From Malachius bipustulatus (Eukaryota; Arthropoda; Insecta; Coleoptera; Melyridae): a stretch of DNA of 64,000 nucleotides. This document shows positions 1 to 64,000 of the stretch, piece after piece. The DNA lies in contig OU342634.1 of assembly GCA_910589415.1 (NCBI GenBank), positions 45,311,723 through 45,375,722 on the forward strand. Reading direction: 5' to 3'. The notes under the pieces were generated by a model, which was not told the DNA's origin, ran no database searches, and saw only the letters and a program-made list of their open reading frames with translations. A program made the position numbers and the translations under genes. How positions within the stretch are numbered: the stretch's first letter is position 1; every line of letters begins with the position of its first letter.

Positions 1-930
1 TATAATGGTTAGTTTTAGGTAAATTTTTCGGTATACTCTTGGAATAAAAGAGCCCTGATCGTAGACACAATATGATCAAGACTTTTTAATTTTTTTAAAC
101 GGAAATGCACACCTAAACTTCAAAATTATATTAAAAAAATTCGTCCGAGCCGGAACCAAAAAAGAAACTTTCTCCTTAATCGATAAGAATCATCTCTTCA
201 CGTTTAAAAGCTGATCTTTCCTGATCAATAATTGTTTCCTCTGGACCGTTCAATACGCCTGATAGCAATCAAAAATTCAATAAATAAACTTCATTCCAGA
301 TTTCACGGTAGGCTAGGTTATAAAAATTATTTGATAGCTTGATGGATTTGGCTATATGAAGACATGCCCGTCCAATTTGTCTTATTGTTGACAGACACAG
401 TATGCACTCGGGATCCGAATGACAGACAAGTGATCAATCATCATGTCACTCGGTTCTTCTACGTTGATGCACCTCGGTGGTCTCGGACCGATGCTAAAGT
501 TAATGAAAATATTGACGTCGGTTTCGTAACGAACTCGATATTTAATGAATATCTTAACCGCTGTACCATATACATATACCTACATACTCGAACGATATGT
601 AAGTGAAAGAAGAAACGAACATCGATCGAGTTGGCGCGAGGTAAGAAAGAACACTGTGAGATTGTTGGAACGAACTGTGCGCCTTTTATGGAAGAAGTAC
701 AAGGGCAAGTAGGGCAACAATAACATAATAACTTTTATTCCTGATTCGTTCTCCCTTATTGTTACTCAAAAATTAGAAGAATAAAGTTTCTGATCAAGTA
801 GTCAGCTATTTGAGGTTGGATCTATTTGAAAGATAGGTGATTCCCGAAAACCTGATGAACCATGCCGATATGAAAGAGACCAAATACGTTTGCGAGCTCC
901 TTGAAAATTATGCCTGTTCAACTATTTTTG
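1..930. other. No recognised feature
   Basis: AT-rich sequence with only short chance frames. No repeat, splice pair or RNA gene noticed. Confidence 0.5.
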
Positions 931-939
931 TTTGAAACT

Positions 940-1935
940 TCGGTTATTAAGACGACTTCCCATGACGCGGGCCTTGGCGAATCTCACTTGTGACTCGAAG
1001 AATTATGATGACTTGCCAAGTCAGGTGCCGTGGGAATGGGAAGGCTCGCGGGCTCGGCTCAACTTGCCAAGCGAACGGCTCACCAAGTTCCGTCCTGTGA
1101 GAACCCACCCCTTGAATAATGTGAAAGTACCTATAGATACTACCTATAAACTAACGCTTTATTTTTGCTGACACCGTGACCACCCATACAAACATATCGT
1201 CATCGTAATCTCTGTGTCGATGCAGAGACAAAATTTGCCTGATCTATAATGCACAAGTCAATGTTTAATAATTGGTACCAAGGACCTTTCGAGTCCTATT
1301 GATCTCTTAAGTAATTCTTTAAAAAACTTTCCAAACCCTTTCAAAAATAGTTACTTAACCAGGACATAGCGGAATGGCGTAAATGCCAAAACGGAGCAAA
1401 CTGTTTCCTAACAATATTCTAGTTGTCATGGTAACTAAAGCTGTATATCGATAATCTCTAAATCTAAAACCTTATATTTTTTATTATTAAAGGGTGACTT
1501 TAAACATAAAAGGCACCTCGGCGAGTCATTGGCTTGGAGTCGACGAGCCATGGCCAGCCCCGAAAAAGGCGGATTTCCACTGTGCAAGGTAAGGCGCCGT
1601 GGGAATGAGAAGGCTCGGGGTTGAGCTGGGGTTTCGATCACTAAGGCGGCTTTACACGACGCTAGTGACTTGTATGGGTAACTAAAAGAAAACCTAGACG
1701 AGTTTTGGCATCGTGTGAAGCAGCCTTTACACTTAGTTTTTTTTTTTGATTTGGTGAGTTGCTAGCCGAGTCGTTGGATTGCCAACTCCCGCGTCGTGGG
1801 AAGTCGCGTGCCTTAACACGCTACTATGTAGGGCATTGCAAGCCGAGTCAGCTGTAATTTGGCGAGTCACAAATCAGGCTCGCCGATTCCGGCGCCATGG
1901 GAAGCCCTATTACTATTGAGGACGACATCACTTTT
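940..1935. repeat. Three decayed copies of a GC-richer dispersed repeat
   Basis: GTGCCGTGGGAATGGGAAGG (1026), GGCGCCGTGGGAATGAGAAG (1590) and GGCGCCATGGGAAGCCC (1892), with surrounding GAGTCxxTxGATTGCCAA and GGCGAGTCAC phrases, recur in both directions. No long frame is convincing. Probably fragments of one old element. Confidence 0.45.
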
Positions 1936-2267
1936 CGAAAATCACCCAAACTCACCAAATGTCCACCGATCATGACCCCCAGATCACGAAAAAGTAGTTT
2001 TCCAAAATTCACCTGCCCACGATATACATATAAATACATATGTATTTATAAAATAATTAAAATAACGGTGGTTTACTACATTCATAATTCATATAAATAC
2101 ATATTATAATGTATATATTTATTTCTCCAAAATCACGATTTTTCGATTTTAAAAACGCTTCTGTAGCTTTATCTTTCAAAATTAGTGAACGAAATTTTGG
2201 ATTCTTGTAAAGCTTTGGAATGACTTTAGATTTTCGTTGAAAAAATTTCCAAAAGTCACGTTACTTC

Positions 2268-2500
2268 TACAGGGTGTCCTTTCAAAGTTCCAAAAATCCG
2301 GTCCTTGAGGCACGGTTTCTGGCCGCAGTTTTCAATCTAGGGGACTGAAATTTTTGAGAGAGTAAGATGTCCACAAGGAGTGGTCTGGTATTGCACTTGA
2401 GCAAAATCGGCCGAGCCGTTTCAAAATGGCGACCATTTGAATTTTCGGAAAATTTAGTATTTTTTGAACCCCTGTATGAGCAAGATGGCAAAGAAACTTT
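2268..2500. mobile_element. MITE remnant with ACAGGGTGTCC end
   Basis: Starts ACAGGGTGTCCTTTCAAAG and contains GGCCGAGCCGTTTCAAAATGGCG, the kind of sequence found just inside insect CAGGGTG-type elements. The right end is less clear (GAACCCCTGTATGAG near 2466). Confidence 0.4.
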
Positions 2501-4680
2501 GAAATCAAATTAACAGGATTTGAAGAAAATTATTGGAAATTTGAGTTAATGTAATAAAATTAGCATATTTTACATTAATAAGTCAGTGTCGTGGGTAGGA
2601 AAAGGGTAAAAATGTGTAAATTTCTATAACCGTTTATGAGTCCATTTTTGAAGAAGTTGAACCGAAATTTTCCATTTTTTTTTCTTTAACATAATATTTT
2701 TACCATAATTTTATCATAATTATTTTACATTTGATGTCTTAGCTTCAATTCGTCTCAATTAAGAACTTTAAACGAAAAATAAAAAAGTTTTTTTCATTAT
2801 TGAATCGCATAAAAATACACTATTTATGCGATTGATACGCAAGAAGGTTTTTATATCTTCCTATCCAGTTTCATCTAAATTATTTTTTAACGTTCGATGA
2901 TGAGACATTTCTCCATGATATTTTAAACTAGCTGGTGTGGAGTCAAGATGGCATTAACTGATTAACAAAGCTCAAGTGATGTAAAATTTTAATGCTCGTG
3001 ATTTTAAGGATTAAATTCTGAATGCAATAGTCGAATAAGTTTTTTTTTAGAGTTTTTGGGAGTTTTCTACTTCATTTATTGCACGAGCAGAACGTTTAAT
3101 ATTTTAATATGTATACCAATACAAAGACGCACACATATTTAGCATCATAATCCGAGTACTGAGTACATACATACACATAATATACGGCAATTATTCATAC
3201 GAGTATATGGGTCTTTATGTAGATTGCAGAATTGAGTAAAAAAATGGAAGAGCTGAAAACTGGAAACGATGACTGCATTAAACGCAGGAAAATAATCCGA
3301 TGAATTAGTGCTTTATTTTTGACGATTTTCGAGCGTTTCTCCTTAATTGAAAGGCTTTATGAGAGACCGTGTGACGGGCAGAGAGGCATAAAAAGTCGAG
3401 TACCGGCAATACAATTACTCCGGGACGAGTGAATCGGATCATTCGCCCAGCGAGACCCATTATCGGACCAAGTGTGCATTATTCCATAAGAGCAGTCGTT
3501 TGTTTATGCACGACAATGGAACTCTTTCATGACCGGGAGACACTTGACTGTTGACGCCGCTACGAATTCAAAAGTTATTAAAGCCCCAAGAATGGAGTCA
3601 TACACGTTCCTTTTTAATTGGGAAAGCATTCAACTTTTGCTTAATTACTTTCCAACTATCGGAAATCATTTATTCTTTACCTACCGGAGCTATTATTATT
3701 ATTATTCACGCGTTCACTCATATGGACGGAATAATAATTGTCCCCTCTTGTCGGATTTTTCATTGGTAGGTAGGTTGGTGCTTGGATTAAATCTAAGGTG
3801 TAATCTTGATAATTGTTAACGCAACATGATGTCTTTAAACCTGTTCGAGTTGGTGTTAATTTTTATAAGAATTTAAATTTATATAAGGTGTGCGAATAAA
3901 TTATTATCTAAGATATTTCAGTGGCATTGCCTTAAATGAATCGTGTCCATTATTTACATATGTAGTGGCCGTCGTATATGGCCATAAATAATACATCTAT
4001 AGCATTTTATCAGTGTTAGATGTCGCTTTTTATTAATAGTAACACAAGAATTATTACAAAATATTTTATTTTTCTGACAACTACCTTCTGATTTAAAAGC
4101 ATTTGTTAATAAACTTCATATTATTTGATTGTATAACGATATAAGAGTGTATAGTGTAAGTAATACTGAAGTTATTAATACCTGCTGCTATCTATATAGA
4201 AAATCGACAGGTATTTTGTTTATTACACTAAATTACAAAACTAAACTGTACACTTCAAAATCTATAAATAATTTAAATACCTATGAAAGTAATTTGTTAA
4301 TTTGAAACGAAACAACTATGCTCAACAGGGATCGATTCTTCAAAAGAAAGCTCTCCATATCGACAATGACACCAATTAACAAAATGCACTTTTCTCAAAA
4401 AAGAAATCATATCGAAATCAGAGCTAGTAAAAAATTGAAGTAATCGCTTTGATGCAATACTTTTTCCGCTTTAGGAAACTTTTTTGTTTCCTCCTGCTGA
4501 GCGACACCTCTCAGATATTCTACAATTAATACATAAAGAAAAAAAAAAGAAAAAATCAACACCATCCAGGCAGCCATAAATCTTCGCAGTCTTGTCCTTC
4601 CTTTCTGAACGTAAAAGGTCCTTAAAAGACTGCAAACCCCCCCCCCCCTCCTCCTCCCTTATCATATACCGACCTCATGT
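2500..4680. other. No gene; AT-rich
   Basis: Short frames only. A C-homopolymer (near 4637-4647) and an A-rich run (4540-4556) are the visible landmarks. Confidence 0.5.
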
Positions 4681-4689
4681 TGATTTCTA

Positions 4690-6480
4690 TCAAATTCACT
4701 TGCGCAAAATTTGACGTTTTATAACTGTCACCTGCCCCTTCCGTGCGTTTTTGTTACCTATTACGATCAAAACTGTATCAATTTTGAAAGACGCGCACAT
4801 AAAGCATCATACACCGCCCCTGTCACTTACGCCATTTCGATCGTGATCAGCATTCCCAAAAAAAAAATAAAACCTCTACCAATATGTGAATCATGAACGA
4901 CTCAATTTCAAGTTCAAAGCTCCTTTTCAAACTTTAAAAACGAAATTTATTCTTTTGAAAATTTTTCTATTTTAAACTTTTCACCTTTCACTTACGTCAT
5001 TTTATTTCGCGATTATACCAGAAAAATTTCTGCGCAAAAATCTCAAGTGAAGCATGAACAATTTTCTCGATTACGACTCCTCTTCGTGTTGAATGAAAGA
5101 ATGAAATTGTCTTCACTTTCGCAAAATTTAGATTTAATCAACTGGAGTTACCTGTCTCTTAAGTAATAATGTTTACTCGTGGTCCGAAGAGAGATTCTAG
5201 AAAACTAAAAAATTCAGGGAAAAAATGTAATTGCGGCACGGCCAAATTTCGAGGTCAAAACTCCTTTTCATACCTTCTACAAAATGTCAACTTTCGAAAA
5301 TTTGCTGGTTGAAAGCTTTGACCTCTGTTTGAAAGCTTTTGCCTCTGTTTGAAAGCTTTCACCTCTCACTTACGCCCTCTTTTATCGCAATGCCAGCAGC
5401 GAAATTTCTGTGAAAAATCTGGAGTGACGGTCGTTCAATTTTCGTGCTCAAAACTCCTTTTCGTATTAATTTCATGGGCTTTATTTACACTTTCTTAAGT
5501 TTCGGTTAATCAGCTATCAAGTTCAAGTTACTTGTCTCTTGAGTAATTTTTCCTCGTCATCTAAAGAGCGGCGTTTCTTAAAAATGAAAAAATTCTGGGA
5601 GAAAACATAAGTGAAACACGGCCAAATCTCGCTGCCAAAACTCCTTTTCATACCTTCCACAAAATTTAAATTTTAGAAAAATTTGCCGTTTGAAAGCTTT
5701 TACCTCTCGCACTTACGTCATTGTTTATCGCGATGCCAGCAGCCAAATTTCTGTGAAAAATCTGGAGTGACGTTCGTTCAATTTTCGTGCTCAAAACTCC
5801 TTTTCGTGGGCTTTTTTACACTTTCTTAAATTTTCAGTTAATCAGCTATGAAGCCACTTGTCTCTTGAAATTTTTTTTCTCGTCATCTAAAGAGCGACGT
5901 TTTTTAAAAATTAAAAAACTCGGGGAGAAAATGTACCTAAGTTAAGCGTAACTAAATTTCGAGGTTAAGCTTTCACCTCTCATCACTTACGTCATTTTTT
6001 ATCAAGATGCCTGCAGCGAAATTTTTGTGAATATGTAATGTCAAGTGCTAGTGCGTTCATTTTTCGTAGTCAAAACTCCTTTATGCGTGTTAATTTCGTG
6101 GAATTTATTTATACATTCGTAAATTTTGATATTTACTTGCTAATAAAGTCACCTGTCTCTTGAGTAATTTTTTCTCATCGTTCAAAAAGTAACGATTCTT
6201 AAAAACGTAACACTATACCAGATACGAGAAAACGTAAGTGAAGCACGGCCAAATTTTAAGGTGGAAAGTCTTTCATGATGATTTGGAGTTTTTTCTCACG
6301 AATCAAAGAGCGATTATTCCGAAACAATAAGTAACACTTCTAGTCAGAAAACGTTCATCTTCGAGGTTCAAACTATACTTTTTCGTCACAATCATATTTC
6401 AAAATCTCATCAGCTGAAAGTTCCAAAACTGAAATGAATCGTCGATTTCGAAATATTTCAAAACATACCACCAAATGAAC
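4690..6480 (+). repeat. Degenerate tandem array, period roughly 300-400 bp
   Basis: The phrase ACCTGTCTCTTGAGTAATTT or close variants recurs at about 5150, 5529, 5855 and 6151; CACTTACGTCATTTTTTATCGC recurs at about 4824, 4989, 5370, 5710 and 5980; and CAAAACTCCTTTTC recurs many times. Steps shrink from about 380 to 300 bp because of indels. A local 22-bp triplication (TTTGAAAGCTTTxxCCTCTG) lies at 5311-5370. No coding potential. Confidence 0.65.
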
Positions 6481-6525
6481 CCCAAATGAGTAGGAATTTT
6501 TCAAGGAAATCTGGGTCATTATATA

Positions 6526-7073
6526 CATCCGCGGCTCCTACAGTTTCACTATGGCACCTATATAGGGGTGGAGGACATACCTATAGTAACACCAGGAAGG
6601 TATTAATTTGCTTTGCAAATGAAAGATAAGCGAACAAAAGGGCATCAAAAGAAGAACTTCCTGAGTGCGGGCCTGTGTAGAACAGCGAAAATCACAATAA
6701 ACATGCAAGGTCAGAGTGTCGAGTGGACGGCGGAAATGCGTAATATCAACACCAGAGCCGGTCTGGTAACATACGCAACATACATGGCATGCAAACGTAG
6801 TCGGAATATAATAGCGAGCGATGTCGCGTATTTTGGAATATAAATGCAAAATAAATGCAAAATTCAAAATAAAAACCGTGCTATTGTTAATCTCGAAGAT
6901 ATCCCTTGCCCTGAAAGTGAAAAAAAATATAAATTCGACCGTAGTGCCAAAGAGGCCTTAGTGGTGACCTTGATATTAGTTTGCAATGGCTGTTTTTAGC
7001 TTCTTACCCACCCAGCACCCCTATTTCGCTCCTCGGTCCCGAAAAAATTGATGAAACGTAGGAGCCGCGGATG
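6526..7073. mobile_element. 548-bp TIR element, copy 1
   Basis: CATCCGCGGCTCCTA at the left end and its inverted copy at the right end, each flanked by TA (6524-6525 and 7074-7075). The first ~110 bp and last ~240 bp match the element at 24465-25013 closely. The central ~190 bp (about 6645-6835) do not match at all. No transposase. Overlapping short open frames in the centre are not convincing. Confidence 0.8.
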
Positions 7074-7729
7074 TATACAATTACCGAAATCTGTAAGTAT
7101 AAATTGATTTTTGGGCATTTGAGAGCAAAAATATCGATATAACCACTTTAGTAGCACAAAAATTGACTGCTTTGCTATAGAATGCAAGCAAAAATACCTA
7201 CATTCAAGGAATTTTTTTAAGATTTCAAAAATACAATGCTTTACAGCAACCACAACCACGGCTCAAATTTCTAACTGAATGAAAACCGTCCAGTGAATCC
7301 CGAATTTCTGAATTTTCTTGACTACGATCGGCAGCTCCTTGTTCTCTTCATGTATGCAATGCAAAAAAGCTTCAGCAAAAAATCTCCAAACAAGCGGGGA
7401 CAGAGCTGTTTCTGTTTTTTTTTTTAACATCATCAAACCCTTCGCTGAGTTTTGGCTAAAGATGGATGGAACCAGAAGTGTGTATGGCACCAGATCCATG
7501 CCACGCAATACCTTTTTTTTTTCTTCCCACGCTTACCAATACCAACCAGTCCTTGCGTTGTCAATCTTTCATAAGTAGGTGTATAAAATCAAAATCATGA
7601 AGTCTTCCCCACTATAATAGTGGAAGTTAATTCAAAGCTAACAGTGTTTTTTTTATTTAACGGTTGGTACCTTATTCGTTTTCTTCCTAACAAGCTTCCG
7701 CTTTGAAGGGATGCAACGTTGCCATATGA

Positions 7730-7996
7730 CGATCGCCTCTTTATTATGATGATAGAAGCGACTTTGAAGTTGATATAGAAGTTACATTATTAAAACGACA
7801 TGTTCCAGCGGAAGGTTTCATCTTCAAACAGCTGCGACTATATCCATTCATACAGTCGACGAAATTAGAATCAGTTCGCGGTGTTGCCAAAACTGGAAAA
7901 TACTTTTTCCGTAGCTACAACCCACATACCAACGAGACCCGAGTGTCATTTTTGCGAGTAGGTGATTTAATGGGAGAGAGAATTAGCGTGATATAA
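7730..7996 (+). CDS. Unrecognised 88-codon open frame without a clear start
   Basis: Open from just after a TGA at 7727 to TAA at 7994-7996. The peptide has a plausible globular composition (for example SDFEVDIEVTLLKRHVPAEG, then FIFKQLRLYPF and TRVSFLRVGD). No Met begins the frame and no convincing splice acceptor was located, so it may be an exon, a processed pseudogene or chance. Family not recognised. Confidence 0.25.
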   Translation, partial: RSPLYYDDRSDFEVDIEVTLLKRHVPAEGFIFKQLRLYPFIQSTKLESVRGVAKTGKYFFRSYNPHTNETRVSFLRVGDLMGERISVI

Positions 7997-7999
7997 GAT

Positions 8000-10900
8000 T
8001 TATCTGCAAAAATCTTTAATTAGCTCAGCAATTTAGCGAGGATTTAGAACGAGGAAAAAATTGACCACCTGACAACCGAGCAATTCCAAGATGTATCAAA
8101 TTTAGTAATCCATAACACGAGAGGAAAAAAGCCGCGGTTCGTGTGCCTAAAACTGTTTCTTTGGTTTGATGTATGAGAAGCAATTAAAAATTATTTTTAC
8201 CATCTCACCCAAAGTGTAAGATGATACAGTTTTAGAGAACAGGAGGAGTGAGTGCAAAGGTAAACAAACATCTGGCCGAACTCGGTTGAACTTGACCTGT
8301 ATTTTTTAATTATTCGTTTATTCCAGTTTTCATTACTTCAATCGATTAGTTTGATTTAAGTTGAATTTGCGAAAAATGCAACAACTGGCAGCAATATTAA
8401 CAATTTATTTTTATTACATTAAATTTAAAACCAGGGATATACCTAATACGTTATTGTAGCCGGTGAATAATTAGCGTTCTCCGTATATGAAGAGATTATC
8501 ACAAATAAATAAATTAACGTATGAGTTTTTTGAAAAAAAAAAAAACTGGTGCAGCTCTACGGTAATTTTATAACGCAGATAACTTGGCGGAGTGTTGTTG
8601 AATTAAATAATCATCTCAGGGCAATGACTGGTTAGTTAGCAAGAACTTATAAAACAGGTTCACTTCTAATCAGTGTATTTCATTATTAGAGAGAGGACTT
8701 ATTAAATGATATATCCCACAATAAGCCGTCGAGAGTTCCAGATTCCATTTACTCAAATCTCATTATGCAACTCGCGGTAATTAAGAAATCGAGAAATTAC
8801 TGATGGTGATCTTGATTCTCCTTCAGACATGATACGTGATAATAATACATAGCACTCGCAGTAAATTTTGCAATCGATATAAAATATTTACAGATTTTAT
8901 CTCAACAATAAGGAAAGTAGATAATTTACTATGGGTCATTGAAAATACATAAGGGGTGTCCAAAAAATCTGGAAGCTGTTAAATATCCAGACAAATACAT
9001 ATTAAATCCAAAAAAGAAATAATATATGAACACTTTTAAAAGAGCCATCCAATGGTATCAAATGAGTATCAATTTTTTTCGCAATATAGAAAATTTTACT
9101 AATGAATAATGAAAAATAATAAAAGTACGAGTTCATTACGCAATGGTGTTTATCACCTCTTAACACATAGCCCCCCTCTCCCCCGGCCCTCAACAGGAAT
9201 AGTATTTTTCGCCACAACGGAGGAAAACTTTTATGCTCATGGGTTGTTGGGGGTGGGATTTGATTTAATTTAACACCATCGAATGGCTGGTTTTAAGTAA
9301 ATGAACTCGTACTTGATTATTTCCCATTTTTTCGTATAGAATTTCTTAGAAATTACGAAAAAAAAATGTTTGCATAATTTTAGTACTAGAATCCGTTTCT
9401 TCAATAAAAAAAGATACCCATTCAGGATTTTAGAGTTATTCAGGCGAGCCAAACCGATAGGAACAGTCCTAGCTTGGGCGGATGTGTTAAATCCGCGAGG
9501 TCCCGTACCAGTTCAATCTTCTGCCGGGTGCGATGAACCTGCAGGAGGAATCCGTAATCCTGCCTCGACGGAGAAAGCCACTGTAAACGGATTTTAGGAA
9601 AATGCTCGTTCATTATTGAAAAATAGACATAAAATTCTGCATTGTTATTCGTGAAGAGACAAAAATTCAACCCCTAATATTTTCGATTTGTTATTCCCAA
9701 TTAGGGCCGCTTGTCCAATCCAAGTTCAAATAACGTTCAACTGAACTGATGTTCACCGCTATCAAGCGGTGAACTTTGATTTCATTTCCAATAGGGTAGT
9801 GAAATGAATCAGAACTGCAAAGACGACGTCACTCTTTTCCAGTTCTGATTTATTTTATAACTTCAGGGGGTACTAGTAGAAAAAGGGCCGAGTTAAACGA
9901 GTTTTTCACAATAATCTAGTACTTATCGTCTCACATACAAAACTCCTTTATCCTCCCGGTCAAGAGAGGAAATTAAATGACATTTTTTATACAATAATTG
10001 GTTTAGCCTCCATTTAAGGGAATGTCGCTCAATAAATGATTAATTATCCGTTTCATTATTAAACATGTATGAAGAAATGAGAAAGAAGTAAATCAGCAAC
10101 GCTACCTGTCCAATATTCTAGAATTAGCACTATAATAGCACAAAAAGGGAAGTGAATATTATTTTTTCGCAATAGCCGAGCTCAACGACGTTCGAGAACG
10201 CATTCAAGCAGCACAAGTGCATTTAGATGAGACGCTGCAGCCGCAATAAAGCAAATAGAAGACAAGAAGCTTCGCTCTTGGAGGATTTGACATCAACTAG
10301 ATAGAACTGATTAAATAGATGACTCGCCTGGTGCTTCGTACACGCGCGGTTTAGCACAGTTGATGGGCAGAAGATGATTCTCGAGCTGATGTTCTCTTCT
10401 CTGAAGTCTGAAGTCTGAAGGTTGCCACTCGCTTGAAATTTTTCATTCGGGTATTTTAAATAAAATTAATGTTTTATCTACTACTACGAACGCTAAGTAA
10501 AAGTTAGTTTTTCGGAGTATCTTTTTTCTATCAACTAGAAAAGATTAATGAATCGTGCATGTGTTAAGTTTAAAATATATTGTAAAGGACGGGATTTTTC
10601 AGTTAGGGGATGATTCTACCCCTATCTGGATGACTTTGCAACATGGCATGTCAAAGATTGCACATGCATGCTTGTTAGTGTCTCTTGATGTCACACAGCG
10701 GTGACTTGCATATCTAATTATGTTAAATTACCCGAACGCTTGATAAGACCTGATTTAATAGTTACAGGTATGTAGTTACAGTGGCGCACAGAATTTGAGA
10801 AATAAGCTACTTCTCGACTATTACATAATTCACGGATTTGCTCAATTTAAAAATAAGTAAATTCAGAAATAATTTGTTTGTTATGAATTAAACTAATAAA

Positions 10901-13130
10901 TAAATAAAAATTCGAAATTTGGTGAATAGGTAGGTAGCTATGTCGTTGTAGTAATGAGGAAATTTTCCAATTACAACGTGAAGGATGGAAATAGTAAATT
11001 AAGGTACCAAGAGTGTCATTAGGATGATAACGCGCGAGGTCAGTAGTGTGCTTTGACCTAGAGCACATCATCATAACGCCCATGGTGCCTTTAACGTTTA
11101 ATGTCCGCCTGTTATAATTTATATCCAAGTAACGGGCCGTAGTGCGTTATTTTGGAAAATCGCGCTCTAGAGCGTTATTTCTCATTATATTCAAATACCT
11201 AATACACTAGTTGGACATTAAAAAGTTTTTTTTTGTCGATAATTGACCTTTTTTTGAAGGGTCCATTAAATGTATTATTGTATTAATTAGAATATATAAA
11301 TTTACAATATCTTCCATATATTTTGATTATTAGTTTGAGCCGCTTCAGCACGCCACTGATCGTGTTATCATCTAAAGGGAGCCTCTGAAGATCATTAGTA
11401 ATTCCACTTTGACACCTCACATGCATATCTGAATGACATTGCAATACTCTATCAGCCATAAAGCAACGTACACATTGTTAAATGTCCTGTGCTCGTACAT
11501 CCAGGGTCCAGGGGTACATTGATTTACATTACAATAGCGCCGACACTTTGGTAACGTGGTCAATTATGTCAACTCATACTGCCTAAATAGAGCGAGAGTG
11601 CCACTGAAAGAACAATTCAAATATTAATGTGAAAATGTCACTTTCACATTCAATTAATATTACAACTATGTCTCACACAGTTGTTTGTTTCCTTGGCGGC
11701 TATTTTTCAACAACGGTGAAATGTTGGGGGTTTCGTCAATCAACAAATTTACCAGCGGAATTCACCCTTTCTTAGACAAAACATCCGTTTCACGAATAAT
11801 TACCTCGATGAATGTCAGAAGACGGTCGCTAAAAAGCGTCTGGTCTCCTCGAAGAGACAAACAATAAGTCAAAAAGCGAGAGGAACGCAGCCGGATGTAA
11901 AATAATCTGCTTCGTATATTGCTAGGCACGTTTCAAGGGGTTGAACTTTTTTAAACCGTCACCCTTTTCTTTTCGGCGGGTGTATAATGTATTAGACACA
12001 TGTGGATATGTGAATCGTACACATGTGGCTCTAATTCTTATAAATAATAAGAGCGTAAAAAAAACAATGTCATATCAGTGGTCGTCTCACTCTGATCGCA
12101 ACGGCGAAGCGAGCCTCGAAGGTCAACGAAAATTCCCAAAAGTTAACTTCAATCTCGATGAAATAAATCGTGATTTTTCTTCAAACAGTTCTACAAGAGT
12201 GACATCTACATAAACTCATCTCAACCGCAGAGTAGCTCGAGCAGTATTTTAGAACATGCACCTGTTCATTTCGAGAGCACGAGCACGAATAAGAGAACCC
12301 GAAGCGTTACTATTAGTATTTTGACAGCTGAAATTAGTGACCAAATTATTTTTACACGACTTGCACTTATCTTCGATATCAAGCGGCGAAACAATTTGGA
12401 AAGGACAAATCAGCTGTTGGTGATTTTCTGTTGGGAACTATTTATATGCTGAATAAGCGTAAACAGTACACAATGCAAACGTCAATTATTGGCACAGATA
12501 TCAGAAGCTAGAATTTAAATAGCTCGACTTGGATATTTTCATATCTATCCCGTGTAAATATAGAAGGGTTATTACTAGAAATAACACCGATGACGTGTGC
12601 ATTCGGGATTCTACAGTTAGGAGCTAAATTTAGGAGATATTAAAATATTAGTTAGTAAAAAACATATGTTCATATTCATAATCCCTTCATACTTGTGTAG
12701 GTAATATGTTATCCGGGAGGCACCATCGCGACATTGTGTTTAGATAAAACTCTTTTGATTAATCGAGGAAAGACTAAATTTCAAGGAAGCGTTTTTGTAG
12801 AAGGTATTTTTTATTCCTGTACTATTCTTTTTATCTCAAGAATCAAGAATCAAGAATCTTGCAATTTTTTTTTTTTTTTTTTTTTTTAATTGGGTAGGTA
12901 TTCTTGCTATTTCACAATAATTCAAAAAGTCCACCCTATATATTGTTACGAATGTTTCTTCTGCAAAAATGTTTTTTTTTTTACTTATTTGAGGATATCT
13001 CAGGAACGTTTTGAGATACAGAATCAAGTTGTTGTACACTTCTTGTTATTAATATTATCTAACAATAAATCACAAAAAATTACCATAAACAAGTAATGTT
13101 TTTAATAAAACACGTTGCCACTTTTATGTT
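8000..13130. other. No gene recognised; scattered relics
   Basis: The block 9440-9600 (GCGGATGTGTTAAATCCGCG, GCCTCGACGGAGAAAGCCAC) is GC-richer and looks like retroelement debris. A 23-base poly-T is at 12866-12888. The rest is AT-rich with chance frames. Confidence 0.45.
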
Positions 13131-13139
13131 TTTGATCAT

Positions 13140-13591
13140 AAAATGCTGTTTTTCTCGAAAACAGCTCGCATTAAAGTTTTTGATCTAAGCACCTTTTTTT
13201 ATAAGGAAACTACTGACAGTGTAAAATGTGCTTTCAAAATGCCGATTTTCCCAGTGTAGTAGAAATTAGGGGCAAAAAATTTTCAAAATTTTCAAGCAAC
13301 CCTAAAATGTATGATACCACTGCCATATCGAAGGAAATTTAAGTGTTTCTTAAAGTAAAATGTTTCAAAAAGTAAATACATTATAATGATTGGATGTATA
13401 CAAAAATTCAGCTTTATATCTCAAACGGTTGCTGATATACTGCCAAAAAAAAAAAAAAATATATTTTTGAACACCCGTATCTCGAAAACGGTACATTTGC
13501 GGACCCATGTTAATGAAAACTTGTTTCTTAGAACGAGGCTGGGAATCACACCTTTCATTTTCCGATACATGTTTTGAAACACCCTGTATAG
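13140..13591. mobile_element. MITE or LINE remnant ending ACACCCTGTATA
   Basis: Ends GAAACACCCTGTATAGCTC (13574-13591), with repeated TTTCTCGAAAAC/ATCTCGAAAACGG phrases inside (13152 and 13482). No open frame is likely to be real. The left end was not delimited. Confidence 0.4.
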
Positions 13592-13949
13592 CTCATTAAT
13601 TTATTATCGCTTACTAGATACTTCGCAGTCTACATTGACTCTCTGACTCTCTGCCTGCTTCCTCCTCTTACATACATCCTTAGTGTTCTTCTGGAATACA
13701 CTTCGAGAGTTGTTTCTTTCCCGAACTTCTTTCTAGAGTTCCCAATCTTCCATTTCTTCAAGATTTTGGTCAGGAGTAGCTTAAGACACTCTGACAGATT
13801 AATTGTGAAAATTAGCTCTCTAAATTTCCTTTTTATGGTCGAGAATTTCCCGAATAGATGCCGTCGCTGATATCAGGGAATCAGGAGTAACAGAAGGTAT
13901 ACGGGAACTCCTGTTGCTGTAGATGCGGCCAAACGTCACGTCCCACACG

Positions 13950-14880
13950 CTCCGGTAAGCCTGACGTTGCCATTCAGTCAGTATCCAAGCAAAAGCCCAA
14001 CTGAGATGTCGTAATACTGCCCCCTTCTTAAATCTGTACGTCCCAGACAGACTACTTTTATCTTAGCTTCGGGATCCTCTAGATGCAGTAGACTTCGTCA
14101 TTTATTCTCTTTTTTACCTCATACGGTCCTTTCCAGGAGGGATGAAGTTTTGGAGAGTGCCCCTCCTTTGAGGGTTGTAGAATATCGTAGCGAGTCATCA
14201 TTCGATCACTCACGAGACCACGAGAGTGATCTTCCTCCAAACTGGCTATTAGCTGTCTGAGAGCCTGTACATATTCGCTGATCTACCCCGGTAACTTCTC
14301 CGCTGTCCAATTGTCAGGGACTTCAACGGTGATTGACTTTAAACTCAGGGCCTCTTGCTACAATTCGATTTTCTTGCAGTGATTGTCAATCTTCGTTGCA
14401 TGGTCTTCATGATAAATTGTTTGCATTTTTATTAATCCTGCCAGGTTCACGATCCCTCTTTGCTCGGACGAGTTGTTCAGATTTGATCCTCACACGAATT
14501 GTTTCTGCAGCCACCAGTTGGATTTCTTCGGAAGATCTTGTCGAAGTGAGTAGCATGATTTCAATGTTCCTTAGCTTAAGCGTCTGCTTTTAGGATGAAA
14601 CCGTACTTCTGCATAATATCCAGATAAAATATAAAATCGTCTACGATGTCGACAACCAGTATTTTTGTAGGGGTGACTTCCCGGTGTTTCAGCGCACGAC
14701 CACTGACGATCGACCTTACAGCACCGCGGTGTCCATTAGAAAGACGAATCCCTGGCCATCGAGCTCACCAGCTAGGTAAGTAAGAGCAGGCAGGTAATGG
14801 ATTTTTTGCAAAAGTGACGTAGTATATGTCCTGGGGCTTGGATATGTGCCAGCCAGTGGACATCGCTTGGCGCTAACTGG
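13950..14880 (-). pseudogene. Internally deleted Ty3/gypsy retrotransposon (protease joined to integrase tail)
   Basis: Minus strand, from high to low coordinates. First a retroviral-type aspartic protease: FLMDTA near 14740 in place of the catalytic DTG, then VVDIVDDFIFYLDIMQKYGF (14655-14590). Then the usual PR-RT spacer (EIQLVAAETIRVRIKSEQLV, about 14535-14475). Then, without reverse transcriptase, RNase H or the integrase core, the integrase C-terminal region: RMMTRYDIL and SPKLHPSWKGPYEVKKRIND (about 14200-14075). Stops are present. Known: gypsy pol order is PR-RT-RH-IN, so about 2.5 kb of pol is missing. LTRs were not delimited. Confidence 0.7.
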
Positions 14881-15364
14881 AATCTGTTTTCCTGGTTCGT
14901 GGTCATTGCTTCGTGTTCATAGCTTTTCTACAAATGGAGAATTACAGTCTTCACTGCAGCGACTAGGACAAACCCGCCAGGAAGGACGCAACAAGAGGAA
15001 ACGAATCAACTTCTGACTGCTTTAATTTTTTTGTTGCCGTTCATTTCTAAAGAATAGATTCCCGAATTAAGTGGCCGGAATCTACAAAAAATAATACTTT
15101 TGTTCCACCATTCTTTTCTCTTTTTAGACTAGCCTGGTCTTTGTTTGCGAGTCTTGTTGGTGGTGTTATCAGGTTAATGTAAAATTATTGGAGTACTCAA
15201 ACTTATAAAAAAATTCTAAAACCGTTTCGGAATAGCCGAAAAAAAGATAACGTGTTATCTTTGCCTAGCTTCACTATGCTTTCGAAGCAAAAGAGACGTA
15301 TTAGAGATGAAGATGAGGATCCACAGAAGGAGATACAGATATATAAAAAGATATAAAAAGGGTA

Positions 15365-15722
15365 GAGGAGTAATGAGAGAGAAATCAGTAAGGTTTGAGT
15401 AAAGGGGGGAGAGGGAGATATGAGAGAGGGGTGAGGTGGAGATAGGGGAGAGGACAGGAGAGGGGAGATAAAGGAGATAGGGGAGAAAGGGGAGATAGGA
15501 AAGAAAAGGGAGATAGGAGATAGAGGGGGAAAGAGGGAAGAGAGGGAAACGAGGGGAGATGAAGAGTAGGAAGGACGTATCGAGATAGTGGAAGGGAGAG
15601 AGATATGGAAGGAGAGAGAGGGATAATGGGGGAGGGAGAGACGAAGAGATATAGCGAAGAATACAGAGATGGATAGAGGGAAGAGAGATAGAGAGAGGAT
15701 AGAGAAAGGTATAGAGATAGAC
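15365..15722 (+). repeat. Long polypurine (GA-rich) tract
   Basis: About 350 bp of nearly pure purine on the plus strand (GGGGAGATAGGAGAGAGG-type variants), interrupted by rare T or C. It can form triplex (H-DNA). The 128-codon minus frame rich in Ser, Leu and Pro is the translation of this tract and not a gene. Confidence 0.85.
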
Positions 15723-15779
15723 GCTTATTAATTTTTGGTTTCAAGAATTGCATTAAAATAGAAAATTTCATTAATACAA

Positions 15780-17330
15780 TTTATAGAACTGTTGCGTAAG
15801 GTGAGGTATTAGGACATATAGTTGAACTGGATATTTGTAAGAGTTATTTGAGAGTACATCCAAGGGTGATAAATTGTAAGTATTTTTAATTAAGAGCTCG
15901 TGAGAAGAAAACATCAAGAAACTAATTCAGTACGGTGATAATAGGTTTCGAATGGTTTTTCATATGAGTCTTGTGAACGTATTTCTCAATTTTCCAGTTT
16001 ACGATTCTTTTAAGTAATAAGTAGAAACCACAATGTCTGTTATCATACTATAAAAATTCTTTACTGGTGGTGCAGTTTGCAGAACATAACACTTCTGTTT
16101 TATACGAGCGTACTCCCATCAAATGCAAGAACGGCCAAGAAGACTTGTCATCAAGTCCGCTCATAAAACAAAGTGTAGTCATGACAAATTCTGTTATTTT
16201 TGGCATCGCCGCAATGTATACAAAAGTCTTGTTTACAAGATACTATAACTGTGGAGTAGTTCTAACAATTACATCTTTTACAGTTCGTGATAATCTTTTA
16301 CGGCTAAAACATTCGTGAACTATTTAGTTGTTTTTTCCAAGTAACTGTCAGAGGTTGCTTCTAGCTATTTAATTAGCGAGGCTATTTCGAGATATGGGAC
16401 AGTATTTTTTCTACACGCCGCTTTAAACGAGAAATTAAACTATTTAAATTACAATTATTTGATTGGGTTAATGTGGTGTAGTACGCCCAACTATTTATCT
16501 TTCCCTGACACATATACGCTTTTATGTAATATATAATAGTAATTGGGAAATTGTAACTGCCAGTGTAGTGTAAAACCATAAAGCTGTCAACGATTGAAGT
16601 CGTCCATACCAGCAAATAAATCAGGACCAGAGAGATACACGATTTAAAATGAAGTTTTTTAGAAATTTTTCACTAAATAACAACTTTTCCCATAACAAAT
16701 ATTATATTATTCCTGCATAAAATTAAATGAAAATTATTAAACTTTTCTTCAACAGCTCTCTGTCATTAATTTATAAACTAAAACTGGACCATGAAACTGA
16801 ATCTTGGATGCATTCATACAAGGATCGCTTCTTTTTATTGCACCAAAAAACATCTCGTGAGGAATCCCCCTAATTTGAATAGTGTGTTCAGGGGATTAGA
16901 AAAAATGTCTGAACGTTATGGTCCAATGTCAAACATTACTCAGAATATACTGAGTTTAATATTTTTTACTCATGTAAATGTAATGTATTATTGGTAATAT
17001 CTTTTTTTGAAAATTAAACTCACGGTGAGGGTTTTTTGAGGTCGTCAAGGTCACCAGATCTCAGTATCTTATATTATTGCTCTCATAAATTTTAAATCTT
17101 GAAAACAAAGCGTTTTTGGACAAATCTTTACAAATCTTCACAAACCCTTTTCAAAGTTTGTGAGTGTATTTACAATACACTCTGTATAATTAAATTTTCT
17201 TACTATTCGATATAATAAGAGACCTTAGTACCAATTAGGACATTTATAGAGCTATGAGAATTATCTGGGAGTTCAGTTTGTTTGATCATTGTTTATTTTA
17301 CTAATGTTAAGAGGTATGTTGCCTCAACTT
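15780..17330. other. No recognised feature
   Basis: AT-rich, short frames only, no repeat noticed. Confidence 0.5.
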
Positions 17331-17333
17331 GTA

Positions 17334-19200
17334 CTCGGGTGAAGTTAGCAACGAAAACTTAGCAACGGGAGTGGCTAAACATCCGGCTGCGGTACGATGA
17401 TAATTTAATTACATAATCTGCTATTATTGTTTGAACGGGGTTGATTTTTCTCCTTCGTTTGGAAAAATAAATACCCCAGCAACGCACCAAGGGCAATTTT
17501 TTAGCCGAAAATCTAAAATTACAACACCTGAATATGCGGATTCGGAATTTCAAAAAATCACTGTGGCCGTTCTGGGCCCGGGCAAGACGAGTTTTCACGA
17601 AGGGATGATAGGGTGGACCTTTGTCCTTGGTTTGAAAAAATAAAAACCCCAACAACGCATCAAGGGCAGTTTTTATAGCCGAAAATCGAAAATAAAAAGA
17701 TCCACCCTATTATCCCTTCGTGAAAACTCGTCTTGCCCGGGCCCAGAACGGCCACAGTGATTTTTTGAAATTCCGAATCCGCATATTCAGGTGTTGTAAT
17801 CTTAGATTTTCGGCTAAAAAAATGCCCTTGTTGCGTTGCTGGGGTTTTTATTTTTTCAAACCAAGGACAAAGATCCACCCTATCATCCCTTCGTGAAAAC
17901 TCGTCTTGCCCGGGCCCAGAACGGCCACAGTGATTTTTTGAAATTCCGAATCCGCATATTCAGGTGTTGTAATTTTCGATTTTCGGCTATAAAAACTGCC
18001 CTTGATGCGTTGCTGGGGTTTTTATTTTTTCAAACCAAGGAAAAAGATCCACCCTATCATCCCTTTGTGAAAACTCGTCTTGCCCGGGCACAGAACGGCC
18101 ACAGTGATTTATTGAAATTCCGAATCCGCATATTCAGGTGTTGTAATTTTCGATTTTCGGCTATAAAAACTGCCCTTGATGCGTTGCTGGGGTTTTTATT
18201 TTTTCAAGCCAAGGACAAAGATCCACCCGATCATCCCCTCGTGAAAACTCGTCTTGCCCGGGCCCAGAACGGCCACAGTGATTTTTTGAAATTCCGAATC
18301 CGCATATTCAGGTGTTGTAATTTTCGATTTTCGGCTATAAAAACTGCCCTTGATGCGTTGCTGGGGTTTTTATTTTTTCAAGCCAAGGACAAAGATCCAC
18401 CCAATCATCCCCTCGTGAAAACTCGTCTTGCTCGGGCCCAGAACGGCCACAGTGATTTTTTGAAATTCCGAATCCGCATATTCAGGTATTGTAATTTTCG
18501 ATTTTCGGCTATAAAAACTGCCCTTGATGCGTTGCTGGGGTTTTTATTTTTTCAAACCAAGGAAAAAGATCCACCCGATCATCCCCTCGTGAAAACTCGT
18601 CTTGCTCGGGCCCAGAACGGCCACAGTGATTTTTTGAAATTCCGAATCCGCATATTCAGGTGTTGTAATTTTCGATTTTCGGCTATAAAAACTGCCCTTG
18701 ATGCGTTGCTGGGGTTTTTATTTTTTCAAACCAAGGACAAAGATCCACCCTATCATCCCTTCGTGAAAACTCGTCTTGCCCGGGCACAGAACGGCCACAG
18801 TGATTTTTTGAAATTCCGAATCCGCATATTCAGGTGTTGAAATTTTAGATTTTCGACTAAAAAACTGCCCTTGATGCGTTGCTGGGGTTTTTATTTTTTC
18901 AAACCAAGGACAAAGATCCACCCTATCATCCCTTCGTGAAAACTCGTCTTGCCCGGGCACAGAACGGCCACAGTGATTTATTGAAATTCCGAATCCGCAT
19001 ATTCAGGTGTTGTAATTTTAGATTTTCGGCTAAAAAATTGCCCTTGGTGCGTTGCTGGGGTATTTATTTTTCCAAACGAAGGAGAAAAATCAACCCCGTT
19101 CAAGCAATAATAGCAGATTATGTAATTAAATTATCATCGTACCGCAGCCGGATGTTTAGCCACTCCCGTTGCTAAGTTTTCGTTGCTAACTTCACCCGAG
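17334..19200. mobile_element. 1.87-kb foldback element with TA flanks and a 174-bp tandem core
   Basis: Ends are inverted copies starting CTCGGGTGAAGTTAGCAACG (17334) and ending in its complement (19200), each next to TA, which fits a TA target duplication of the Tc1/mariner type. The terminal inverted repeats run about 320 bp (17334-17655 against about 18878-19200) and are almost identical. One repeat unit lies inverted in the left arm, and a head-to-tail array fills the centre and right arm. No transposase is present, so movement would need an outside enzyme. Long translations here are by-products of the 174-bp period. Confidence 0.75.
17700..19020 (+). repeat. Tandem array of 174-bp units (8 copies)
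   Basis: TCTTGC(C/T)CGGGC recurs at 17731, 17904, 18078, 18252, 18426, 18600, 18774 and 18947, giving steps of 173 or 174 bp. Copies differ by a few substitutions (for instance CCCGGGCCCAG, CTCGGGCCCAG and CCCGGGCACAG), which shows local homogenisation. Because 174 is a multiple of three, one frame stays open for about 334 codons with a 58-residue period. I regard that as accidental. The units hold ATTTTCGATTTTCGGCTATAA and a GCCCGGGC core. Confidence 0.85.
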
Positions 19201-19204
19201 TATG

Positions 19205-21520
19205 AACTCCTTACTCCTTACATCACGTTTAGGTTGAAGAGGAATAAGGGAATATCAAATAAGAAGTAAAAGTTTAGAAGGAACATATTATCAAATTAAA
19301 AGAAGAGGAGATTCCTTGATTAAACGAAATGAGTAAAATGCATTAAATCCTAAATGCGTCGGCGCTTCTTCGTCAGGTAAATGCTCTACATAGTGCCTAG
19401 TAGGTAGAGCAGCCAGCACAAAATGCAAAGTCTGAGTTGTAATCGCATCTAACCTTGTTATCATTAACAGTGTCTGATCAAGTTGGATATATCAAAGGAT
19501 CCGGTGCCCCTTCACTTCTGTGTAATTTAGTAATGGGAATCAAAGTTGTACTGCCTGCCTTCCGGACAAAGTTATTTGTTTAGCAGTTACTACCAATTTG
19601 TACGACTGTTTGATTTCGCACTAGGGTGCAGAATCATTAATTCTGAGCTTCAAAGCAAACCCTCCATTATGCTTCTTGTAGGAAAATTTGAAATATGTAC
19701 GTATGTCTTACCCAATTATTCTGCTGAAGGACTCACCTGAAACAAGAAATGAAAATAAATTAAATTATGTATTATTAAGTAATGTTTCTAAAAAAAAAAT
19801 TATGTAAGTGTCACTCTAAGATCCTATTTCGTCATTACTTTCACCTCAGTTTTTTTTTTTAATTTTCGGGTAATGATTATTAGTTTTACTAAATAAATAT
19901 GAAAAATTAAATATTTATCAATTTTTTTTTCAGCTCCAAGGAATGGCACCGGATCCTAAATTTGATTAGTTCTTATTATGATCGAATGACTGCGTGATAA
20001 TAATAAGGTCTTCGCTTCAGAAGAAGGAATCGCCATGGAAATAGCGATAGATCACTAAGGAAGAGATCCAAAGATGTTAATTTCGAAGTAATAATTCCGA
20101 ATCTCATTATTGGGTTTTACAAAAAATGTAGAAGGAGTTATATTATGTAAATTGATTATCCAGTCTGAGGTTTTCATGAGCAATTAATACACCTACATAC
20201 ATGACATCCGAATGGGATTCGAACCCACAGAGTGACATTCACCTCGTACTACACCTTTATCTGCAGCGTTCGACTGCTCCTTTTTAATGCTAATTATTAT
20301 TGGAGCTGATCCTCCAAAACTGATTACATTATTTATTTATCAAAAAGTTTATTAATTTGACCGCAAAGCTATAAGGATTTGGTAACGCACGCACTAAATC
20401 AATCAGTTGGAAGTAATTGCTATTCTTCCGGAACTGATTGCAGTATTTTATACAGTTTATGATCTCATAATATACTTTTTTTTTAATATCGGTACGAAGT
20501 GAAATTTAGTATATGAATATATTCAGCATTGCGGAAGAATCTCTAAATTTATATTTAGAAACTGAAAAATAGTTTCATTTCACCAGATGTTTTCATCTTT
20601 GTGTTCCCCTTATTGTTTTCGACGAGCTGTCATAAGTGTTTAATTTTAAAACCCAGGATATCTGTCATTCCAGCTATTCGCTCGAGGAATAATTATCTAT
20701 TGTCGTTGTCTTTATTTTCCAGAAATGCGAAACTCGAGATAGTTAGTGAAAAGCAGCTCATTATGATACGTCGGAATAACCGTATTAAGACAACAATAAA
20801 TTATTCCATTTAAAAAACTGATTTTAATTAAGAGTAAGATTGATTACTTATAAGTAAAATCATGCAGGGTCAAAGTCGTGTAAACTTATTGAATAATAAT
20901 TCCTCTAAATGAAGATGAAAACAAATCTAAAACGCGATTTACCTAACTCTTATCTATTTTGGATTCAAAAACTTATAGGTTATCACTTAAAATGAATCAT
21001 TTATTAATTAATCAACAATTAAGTTTTTAGCAACCAGGGAAATGTTTATTATAACTACCTACATTGATTAATATGTATATAAAAATAATACACTCGTATA
21101 ATTATCAATGGCGGAACAAAGTCTACTTCAGCGAGTATCACGTCATATCGGCCCGAGCCTTAAGAGAAAGATGGTACGAAGTTAAATTGGCTTCTGTACG
21201 TAGGTTTAGGTACCTAAGATTAAGAAAATCACACAGAATCAAATCGATTTATTTATTATTGTTTTATTGTTTTAGCGCGCTTCGACTTGCTTGAAACATG
21301 CGCGTGTATCGTAGTGTCGATCTTTGGAGTTGTTTAACTGCGGAACTCTTACCTGCCGTTATATGAGCAACTATAATACCTACTACCGTGAAATTTTGAC
21401 GGCACCAGGGTTAGAAAGTAGTCGTTAGCGGGCTAGAAAATTTTCTATACTTTGAAACGAGCCGCTGTAGTATTACAGCGAGCTTAAATAGGCTACATTC
21501 GACCGGCTGTTTCCTATCGA
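19205..21520. other. No gene recognised apart from the SINE-like unit
   Basis: AT-rich; the tRNA-like unit at 20205-20290 is the only element identified. Confidence 0.45.
20205..20290 (-). repeat. tRNA-derived SINE or tRNA relic
   Basis: On the minus strand GTGGGTTCGAATCCCAT (20220-20235) forms a tRNA T-arm with a consensus pol III box B (GGTTCGAATCC). Upstream GGAGCAGTCGAACGCTGCAG is a weak box A region, and no good acceptor or anticodon stem forms. The same arrangement occurs at 46100-46182, so a SINE family is likelier than a functional tRNA. Confidence 0.4.
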
Positions 21521-21802
21521 AAAATCTTTCTCTTTTGGTTTTCATCTTTTGTCAAATGATTTTCCCATTTATCAAACGTCAGTGCGTGATTTTTCAATTT
21601 AAATTCCCCTTTTGTCAAATTAAATTCCCTTTACACGAAATGCTTTTCCAATGTTTATGATACTGTCACTGCACGTAAATAGGAAAAGAAATTGACATGA
21701 AGTGAAACTAATTTGACAAAAAGGGAAATTGAGTAGAAGAATAAGAAGCATCATCTTTGCGTAAAATTCAAAACTATAAGCAAGGACAACATAGGTGTTC
21801 AC

Positions 21803-21925
21803 CCTCTTCAAGTTTTCACGAAGAAAAGCGTTCATACGTCTAGACGCGAGGCGACTCTCTTCTCTACCAGCTTCGAAGAAATCAACATCGGTAGTAAAAT
21901 CTCGCTCAGTCAAGTCGGTGTCCAT
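21803..21925 (-). CDS. Possible first exon of an unknown gene
   Basis: Minus strand: ATG at 21925 starts MDTDLTERDFTTDVDFFEAG, followed by a charged stretch ending RMNAFLRENLKR, after which GGTGAAC can serve as a weak donor. Composition looks protein-like, but no further exon was matched. The block 21521-22215 has similar inverted ends (TTCTCTTTTGGTTTTC near 21529 and GAAAACCAAGAGAAAAA near 22202), so this may lie in a mobile element. Confidence 0.25.
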
Positions 21926-22439
21926 TATTACAGCCCTTCGTGAATATTACTCAAATTCAAACTAAAATTTCTCGACTCTTATCTCGTTAACCGGTAATTA
22001 AAGTGATTCGCCCTCGTCCACTGCAGCAGCAGCAAGCAGCGATTTCAAGCGACTGGCACCTCACTCTCCAAGGTAATTCCATTATTACTGCCTTGCTTTG
22101 GTCTTATTCATTATTTTAAACATCAAAACGATACAATGGTCGTTGATGCATAGAAAAATAAGAAAATCATTTGACATCAGAAAAGCAATTGACAAAAGAG
22201 GAAAACCAAGAGAAAAATACTGTATGTTTGAAATTTTGAATAAGAAAATCGGAGCAGGTAAAATTCTAGACTGGTAGCTCAAAACCCTGCCGCGGACCAC
22301 CTCCCCTAACCTGGTTGTCGTGTCGTGACTAAAGGTCTGCACTAGGGGAAACGGCGCCAGAGATGTCCGACTGTGGACTATCTGATATACCGTATCATCT
22401 GTTGTCGTGGTCACGTTCCGCGCACAGAGAGATGCGGGG

Positions 22440-23290
22440 GTCTCGGCTTGATCGCCGGAACCAAGAGGAGACAACCTCACTAAAAAAACCTAAATCCTAA
22501 GGCGGGGGTCCAGGCTGATGGGATGCGTGACTGGATAGAAGACCAGCCCTACTGGATTCAACCTTGGGGCACCAGGGGGCACCCCACTGTATCAATCCCC
22601 TCACCTTTGCATGCGGGGCTCTGCATAGGTGGAACACCCTTCCCTAGCTACTCGTGGGATCAACCATGGTAAGAAATGAAAAAACCAAGAAATTGCGGGA
22701 CATCACCGCAAAACAGACTGCTGACCGAGCGGGGCTTGTCACCCGTCAAGACAGTCAGCAATCTAAACAATCCTTGTGCTCGAGACGACCTCGAGCGCAA
22801 GAAGAATGCCCACTCATTGGCAAGAAAAGGAGCATCGACACCCTTCATAGGACCAGAACCATTCTGTGGCTTCGAAGATACTTTCTTCAAGCAGAATTCC
22901 AAAAGGAAGAAGAAAACTGAGAGAAACTCATTGGAGGAACCTCTCGGGGTTGAGACAATCCAAAGAATTTCTCGGGAATTTTAACCGAGAGAATTAACAG
23001 AACACTGACGGGATTCCTAACGAGACATTGCAAGCTCAAGGAACACCTGAGGAAGCTAGACATAGAAGAAAATGGCGTCTGCAGATTCTGCGGGAAAGGA
23101 GACCACGTCACCTGCTGCTCAACTGAGATGCGATAGAACTCAAAAGAAGTAATATTCTGGGCCATCACCAGCTAGAGGCAGGGAACTTACCCGACCTTGA
23201 TCCTCTCAAAATCCTGAGATTTCTCAAGGAAACGGACTTGGAGAGGGTGCTTCTCTAAAGGGATTCCACACCAGGCGAAGCACAGTAGAG
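22440..23290 (+). pseudogene. Internally deleted LINE (R1/LOA/I-like): 5' region joined to the 3' end
   Basis: The GC-rich part 22480-22665 has the look of a LINE 5' region that I have seen joined to RNase-H-bearing LINEs (GCTGATGGGATGCGTGACTGG...; from memory, not checked). From 22790 it encodes the end of ORF2: LARKGASTPFIGPEPFCG after the RNase H domain, then LRKLDIEENGVCRFCGKGDH with the Cys-x2-Cys...His zinc motif, and DLDPLKILRFLKETDL near the 3' end. Stops occur (22982 and later). The body of the element (endonuclease, RT) is missing. Confidence 0.6.
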
Positions 23291-23804
23291 GGGATACAAT
23301 AGATCTTTTAGGTCGCAGTAACTTAATCACCCTCAAAATACAAATACAAATACAATGATGTTCAGAGGTGCATGGAGATTACATATTCGATAGCTCGAAG
23401 GATGGAGTACGACGGTTTCGAAAACGCTGGCATAAAGCTGAGAAGACGAAAACCCAGTTGATCAGAAGCTGAAAACTAAAGCTACACATATAGCCATCTA
23501 TGTCTTGTCACGAGGAAGAAGATTACCAGTAATCCTCAACCAGGTACTTTTTGTTACGGGAACGTTCAAACCTCGATTCTACTGTGGAAACTTAAACGCC
23601 ATAAAAGCGTTTTAATTTTGGTTCTCCAACGCTATAATAGTGAAAATGATAAAGAATCACACCTTCTGTCAAACTCTGCTGAAAAGCCCATGAAATAGCA
23701 TCTTACCACTCGTATACTTGTTTTTGGCGAAATTTTACCGAAGCATTTAGCTGACTTGGAATTAGAATAATTGACCCCTTAGAATTATTAATACTGGGAT
23801 CGTT

Positions 23805-24420
23805 TTCTTCTTCTTAGCCTCGCCCCATTATTTGGAGTCGTCTCTCCTTGTCATCTTCTCCATGGATTCCTATCGGCGTCTATTTTGTCTTTCCATAAAA
23901 TATATCTAGACTGTTGTTAGCCAGGTGGCGTATGGTTTTCTGAAGAAAAAATATAAGGTCCTCCAAGCGGTGGAGCACACGCCCATAGCATCGAAGTAGT
24001 CGTTTTTTGACCTTCTCACAATAAGGGCAGCTTCCTCCGATGTGGGTTTTGCCTATTTTTACCCACCTACCGTAGCAGACGCATTTCCATTGTGTGCGGA
24101 TTTAGAGGTGTTGTTTAGTAGATGTCTATGCAGCATTCTGAACCATACAGGATTGCAGGTCTATTGCTGTTTTGTACAGCTTGCTTTAATAAGCTTGATG
24201 GGAAGCTTCTTGTCGCACATTACGCTCGTGAGTGATCTCCACTTCATCCATCCCATGGTTGTTCTATTGGTTATGTCTCTCTCAACGTGTCATCATTGCT
24301 GATGATTGACCCCAGGTATAAAAATGGTCAATCTTTAGTATGGGTGCATCGATAAAAAGTTTAATCCCATTTACGTTAGTATGGCCATCGAGTAAAAATG
24401 GACATATTATGCTGCGTCTT
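23805..24420 (-). pseudogene. RTE-clade LINE, C-terminal ORF2 fragment
   Basis: The minus strand gives pieces typical of the end of RTE reverse transcriptase: VNGIKLFIDAP then a YLGS-like site read as YTWG (about 24360-24310), ITNRTTMGWMKWRSLTSVMC and DKKLPIKLIKA (about 24275-24180), then RLLRCYGRVLHRLED (about 24015-23965) in place of the usual RLRWFGHV..R..D. Several frameshifts and stops. A 5'-truncated, dead insertion. Confidence 0.65.
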
Positions 24421-24464
24421 TTTATACGAATGATGTCTTTAGAACTTTTTACGGTCTTTATTTA

Positions 24465-25013
24465 CATCCGCGGCTCCTAAAGTTTCACTATGGCACCTAT
24501 ATAGGGGTGGAGAACATACCTATAGTAACACCAGGAAGGCATTCATTTGCTTTGCAAATTAAAGGGAAAGAAAAAAAACGGCCTAAAAACTCGGTTTTGA
24601 GAGTGCGGAGAGAATGCGGTCCTGACAAGAGGCGTCGATTAGATACCGCGAATACGAATATACCCACTTCACGACACAATGCCAAGCGCTTGGAAGCTTA
24701 CAGTACCGGACTGGCGCGATATCCGCTTTCACATATCGTGTCCAGTCCACAGGGATTGATGCAATGATTTTTGGAATATAAATGCAAAATAAATGCAAAA
24801 TTCAAAATAAAAACCGTGTTACTGTTAATCTCGAAGATTTTCCTTGCCCTGAAAGTGAAAAAAAAAATAGAAATTCGACCGTAGTGCCAAAGAGGCCTTA
24901 GTTGTGACCTTAATATTAGTTTGCACTGACTGTTTTTAGCTTCTTACCCACCCAGCACCCCTATTTCGCTCCTCGGTCCCGAAAAAATTTATAAAACTTA
25001 GGAGCCGCGGATG
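24465..25013. mobile_element. 549-bp TIR element, copy 2 with a different centre
   Basis: Same ends as the copy at 6526-7073, again flanked by TA (24463-24464 and 25014-25015). It shares GGCACCTATATAGGGGTGGA after the left end and the tail from GGAATATAAATGCAAAATAA to the right end. The centre (about 24585-24770) is unrelated to copy 1 and a little more GC-rich. It probably carries captured or exchanged sequence. Confidence 0.8.
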
Positions 25014-25015
25014 TA

Positions 25016-27560
25016 AATAATACAATTGGAAATTGGAGGGGATTTTTGTGGAGGGGATAAAACAGTAAGTTATCTATGAAATGTACGAGTAGACATTTTT
25101 TTGGTACCTGTTTTGTTGTTGATTCTTTAGGACACATATTTTTACAAGCTTTAATCCCCAGTACTGGTTTTTTTAATGATCATAAGGAGAAATTAAAAAA
25201 ATTCCTGCGTTTAAAAAATATATTTTATATTTTTTTTTATAATTCGAATATTGAGTAGGCAAATATACGTATAAAATGTATAATTAATTTTAATTCTTCT
25301 TGGATTCAAAGGCAGATCTTTGTATAAGCGATAATAAACTAGAAACTGTTTTACTCGTTATTTGAAATGTAACAAGGGGAAGTTGTTACAATATCGTATC
25401 TCTCAATCAAATAAAGGATCACATGTATCAAAGTACATATTCTATAATGCCCATTTGAATACAGTGTATATCTGGAAAGCAATCAGAGAGATAAAGCGAG
25501 AGTGTAATCACAAATAGAAGCTTGGGGAGGAATCCACAAAGCTCCCAGAATATTACAATCATTGTCCGCAGCAAATCCTTGTAAAGGACGATTACCGGTA
25601 ATCCTGCCACAGCGGGATTAATAATATACAGCGACAATGCTCTGTTGTCAGATCGCTTGAAAAATATCAAATTCGCTCATTCTTAAAATTATTCGAATTT
25701 CGTCATCAACAAACAAACACTTGGATTAATCTATCAAGTCAGAATGAAAACTTTCAGTAGTAGTAAATTATAAATGTCTAGGGTGGTACTTTCCAAGTTT
25801 CATTTAAAGATTTACGGCCTCCTCTAAATTAAATTTGATACAAACAATACGTGTTCTCTGGTTCGGTAGAAAACATAAATAGGAATGTTTGACATGCCTT
25901 TCTGGAAACAATGTAGCCCGTAGTTAAAGAAATTATACCAGACATGTGTTAGTCGCCCGTTAGATGGGTCTTGTTATTCTCTAAAAACAAGCTGGATATT
26001 TACATTTAATTAAACGCTTCACCGGATAATTTATTTTCCTCGGAAATAAGACAATTTTTTCTAGATTCATTCCTGGCCTGATCTACGCCTTGTTATTATC
26101 TTTCAATTCCTGGTTTTATGAACAGATAAACATTTTAATGTCTTCTTCTCGTGAGAGTCGAGCGGTTATTATTCGTGATGGAAAAATTTATATGGAAGTA
26201 GAGAAATACCGAATCGGAAGACGTTTGAATAGGTATTTTCAGTAATTGGCTTTAACTTACTGTATAATTGTTGTTTTATGCAAATTATAACCGACGTAAA
26301 ATGCAACAATTTGTGAATACCTGTGAGCAGTTTGTCGGAACTTTCAGCTGGTATTTTATGGCGGACTATTAAATGCCGAAGTGATCAACGTAGCTCGAAT
26401 CATATATAAGAAAGGGTAAATGGAGATCATAAATTAAATATTTATATCAATTTTACAACAGAATAACTATACATGTAGGTAGTCGAAGTAATCGCATAAA
26501 ACAGTGGCTTCGGCATGAAATAACATCCAAAGAGTTGAAGATAAATAATAATAAAACGATCGTACTTTTTTAGACTCTAATTATTATTACAATCTACCTT
26601 CTCGCATATGGGGGCTATAATGAATTTAAATACATAATCCACAATCTACATAATATTATGTACCTAACTATATGTACCTACTACTTACAGAGTTGATAGA
26701 ATCTTTGCGCAGAAATTATAAAAAAATGTCTGATGGAACACCTTTATGCTTTGGTTCGATATTTTATAACTGTAACCGTTTTGACAACAGCGCTTTGATT
26801 CTCACACATAGTTGCGCTCTGAATGCGCATAAAAAAATATATAATTATAGTTGGGCCGTCGAATTCGACTCAAAGGGCTTATTTAAATGTTTCCATATAT
26901 TTGCACCCAATATAAACAGGCAGAAAAAGTTAGCTACTCCTTTAATTGTTTTTCAGGAATTATCAGTTTTTACAAAAAATATCTGTTATTAAACATTAAA
27001 AATTAAAACTAATTTTAAAAGTACCTACCTATCAATTTTTTATACACTGCTGATGGACAAAAAACCCGGACACCTTTACTTTTCGAATTAAATTCATTAT
27101 TTTTTTTCTTCTTTTAATTATTTTAATCACACTAATCTACTTGTCTACAAATGGGATTTAACAAAAAATCGCAAGTGATAATTGTACATTTCAAGCTCAA
27201 TGTCTAATTTTCTGATCATGCATTTTCCTGATGGAAAATATAGGTAGTAAAATTCCTTACTCATAACATAATGGAAATCGCTCAATTAAATGATTGACCA
27301 AGAAGTGACCATGATTGAACATGAAAAATTTTGTTTGACCACCGTTTCACCACCCGTTAGTTTTTCCCTCAATTTGTTTTTTCAAACAAAATAAAAAAAT
27401 ATAAATATCCACAAGCGGTAAGTCCAATTTTTCTATAGGTACGAAGCTTGGCTCATGTTCCCCGCTTTAGCCCAAGCAATGGAATCTAGGCAAATGTTTC
27501 TGTTGATATTACCATTCACCTATACAAAAAAATCTTAATTATTGCTGCTTGTATCTTTGG
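25016..27560. other. No recognised feature
   Basis: AT-rich. The frame at 26672-26992 has no family resemblance and no supporting signals. Confidence 0.45.
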
Positions 27561-27754
27561 AAACGGCTTGTATCGGCTAGATATGCAAAACTGCCCAGAC
27601 CGCGGTATCCATGAGATGCTTGGGACTGCGCTTTGTAGATCTTCAATCAAACCTAAGAGTGGTAGAAATCCCAACGACAACAATTCTGATATCAAGATCG
27701 GTGATGATATGACGGAGAAAGCAAAAGCAAAACCATGTCAAGGAATTACTAGGA

Positions 27755-29240
27755 AAAAGAAACTCCTGTGTCTTACTACCCAAAAATTAAAGTTACACAC
27801 CTCAAAATTTTGCCTGATTTTGATTGGGGATAACTTTCGATATTCCCAAGGGATTTCAATTTTATTTTCGCATGTCAGCATCAGCTCTCTCCTTTATTTT
27901 TCTGCTTTATTGGATCTAAACACAATCAAACTGTCAACAAATTTCCTACAGGGTGATATGCGTGAAGACGCGAAATCACTATGCGGCTTTCGTACCATCA
28001 TTTTCCAAATAAACTTTTCTTGCAAGTTTTGATGAGAAAATTTCGAGGTGGTGACATCAAAAAATCAACTTCTTGCTCTTGAAGTGCATAACTTTTTTTT
28101 CTCGCCAACAAATTTTGTAAATTTAAGCCTCGTATTGAAGCTAAAACTTCAGGCAAGGAAATCCAGGAGCGAAAAACAATAAAAAAATTTTTTTTTTTTA
28201 AAGTTGCATAAAAAATTACTCAAATTTAAATTTCTTCTGGAAACAAGTTTTGGGAGAAAAATTGAATGAAAATCAGCTTGTGAACCAGAAAAATCATTTG
28301 TGAACCAGCCTTCATTTTGTGAATATTTTAAGAATTTTTCAGTCAAATTACATCTGCACGTTTTCAGGAGCAATCGACACTCTTTCTTACTTGAGAATGC
28401 GGTCGTTACCATCATTACGAAAATTCTAACAGTCACTACTTGACTGAAACGAGCTAGTACTAGTGATTGTTAGAATTTTTCGTGGCAGATCATTTGCAAG
28501 AAAGAGCTCTGATTTTCAACTGAAAACGCGCAGATGTAATTGGATTGGACTGTTGTCATCGACATTTTTTATCTCGTGTTAGCAAGAACGTTGTTCAGAA
28601 TAATTGCAGTTTTGTTTGGAGACAAGTTTATTTTTATTAAATTTTCCCACAAAACCTGTTCTCAGAAGAAATATAAATTTGAGTAATTTTTTATGCAGTC
28701 TTTTGTTTTTAATGTTTTTCGCCTCTGGATTTTCTTGTCTGAAGTTACGAGGCTTAAATTTCCAAAATCGGTTAGCCAGGAAAAAGTTATGAACTTCAAG
28801 AGCAAACAGTTCATTTTTTGAGGCTACCATGTACCTATCTATGTAATGTAAATACCAAAATTACTAAAATTGGTTGATGACCAAAGTTGAACCAAAAATT
28901 TCAAAAGCGTCTTGAAGTGAGACATTAAACTTCAAAATTTTCTCATCAAAACTTGCAAGAAAAATTCATTTGAAAACCGGGGTACGAAAACAACGGAGTG
29001 ATTTTTCACGCCTTCACATACCACCCTGCTGTAGAAAGTTTGCTTGCAGTTTTGTGCGAGTCTAGATCAAATAGAGCAGAAAAATAAAGAACAAGGCTGC
29101 TGACATGCAAGAACAAAATCGAAATCCCTTGCATGGGAACATCGAAAGTTATCCCCAATCAAAATCAAGCAAAATTTTTGAGTGCGACATTTTAATTTTT
29201 GCGTAGTGTAGATGAAAAATTCTACTTCTAAGACCAAAGA
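27755..29240. repeat. Old 1.5-kb inverted repeat (decayed foldback)
   Basis: Left-arm segments (CTTGCAAGTTTTGATGAGAAAATTT near 28018, GATTGGGGATAACTTTCGAT near 27821, TCTTGAAGTGCATAACTTTTT near 28077) recur inverted in the right arm (near 28935, 29145 and 28785). The axis is near 28480. Divergence and indels are heavy. The 154-codon plus frame at 27568-28032 and the others here are chance frames in this repeat. Confidence 0.6.
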
Positions 29241-29518
29241 AGGTACACTCAACTTCTTGAGCTAGTCAAAAAACCGATCAAGAAAGAATGCGAAAAGTGA
29301 GCGTCCATGTCAAAACTTTGTTTCTTAGAGGCAAGAAATTACCCCTAAAAGTTAAAACTCGTAACAAATAATTTTCTTAAGGTATGTTAGTTTTCTTTCT
29401 ATTCGACACACTCCTCTACACACTCCGAAAACCGGAAATTCGCGTGGGAAATTTTCAGGGTGGTTCAAAACGGAAAGACGCTATGAATCCATCCCATTTG
29501 GTCCACAACTGGATCTTA

Positions 29519-30450
29519 AAAGTGTAACGTCGAGTACCCGGGCCCCCCGCTCTGTAGCGAAAAGCCACCGTGTGATCGTCTATTTACCTCTGGGTTTCCC
29601 CTAATAGGACCGCTGTGATTGTTTACGTTGTGTTTAGAAATTGACGGGAAACGATTGTTTTGCCCTTTTCGGGTTTTTAACTGGAGTTTTTTCAAGGCAG
29701 ATAAGGGAAATTCGACCGGAGTCCGCTGCCATCTCTGGTCGAATTTTCGGGTATAGATAAGGATTAGGTATCCCGGAGTCCGCTATGCCATCTCTGGGTA
29801 CCGTATAAAGGGTTAGGAAGTCAGATTCGACCTGCTCGGAAGCTGATCTCTATGTGTTTTGACCTGCGGTAAGACGTCTGCTTTTATAGAAGCGGTGGTC
29901 CGCTTTCTAAACACCACGCAACAATGCACCTTATTGGCACTGCCCTATACCGTGATATTTATGTGTTTTATTCCTTATCATATTTCCCTTATCTTAAGAC
30001 TTGGCGAGTTGACCTCGCGGCTATCTTACTGAATTGTCCTAAACCTGAACTACCTAAATTTTCCTTCAAATCGGTCAACGCGTTCTGTACCTTTCCCTTG
30101 TGTCTAGCTATTATAATTACACCGGTTCCACCTTCATTTTGCGTTCCTACCTACTTGCAGTTTCGGGACCGCAGCGAATCTTCGGCTATTGCAGTTTATT
30201 AATTCGCCCTATGGATTGATTAAAGTTTCATTATCGTATGTGTGATACCTAACGAGTTACTATTGTCCTTGCATGAAGTTATTGTTTGATTCATGATTAC
30301 ACATTCTTTCACCCGGTCTGTATCTAGGTCATCCTTTTCTCCGTCACTCGTTTCGAGAGTGTCTTTTACAATACCCTGCCTTACCATCTGGTCAACTTCT
30401 ACCCTAGCTTCGCCGTCTTTTCGATGTTGTTAAAAGTGCTGGAACTCCAC
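29519..30450. mobile_element. GC-richer repeat block of unknown class
   Basis: Contains GTACCCGGGCCCCCCGCTC, then two near-copies of GGAGTCCGCT(A)TGCCATCTCTGG (29718 and 29775), each after an A/T-rich TCGGGTATAGATAAGG-like stretch. On the minus strand 30430-30235 is an open, charged frame (GEARVEVDQMVRQGIVKDTL) that weakly recalls the start of a retrotransposon RT but is not recognised with confidence. An LTR-type element is the best guess. Confidence 0.3.
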
Positions 30451-33230
30451 TAGCTAGAGCGCTTCTATTTTATGAATATTTAATGAGCTGACGGGGATCG
30501 TTTACTTGATGTAACGGCGGGTGGCTGCGTTTTGATTTTCTAACAATTTTACCTTCAGGTATTTACGTACCTATGTTCTCGCACTGTTTGCTTTTTCGAT
30601 TTGGGCTGATTTAATGAGGGCGATGGAAATAATTTCCTTATCATCCTACCTAGGTGCGATCCATTTCAAAAGCGTGAAGTTTAAAGGCGAAGAAGACAAT
30701 TCTGGGCACACCGGTGTCTACTGCTCGATCTTACCAAATCAAAAATAATGCCCGTCTCTCTTGTATATATATATTGTGAAATTGTAATAGATCTCTTGAA
30801 CACCTGAAATATGAGCTGTTGTTACAAATAGAAGGGAAACTTTAGTCCTTTCCTTTTCTTCGTAATGAACAAGGTTTGTGCTTAGTATCGACTATAGGTC
30901 GCTTATGAACAATAAGTCACAGCATAAACCCGTTACAGTAATATAATATATCGCCCGAAGTAACAAATCTTTTACTATCTCTATCCCGTAAGCCTTTCTA
31001 TATCCGACGAAGTTTCCCCATTTCAAAGTCCAGTTTAAATGTAGATGAACAAACTCGAGGTCCAATTTCCTTACTGGCCTCTTTGCCTCAGCTTTGTCTG
31101 TGCTAGACGATCCAATCAGCTCAACTACAATTCCCCAAGATGTTCTCAAGACGCAAGGACATGGAAATGAGATAGATATGGTAGCTTTGATATTGACTTT
31201 AAACTACGTAAACACAAACCGTACAAAGAGATACTCTAGCTATTGAAACGGGGTAATTCATCTCTTCGCTTTCTCTCTCTCTAGTCCTCTTGGTTTGCGA
31301 GAAGAGTATCTATCTCTATTCTCCTATTCCTCTTCTATATAAACGCTCTGCATGTGGGGGAATGTTTGTTTGCACATGAGGCTTTTGGAATTATTATTTC
31401 GGTATTTAGTTGATAAACAATTCCGAGAAATTAATATTAACTTGCGGATGGAAAGTTATACATGTAGAAAGAGCCTTTATAGTCTGTCTAAACGTTTGTA
31501 TATAAATGAGACCTTATTGGGAATCCGTTAATTTTACTTCGTCAGGTTACCGAAAAAGAAAATTTGTAGTTATATTTATATGAACCAAACCAATAAAAGG
31601 CTTTGGTAATATTTCTCATATTTTTTTGAACAAATATCTCGGAGAATAGTAATTTTTCTTTACTAACTTTGCTGGTATTAATTTTCAATATTTACCGCGA
31701 AGAATTTTGTAAAAATAAGTAGTAGCAGTTACCGTCACAAACCTTACACTGAGAAATTAAAATCAAATAAGAACAGTAACGAAACTGTTACCTATCATAA
31801 TTATAAAGATTGTTGCAAAGTTAAATGAAATGAATCTCAAGACTGAAAAAATCATTACAGACAATTACATTTTACGACCGTATGTGTATTTTCTAACGCA
31901 CGTCTTTCACCCTGTGTCGGTAAACCAGCTCTGGCGCAATTCAAGATCTGCTATTAAAATAACAAACGACTGCCATAAAACCGCGCATTACAGGACAAAA
32001 TCGACAAGCAGCAGGACTCCAATGCGTCCATCCCGGCGAATATTAATCACTGAATAATTACCAACGGGTCTTCTTTGAGACCTCGTCTACATTGCATACT
32101 CCTATACGCAGTTATCTGCATGCAGCATCAGTTCGCGTCTCGGTCTAAAGTTCAATTATTGTTGTTGAAATTAACGCAGTAGAAATTCAAAAAATTTTGG
32201 GTGCACGTAACAAAAATAAAACTTCCCTATAACAATGTTTTATACCATAGGACATAATTTTCAGAAATGTTTATTTTGTGGTTAACAAAAACTGAGAGTT
32301 ATGGCAAAAAAACTCAATAAAAACACTTTACTCGAAAAAGTAATGTGTAAGATTTTGCCATCAATTGTTTGGTATTTTTTCGAATTGTCTTTTGATACTT
32401 GGAGGAGATACAACAGGTGTTGATAACCGCTTGGGTAATGTAGACAAGGCCTGATTGAACCGTGTGAGAAGGGAGGTATGCAAGTGCATGTAGCAGGATA
32501 TGTTAATGCATGGGGTTGATAATTTATAGACAAGAACTAGAAGCGTAATTGCTAAGAACGGGTAGAGGATTGTTGTTATTGCAAGAGTAATCTGCAATCT
32601 GAGCGCTATCATTGTGATGGAGTGTTATAAAGTAGTTAGAAATAATCTTTCATGTTCTATTTTTGTCATTATGTAAATGGAGTTAAGAGTTATGACACGT
32701 ATGATAATTTTAATGTGAACCTATTCTAAGTAACATATTATAAACAACACATTTTTATTCAAGTAATTAAAGCAAAATACGTTAAGGTAGGTAAGTAAAA
32801 TTTAATTTTTCACGTCTCCAGAATAAGAGTCATAGAGCAAAATTACGACAAGTCATTTAACTTTTAGAAATCTTAGTTGACAGTAGTTAGCAGGCGAGTA
32901 GACACTATCTCGCCTGCAAAATATCCACCAAGCCCTTTCAGCAAAGTGAAATTGCTGCTCTGATTACATTTTCCTGATTGTGGCCTTCGCTCACTCAGGT
33001 ACACTCAAGCAGGATGAACCAAAGGCTCCTTCTACATCTGTACGCCATCAATATGTTTAGTTGTGCGTAATCCGTAATTTTTAGCTTACCTAATCGTTAC
33101 CCTACTATGGGTATAAAGCTCACCACCATCACCTTTTACTTTGAGTATAGGGAAGAATGATTTTTGTGCCGATACTCCTGACGAGATACTGACAGCTGAC
33201 AATTTCTATTAGAGTTAGGTACTAAATAAG
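30450..33230. other. No gene recognised
   Basis: Short frames at 30892-31149 (minus) and 31830-32057 (plus) have no recognised similarity. A CT-rich patch lies at 31265-31340. Confidence 0.45.
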
Positions 33231-33234
33231 CAAC

Positions 33235-33520
33235 CAAGACCATGGGGTCTTGGTCCGGCATCAACAGGCCTGGTCTTGGTAATGGCTGTCAAATCTTGGT
33301 CTCGTTTGGAACTCTTGTGGTCCAACATTTCCACACTGGTTGAGAACAATATGTATAGGTACAATATCTTCAATCAGTAAACGTTTTTAAGTCAGCAAGA
33401 TCCTCGTACTTCGCGGTCTTGTTCTTGTCCAAGTCTCTCAAACGTGATCTTGAACATGGTCTCGGTCTTGCAAGTCGAGCCTTGGTTTTGGTCTTGCGTT
33501 CGCGGTCTCTGTTTTTCTGC
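33235..33520 (+). repeat. Degenerate GGTCTTG-type short repeat
   Basis: Variants of GGTCTTGG (CTTGGTCCGG, GGTCTTGGTAATGG, GCGGTCTTGTTCTTG, CTCGGTCTTGCAAG, TTGGTTTTGGTCTTG) are scattered through the block, some inverted (CAAGACCATGG at 33235). Related to a simple sequence that has decayed. No coding. Confidence 0.5.
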
Positions 33521-33623
33521 AAGACATCAGATACCATTTTTATCAACAACCTAACATCCGAGCGTTTGACTGAGTTCACACTCATCACATACGACATAAT
33601 TTACGTACAGTTTTTATATTAGT

Positions 33624-33653
33624 CTGTTGATGGCCTAAGGGCCGAAACATGTA
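33624..33653 (+). ncRNA. Degenerate hammerhead-like motif
   Basis: CTGTTGA (33624-33630) stands where CTGATGA is expected. It is followed by a GGCC/GGCC hairpin with loop TAAG, then GAAAC and the palindrome ACATGT before A. The A-to-T change in the core and the loopless stem III should abolish activity. The arrangement, CTGxTGA then hairpin then GAAAC then palindrome, is that of a decayed Penelope-type hammerhead, but the motif is short enough to be coincidence. An A-rich run follows immediately (33659-33676). Confidence 0.35.
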
Positions 33654-34676
33654 GCTATGAAAAAGAAAAAAAAGAAGTCTCAAATCCGGCGAAAATTAGA
33701 CTTTCATTCCATAAAGTTATAAAATTTATGTTCTTAAAACATTTAATTTGTGGAATCTCTCCAATTTGTGGAAAGACCAAGACCGCTGTTGCTCATTATA
33801 TATAAAAAAAACTATAATATGCTTGTCAAACGAAAATTGGTAATTTTAGATCATCAGATAAGAACAGATCTCCAGAATTTGTTCCAATAGAAAATTAGAA
33901 GAAAATCTTACCCTGTGGAAAATTTCAATAAAAAGTTATTTTTACAAATGCCAACTTCTCATGCTCATCTATTGAGTATGACGTAGGTCAAGGTCAGGTT
34001 AATTATTTCAGGCCCATGTGAGAGAATTGTCTTATCTCTGCACCATTTCCAAAAACCTAATCTGGTTTTTACTTTCCTTGTGTTATGGTGGATTGTCATC
34101 AGAATGTCATTCACAATGATGTGTAAGTAGGTACCAAAAATTATTGAAAAAAATTACTAATTATGCTGAATTTTTTGTAATTTTTTGAAGACATAAAGAA
34201 CAGTTCAGTAATGTACCTAAGTATATATATGTGCTTACAAAAAACCCTAACCCATCACCTGATTTTTCTTCGTTTGTAAGCGCAAAAACCGAGAAGACAA
34301 TAAATCAACATAACCTAACCTTGTTGATATGTAAGACATCTTATAGGTAGACCGAATACGGAATGAATACAACATGTACGTCATAGATTCCCAGAAATAC
34401 TAATCGGTATTTACCAGTTTTGAAAAAATCAAAAGGGGAACAGGTTGAAGTTAATTATTTCATAGACGTCGGTTATCGTAATTGAACATAATTATATTTG
34501 ATTTATTATAGCCTTACTTAGGTAGGCATTTATTTATTATAAGTAAAACTAGTTGATGACGTACATGTTGCTTTAATTATTAATTCGGTCCAAGTACCCA
34601 TAAATAAGAACAACCGTAACAACAATTATCACAATTTCTGTTCAGTACATCGTCTCCCAATCCTGTCGCACGTTTG

Positions 34677-34730
34677 TCCCAGGTTAGCTCAATGGAGCAA
34701 TTCAAGCGCAAGCGGGTCAAATCTGGGAAC
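34677..34730 (+). repeat. Truncated tRNA-like sequence
   Basis: TCCCAGGTTAGCTCAATGGAGC gives an acceptor strand and a box A/D-arm, and GCGGGTCAAATCTGGGA gives a box B-like T-arm whose CTGGGA pairs with TCCCAG. The anticodon arm is shortened, so the whole is about 54 nt and not a working tRNA. A SINE head or a tRNA pseudogene. Confidence 0.4.
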
Positions 34731-35442
34731 TTCTTATTAATATATTTTCTCAGTTAGTATAAGTACAAGATATTCTCTCAGTATAAAAGAAAATGAAAGT
34801 ATTAAGAATGAATAATATAAATGTTCTATAAACAGGATATCAAATATTAGATATTTTGGTCAATTTCAGATTGCTTCGGTAGGTATGCTACCGGATTTAA
34901 AAAAAATCAACAATCATTTTTTGACATTCTAGTGAAATTCGAGAACACCCAAAGAGAGATATTCGCGCGTTATCGTCGTAATATAAATAAAATTCGCTAA
35001 TTTAGTTGTTCCACTTGCAAACACTCGTTCTTGAAACTTTTAGTTAGGATAGACCTCAATAATGCGTTGATTGATTGTGTGACCCCGCAGGCGTCCTCTC
35101 CATCAAGATAACACCATACACCTTGATGAAACAAAATCAACATCGTCTTCAGTTTCAACTCGTTTTTTAGTACTTTTCTATCATGTGCGAAATCTTCGTT
35201 ACCGCACGATACCTATGTATGTCATGTCATGTCATCAGGTAGAAGGATGCATCTTGTAGGTATTTAAAAGATATATCTAATTGAAAGTCTTAATATATTA
35301 TTACACGTTTTATTATTATTACTTTTCTCGATCAATTATAGAAATTCTAGTAAATCTCCGTTATATTTTTATGCCAATCTGACCTAAAAGCGCTTTCTTA
35401 TTCGACTATACCTATAGCGATATTGCCCCTTACTGAACGATT

Positions 35443-35486
35443 CTACAATATAACTTCTTCTGACCACAATATAACTTCTTCTGACC
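35443..35486 (+). repeat. Short tandem duplication (about 23 bp)
   Basis: CAATATAACTTCTTCTGACC is present twice head to tail (35446 and 35467), a recent local duplication. Confidence 0.8.
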
Positions 35487-35689
35487 GTGGTAGGTACTTA
35501 CTTAATTATTGATAGTTTTCTTGTATTTTTTTCGGCACAGCAGACTTTATTTCAAATCAGAATTACTCAAAATTTTATTGTCAGCAATTTATGCGGCATA
35601 AATTTCCGAACGTATCTGGCATTAATAACAAGCAATTATTGTTGGCACTATACCGGCATTCTTATATCAGCCGGTATCGCACGCCATTC

Positions 35690-35960
35690 TCGTGTTATCC
35701 ACCTGTCAGATAGCAGATGACGGCATTTCATCAGTCGAGGCTAGGCCAATGGCGAGCCGCCTTCGCCTCCACCTCGGCCAATCGTAGCCGCCCGTCACGC
35801 ACCGTGAAACAATAGACGACCGCCGACCAAGTGCGCTATTGTCTGAATGCGGACAGCGCACGTCCCATGTACACTTTCCGAGCACCAGCCACTTGCCACT
35901 GGTGAAAAAATATCCATTTCTTTCCTGCCTTTTGTTTAAAATCCGGCTCGAAGGGTCATA
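35690..35960. promoter_or_regulatory. CpG-richer island with CCAAT boxes and paired SOX-type sites
   Basis: A GC- and CpG-richer block stands out from AT-rich surroundings. It has two GGCCAAT motifs (near 35743 and 35777) and an inverted pair of SOX-type heptamers: ACAATAG at 35809-35815 and CTATTGT at 35836-35842, 20 bp apart. It lies in the presumed SoxD intron and has no coding potential I trust. It could be an intronic enhancer or an alternative promoter; autoregulation by the SoxD dimer is only a hypothesis. A fragment of a mobile element is the main alternative. Confidence 0.3.
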
Positions 35961-37599
35961 TGTTGCTGGAAACTTTTATCTAGGCGTCCGGAATCGCTGA
36001 TAAGGTGACCGAATCTCTGGAAGTGGGTAGAATTTGATTTTTTCTTGGACCTACCTAATTTTAATATTAAGGCAAGATTAAAATAATGTAAAAAACATCA
36101 TTTTAAGCGAATCGAGAGCAACTCATCTTCGAGCGGGTGATACTCCTAGCGCCTCGTTGCTCATCTGACATAACGGTAGGTCTGCAGTTATCATCATGTC
36201 AGACAATTTTAAACGGTTCAAAATGAGCAGATTTTATAAGATCCGGCTCGAAGGATCAATCTATCAGATAAGTTTGAAAATCGACCTATTAAATGAAATT
36301 TTTATCAAGGGGCATCGGAATTTTTTTTAATCAACTTGAGTTCATAATATCTTCGAAATAAGAGGAGGGAGTATTAGGTAGTATCGCAGATATATTAATT
36401 TATGTAGGCTGAATTCTTGTAAATGGTGACTTCTGCGCAGGGATACACCTATCTTATATAAAATAGCCTTCATCGAGTAATAAGATGTCAAAATCCCATT
36501 GTACGTCGAATTTGACGTGTGCGCTATCATATATTTCTCAGCTTCAACGTTTCAATGAATTTTTTCACACACGAATCACGAATCCAATTTGTATATCACT
36601 TTTATACTCTGGTATTCTTTAACAAAGCTATTATGTTTTCAGCGGAGATGATATGATTTAGCATCGGAGTATTGTGTATGCCGAGACGTAAACCCATGAG
36701 AGGTATTGAAAGATTCAAGGCTCGTCCGATACAGATGCAAATTTAATTCCTGCTGAACCCGTAGAAGGGCGAACAACAAAGGGACTCGATCTGCATTCAG
36801 GTCACCTCGTTGTTGACTTGCTCTTTTGATAGGCCGCGCTTTGTGCAGGAACAACCGCATCGGAGGATAAAGCACAAAGGTAAGGACATACACAAAGTCT
36901 TTTCTCTCTGTGCTGTATCAGTAGTGAACCCCGTCCGAGTAAATTTTATTTGCAAATTTATTTTTAAGTTTGTTTGCCAAAGATAATATTTGCACAAGAC
37001 TGACCGAATAATAAAAGATCACCATGATTTATTTACTGAATAAATTAGTTTCTATTTTTTTCTTAAATACCTACCTATATGACATATCCAGGTTAAAAAA
37101 TTTAGCAAGGCATCTAAAGACGACAGCCGATATTAAAGGCATATACTTGAAGAGTTTGTAAAATTTGTAAAAGTAAATATCCCAAAAGAGCTTAAAATGA
37201 CAACCGTAACCAGAAAAAATATAATCGACATTTCTCGGAAATCTTAAACAAGAAGCAAATATGTATCGTGAAAAGCAAAGATGCAAGAATTGAACCACCA
37301 CGCACTAAATAAATATCGCTGTGCAAATCTTTACGGCACCTTACTTTTGGTGGTAGCTCAATCACAGATCTAGTGATTGAACGACAGAGGCTCAAATATT
37401 GACCCCCGTGGAACTCCAGTTGAAATAGATATCACTAACTATTACATTTATAATTATTTTTATTGAACCACTACCACTAATTATATTATTATATAATATT
37501 TGATGAATTTTATTGGGATTTAGGTTCTAATTTAAATTTGCCAGTAAAGATTCTTTACAGAACAAATTAGAAAAACTTTCGTACAGCATGCGAGGAGAA

Positions 37600-37663
37600 G
37601 ACTGAAGACATGGACGGTACCGTTTCGTCCTTATTATGGACTCATCAGCATATCATATCAGTC
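37600..37663 (-). ncRNA. Hammerhead ribozyme (type I), left arm
   Basis: Read on the minus strand this is the mirror of the motif at 38198-38261. The CTGATGA core is at 37648-37642; stem II is GTCC/GGAC (37641-37638 with 37630-37627) around a seven-base loop; GAAA follows; stem III is ACG/CGT with a GTAC loop; and the GTC cleavage triplet ends at 37613. Stem I is intact: six pairs (37649-37654 with 37607-37612), a 3/1 internal loop, and six more pairs (37658-37663 with 37600-37605). Every base of the conserved core is present, so it should self-cleave if transcribed from this strand. Confidence 0.82.
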
Positions 37664-38197
37664 AGATCCAAACCACACATGCTATACGAAATTTGGAAGT
37701 TATATCTATTCTAACTGGTGTTTTCGTTTTGTAGTGACTTTTAATTTTTAATGAGCAAGTAGGCAACCAGAGAAACGTGCGTGTCTTTTATATAGTATTA
37801 TCCTCGCTATACAGTAGAGTTTTCATGGATTTATGAACTTTTACACTACTAATGCAGAGGTTTTATTATTTCAAGAACTACACATTGATTCTCATAAGTA
37901 TATACCTACCTACATTCATTTTCAAGCTAATTTTATTGAATTTTTTACTAGTGTATTTATTAAGTAGATGTTAATACACGAATTAAGCTGTTATGGCACA
38001 TTCTTTCACCCTGGCCTTTTTAGATTTATAATTATTTTTATTGAACCACTAATTTAATTTTGCCACTAAAGATTCTTACCAGATTCTTTCTCTGCTTGCC
38101 TACTTCTCATTAAAAATTAAAAGTCACTACAAAACGAAAACACCAGTTAGAATAGATATAACTTCCAAATTTCGTATAGCATGTGTGGTTTGGATCT

Positions 38198-38261
38198 GAC
38201 TGATATGATATGCTGATGAGTCCATAATAAGGACGAAACGGTACCGTCCATGTCTTCAGTC
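38198..38261 (+). ncRNA. Hammerhead ribozyme (type I), right arm
   Basis: Stem I is GACTGA (38198-38203) with TCAGTC (38256-38261), a TAT/T internal loop, then GATATG (38207-38212) with CATGTC (38249-38254). The core CTGATGA occupies 38213-38219. Stem II is GTCC (38220-38223) with GGAC (38231-38234), loop ATAATAA. GAAA is 38235-38238. Stem III is only ACG/CGT (38238-38240 with 38245-38247) closed by GTAC. C38248 is the cleavage-site base. A very short, self-complementary stem III (ACGGTACCGT) is typical of retrozyme and Penelope-type hammerheads, which act best as dimers. All invariant core positions match the known hammerhead consensus. Confidence 0.85.
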
Positions 38262-38330
38262 TTCTCCTCGCATGCTGTACGAAAGTTTTCTAATTTGTTC
38301 TGTAAAGAATCTTTAGTGACTAACTATTAC

Positions 38331-41300
38331 TATATCTTCATATAGTCGCCGGTCCAATAGTTGAAAATTCCTCCCATCATGGTGTCGAATTTAAAGCAAT
38401 CTAAAGCAAAATGGTCCAGTACCACACCCTCATAATGCAGTACTATACAAAGACTCAACTTCTTTTGTGAGAGCATCTCTAATTTTTTTTATATAAAATT
38501 AGAAGTGTAATTAAAAAGGTGATAAAAAACGAGGACGAATATTTTCAGTATTCTAATTAGTAAGTACCTATGCGTAGTTGGAAAACATACAATTACCATT
38601 AATTTTCTATTATACGTTTTTATATAACAGTTCTATCAAACAAGGCTTTAATAATTATTGTTATTAAGTATTTTTCAATCATTATTGCAACAGCAAACAA
38701 CTTCAAGAAAAACTTTGATCTAAAACTGATTCTATAAATACATAAATAAATACACAATAGGAATACATTTATTTATATTACCGTTCCAATCAGGTGAAAT
38801 GGCAGCAAAATAGGACGTGCTACGTATAGAATTTCCGCTTACATAATGGTTCACCGGTCATCTGAACAGTTGACCACTATTATCTGTTATAAACAGATCA
38901 TTAAGTGTAAGCTATACAAACAATCCTGTCAAGCGCAAAACCACTGGGATCCATGAAAGGACTTACGTCCTGCTCCAGGAACAGGATTGTTGGGTGATTA
39001 TTTTCACACTGAAATGATCAGTGTTATATAGATTCCACTATTTGTATTATATTCCAAACATCTTAGTTAAGTAATTCTTTCGAGAGGAAGATTTCAAGAG
39101 ATCAAGGGAATTGGACGGAAGTTAAGGGGGGATGATTTCTTGATTCTATATAGCATTAGCACTCAATAATAAAGGATGTGCGAAAACGATAGGCCCTGAC
39201 AGCAAAGAGGTTTGTCTTAACTTATTAATCCACTCTTTAAAACTGACCGTTCTTGAGGTCTTTAATGTTATTATATGTAATTAGCAGTTGTCGAAACATT
39301 CAAGGAGGTTTATAAAATAGGCTCAGTCTCACAAAAAATATCGAGTCCTCGTTGTAAATGCATATAGAAAGAAATCACATATAAGTTTGCAGAATCTGGC
39401 TGGTTGGATCATCAGAGATCTCTGCCTTGTTCTGTAACTCTGCATGAGAATTTGAAACAACGCTAATAAACCTACAAAAAAGTCTTGGTGAAAACTGTAA
39501 GTTTCGGGAAAACTAGGTATTGACAAAAATTAAATTTTACCTATACCTGTCAGGAATCTCTCGGAGTAAGAATGGTTACCTAAAAGTGCCTAATACGAAA
39601 CTACCTTGATTAAAAAGGCATCGGTATAATAAGGCGTGCGTGAACGTATTTATAACGCGATGTAAGCTCAAATATGTGTACCTAATCTTGATTATGTATT
39701 TAAAATTATTCGTTCTAAATTAGGTTCGTGCGCCGTGCACAAGTTCTTGATAAATTATCAGGCTCAAGATTAATTGATAGCCTTTACATAGTTCCGTTGT
39801 ACTAAGATAATGAAAAATACCGCAGAGAGATAATTTATCAACGGCATGTAGAAATTGAAAAATCGACACGTTTAATTATTCTAAACATGTAAGATGAACG
39901 CGGGCTTTTTATAGAGTGGAGTTTTTTTAGTTGTCAGCTTCTTTACGGTTAACGCCACGACAGTGTTATATTACACAGAAGTGTCATTTGGGTTATTTTC
40001 AAATCCGTGTATTTAATACCTTGCCGGTGCCGCGGAAAAATATCACGATGGAAGTGGGATTATTTCTCTCTGGAACAGCTCTTCGTTTGACGAATTAAAG
40101 AAATCAACATTTTAACAATATTACTTACATTTGAGTCCAGTTTTACCTCGAATCACCCAGCATCCGAGCTAGTGAAGCCTTTATTTTTTTCCTCAAGTTA
40201 TATATCAGGAATCGAGGATCGATAACGAGACATCCCCGGAACCTCATCAATTACCCGAATTGATCAGCAGTCATTTAACGTATTTTTTGCGGTAATTTCG
40301 AATTACATAATGACAATAAATAGATGAAGATGAATAGGATTTGCGGATAATAAAAAAAAGATGCGTGTACTTACATTTATGTTATTAACGGGTGATGACG
40401 AAGCTTGACGACTTGTTCGACAGTTGGAGTGTGTGAAGCTTAAATAAACTACATATTGTTGTCTTTGAGAATTTATTGAGATATAAATGAGGATGAGTTC
40501 AAATTGCGGGTATCAAATTGGGGTAAGCGACACGGGAATCGAATCTTTAAATCTCCCTGAATCTTTGAAGGGAAAAATATTCTCTTGCTGCCATTTTCTC
40601 GCCTCCCGGTCTAGTTGCAGGTGTTGTAAACAGACAACACACACCGATGCGTTTTGAGACAGAACAGGATTACACATAAATAAGGGTAGGATTGAACCAA
40701 AACTTTGTATACGGGGTGTATCTATAATATTGCGAAAAAAGGCAGATTTTTTTATAAAAAATACACAAAAAATGATTATTTTTCCAGTTTTTTGAAAATA
40801 TCTCGGAAGCCGTATAGGTATAAGATACCTACAGAACTCAGCTTTTGTACAGATCAATGATTTTAGCTACTTTTCAGTGACGGAGATTTTATGGTTGCGT
40901 AGGTTTTTTGCCCCTATAATATCTACGACACTTACTTGGAAAATTGATATTATAAAAGCGGAAGTTTTACCGCCTAAATTTTCTACATAAAAAAGATACT
41001 CTTGGTCATATTTGCTAAAATGAGCCGTTTTCGAGAAAAACGGCCACTTAGGATGAAACATTCCAGGAATTTTCAGAACAGAAAAAAAAATTCTGTTACA
41101 GATAATTACTATGACGAATATTTCAAAATTTTCCGAGCCACTGCAGATAATTTCATCATTTAGCGGAACTGGAACCCGCACTAGTTCAAGTGTTCAAAAC
41201 CGACGCCACCCAAGATTATGCCTTCTCGAATAAAGACTATACCAATCTGAATACCAATCAACAGAGAAGAAGTTCAAAAATCCGAAGAAGATCACCAACC

Positions 41301-42680
41301 TGAAGAAGATAATAAATCTGCAGATCAACTTGAAGAACATCAAGCTGAAGACATGAAACGTTGGACACAAGTCGCAAGCACTTTTGAGACATCATCCGAC
41401 AACATTGAAAAAGAAAGGTTTTTCAAGAGAGGATTTTTTAACAACAGGTAGGAAAATCCTTTGGTTTTGGTACGTATGGAAAAGATTAAAACAGCTGGTG
41501 GTAGTTATGATGCGTGGGGCGTGGAGAGAATGTATATAAACTGTCAAAAGTGGTTCCACGAAGGACGTTTGTTAACTATTGTGATCTTTGCGGGAGAGTT
41601 TTGGCACTAATAAAAAGGAATAGTTACGTTTCCAGTCTCGAGAATATAATTGTTGATGCACCATCCAAATTCATCTGTTTCGTGAAAAATTTGGAGTTTC
41701 GTTTAAATTTCCAGTGTTCATCAGTTAATAAAAAAAAATGAGTCATCTCTACCCGAATTACCCTACGTTCATATAACAAAATAAATTGGTCACTGACAAA
41801 TTTTTTTTAATTGAATTAAGTACTAAAATTTGTAGAGACAGCAGGTAGGTACTTATTTATAAAATAAAAAAATGCACGAGAAAACACAGAAATGAGAATA
41901 ATTTCTTTGATGCGAATTTCTCTCAAAGCATGTAAAAGATTAGCAAGAAATAAATTATTATCAATATTAGTATTAGCATCAGTTATAATAATCTCTTAAG
42001 AAATGTCATCTAAGTATGTGTGTTAATTTCGTCGAGATACAACTTTTATAGCGGTATACACGGAAATGGTAAAACACAGAAAAAATGTTTTATGCTTTAC
42101 ATCAATGATTATGTTTTGATTTATATATTTGCACTCAGATTTCTATCACATATTATGTGCACATTTTGATCGAAGGTATACGCATATGTATGTATAGTAA
42201 TTTGTAAACGATTTTTAAGTGATTTCTAAACACCTGTTGCAGTTAAGCAATGCTCATTAAATGTTTTATTTTCCTTATAGAATCAACTTTCTAATCCGGC
42301 ACAAGAAAGCACATAAAAATATATGCTACAGGAGACAATGATGATGGTCAGTATAAATATACCTAAATTTATTGCCTGATAATAATAATATTTTTTTGTT
42401 ATTGTTGTTTTATTGTTTTGTTATCGTTGTCTTTGAAGTAAACTTTCTCGTCGATTAATCCCGAGACAAGAATTGACTACGGCTGCGTAGATGATAATGT
42501 GAACTGTAACGGGTGTTAGTAGAACGTAAGTCATCTTCGACTTATCGATCGATATAAACAATTTTTTTTTCAACAGAGCGATCAATAATATTTTACCATA
42601 TACTAAAAAATTCATTATACGTTAGTTTATGTATAGATATACACAGGATTAGAGTTTAATTGCTTCAAACTATGCCCAAA
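38331..42680. other. No gene recognised
   Basis: AT-rich. 40690-41180 holds TATACGGGGTGTATC and TTTTCGAGAAAAACGG phrases suggesting an old CAGGGTG-type element. Other frames look random. Confidence 0.4.
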
Positions 42681-42686
42681 CTTATA

Positions 42687-43267
42687 CAGGGTGTACCAGC
42701 TCGATTTAGACAACGGTAAGGGCCGTGTAGGTCTCGTCAAGACGAAACGTTTTTTTATTTCAAGTTTTTGGATTTGGACCTTCGTTGCGGAAATATGGCC
42801 GACTTCCGGTTTTTAGTTTTTTGGCTTCAGTTTCGGCATTTTTAGATTCTCGCCCAAACTGAAACTAGTTTTGGAAACTCCTTAGCTTCAGTTACAACTT
42901 TCATATTGAAGTCAAGGTTCTATCTCTGTTGGATTCAAAATGGCGACATGCCCAAGACTTTAAATTTTATGTCTTTGAATCCATTCAAATTGAATCAAAT
43001 TGAAAAATTAAGATTTTGAATCCAACAGAGATAGAACCTTGACTTTAATATGAAAGTTGTAACTAAAGCTAAGGAGTTTCCAAAACTAGTTGCAGTTTGG
43101 GCGAGAACCTAAAAATGCCGAAACTGGAGCCAAAAAACTAAAAACCGGAAGTCGGCCATATTTCCGCAACGAAGGTCCAAATCCAAAAACTTCAAATAAA
43201 AAAACGTTTCGTCTTGACGAGACCTACACGGCCCTTACCGTTGTCTAAATCGAGCTGGTACACCCTG
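42687..43267. mobile_element. 581-bp near-perfect palindromic MITE (foldback)
   Basis: The ends are CAGGGTGTACCAGCTCG and its complement, both next to TA (42685-42686 and 43268-43269). The two arms of about 280 bp are inverted copies with only scattered differences around a short centre near 42980. CAGGGTG ends with TA duplication are common in insect MITEs of the Tc1/mariner group. It has no coding capacity. Confidence 0.8.
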
Positions 43268-43269
43268 TA

Positions 43270-46090
43270 TATAAATTATTATTGTTGAAGACCTTATTAA
43301 CTACTTACGGGATAAATTTGAACATAGCTTTTAAAAAATAAAAATTTGCTGCTTTGATTGGGGAGGTATTCTTTGCGAAAAATAGTCCTCAAAAAGACCA
43401 ACCAAGACACAGTGAATATATAGAAATAAAATGTGGATATGTATGAGCAGATTAGAAAAAAAAAATTGTTACGGCTGCTAAGAAACTTGTAGATTGGAGC
43501 AAATATCCATGAAATTGTACTGTATCAATGGGGATACATCTAAACAAAGATCTTTTCTGTCTCCCTTTCTGGTGACTATTCGATTATGGCACCCTATACT
43601 TAATCAGGAGTCAATGAAATTGCACAATTTCGAAATACTGCATGTTTAATTTTTAAGCAATATTAAGCGTCGTGAACGAAAAGCAAAAACAATTTAACTA
43701 GGCCAAGAAACAACCACCGCGGCAAAAATTTAATGACGCTAGCTGAATTTTTTAATGTAACGCTGACTGCAGAAGGATTGGTAAACTGGAACAACTCGCA
43801 TGGTTATCATTTTCCTATCAGAATGCACCTAGCTTTTATTTACCTACGTCAAGTAACTGGACGACCGGTAAATAAAAGTCAAAGTGGCAACACTCCAGTG
43901 AAAATCACATTTCGAAACCCGAGAAAGAGTAACTGATTTGGAAAGGGGTTTAGAAACCAAAAAGTTAGTGGTGTTTCGGGGACCGAAGAGGACGGTCAGG
44001 GCGTTCGCGCGAGAATTTAAAGTAAACGCGAGTGAGTGATTTGTTTCTTTCAGGGGGAGATACCCAGCAGAGCTGCAGTCAGAGCTACAGAAAGGGCAAT
44101 CCAAGGGCTACATCTAAGTAGTAAGTCGATGAGACTAACACTAGGACTTTACTGTTTTTCCGTTCGAAAGATTTTTATTAATTTTATTTTTTTTATTTAA
44201 AGAAATTTTATTTTTGATTTAGATTTAATCAACTTTGGTGTTCATATTTATCACCCTTGACCACCCTAACACTGAATTTCACATAAAGTGGGCTCTACTC
44301 TTAGCAGCCCCCGAATCTACGTGCCTCACACCTCTCTGACCACTATCATTGGCAAACCGCTCGGCCCACTTGATAGCGGTCCAACCCCTTGACAGCCAGA
44401 AAGAAGGTGAGACTACAAAAACTGGTGTCAAGAGGCTAGGCACCCGCCTCACTTCTTCATAATTAGAGTAAGGCCGAATTTATAGTTCTGACGTAAATGT
44501 TTCTACTGGCACTCAGTATGATGTGAATGAAGGATCCTCTCTCATCCTAATCTATTTGATAAAGCGATTGATCGTTATGACGGAGGAACTACCAGAACCA
44601 GAACACGTCCCATGATAGCCTTTGGCCTTTGGGGAGGGATAGGTATTACAGTGGGTATTTGTGGATAGATGACAGCAGAGAGGGTGTTGAGGAAAACTGT
44701 AGTGTTATATCTGGAGGATTCAAATCTAATGTGGCCATAAAAAGTGATGGATATGACTACCGCACAGGGACCTGTAGGAGATATTAATTGTCTTGTAGCA
44801 CAAAAGAAAGTCTTTTTGAATATACAGTGAGGCCAGTGAAGAGAATGCCAAAAGAAGACTCCCCTCCCTTTGAATTAGAAATGATACTATAAGAGAGACG
44901 ATTAAAGTGAGGAGTCCCGAAAAATATTGAGAAGAGCAGACTAGATGGGTTTCGTTAGGTATGCGAGAAGGTGACTAGTTGGAAGAAAGATGAGCTTGCA
45001 GGTGGTAAAACTGGTGAAAAAGTGAAAAAAAAGGTGGACTGTGTTGTGGAAGACTCAAGAAAGAAGGACATGAGAGAAGAGGATGGATTGGGAAGGTACC
45101 GAATTCGTAGTGAATGTCATCGAAGAAAGTGTGCCGTACCATAGAAGGCAGGGCATAATTTTGGAAAAGGGGGTTTAGAAGCACATATATAAAGTGAAGA
45201 ACAAACTTCTTCTCGAAGTTGATTCCAGAAAGCGCTATGGCTAGTGATATGGATTGATCGACCCCCACGGAAGAGAAAAACGTAACAGTAATTAGATATA
45301 AGCGATCAATAATAATAATCGCGTCAGCTGCTGCGCTTCAACTCGTTACGTCTTTAATATGAAGAAGTTTCCACATTTTTTATTATCAATATATGAAATG
45401 TCGCTTGGTAACAGCAGTTGAAATTAAATAAAATTAATGGTATTACATTGTTAATGTCCATCTGTGGAGAACAAAATCATTTCTATTCTAAATTATTATG
45501 ATTGGGAAACCTTGATAAAGTTTTTATGTATATAAGTCGAAAGAGATGGTTTTTCTGGTTTTTCTATTGGCATTCCGGAAATTATTTCAACTTTAACTTC
45601 GCTGGGAAAAGTTCCGAGATGTGAAATAAATGCGGGTTGATGTTAATAAAACTTTTATGAATTCATACGGTTAACTAGCAATTTGGATTTAACTTGCAGG
45701 ATTAAATAGTCGATCCGCAACAAAAAGACGATTTTCTAGATTGGCTATAAGTGCATGAAACCGAAATCTAATTTCGTATTTATAGGTCTGTCTTGTAATT
45801 TGTAATTTCAATTTAAATTTGACATTAAAGTTTAAAATATGTCCGAAGTCCATCTTTAATAAAAATAATCCTGCATGGTGACTGGAAAGTGGTTACATAG
45901 TTACATATATAATTAAACAGTTACCATGTAGCAGAATTCAGAACTGTCTTTATTCAAATTATTCATCCATTCTTTCTCTGTTTAGACGGCAAGAAAAAAT
46001 TATTCCTTCCTCACTGTGGTAATCATGGGCTCGCATAACTGTAGCTCATTCCACCCAGACCTATTCTTACAATTTAAATAGTTAAATAGA
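43270..46090. other. No gene recognised; possible retroelement debris
   Basis: 43700-44110 carries a short plus-strand stretch (LETKKLVVFRGPKRTVRAFA) of protein-like character that I cannot assign, and 44280-44460 is GC-richer. No delimitable element. Confidence 0.35.
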
Positions 46091-46099
46091 CAAACACAA

Positions 46100-46182
46100 A
46101 CATCCATATAGTGAGACTGGGATTCGAACCCAGTCGGTGGCAGCCTCAATGGCTTAGTCGCACGCTGCTGCGCTCCGCCAAA
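46100..46182 (-). repeat. tRNA-derived SINE or tRNA relic
   Basis: On the minus strand TGGCGGAGCGCAGCAGCG resembles box A, and CTGGGTTCGAATCCCAG is a perfect 5-bp T-arm with box B. The intervening part does not fold into a normal anticodon arm and no acceptor stem is seen. It lies 50 bp below the SoxD coiled-coil exon, just inside the next intron. Confidence 0.45.
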
Positions 46183-46234
46183 GTTATTCAAATACGTTTC
46201 TTTAACAAAACTAAATAGGTAAAACTTTACATAC

Positions 46235-46388
46235 CTTGTTAGTGTCTTGTTGCTGCTGCTGCTGTAAAAGTTGTTCCCTAACCATTTGCAATTGAAATAT
46301 CAATTCGGATAACTTTCGATCCTTTTCCATGTAGTTATCTCCCGAAAGAGCCCCGGAAAGATGGATTGTCGCCGCATGTTCCACGTCT
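46235..46388 (-). CDS. SoxD-like transcription factor, coiled-coil exon
   Basis: Seen: on the minus strand an acceptor (TTATTGTTACAG) precedes a 154-bp exon that starts with one base (A) completing the TC left by the exon at 55530, giving a Ser codon. It then encodes 51 residues and ends at AAG before GTATGT. The peptide contains EKDRKLSELIFQLQ followed by MVREQLL and a short glutamine run. This heptad pattern matches the Sox5/6 leucine zipper (EKERQL..MI.QL..LREQLL). Known: this segment mediates SoxD homo- and heterodimerisation. The exon ends in phase 0, so the next exon must start in phase 0 on the minus strand below 46 kb; I found none, which implies a very long intron. A CTG-rich stretch on the plus strand (46254-46265) encodes the glutamines. 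No frameshift or stop is visible. Confidence 0.75.
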
Positions 46389-46907
46389 CTGTAACAATAA
46401 AATTAAACAAAAATTAACAAAAAAATTACAGTGACATGACAACCTAAAGGTATATTTACTATTCGTTCGACTATTATATTAACGTACGTCTTACTTTTAC
46501 GCAAAAAGAAATTTTTTGTTGAAAGCCTGACCAAGTTTTTTAGGATAAAGTACACACTACTTTAAGCAAAAATAATTTACATGGTATGTCGAACTCTTAT
46601 AAGCCAGTCAAATTATTACAATCATTCCACGCACGCAGCGCCATTGGGTCATGGGAAATTTTGAAAAAAAAACGAGCTTTTAAATAAAAGCTCCAAGAAC
46701 TGGAACAAATCTGTTGATCTTAACAATACATTTTTTTAGGTGAATGAAATTATTATTTTTATTAATTATTATTAAATAATTATGTAATTATACAATAATT
46801 TTACTTTAACACGGCATACATATAAAGTAACCAGAATATGTGTATAAAAGTTGTAAACGAGATTCCTATTCATATACTATAGGTACATGCTCTGCTTGGG
46901 TAATAGA

Positions 46908-46975
46908 AACACACCACAGAAACACACACACACCACACATCATCCGCATACATCCATCCATCCACAAAATAAACA
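46908..46975 (+). repeat. CA/CCAT microsatellite
   Basis: ACACACACACACCACACATC passes into CATACATCCATCCATCCAC. It is followed by the GC-richer, unassigned block 47035-47290. Confidence 0.75.
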
Positions 46976-47034
46976 TCAATCCCACAGAACAAGCACATAG
47001 CTCTCTGATTGTCCTAATATTAATAATTCAGCAA

Positions 47035-47290
47035 AGGCGCATGGCATTGTCAAAGGATAGAGCGAAGAGAGATCGTCCCGATAACAGGCGGCGGCGGGCT
47101 TTGTTCCGGCCACAATCGCAACGCGGATCTCCGGTGTGTAATCAGCGGTGTTCCCGGTGATCCTGCCCGTTCCCGGTTATCTCTCATCATCGTCTTCTGT
47201 GTGCCGACAGATGGCGCGAGTGTTTACCCGGCCATTGGAGGGTATTGTGCGCCAGGACGACTCCTCCTTGAGAGGGGGAATATCAAGGAT
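47035..47290. other. GC-richer unassigned block in the SoxD intron
   Basis: GGCGGCGGCGGGCTTTGTTC, CGGCCACAATCGC and repeated TTCCCGG phrases stand out from AT-rich flanks. CACAATCGC includes a SOX-like ACAAT. It might be regulatory or transposon debris; there is no coding evidence. Confidence 0.25.
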
Positions 47291-48377
47291 TGTAGGATTG
47301 TTTCATATGTTTGTGTAAGTGTGGGTGTTATTCTTGTGTGTGTATTGTTTGGGCATGCGCTGGGCTTTTGGTCCGGTAATAATCCCGGAAGGAATTCTCT
47401 CTGTGTGACAACTGACTGCGGGAGAAAGTCCCTGGAAACGTTTGCATTTATTTTATAATGAATGTTACTTTTATATTAATTATTATTCATTAATAGACAA
47501 AACGTTGACTGTTTTAAGACCTAATTGATTTTAGCTCAGTATTCAGATGCATCAGACTATCATAATACTGGATGCGATAAGATATAAAAAAATTCTCGGC
47601 TAATAGGGCTCCATGACGCTTCTCAACCCCTGAATATTTTATGTCAAATCTTCGATCCAGCTTCTCCTTAATAGCCGTTCACTTCTTCTCTTTGAAGATT
47701 GCTTTGGTATCTTTTCTTCAGGCATCCTTTGGACGAGATCGTGCCAATGGATGTCGTATAACTTGTCGTGTTTTTTTTTTCATTATGGTGCGATCAAACC
47801 TCGTTTGGCAGTGTGAATAAAATAAAGCATTATAGCGTTTACTATATATGCACATTTTGTCACATTTTTCCATGAAGGCGGTGGAGGGAAATGGAAGAAA
47901 TGGACCAATATGGAGAGAAAGATCTTTAGTATAATGTAGCGAGACCAACAACAAACTATACAGTGGTGAGCACCCAAAGCTTGACGTGTATACATGATTC
48001 AAAAACAACTCCAGGCGGAATTAGAGCCGCAAAAAACTCCCTATAGTTTCCATTGGAGTACCGATTGAACAGCTGGCGATTTTCTAAGGATGATATCTCT
48101 GTCTTATGAAGTGTCAGTGGGTCTATGCGTGCATAATATTATGTTATCTGTTGAGAATTCTTACTACTTTGGCAAGACCAGTAGCATGCTTTCCCCAAGA
48201 AAAGCTTCCATTAACAGTCAGTATTCAAGGTTGGAGAAAGATGGACTGTACTTTGCGGTTTTCCCGGACATAGTGCATGATACCTGGACCAGTTGTTAAC
48301 CTGTGTTTTTAGAGCATTGAACTGAGCCAACTTATCAGAGCTCCGATCTAAAATTGCACTTAGGTCAAAATTGATTC

Positions 48378-48650
48378 GCTTTGATTTTTTGATTGGCTTA
48401 AGCAGCATCCTTCCGGATACTCCAGATGCAGCACACTGATGAGCTCCAGTAGAGCGAAACACGTGTCTGTCCTTGGCTCTGCTGTTGGATGTGGAAACTC
48501 TCTACGTTTAAGTTTCGGGCCCTGCCATCATGACAACTGTTAGGGCGATGGAGGAATTCTCCGACCCCATCTAACAGGCTAGTAATTGCACTTTATGTGC
48601 TTTATACTTATACTCATTCGACCTACGTTCATTATTTTATTTATTAACAA
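48378..48650 (+). mobile_element. 273-bp hammerhead-bearing non-autonomous retroelement inserted in a LINE
   Basis: The block is flanked by identical 11-bp copies of AAAATTGATTC (48367-48377 and 48651-48661). It interrupts a minus-strand LINE reverse transcriptase relic: removing the block plus one repeat joins the two halves in a single frame at the R-I-N-x-D-L segment, with the spacing expected in the family. So the boundaries are supported both by the direct repeats and by the restored reading frame. Inside are a plus-strand hammerhead and a GC-richer stretch to about 48590; the 3' part is AT-rich, ending in TTATTTATTAACAA. No coding capacity. It could be a monomeric retrozyme or a 5'-truncated end of a Penelope-like element. 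Confidence 0.72.
48428..48482 (+). ncRNA. Hammerhead ribozyme (type I) in the 273-bp element
   Basis: The core CTGATGA is at 48436-48442. Stem II is GCTC (48443-48446) with GAGC (48452-48455) and loop CAGTA. GAAA is 48456-48459. Stem III is ACA/TGT (48459-48461 with 48464-48466) with a two-base CG loop, and C48467 is the cleavage base. Stem I starts ACA/TGT (48433-48435 with 48468-48470); after an internal loop GCAG (48428-48431) can pair with CTGC (48479-48482). The core is perfect; stem I is weaker than in the pair at 37.6 and 38.2 kb. The stem III palindrome ACACGTGT again favours dimer formation. The sequence is otherwise unrelated to the other two, so it is a different family. Confidence 0.7.
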
Positions 48651-48999
48651 AAAATTGATTCTGTCCACGCTAAACTGTCTCTAAACTGGTAGGGATATCC
48701 GTGGACTTGGCAGATTTCGAAAATGTAAATTTTGTATGGAGTATTATACTGATCGGCGAAACTGTGAATCTGATGGTTTGATGTTAAACAAAGCAGGCCG
48801 TTTGTATTTAGAAGGAACAGAGTGGGTGAATAAACCGAGTCCTGGGGCACTCCTGAGTTTATGACATAAGAATTAGATAATGATCCATCACCTCATTTCC
48901 CATACTTGAAAAAAGCAATCGTTTATCTTCCTTGGTATGTATCTGTATCCTATCTACATTTCCTTTTTTGCCACTAGGACAGTGGCGGCTTTTCAACTG

Positions 49000-49520
49000 T
49001 GCCAGTTCAACTGTTTCTAAATAAAAAAAATGTTTTTCTTGAATTCAGCATTTTTTTTGCAAGGTACGATTAGCCCATTTTTTTGCAAAGTTCGGTCATG
49101 CCAATTTTTTTCAAATTCCGATTTTTTCCCCAGATCTGGTTAGATCTAAAAAATGCTGTCAGTTCGATTTTTTTAAGGCTCAGTCAAAAAGGAACATTCG
49201 AGTTTTTTCGAGCATTGTCAAACCGCCCTAAATTTTTTTTTTCAAGGCTGGTCAGATTGGAACTTTTGTTTGTTTTCGGCAAGGTCTGATTTTACGTCCT
49301 CTAAACGGACCTTCAAAAAAAAATCGAGATGACCGGACTTTGAAAAAATCGAATTTTAGAGCTGACCGGACTTTATCAAAAAACTCGACCTGGACAGATT
49401 TTGCAAAAAAGTGTTGAAAGATGACCGCGCCTTGTAAAAATCGATTTTTCGAGTCGACCAGGACCTTGACCTGTGTAGAATCTACAATTCACTAACAATT
49501 CACGATCCACGAGTTGCCAC
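49000..49520 (+). repeat. Second, more decayed block of the same minisatellite
   Basis: Units such as ATCGAGATGACCGGACTTTG, AGAGCTGACCGGACTT and CGATTTTTCGAGTCGACCAG are clear at 49300-49470. Earlier units (49040-49290) are recognisable only as RNxCGGTC...TTTTTTxxAA phrases. It ends in TGTAGAATCTACAATTCAC and CCACGAGTTGCCA, parallel to the end of the larger array at 55.3 kb. Confidence 0.55.
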
Positions 49521-51230
49521 TGCATTAGGATTCCTTCTCGCTTGAACTTCACTCTCAAATCTTTATATTCTTCGCAGTGTGCTTTATCGTTCAACAGCTT
49601 TCTGTGACAATTCCACCCACCACGTCTGATTTTTAACTAATTGGATAATGATTTTGCTCTGTCGAAAAAAACGACCCCTCCCATATTTTTATCATGACCG
49701 GAACGACTCTTGGGTAGTCACCTTCTTCTCTAGAGCTAATTTTTATAAAACGCAATGGCATTAGTTTGACCACGTTTTTTCCACGTTTGCCCAACAAAAA
49801 TTTTCGTTTGTCTACACCCTCCAAAAAAAGTTAAGTACCTATGTCAAAATTAAAAAAAAATAATGCAATAATACATAAAAATAAGAATGCAAGTCTCATG
49901 GTTGTGGAATCCGTGAAAAAGGGACTAGGTATACTTATTAGGTCTCTTTCCGTTATAAATTTGTAAGATTATTTTATAAATCTGTATTGAATTCAAATAA
50001 TCGTTTTTTTATTCTCTGGAGCACTATTAAAAAAAATTTAATCGACATGGATAAATGCGCTTCGCTTTGAAATGATTCATCTGAGGATTGTTTATTCGCA
50101 TTTACTCAACAATTGGGGTTAAAAATAGCTTATTGAGTTGTTTTTCATTTACTTATTTCATTGATGAATGATTCGGAATCGACCTTTGAAAATTTCATTG
50201 GTGATAAATTGAAATTTTCTTGATGTATTGTTTAGAAAACGCGATACAAAGTTGATTGTATTAACTTCCGAAAGTGTTTTATAGTCGCCATAAATTTTAT
50301 ATCGATATTCCATTCTTCACCTATTAAAAACATCAAGGAATTCTGAAATCATAAAAATCCACCAAAAATCACAAAAAAATATCGACCGACACGTACGACT
50401 ATAAATAATTAATTTTGCTTTGCGTTCATATTTATTGCATCACATCAGCACATGATTACACAGATTAATTGTTATTTTCAAATATTGGCGTTGGAACATT
50501 CACAATTTTGATACATCATTAATGTTCCCCACGTGTCAAAACAGCGGATTTTTAATCCTAACATCCGATTATTATTTACGTGTTGCATTAATATTAACAA
50601 ATAATTCGAGGAGGGGAGGATTTCGACTGATTCATTTCGACTCATCGTGAAGCGTCGCGAAGAAGTTACCGGCAGCAGTTTTTTATTTACCTCCCGATAC
50701 CTAATGAGATTTGTAGGTAGGTATTCAAGTTTGCTGCTAAAAGTATGAAATTCGTATTAATGGAGCTTCTTGATAATTGGCTACCTTGACCTCTCCCCTA
50801 TTAAGGATAAGTTACTTATTCGAATGACCTACTTTATTATATAAGTTATACAAAGTATGTATTGTGTTATCAGTTATCACTTAAACTTCCATTCATATGT
50901 TTATACAATAAGAATATGTAATAATATAATAATGCGATAATGTTTTATTGTTATCTACTTAAGGAAACTGAGTTAAGAAAACAATGGCACAAATTCTATG
51001 GGTCACTTCCCGAATACAAAGATTCAAACTGTTATTTGGAATATTACTATAATCGAAATTTAAAAAAAATCACCAGATTTTTGATAATATTACCGTTATT
51101 ATTATTAGTACTTTATTATCGCTTCTTTAATATGGGTTTCCAGATCAAAATCTTGTCTCGTGGTTCCAATTTTTTCCAATAATCTGTCTCATATTATACT
51201 TATTTATAGCTTTAGATACAATAAACTTTA

Positions 51231-52353
51231 GGTCCCTAATTTAAGCATGACACATTTTTTTTAAATTAATATTTTTTAAAACTGATGACGAGGGATTTTC
51301 GAGCTATTTTCGAGCTCTTCAATGGTATTTTCGAGCTGTCTCTAGCTTTCACCGTTTTCCGGAAAATCGCAATTTTTTTATTTGTAATGCTTACATTACA
51401 CCTGACTTTTTTAAATTCAATCTGTGGAGAAACCCAAACAACACAGGAATTTCGAGCTATTTTCGAGCTACTCAATGAGATTTTCGAGCTGTTCCTAGCT
51501 CTCGTAATTTTCCGGAAAAACGAAAAAAACCGCTTCGTCGTGCTAGGATTTGACCTCAATTTTGAAAGTACGTACTCCCGGAAAAACCGAAAAGCACAGG
51601 AATTTCGAGCTATTTTCGAGCTACTCAATGAGATTTTCGAGCTGTTCCTAGCTCTCGTAATTTTCCGAAAAAACGAAAAAAACCGCTTCGTCGTGCTAGG
51701 ATTTGACCTCAATTTTGAAAGTACGTACTCCCGGAAAAAACGAAAAGCACAGGAATTTCGAGCTATTTTCGAGCTACTCAATGAGATTTTCGAGCTGTTT
51801 GTAGCTCTTTTCATTTTCCGGAAAAACGAAAAAAACCGCTTAGTCGTGCTAGAATCGGACCTAAATTTAGTAAGTAAGTACATACTCCCAGAAAAAACGA
51901 AAAGCACAGGACTTTTGAGCTATTTTCGAGCTACAAACAGCTCGAAAATCTCGTTGAGTAGCTCGAAAATCGCTCGAAATTCCTGTGCTTTTCGTTTTTT
52001 CCGTGAGTACCTACGTACTTTCAAAATTGAGGTCAAATCCTAGCACGACAAAGCGGTTTTTTTCGTTTTTCCGGAAAATTACGAGAGCTAGGAACAGCTC
52101 GAAAATCTCATTTAGTAGCTCGAAAATAGCTCGAAATTCCTGTGCTGTTTGGGTTTCTCCACAGATTGAATTTAAAAAGTCAGGTGTAATGTAAGCATTA
52201 CAAATTAAAAAATTGCGATTTTCCGGAAAACGGTGAAAGCTAGAGAGAGCTCGAAAATACCATTGAAAACTCGAAAATAGCTCGAAAATCCCTCGTCATC
52301 AGTTTTAAAAAATATTAATTTTTAAAAAATGTGCCATGCTTAAATTAGGGACC
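51231..52353. mobile_element. 1.12-kb foldback element with 153-bp internal repeats and TA flanks
   Basis: It begins GGTCCCTAATTTAAGCATG and ends in the inverted copy (CATGCTTAAATTAGGGACC), with TA on each side (51229-51230 and 52354-52355). The left arm holds three or four tandem units of 153-157 bp (starts near 51445, 51598, 51751 and 51908), each with several TTTTCGAGCT motifs. The right arm holds the same sequence inverted with fewer units. The whole region can fold into a long hairpin. Open frames of 213-252 codons on both strands reflect the 153-bp period, not a protein. Confidence 0.75.
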
Positions 52354-53534
52354 TATAAACTTATCCAGAACAAAACGTAAGTCATATTTTATTATTCCAA
52401 TAATAATAGACAAGCTAGTTAGTATTGCATTGTCATCGAGTTCTGAGGTATGCTGAAAGTTTCGAGCCTCTGGCTCTTCGAGAAATTAGTTTAAAATCGA
52501 TTGCAAGATTTGATCACAGACAGGATTCTATCTTACTATGTACCTACTTGTAACGCCGATGTTATTTTAACCATATTCACTAACACTAACCGAATTACAT
52601 AGATACATATTAACATTATAATGAGATGAGATAAGCCAAGTGTTAAAGAAATTATATGAATATATATACTTCTGAAATCGATTCTATTTCCTTTGCAAGC
52701 AAGGACAAAATTAGTTCCTTTTTGATTACATGCCTTATGCGCATCAATCTTGGATAATGTTTATGAAAATTGCACCGAAAGCAATATATTTCATATAACG
52801 AAGTGTCAGCAGCGATAAAATTGCAATTTCCATATAAATCGCACTTCATAATACCTGCATTCTTGAATTATTCATTCAAAATGCATAAGGAAGACTGGTT
52901 GTCATTCTGAAAGATCATCTTAGTAAAATACATCTCTTTGATTCGTCAGAAGTTGCACAATATTTTTTTTTACATTATTTTACATAATCCAATCAGAAAA
53001 TATTCATATAATGATCATTATTATTATTGTGGTGGTAAAATTAGCATACCACACTTACTAACTATGTGACTCTGTTAAATTGTATTATAATTATTTTAAT
53101 TTACAAAAAAAAATTGAAATCATTACTAAACCCATGAATTTTTTTCCCATTTAATTATTATCTCAGTTTTCAGACACTTTTTGCCAAAAATAAGTAATGG
53201 TATGGTAACAATGCTAAATAAGATCGAACACACTTAATTTAAAACTCCAAGATTGCATGATTTCGATCAGTATAAAGTCCAGACAGCAGAATTTGCATAC
53301 TTGGTACAAACATGCGTGAATTGAAATTATGTATTTCGTCAATCATAAACTGTTATTTTTGGCTGTAAGACTCAATTATTGCGCTGTAGAATCAAAAGTT
53401 CCGGAATTCAGATTCGTGTAATCAATAATAATTACGCCGCAAGAACTTTTTCTTGTAGGTAATAAGACTTTTCCCACTCACTCAAATTTTTTTTAATAGC
53501 TACTACATGCCATAATTGAATAGAATTGTTTTTG

Positions 53535-53990
53535 TGTTAGTCAATTCGCTAAAAGTCACCTGTCATCTGAGCGCCAGTTCCGCGCATAAAAGCCAGTGGA
53601 GTTTTGAATGCCAACAGGGAAAGATCATTTTTGGTGAATGATAGCAAGATAGTTTGGATTATCACGGAAGTAAGCTAAGCTAGTAAGTAAACAGTGGAGT
53701 CTTGAGTCTAGTTTGGAATGCTAATGCTATCAGCCAATCTGGTTTCAAGTGAAATGACCAGATACAGATAGGAGGCAGCACAATTATTGTGCAAGTCTAT
53801 TATTAGAGTAGAGCTGCGTTAGTGTAATGAATGAAGGAATTGTAACAGAAGTGGTTGAAGAAGAAGAAGTGGTTAATAATAAAAATAAATAGATATTGAA
53901 AATAATTATTATTTTAATATTGTATAAATATTGAGCTGCAAAAGTTATTTCTCAATAAATAATGTATGTATGTATGTGAAATTTTTGGCA
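53535..53990 (+). mobile_element. Possible solo LTR with a primer-site-like tail
   Basis: Begins TGTTAG; has a TATA-like GCGCATAAAAGCC (53582) and AATAAA (53954), and is followed by TTTTTGGCATTAGAACGCTCG, which has the flavour of an LTR end plus primer-binding region. No matching second LTR was found in the window. Tentative. Confidence 0.3.
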
Positions 53991-54104
53991 TTAGAACGCT
54001 CGCTATTTGACCTGACCTGACAAATTTTTGAAAGATTTGGTGGAATCGGGCTCACTTACAAAAGAAAATTACAACGTTTAATACAGTGAAGATATATGCA
54101 ATGG

Positions 54105-54270
54105 GCGATTTTTTTTAAAATTATTACTACTTTTTTATTTAGTTTTTTTTTTATTTTTGTTTTTTTTATTCTTTTTTTTTAATTCTTTTTTTAATCCTTT
54201 TTTTTTATTTATTTATTTATTTTTATTTTTTTTAATTTTATTTTTATTTTTTTTTATTTATTTTTTCTTG
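54105..54270 (+). repeat. T-rich low-complexity tract
   Basis: About 150 bp almost wholly of T with single A or C (TTTTATTTATTTATTTTTATT). Probably an expanded poly-T or retroelement tail in the SoxD intron. Confidence 0.8.
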
Positions 54271-54389
54271 GGAGCAGGGATCAGGGGTCGACAATGATCA
54301 CAACGCGTCAATAAATAATATATTTTAAAATTTGAAAAATCAAGATTTAGTCTCCTCTTATACGTATCTATAGTATTTTATTAGATTTT

Positions 54390-55310
54390 TTGCAAGGTCC
54401 GGTTTACAAAAAAAAAAAAAAAAAATCATGCTGACCGGACTTCGAAAAAATCGAATTTTCGCTGACCGGATTTCCGACTTAGCTATAATATTTTTCCAAG
54501 CTGACTGGACTTTCTCTCAACGGTCATTCAAAAAAATTAAGCTCACCGCACTTTACAAAAATTGAATTTTCGAGCTGGACTTTGTCAAACCGGACTTTGC
54601 AAAAACCTATTTAACCGAGTTGACTGGACTTCGTCTAAACAGACCTAAAAACCATAATCGAGCTGACCGAACTTTACCTACAAAATAATTGATTTTCTAG
54701 CTAACTAGATCTTGTCTAAACGGACCTTAAAAAAAAATCAAGCTGACCGGGCTTTACGAAAATCGATTTCTGGAGTTGACTGGATTTCGTCTAAACGGAC
54801 CTAAAAACAAAATCGAGCTGACCGGGCTTTGCAAAAGTCGATTTTTCCAGCTAACTGGACCTTGTTTAAACGCACATACAAAAAAAAACTAAATCGAGCT
54901 GACTGGACTTTACAAAAATCGATTTTTCGAATTGACTGGGCTTTGTCTGAACGAACCTTAAAAAAAAATCGAGCTGACCGGACTTTGGTAAAATCGATTT
55001 CTCGAGCTGACTGCATACTTTCTCTAACCGGACTTTGCAGAAATCTATTTTTCGAGCTGACTGTATTTTGTCTGAAAGGAGTTAAAAAAAATCGAGTTGA
55101 CTGGATTTTACAAAAACAATTTCTTTCAAGCCAATTGGACTTTCTCTAAACCTTACAAAAAATCGAGCTGACCGTACAAAAATCGATTTTTCTAACCGAC
55201 TGGACTTTGTCTAATTCTATTTTTAGAGCCCACTGGACTTCGTCTAAAAGGACAAAAAAAATCGAGCTGACCGAACTTTGACAAACCGGACACTGCAAAA
55301 AAAGAGGTTC
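54390..55310 (+). repeat. Degenerate minisatellite, ~75-82 bp unit
   Basis: AAATCGAGCTGACCGGACTTT, then AAAATCGATTTTTCGAGCTGAC, then TGGACTTTGTCTAAACGGACC recurs about a dozen times, for example at 54659, 54741, 54814, 54896 and 54970. Poly-A stretches separate units. The tail (CTTGTACTGCTTAGAATCT, CACGAGCCGCCA) resembles the tail of the block at 49000-49520, so both come from one dispersed element. Confidence 0.7.
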
Positions 55311-55529
55311 TGGATCTTGTACTGCTTAGAATCTATGCTTCACCAACTTTGAAATCCACGAGCCGCCATTTTTTCTCCACAAAATTGGCCATTGTACATT
55401 CAACATTTTGAACGTAGTGTACAGGGTGAGCGAAACATTGTCTCCTCTTCGACAAGGTTTCATTTTCGAAAGTATTAACAAAAAAAAAAAATTCATAATA
55501 CCTAATTAAGGAAAAAAATTCATACTTAC

Positions 55530-56099
55530 GAATTATTGATCGAATTAGGTGTACTAGACGGTGTCGGCCTTTTCTCTTCCCTAATCGTACTGCTGTTAAT
55601 TTTCGACGTCAATTTCTTCAACACGTTATCCATACTCCTCTTCAACGGATGTGACGAACTATTATTATTGAACAAACTACTATTATTATTATTATGAAAA
55701 CTACTCTTCAAATCAGGACTACTGCATTCGGACGAATTCCTCCTGCTCCCCTGATTCTCCAACGACAACGACGAGATACTGCTCGGAGGTAGGAGGTTAT
55801 TCCCGACATCGCTGGAGGATATCCGGGGTGTTTTTGGAGGGATCCTGTCCTCATCCTCGCTATTCGAGGCGCTTGTTGAGGACTCGGAGAGCTTGTAGAA
55901 CGAGGGGGTGGAATTGTTGACCATTGAATGGGCGTCTTCTTCGCCGATGTCGCTCAGATTGGCGCTGCTGGTCTCGTCTAGGTCAGTTAGGCCGCCGCCG
56001 TCACTGCTGCCGCCGACGATCGTGGGCGGTAATGGGGCGGAAGTGTCTGGTCCTTCTTGGAATTTTGTTGGGGGGGATTTCCGTTTTGATGACATAGTT
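55530..56099 (-). CDS. SoxD-like transcription factor, first coding exon (N-terminal ~188 aa)
   Basis: Seen: on the minus strand a pyrimidine-rich acceptor (TTTGTTTCAG) ends at 56100, the exon opens AACT and the first ATG is at 56095. The frame stays open to a consensus donor (GTAAGTATG) just below 55530, so the 570-bp exon is bounded by good splice sites at both ends. The protein starts MSSKRKSPPTKFQEG, then runs through low-complexity acidic/Ser/Gly/Asn-rich sequence, with a basic-amphipathic patch near residues 163-180 (LKRSMDNVLKKLTSKI). That patch recalls the KGSLADVVDTLKQKK-type segment of vertebrate Sox5/6. The last codon is split after two bases (TC), which fits the exon at 46235-46388. 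Known: SoxD proteins are nuclear HMG-box factors that dimerise through a coiled coil. Inferred: this is the N terminus of the SoxD gene. The 5' UTR is spliced, so the promoter lies upstream of 56.1 kb or outside the window. The exon itself is near certain; the SoxD name is likely but not proven, since no HMG box is in the window. Confidence 0.78.
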
Positions 56100-57165
56100 C
56101 TGAAACAAATATAATATAATGTAATTAAGGCAATCATTAATGAATTATTACTATACTATAACTAGTGAAATTTATTATGCATGTTAGAAGTAGAGGGTAA
56201 TGTAAGCACCGAACTTCTCAAGGAGCCAAATCAAGCTGAGTTTCAAAAAAACGTCACTATCGTTGACATATCGTTGAAATTTAATAATCTAGGTAATCAG
56301 TTTTATGTCCTCATGAGCTTTCCAGATCTGAAAGAGCGCTGACTTCGTCTGGAGCATATACAACGCTTACGAGGCCTGGGACAAGACGGCTTTCTTCAAC
56401 GTCTTATTGCGCATGTTGAGGACATTTTCTTATCTTGCGGGTGCACGAGGTTCTCCTCTTTATTCGGCCATAACTAGACCTACTTCTTCGACGAGCCGCG
56501 CATCGATTACAAGAACCCGTTATTTGTTTTATAAAATCGAACAAGAAATTTTGATGAAAATGGGCCTCACTGAGCTTTGAGTCATTAAGTCTATATTGAA
56601 GAGTCTAGAAGTTAATAACTCTATATGGCAAAGCAAATAAGTTATTAATTCATTATAAACCTCGTCTTTTATTTGTAATTTTCCCTATTATTAACACACG
56701 CTGAGCTATAATGAGTGTAAGTATTATCCAATTTATTACATAACTGTATGCAAAAAGTGTACAAGAATAATTTAAATAATACCCAAGTAGGTATATAATA
56801 ATATAAGTAAGTACGTATCTATAATATGTATAATTTTGTTTAATAGGTAATAAAAAAATGATTAAAATGCACATATTTGTTATTATTTTATCTAACATAT
56901 AGAGACAACATCCCTGGACCAGTTGAACGATTTGAACACGCATCATTATAATATTTATGATTTTTTAAAGCAATTTGGGAAAAATCTTCATAATTTTTGT
57001 ACCAAACCGATTATGTATAAAAATAATATTTTCTTCTCGCATTCATGCACTATTTTTATGTTCAATATTATTTTAAATCAATGCTACCTCCTGTGAAATA
57101 AACATACTAGATATTTGGAACGAATAATAGTTGTTTCGACCCACTTAAAGAAGATAAACTCCTGC
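56100..57165. other. Intron upstream of the first SoxD coding exon
   Basis: Follows from the acceptor at 56100-56101. The upstream untranslated exon was not identified. Sequence is AT-rich with no other feature. Confidence 0.45.
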
Positions 57166-57169
57166 TGCA

Positions 57170-57215
57170 TATAATTGGAGCCCCACGTTGGGCGCCAATT
57201 TGAAGGTCTTTTTTT
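57170..57215 (+). mobile_element. Retrotransposon-end signature
   Basis: GGAGCCCCACGTTGGGCGCC with a following AATTTGAAGGTC resembles a junction seen in insect LTR retrotransposons; this is from memory and weak. The rest of the element was not recognised in the flanks. Confidence 0.25.
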
Positions 57216-57794
57216 TTCCAACTCACAAATTACCTCGTCGAACGACCCTAATAGTAGAAGTTACTGTGTTTTCGAGGGCGCTCTTCCCGAAAATCGTGTT
57301 TTTATCCTTTTTCGAAATAGCTCTTCGAAAATCGTTACGGATTTCGGGATGCGGTTTTTGATATCGAAAATAGATCAGAAAACTTAAGAAAAGGTTGCTT
57401 TCACCACCAGTTTATCTAGCATAGTTTTGCTAGAAGTGAGGGTCCAAAAATCGCCCATTTTTTAAAGACTATTTGGCAATTTTAGGGGTAGTTTTGGGAG
57501 AGGGGGTTGAAATTATACTTTTTTCGTTATCATAATATAGCTAAGGTATATAGGTGTCCCAGAATAACTATGTACCTATTCATAATTTTCAGGCGTGACA
57601 TGCAGGGAACATTAAAACCAATTTTTTTTTCCTATAACATGTGCCCCGAAAGGTCTGGTTGTAGAAATACAGGATGTGAAAGTAAAAATAAAAATAGTTT
57701 TTTTAATTAATATCTCAAAGATCCTTTTTGCCGTTTTTGGTAAAATTAGGCAGTGTTGTTCGTTGTGATATATAAGACGCAAAGTAACTAGGTA

Positions 57795-58256
57795 ATAATT
57801 ATGAGTTCCGGTGGTGTCCCAGGGGGGAGGAGGGGAGAGTCTCACGATTAATAGTGACAAAATAATGTACCTAAGCCACTGACTTGTTTACAAACTTTAT
57901 ATTTTTTTGGGTTAAACAGCTAAAAATACAACTTTTCTTGTTTCCTGATTTCTTTCGTATCTTACTTCGTTTTCGAGAAATAAAATAAAATCCGCTTAAA
58001 TGCATATCGAAAATTTTATTTTAATTTTAATGATTTTATTTTATAAGTTTTTCGACTTGCACTAAGGCGGATTTTAATTTTTTTTCCTCGAAAACAAAGT
58101 AAGATACGAAAAAAATCAAGAAACAAAAACGTTTTATTTTTAGCTATACTTTTAACCAGAAAAAATAATTTGTAATTACGCGTTTTGTAAATATTATTCG
58201 TGAGACTGCCCCCCCTCCCCTCCCCCCCCCGGGTCGCATCTGGAACTCATAATTAT
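57795..58256. mobile_element. 462-bp foldback MITE with C/G-homopolymer shoulders
   Basis: ATAATTATGAG with GTTCC at the left end is mirrored by GGAACTCATAATTAT at the right. Just inside, a G-rich run (57820-57837) faces a C-rich run (58208-58231). Deeper matches include TCGTATCTTACTTCGTTTTC (57956-57975) against its complement (58093-58112). The arms are diverged, so the copy is old. Confidence 0.6.
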
Positions 58257-59016
58257 GAAAATTTCACGCCATCAATTTTCAGCCAATAAAGTACGAGCAT
58301 TGCTTACCGTTGCCATGGTTATTTGTGTATTATATCGGAAATTTTCTCCTCCAGGGCTAAGCTGGAGAGTATTATAGTGGAAATTTTTTGACGTTTAAAA
58401 GTGACAACTAGGAACTTTATAAACGTCAACTGTTAACTGTTGCTGTTATTAATATTAATCAACCAATGCGTTTTGTTAAAGTTTCTATTATAATTTAATA
58501 TTAAAGTGATGTTTTCGCGTATTACCACGTATGAAATCACGGATTCACTATCTAAAAAATGATCTGAAGAAACCTAATTTACCTAATTTAGTAATTCTAT
58601 GTGAAATAGATAGGTACTTACATAATTTTTCGGATTAAATCACGGCTAATTCATGGGGGTTCGACCACTTTATCTTTATAATTAATTATATGGCACTTTT
58701 TGTTGATAGAATCCATCTGCTGAGAGTGCTGAGCAAATCCTTGCGCTTTGGAAAGAATGGCATCTAAACAATACTAATCATAATTACTATTGTACCACAA
58801 TTGTCGACTTATCATAACCAAAAACCACACTCGGCTGGTGAAGTTTAGAAACTAAAATTTGTGTTTGACAGCGCTAATAATGGCGGCTCAGTTATTAAAC
58901 GTCAGTTTGGCGTTGTCACGTGATTATGTTACGCCGCCATGTCATATTTTTATTCAACAATATTAAATTGTAATTTTTCTATTCAAAACTAATTTTGTTG
59001 TGAAATTTTCTTTCCA

Positions 59017-59168
59017 AATACCACTCGAAATCAAATTATACCAGGAAATTTTGTTCTCGCTTACGAATATTTAAAAAAAATTATCCCTCGCCTTCGGCTC
59101 GCGATAATTTTCAAAATATTCGTGAGCTCGAAAAAATTTCCGGAAATAATTTGACCTCTAGTGGTATT
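59017..59168. mobile_element. 152-bp palindromic mini-element
   Basis: AATACCACT at the left and AGTGGTATT at the right frame an almost continuous palindrome. Inner arms pair TTCTCGCTTACGAATATTT with AAAATATTCGTGAGCTCGAA, and the centre is the hairpin CTCGCCTTCGGCTCGCG. Probably a very short MITE. A single copy is seen in this window. Confidence 0.55.
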
Positions 59169-59169
59169 A

Positions 59170-62100
59170 CATGTGAGAATTTCACCAAGTCAGCAAAAGG
59201 AGCTTTGAGATATTAATAAAGAAACGATTTAGTTTTTAAACTGTAACACCATGTAAGTATCTTAAAAATGAGATATTTTAGGATAGTTAACAAAAAAAAA
59301 TTTGACGTCCTTTATCATGCCTGGAAATTATGGAATAGTTATTCTGGAACAGCCTGGATAACGAGTAAGTGGCGAAATCGAGGCAGTTTTTGTACTAATA
59401 CGTTCTATAGGTGTGGAAAATGAGGAGAGATCAGGAAAATTAAAATTCCTTTATGCACCAAAATGTGAGAGATGGACGTATTTTTTAATCGCATTGCGAA
59501 ATTCTCAACGCTCTTCAAAACATTTTACCAAAACTGCATGTATTTTTGACAAATATTTCCCCTTTTTTGGTCACTTGACCGCGCGCACTTGCGAAGGACG
59601 CAAAACTGATTTTTGGAAACAGGCGACCTCTCCTATTTTGGTCTAGCGGAGGTTTTTCATTACCTACAATCGTTCCACATGCACTAGGTATATTAACATT
59701 TCATATTTTTTCATACCGAAATCTCTATGCATGCACGATCGAAAAGACGGCAAATTTTTTTTTTATATACTCTCTAGCTTGAATTTTTTTTTATTCACAG
59801 TAATAGATTTTGAACTTTGATAGGTCTACCATAGACGATGATATACCAATAGCAGCAGTCTCAGATAATCAATTTTTCGATTACGCATAGCTTCCTGAAA
59901 AATAATCTGTTTTCTATAGGTAGATTTTTTCGAAATCGTTTCAAAAATTTGTTTGCGCAGTTCCGCATTTTAAAAATAACGATTTTAGTAAAAAGATAAA
60001 ATAAATAATGTATTTTTTGATGATCAGCCATGCATATTTCATAAGAACCATAACCAACTTCACCTCTCTTATCATACGTACGTTTATATTATGGATAATA
60101 ACCAAAGCTCCATTTTCAAGGTAAAAATCAAGAAAACAAAGTAACAAAGCGGAATCGATTAATTGACTAATTATTTTAATTATAATTTTTATCGCATTTA
60201 CAAAACGCGATTAAATGAAGGTAAATGTTAATATCTTCCCGAGTGAAGTGAAATGGACTCTGACTTTCAGGTGATTAGTTGAAATGCAATTTGACATCAT
60301 TTGTGTACGGAAATTGTACGGATCATCTTCCCGGTCCTCACAGCTCCTCCTTAGGATTAATTGCTTTGATTCATCAGGAACTCTATCATCTTCCCAGTCC
60401 AGAATATACAGAAATAGGCAAATTGACCTCCTCCACGCCGTTAGGAGGTAAATTATTCCAACAGATTAGCAACTCTATCCGTTTAGACTTTAAGTTTCTG
60501 TAAGTTGTGATTGAGAGGTTTAATTTATATATGTATGTACCTACTTCAAATTCTAAATCTACTGTTGCTACTGGAGTTTTCAGTAGATAGAAGTCTGAAA
60601 GATATTAAGAATGGTAGAATTATTATTGTCTTTTCAGAAACAAATCCTACATTATTTTTCAAAGTAAATTTTTCTCAATCAAGCGTTCTAGCAAAGGATT
60701 TTTTGAATAACGTGAGGGCTGGTCTATCCTGAGACCAATACAGCATGTAAAAGTTTTAATTAAAAAAAGTTTTTAGAATGAAATTCGTTTAATTTTAACC
60801 CTTGCTTGTCAAAAGGCGTTCTACGTTTTATGAAAATTAGATTTTCGTATACCTAATTCAATAAGTAATTTCGAAACATTGAAAAGTGTGAACTTGATCT
60901 TAATGATCATTTATTAATCTAGTTCGATGGAGCAGCATTCCACTAAGATAATAAAAAGCTCGACTGAATGGGGCTTACCTGTTGTACCGCATAATATAAC
61001 CCAGAATACAGCTTAAATAATTGCCTATTATTAAGACTAAATTACATATGTATACAAATCGTGTTATGTATACAGATTGAGATCATATTAAAAGCTTTTT
61101 CGTAACAAACGCATCGATCGTTCAATGAACCTGTGTTTACCTGTAATTTTTCAGGAATTTCAACGTAATTTACTACTATTTCCGATCAGCTTCAACAAAG
61201 GTAGATTTTTTTGTTTTTTAATAAACCTTCCGTATCGTATACAGGAGAGTGTTCCACTTTTACTCATATTAATATCTAAGTTTTTTTATGATCAATAATT
61301 ACTTCTCTCGAACTTCAAACCAAATTTGGGCTACAACACAACACTATAAAAAGAATGTTGTACACGATGTAATCTGCTAAGTGCAAGTTTATTTTTTGAC
61401 GACGGGCTACATGAAAATAAAGTGAACATGTTTAAAATTTTACAGCCATTTATTTTAAGTCTTCCATTGTTTTTCCAGGTCATTAGACTCGCACAATTAG
61501 TTGGCTACGTCAAATTAGTGTGCGTGATTAATTATTAGTAGATAATCCGTGAAGGAAAACCGATTTAAATATACGCGCATACATTGTCTTGTATAAGAGT
61601 GGAAATATTAGCACCGAACGTCGTATTAAGAAGTTATAATAAGAAGGGACTAAAATATCTTAAGTGACCGCAATTCCAAAGTTAAGGTGTATTTCTATCC
61701 CGATCTTCTCAATGAAATTCCATTAAAGATTTCAGGAAGAGGAATCGTCAGGTTTTTAGAGAGTGCTCAAAAAACAACATACACATACTCATGCACCATT
61801 TTCTAGCCTGGCATGAATAACGTATGGGAAAAAATAAATTCACAGATAACTTCATCCGATTTTTATTGGTATTGGTAATAATAGAACTCGAAAAATTAAT
61901 ATGGTGACATCCAAACCGTTTTTCTACCGCATCTTCAACCATTTTCAAGTTATATCTAGGCGAGAGTAAAAAAATGTACCATTTTTTTCCGCCCTTGCCG
62001 TTTGCAAGACTATAAATTCCATTTATCCACAACCAATGTATTAAACAGGTGTTTATGAAAATTGTGGCAAATGTCCCTTTTCATTGCAATAACGCACTAT
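59170..62100. other. No recognised feature
   Basis: AT-rich. Frames at 59413-59646, 60279-60503 and 61748-62032 have no recognised similarity and no splice support. Confidence 0.45.
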
Positions 62101-62104
62101 TTCT

Positions 62105-62600
62105 CAAATGGATACCAGAGATCATACTGGAATTGAGGGAAATGGTGCCCGCATATTGGCAAGAAAAGGAGCTTCAACATCCTTATTATAGGACCAGTAT
62201 CATTCTGTGGCTTCAAAGACACATTCTTCAAGGCAGAACTCCGAAAGAAAGAAGAAAAACTGAGAGAAATCCATTGGAGGAACCTCTCAGGGTTGAAACA
62301 AGCCAAAGAACTCCTCGGGAACTTCAACCGAGAAAGGTCGACGATACTCCTCAACCTCAGTAAGTCTCAGAATTCTGACGAGATTCCTGACGGGGTATTG
62401 TAAGCTCGACGAACACCTGAGGAAGTTAGGCATATACAATATAGAAAGTTAGAACTCAAAAGAAGAACATCAGCTGGAAGCAGGGAATTCTACCCGACCT
62501 TGATCCTCTCAAGTTTCTCAAAGAAACGGAATTTGAGGTATTAATGGGATATGATTCCATACCAGGGGAAAGCATGTATAGTAGAGGGAGCACAATGAAC
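62105..62600 (+). pseudogene. 3' fragment of the same LINE family
   Basis: Reads DHTGIEGNGARILARKGAS (RNase H motif H-x-G-I-x-G-N followed by A-R-K-G-A) at 62110-62175. It then continues nearly parallel to the element at 22.8-23.28 kb (ACATTCTTCAAGGCAGAACT, ATTGGAGGAACCTCTC, AACACCTGAGGAAGTTAGGC, ACCTTGATCCTCTCAA). Frameshifted and stop-ridden. The zinc-motif segment present at 23.07 kb is mostly deleted here. Confidence 0.6.
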
Positions 62601-62609
62601 TATGTTCCT

Positions 62610-64000
62610 ACTATCAAACTTTTGAGTAGCATTATATACGAGTCTTATTTGCACGCCTACACAATTAGTAACAATTTTTGACTCAAGTATTTGAAATGCG
62701 AGTTTCGAGAATCGTGCCCCCTACCCACCCAATTATCGATTTCCCTGACATGGTTGTCAAATTAAGATTTCTTTCTGAATCTATGTCGCAATCGACTTTT
62801 CTGACAGCAGCCCGAAGTTATTATGATCTGGAATTATCCGATTAATAATTATATGAACAAGATTGAAATTTTTTTTTGTATAAATGACACTTTCTGATAA
62901 TTTTTTTGACTTTATACTGCCATTTTCCTAAGAAGCATCTCCATATTTTATCCCGCAATTGGTGGAATAGAGCAATTTTTTCAAGATTCTATACAAAGAT
63001 TTGTCCCGAAATGTCAACATATTGGTTATAAATGACACATTTTGACAACGTTTGTGAAAAAGACGACATAGTTTCCAGAAGACGGTCCGAAAATTTTGGT
63101 AACAGTGCACCAAAAAGAAAAAAAAAACAGATATTTCTAAGCAATTATACTTAATTAATTAATTATTTAATTAAAGTTTTGCGAACTTATGGTATTTTAT
63201 AATTATCAGTTTTTCTAATTAAAACACCATTAAAATTGAGGGCATTTTATTTTCTTCTGTTCCTACACAGGCACCAATAAAAAATCTAATAAAATCTATG
63301 AGCCTTGTTAATTTCTTCAATTTTTATTTATTTTTTTATTAATTAATTACTATCATAATTAAGCAAAGTAATAATTAACCGGCAGTGGAGATGCACCTTA
63401 ACAAGAGCTGCTCGTCAATTGTTTGTAAGACAAAACTCACTTAGAACATAGACATTTCGCAGAGAATAAGTCTGATTCCTGACTCTTTACTTTGTAATGC
63501 TTGCCAACTTACACCACAAAAGTATCGATGACATAGCTTTGGCAACGCTTTAGGATCTTTGATGGCTTGAATAATAACTTTTATTGTTCCAGATTATATT
63601 ACTTATAAGAAAAATAAAATGTTTTTCAATGCTCATGCTTGAAACGACATTGAGCAAGCGTTTAGAAAATAGCTTTGTACTGCAGTTATTAACCTTATCG
63701 ATAAAATTTAATGGTTACTTTGTTGTACCAATTGTCATCTGCTCGCATATTGCTCCTATCCCTTCATCCAGGTTGTATAGTACACTAGATGACTTTACCA
63801 GTTCAAAGTTTCTATTATTCAAAAATGCCAGTGAAAATATCAACAATGAAAAAAAAATGATCGATTAATTCGTCTCGAGGCTGGATTTACGCGATGGCTT
63901 TTATACAATGAAAGCTGCTGGAATTCCTCGCCTTCTACTTATAGCTAACTTGCTTTCTCAAAATTTCACAACTCAAAGAATTAAACTTTTTTCGACCTGA
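62610..64000. other. No recognised feature
   Basis: AT-rich, with a plus-strand frame at 63584-63868 that I cannot assign and that has no upstream signals. Confidence 0.45.

Follow-up and report, generated by a model that had tools for sequence, protein, structure and literature searches.

Structure of the insertion

The window, by which we mean the whole 64,000-nt stretch of DNA analyzed, carries an insertion of 873 bp (37446-38318) with a 12-bp target duplication, ACTAACTATTAC, on both sides. The chance of such a repeat at fixed positions is ~2e-7, and its edges coincide with boundaries that had been set independently, namely where the repeat unit begins (37446, and again at 38024) and where the homology between the arms ends; the target duplication described in the original prediction is thus a true one. 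The two arms (37542-37775 and 38087-38318), which had been called near-identical inverted copies, are indeed 98.3% alike over 234 nt, and their core of 184 nt is 100% complementary; the chance that the four differences between the arms would spare 180 or more consecutive nt is 0.013. The features of the insertion are as follows, unit positions being those of the retrozyme unit defined below.

37434-37445, no strand: left copy of the 12-bp target-site duplication, ACTAACTATTAC
37446-38023, minus strand: one complete retrozyme unit of 578 nt (RNA sense minus), its start repeated at 38024
37446, minus strand: end E1, the boundary on the RNA 3' side, found within ~4 nt in 22 loci
37487-37499, minus strand: position of E2 (unit positions 42-54), where other loci end, not used by the window copy
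37607-37654, minus strand: type I hammerhead motif in the sense RNA (Hammerhead_1, 28.1 bits), cleavage predicted after C37613
38024-38083, minus strand: beginning of another direct unit, internally shortened by 53 nt (unit positions 1-28 and 82-116 remain), by blastn and alignment
38087-38318, plus strand: part of a unit in inverted orientation (from unit position 330 to 97), 98.3% identical to the left arm
38207-38254, plus strand: hammerhead motif of the inverted half (Hammerhead_1, 28.1 bits), cleavage predicted after C38248
38319-38330, no strand: right copy of the 12-bp target-site duplication

On one side the window copy therefore has a complete unit and a fragment, on the other 232 nt; its second outer end lies at unit position 97 instead of E2. 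Its longest stop-to-stop frame encodes 67 aa and is antisense to the RNA; no copies of this frame were found when it was searched in the protein collection. A different partition, in which a 295-bp unit with terminal inverted repeats (38024-38318) had been flipped by recombination, was dropped because the genome copies define the unit as 37446-38023. Just outside the left target repeat, a 25-nt stretch (37412-37436) is 84% like a part of the arm (38139-38163; blastn E 0.19), a likeness which is probably due to chance.

Elsewhere in the window, a frame on the minus strand (55529-56155, 189 residues searched) shares 58-66% identity with the named beetle proteins in its first 30 matches (from Asbolus, Cryptolaemus, Dendroctonus, Henosepilachna and Phaedon) and up to 68% with unnamed ones, while moth proteins rank lower, at 46% or less; one of the matches carries the name of Schwannomin interacting protein 1. 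These likenesses make a beetle the most likely source of the window. Long palindromic or inverted-repeat elements were also observed at 42683-43271 (with mariner-like ends, TATACAGGGTGTACC), 51229-52355, 28049-28829 and 57795-58256, and an element at 17332-19202, ending in TACTCGGGTG, has inverted ends of ~360 nt that are 97.8% identical, with tandem units of ~174 bp between them. Rfam matches to MIR7533 (E 3e-17) and MIR8007 on the elements at 42683-43271 and 51229-52355 score below the gathering thresholds and are probably not miRNAs.

Hammerhead motifs of the window copy

The two hammerhead motifs, identical in sequence and opposite in orientation, each match the Rfam family Hammerhead_1 (RF00163) over its full length (1-45 of 45) with 28.1 bits, corresponding to E = 1.9e-4 in a search of 1.2 kb and to 0.0099 for 64 kb against all 4227 families. 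These full-length matches, together with the 12-bp target duplication, bear out the claim of two hammerheads in opposite orientation inside one element. The score lies below the Hammerhead_1 gathering score of 34, so that neither motif is listed in a default Rfam scan. The string CUGAUGA, followed by a 4-bp stem II and GAAA, occurs three times in the window (in both arms and at 48436) vs not once in 60 first-order random sequences.

The core bases and stems are as had been described: stem I has 6+6 bp with an internal loop (UAU/U), stem II has 4 bp and stem III has 3 bp closed by GUAC. On the minus strand the core spans 37613-37648, and cleavage is predicted after C37613 on that strand or after C38248 on the plus strand. 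In contrast, the idea that a read-through RNA would hold a ribozyme in each arm had to be given up, as the transcript of either strand contains one ribozyme and its exact antisense. Folding of the whole element gave a hairpin of -457.6 kcal/mol that leaves the ribozyme pairs a probability of practically zero; in an isolated 64-mer the catalytic fold lies 1.5 kcal/mol above the minimum with a stem III pair probability of 0.016, and within a 295-nt segment this probability is 0.0. Because each transcript has a single sense ribozyme, the window copy is not expected to yield RNA of unit length; circles would therefore need loci with at least two direct units.

A hammerhead-like motif of other sequence lies at 48418-48486 on the plus strand (core at 48436; Rfam Hammerhead_HH9, 20.8 bits, E 1.6), with an ATG that overlaps CUGAUGA, close to what is described for the Penelope element PAc. 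By eye, LINE-like protein fragments flank it on the other strand (48647-48892 and 48214-48501); a Pfam search of nine frames of the window returned no families.

Genomic copies and the repeat unit

When the 544-Mb assembly (52 contigs), in which the window lies on contig C6 at 45311723-45375722, was searched with the element as query, 234 matches were recovered in the best-scoring 40 of 1502 candidate places, the places being grouped from the matches listed. Our sample thus comprises 40 loci, 39 fetched plus the window, onto which the unit 37446-38023 was mapped by blastn. Loci L001-L008, which came from the same search and were refetched or read in the window, were dropped before counting, and a distant 75% hit in L039 (at 111-265) and short blastn hits inside longer ones were left out. 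Because selection was by best score with a partly inverted query, the share of inverted loci (31 of 40) may overstate that of the genome as a whole.

The other loci contain head-to-tail units of 571-576 nt whose first position corresponds to 37446, giving a unit size of 571-578 nt across loci, with the RNA sense on the minus strand of the window. More than one unit in a half was seen in several loci: L032 has five direct units, L028 about three per side and L011 about three units and a fraction on each side. The many copies with shared ends among these best-scoring 40 of 1502 candidate places support the suggestion that the element belongs to a non-autonomous family. The inverted arrangement is unusual, as had been noted; paired inverted ribozymes are, however, not supported as its functional design, the unit being a monomer of 571-578 nt with a single ribozyme, and the inversion would be the way in which two cDNA halves were joined at insertion. 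An exact search for the 36-place motif gave no matches in the viral collection and none in the genome contig collection, both of which may exclude records from the genome of the window.

In three loci, palindromic MITE-like elements are nested in retrozyme units (L018, 3138-4329; L035, 2933-3589; L036, 2812-3543 and 3957-4807); these are later inserts, with TA-type ends such as TACAGGGTGT.

The family resembles the metazoan non-LTR retrozymes of Cervera and de la Pena (2020, PMC7229834), as far as these are characterized in the accessible text of that paper, in being a small AT-rich repeat with no long frame, with a type I hammerhead, head-to-tail copies, target duplications of more than 4 bp and many copies. 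Such retrozymes are non-coding repeats with neither LTR, PBS nor PPT, and they give self-cleaved linear and circular RNAs in tissue. The window family differs from them in size, the unit measuring 571-578 nt vs about 170-400 nt in the abstract of the paper (circles of 150 to over 1000 nt are given in its discussion), and in that the direct units of most sampled loci switch to an inverted array, with two defined ends; the term "inverted" is absent from the main text of PMC7229834. Plant LTR retrozymes (PMC4918200; features as given in PMC7229834 and PMC11722881) are likewise non-autonomous hammerhead elements but, from what these sources state, carry type III motifs in direct LTRs and have a 4-bp target-site duplication (TSD), whereas the window family has type I motifs and duplications of ~12-14 bp.

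Outer ends and target duplications

In most of the sampled loci a series of direct units gives way to a series of inverted ones. Outer ends were classed by blastn as E1 (unit position 3 or less) or E2 (positions 4-60, observed at 21-54). Head-to-head arrays with one E1 and one E2 end account for 27 of the 40 loci, one locus (L039) has E2 at both ends and none has E1 at both; three more are inverted with one odd end (the window copy, L022 and L037), and nine have one side only, truncated towards the 5' side of the RNA. E1 is thus coupled to E2 in 27 of the 28 loci with two such ends, ~1e-7 against an even chance, E2 lying 41-53 nt further in than E1.

Target duplications of at least 11 bp were found at 25 of the 40 loci, compared with 3.3% of 400 mismatched pairs, and of at least 12 bp at 24 of the 40 (2.2% of the 400); the search tolerated an overlap of up to 23 nt between the repeat and the blastn end, and several duplications extend 8-19 nt into the AT-rich E2 end, so that single lengths are uncertain by a few bases. 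Among the 27 E1/E2 loci, 22 have a duplication of at least 11 bp, and none of this length was found in L012, L016, L018, L028 and L043. In all 22, E1 lies no more than ~4 nt from position 1, E2 falls inside a 13-nt interval (unit positions 42-54), and on the E2 side the element starts 0-12 nt before TTTGATGAATTTTATTGG or its one-letter variant.

These ends bear on whether the element could be a DNA transposon, a MITE or foldback element whose long terminal inverted repeats happen to contain a ribozyme, a reading suggested by the presence of six other long inverted-repeat elements in the window. Used as a control, however, these six have no flanking repeat above 10 bp: the longest, of 10 bp, lies inside the element's own palindromic ends, one has 8 and one 7, no repeat of at least 7 bp was found at the remaining three, and three of the six begin with TA. 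The 12-bp repeat of the insertion, moreover, sits at asymmetric ends (37446 and 38318) and not at the ends of the arms, and both head-to-tail arrays and one-sided copies are unlike the products of cut-and-paste. We consider a DNA transposon extremely improbable.

Twin-primed insertions of LINE-1 also contain an inverted part within one target duplication, and twin priming by a LINE-type mover would yield inverted 5' parts of the same kind; LINE-like fragments are present in the window at 48647-48892, judged by eye and with no Pfam match. In twin priming, the inverted part derives from an upstream stretch of the RNA. By contrast, both outer ends of the retrozyme fall in the same 3' region of the RNA in 27 of the 28 loci with two such ends, and full units are possible in both halves, which makes a LINE a very unlikely mover.

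The junctions between the halves are informative as well. In only four of 32 do both halves end within 10 nt of the same unit position, and overlaps of up to 30 nt or filler of up to 39 nt are seen at the junctions. The four symmetric cases are what would be expected if the mirror image had arisen by fold-back of a cDNA. The halves end at different unit positions in the other 28, and this asymmetry therefore fits the joining of two separate cDNAs and argues against fold-back; furthermore, target duplications flank whole mirror-image arrays, and neither fold-back nor formation of the mirror image after insertion predicts the coupling of E1 with E2. Such an origin hardly seems credible.

Identity of units within loci

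Units were compared by substitutions only, from position 60 on, after dropping pieces of <300 nt and pairs with <200 compared sites. Pairs from the same locus have a median difference of 0 whether they lie on the same strand (n = 48, 54% identical) or on opposite strands (n = 61, 66% identical), vs a median of 1.5% for pairs from different loci (n = 4451, 1% identical). When ends and gaps were counted as well (pieces of <380 nt and pairs with <250 compared sites dropped), the values were 0.2% for same-strand pairs, 0.2% for opposite-strand pairs and 2.0% between loci. At the extremes, all 15 pairs of L011, within and across halves, are identical over 519 nt, and L030 and L041 show up to six differences between units of opposite halves. 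The two halves of a locus thus generally derive from one RNA or its copies; gene conversion inside a locus could contribute to the identity of the units. The cDNAs run past the ribozyme cleavage site and over several units, so the template was either circular or an uncut multimer.

The ribozyme lies in a conserved part of the unit. Over 40 sequences the 64 nt of the hammerhead have 11 differences, vs a median of 51 per 64-nt window, and 1.8% of such windows are as low; the stretch of lowest variation, at about positions 80-220, includes the ribozyme. The exact motif occurs 100 times in the 40 loci, vs 102 unit pieces that cover it, with five loci falling short.

Penelope-like elements of the same genome

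Penelope-like elements were singled out as strong candidate movers of animal retrozymes in PMC7229834, on the basis of shared features and co-occurrence in the parts of the paper available to us. A GIY-YIG search of the genome scored 150 matches of 775 candidates; many lie in frames of 820-855 aa, and among the scored matches some frames are in tandem at ~3325 bp and many form (-,+) pairs. Both outer sides of six such pairs were read by eye, and five pairs have one short and one long end, offset by 36-52 nt in agreement with the published Penelope "tail", while in the sixth the end was not reached; the ends of the five adjoin TA-rich flanks. A search for target duplications gave a low-complexity 17-bp candidate at one of the six pairs and nothing at the ends of the others.

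A loose hammerhead-like motif was found past the ORF, on the sense strand, in seven of eight Penelope regions. In family F1 the short end lies ~106 nt downstream of the hammerhead start and the long end at most another 52 nt away; in family F3 these distances are 122 and ~36 nt. For the retrozyme, arithmetic on the unit gives ~150-160 nt from the hammerhead start to E2 and a further 41-53 nt to E1, so that it agrees with these two families in the order of ribozyme, near start and far start.

Long tandem arrays of Penelope-like frames were observed at C11:3382-82839 and C2:60809391-60829603, spaced by ~3325 bp and mostly of 833-841 aa, some being shorter; on C11, an 84-kb contig, the listed matches switch from minus to plus once, head to head.

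Published work on the Penelope/Poseidon clade (PMC11167929, PMC3846280), to the extent that these papers were accessible, offers further likenesses: inverted copies arranged head to head, a "tail" at one outer end, AT-rich targets and a start of reverse transcription inside the RNA, downstream of the hammerhead. Purified PAc, a Penelope protein of the anole, acts on both strands of the target, which it cuts and extends, with a preference for AT-rich sequence; it starts inside its RNA, and the interval between its two start sites corresponds to the 30-40 bp genomic "tail" (PMC11167929, from the portion available). In rotifers, Penelope elements have inverted pLTRs, one of them with a tail, and TSDs of 8-10 bp; the authors inferred self-priming (PMC3846280, likewise in part). 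Unlike Penelope-like elements, the retrozyme element has no frame for a reverse transcriptase or a GIY-YIG endonuclease. The suggested link to retrozymes and Penelope-like elements is supported, that to Penelope by layout and not by sequence; the E1/E2 rule speaks for a shared layout and is no evidence of sequence kinship.

The same data allow us to weigh whether the family instead derives from an autonomous Penelope-like element, through internal deletion or with the pLTRs alone, and has no retrozyme RNA cycle of its own. The similar head-to-head layout and two-end rule, and the loose sense-strand motifs in seven of the eight Penelope regions, agree with such a descent. However, comparison of the retrozyme with the eight regions of ~1.8 kb revealed no shared nucleotide sequence (best E 0.047), the longest stop-to-stop frame has 67 aa, and stem I of the retrozyme, with its 6+6 bp and internal loop, looks longer by eye than those of the Penelope motifs. 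A derivative of this kind is in our view unlikely.

Proposed origin of the mirror-image arrays

We propose that the retrozyme was copied by Penelope-type machinery from both cut strands of the target, starting at two internal sites of its RNA, and we give this reading a probability of roughly 0.77. Loci with direct units would be transcribed, and the hammerheads would cut the RNA into units that are closed into circles, by analogy with published retrozymes. A Penelope-type reverse transcriptase with a GIY-YIG endonuclease, presumably supplied in trans, would then cut both strands of an AT-rich target ~12-14 bp apart, and the target strands would prime cDNA synthesis inside the same kind of RNA, one at E1 and the other at E2, the latter being the site 41-53 nt closer to the ribozyme. 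Each cDNA may go round a circular template more than once, which would give several identical units per half, and the two cDNAs would be joined at unrelated positions, with overlap or with filler of up to 39 nt, into the head-to-head mirror-image array that is observed. The window copy would be a short example of such an insertion of joined cDNAs.

Several findings speak against this proposal. PAc showed no difference in start site between the strands in vitro (PMC11167929, available part), whereas E1 and E2 occur one on each side. The eight Penelope regions compared share no sequence with the retrozyme, and the search for target duplications at the six Penelope pairs gave a single low-complexity candidate. 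Among the sampled loci, five of the 27 with E1/E2 ends have no duplication of 11 bp or more, nine of the 40 are one-sided, and L030 and L041 differ between halves. The unit is also larger than the 170-400 nt given for animal retrozymes, and the predicted pairing of stem III is weak in the 64-mer and in the 295-nt segment. A more specific and tentative version, which we regard as possible but rather less than even in likelihood, is that a Penelope-type enzyme, perhaps a dimer, grips one circular hammerhead RNA at two fixed sites ~45 nt apart and, in one concerted reaction, primes a different target strand at each.

In the literature searched, outside which most subscription papers lie, no retrozyme is described as a mirror-image array. 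If priming at the two sites were indeed concerted, one circle would give rise to both arms of a complete insertion. Retrozymes would in that case parasitize Penelope elements, with the E1/E2 rule as a genomic footprint of priming from both strands on a circular template. A quantitative insertion footprint shared by the two kinds of element within one genome makes the question of what moves retrozymes directly testable and also accounts for the mirror-image layout. With many near-identical insertions at hand, the start sites, the template length and the joining step of a Penelope-type reaction may be read from the genome itself.
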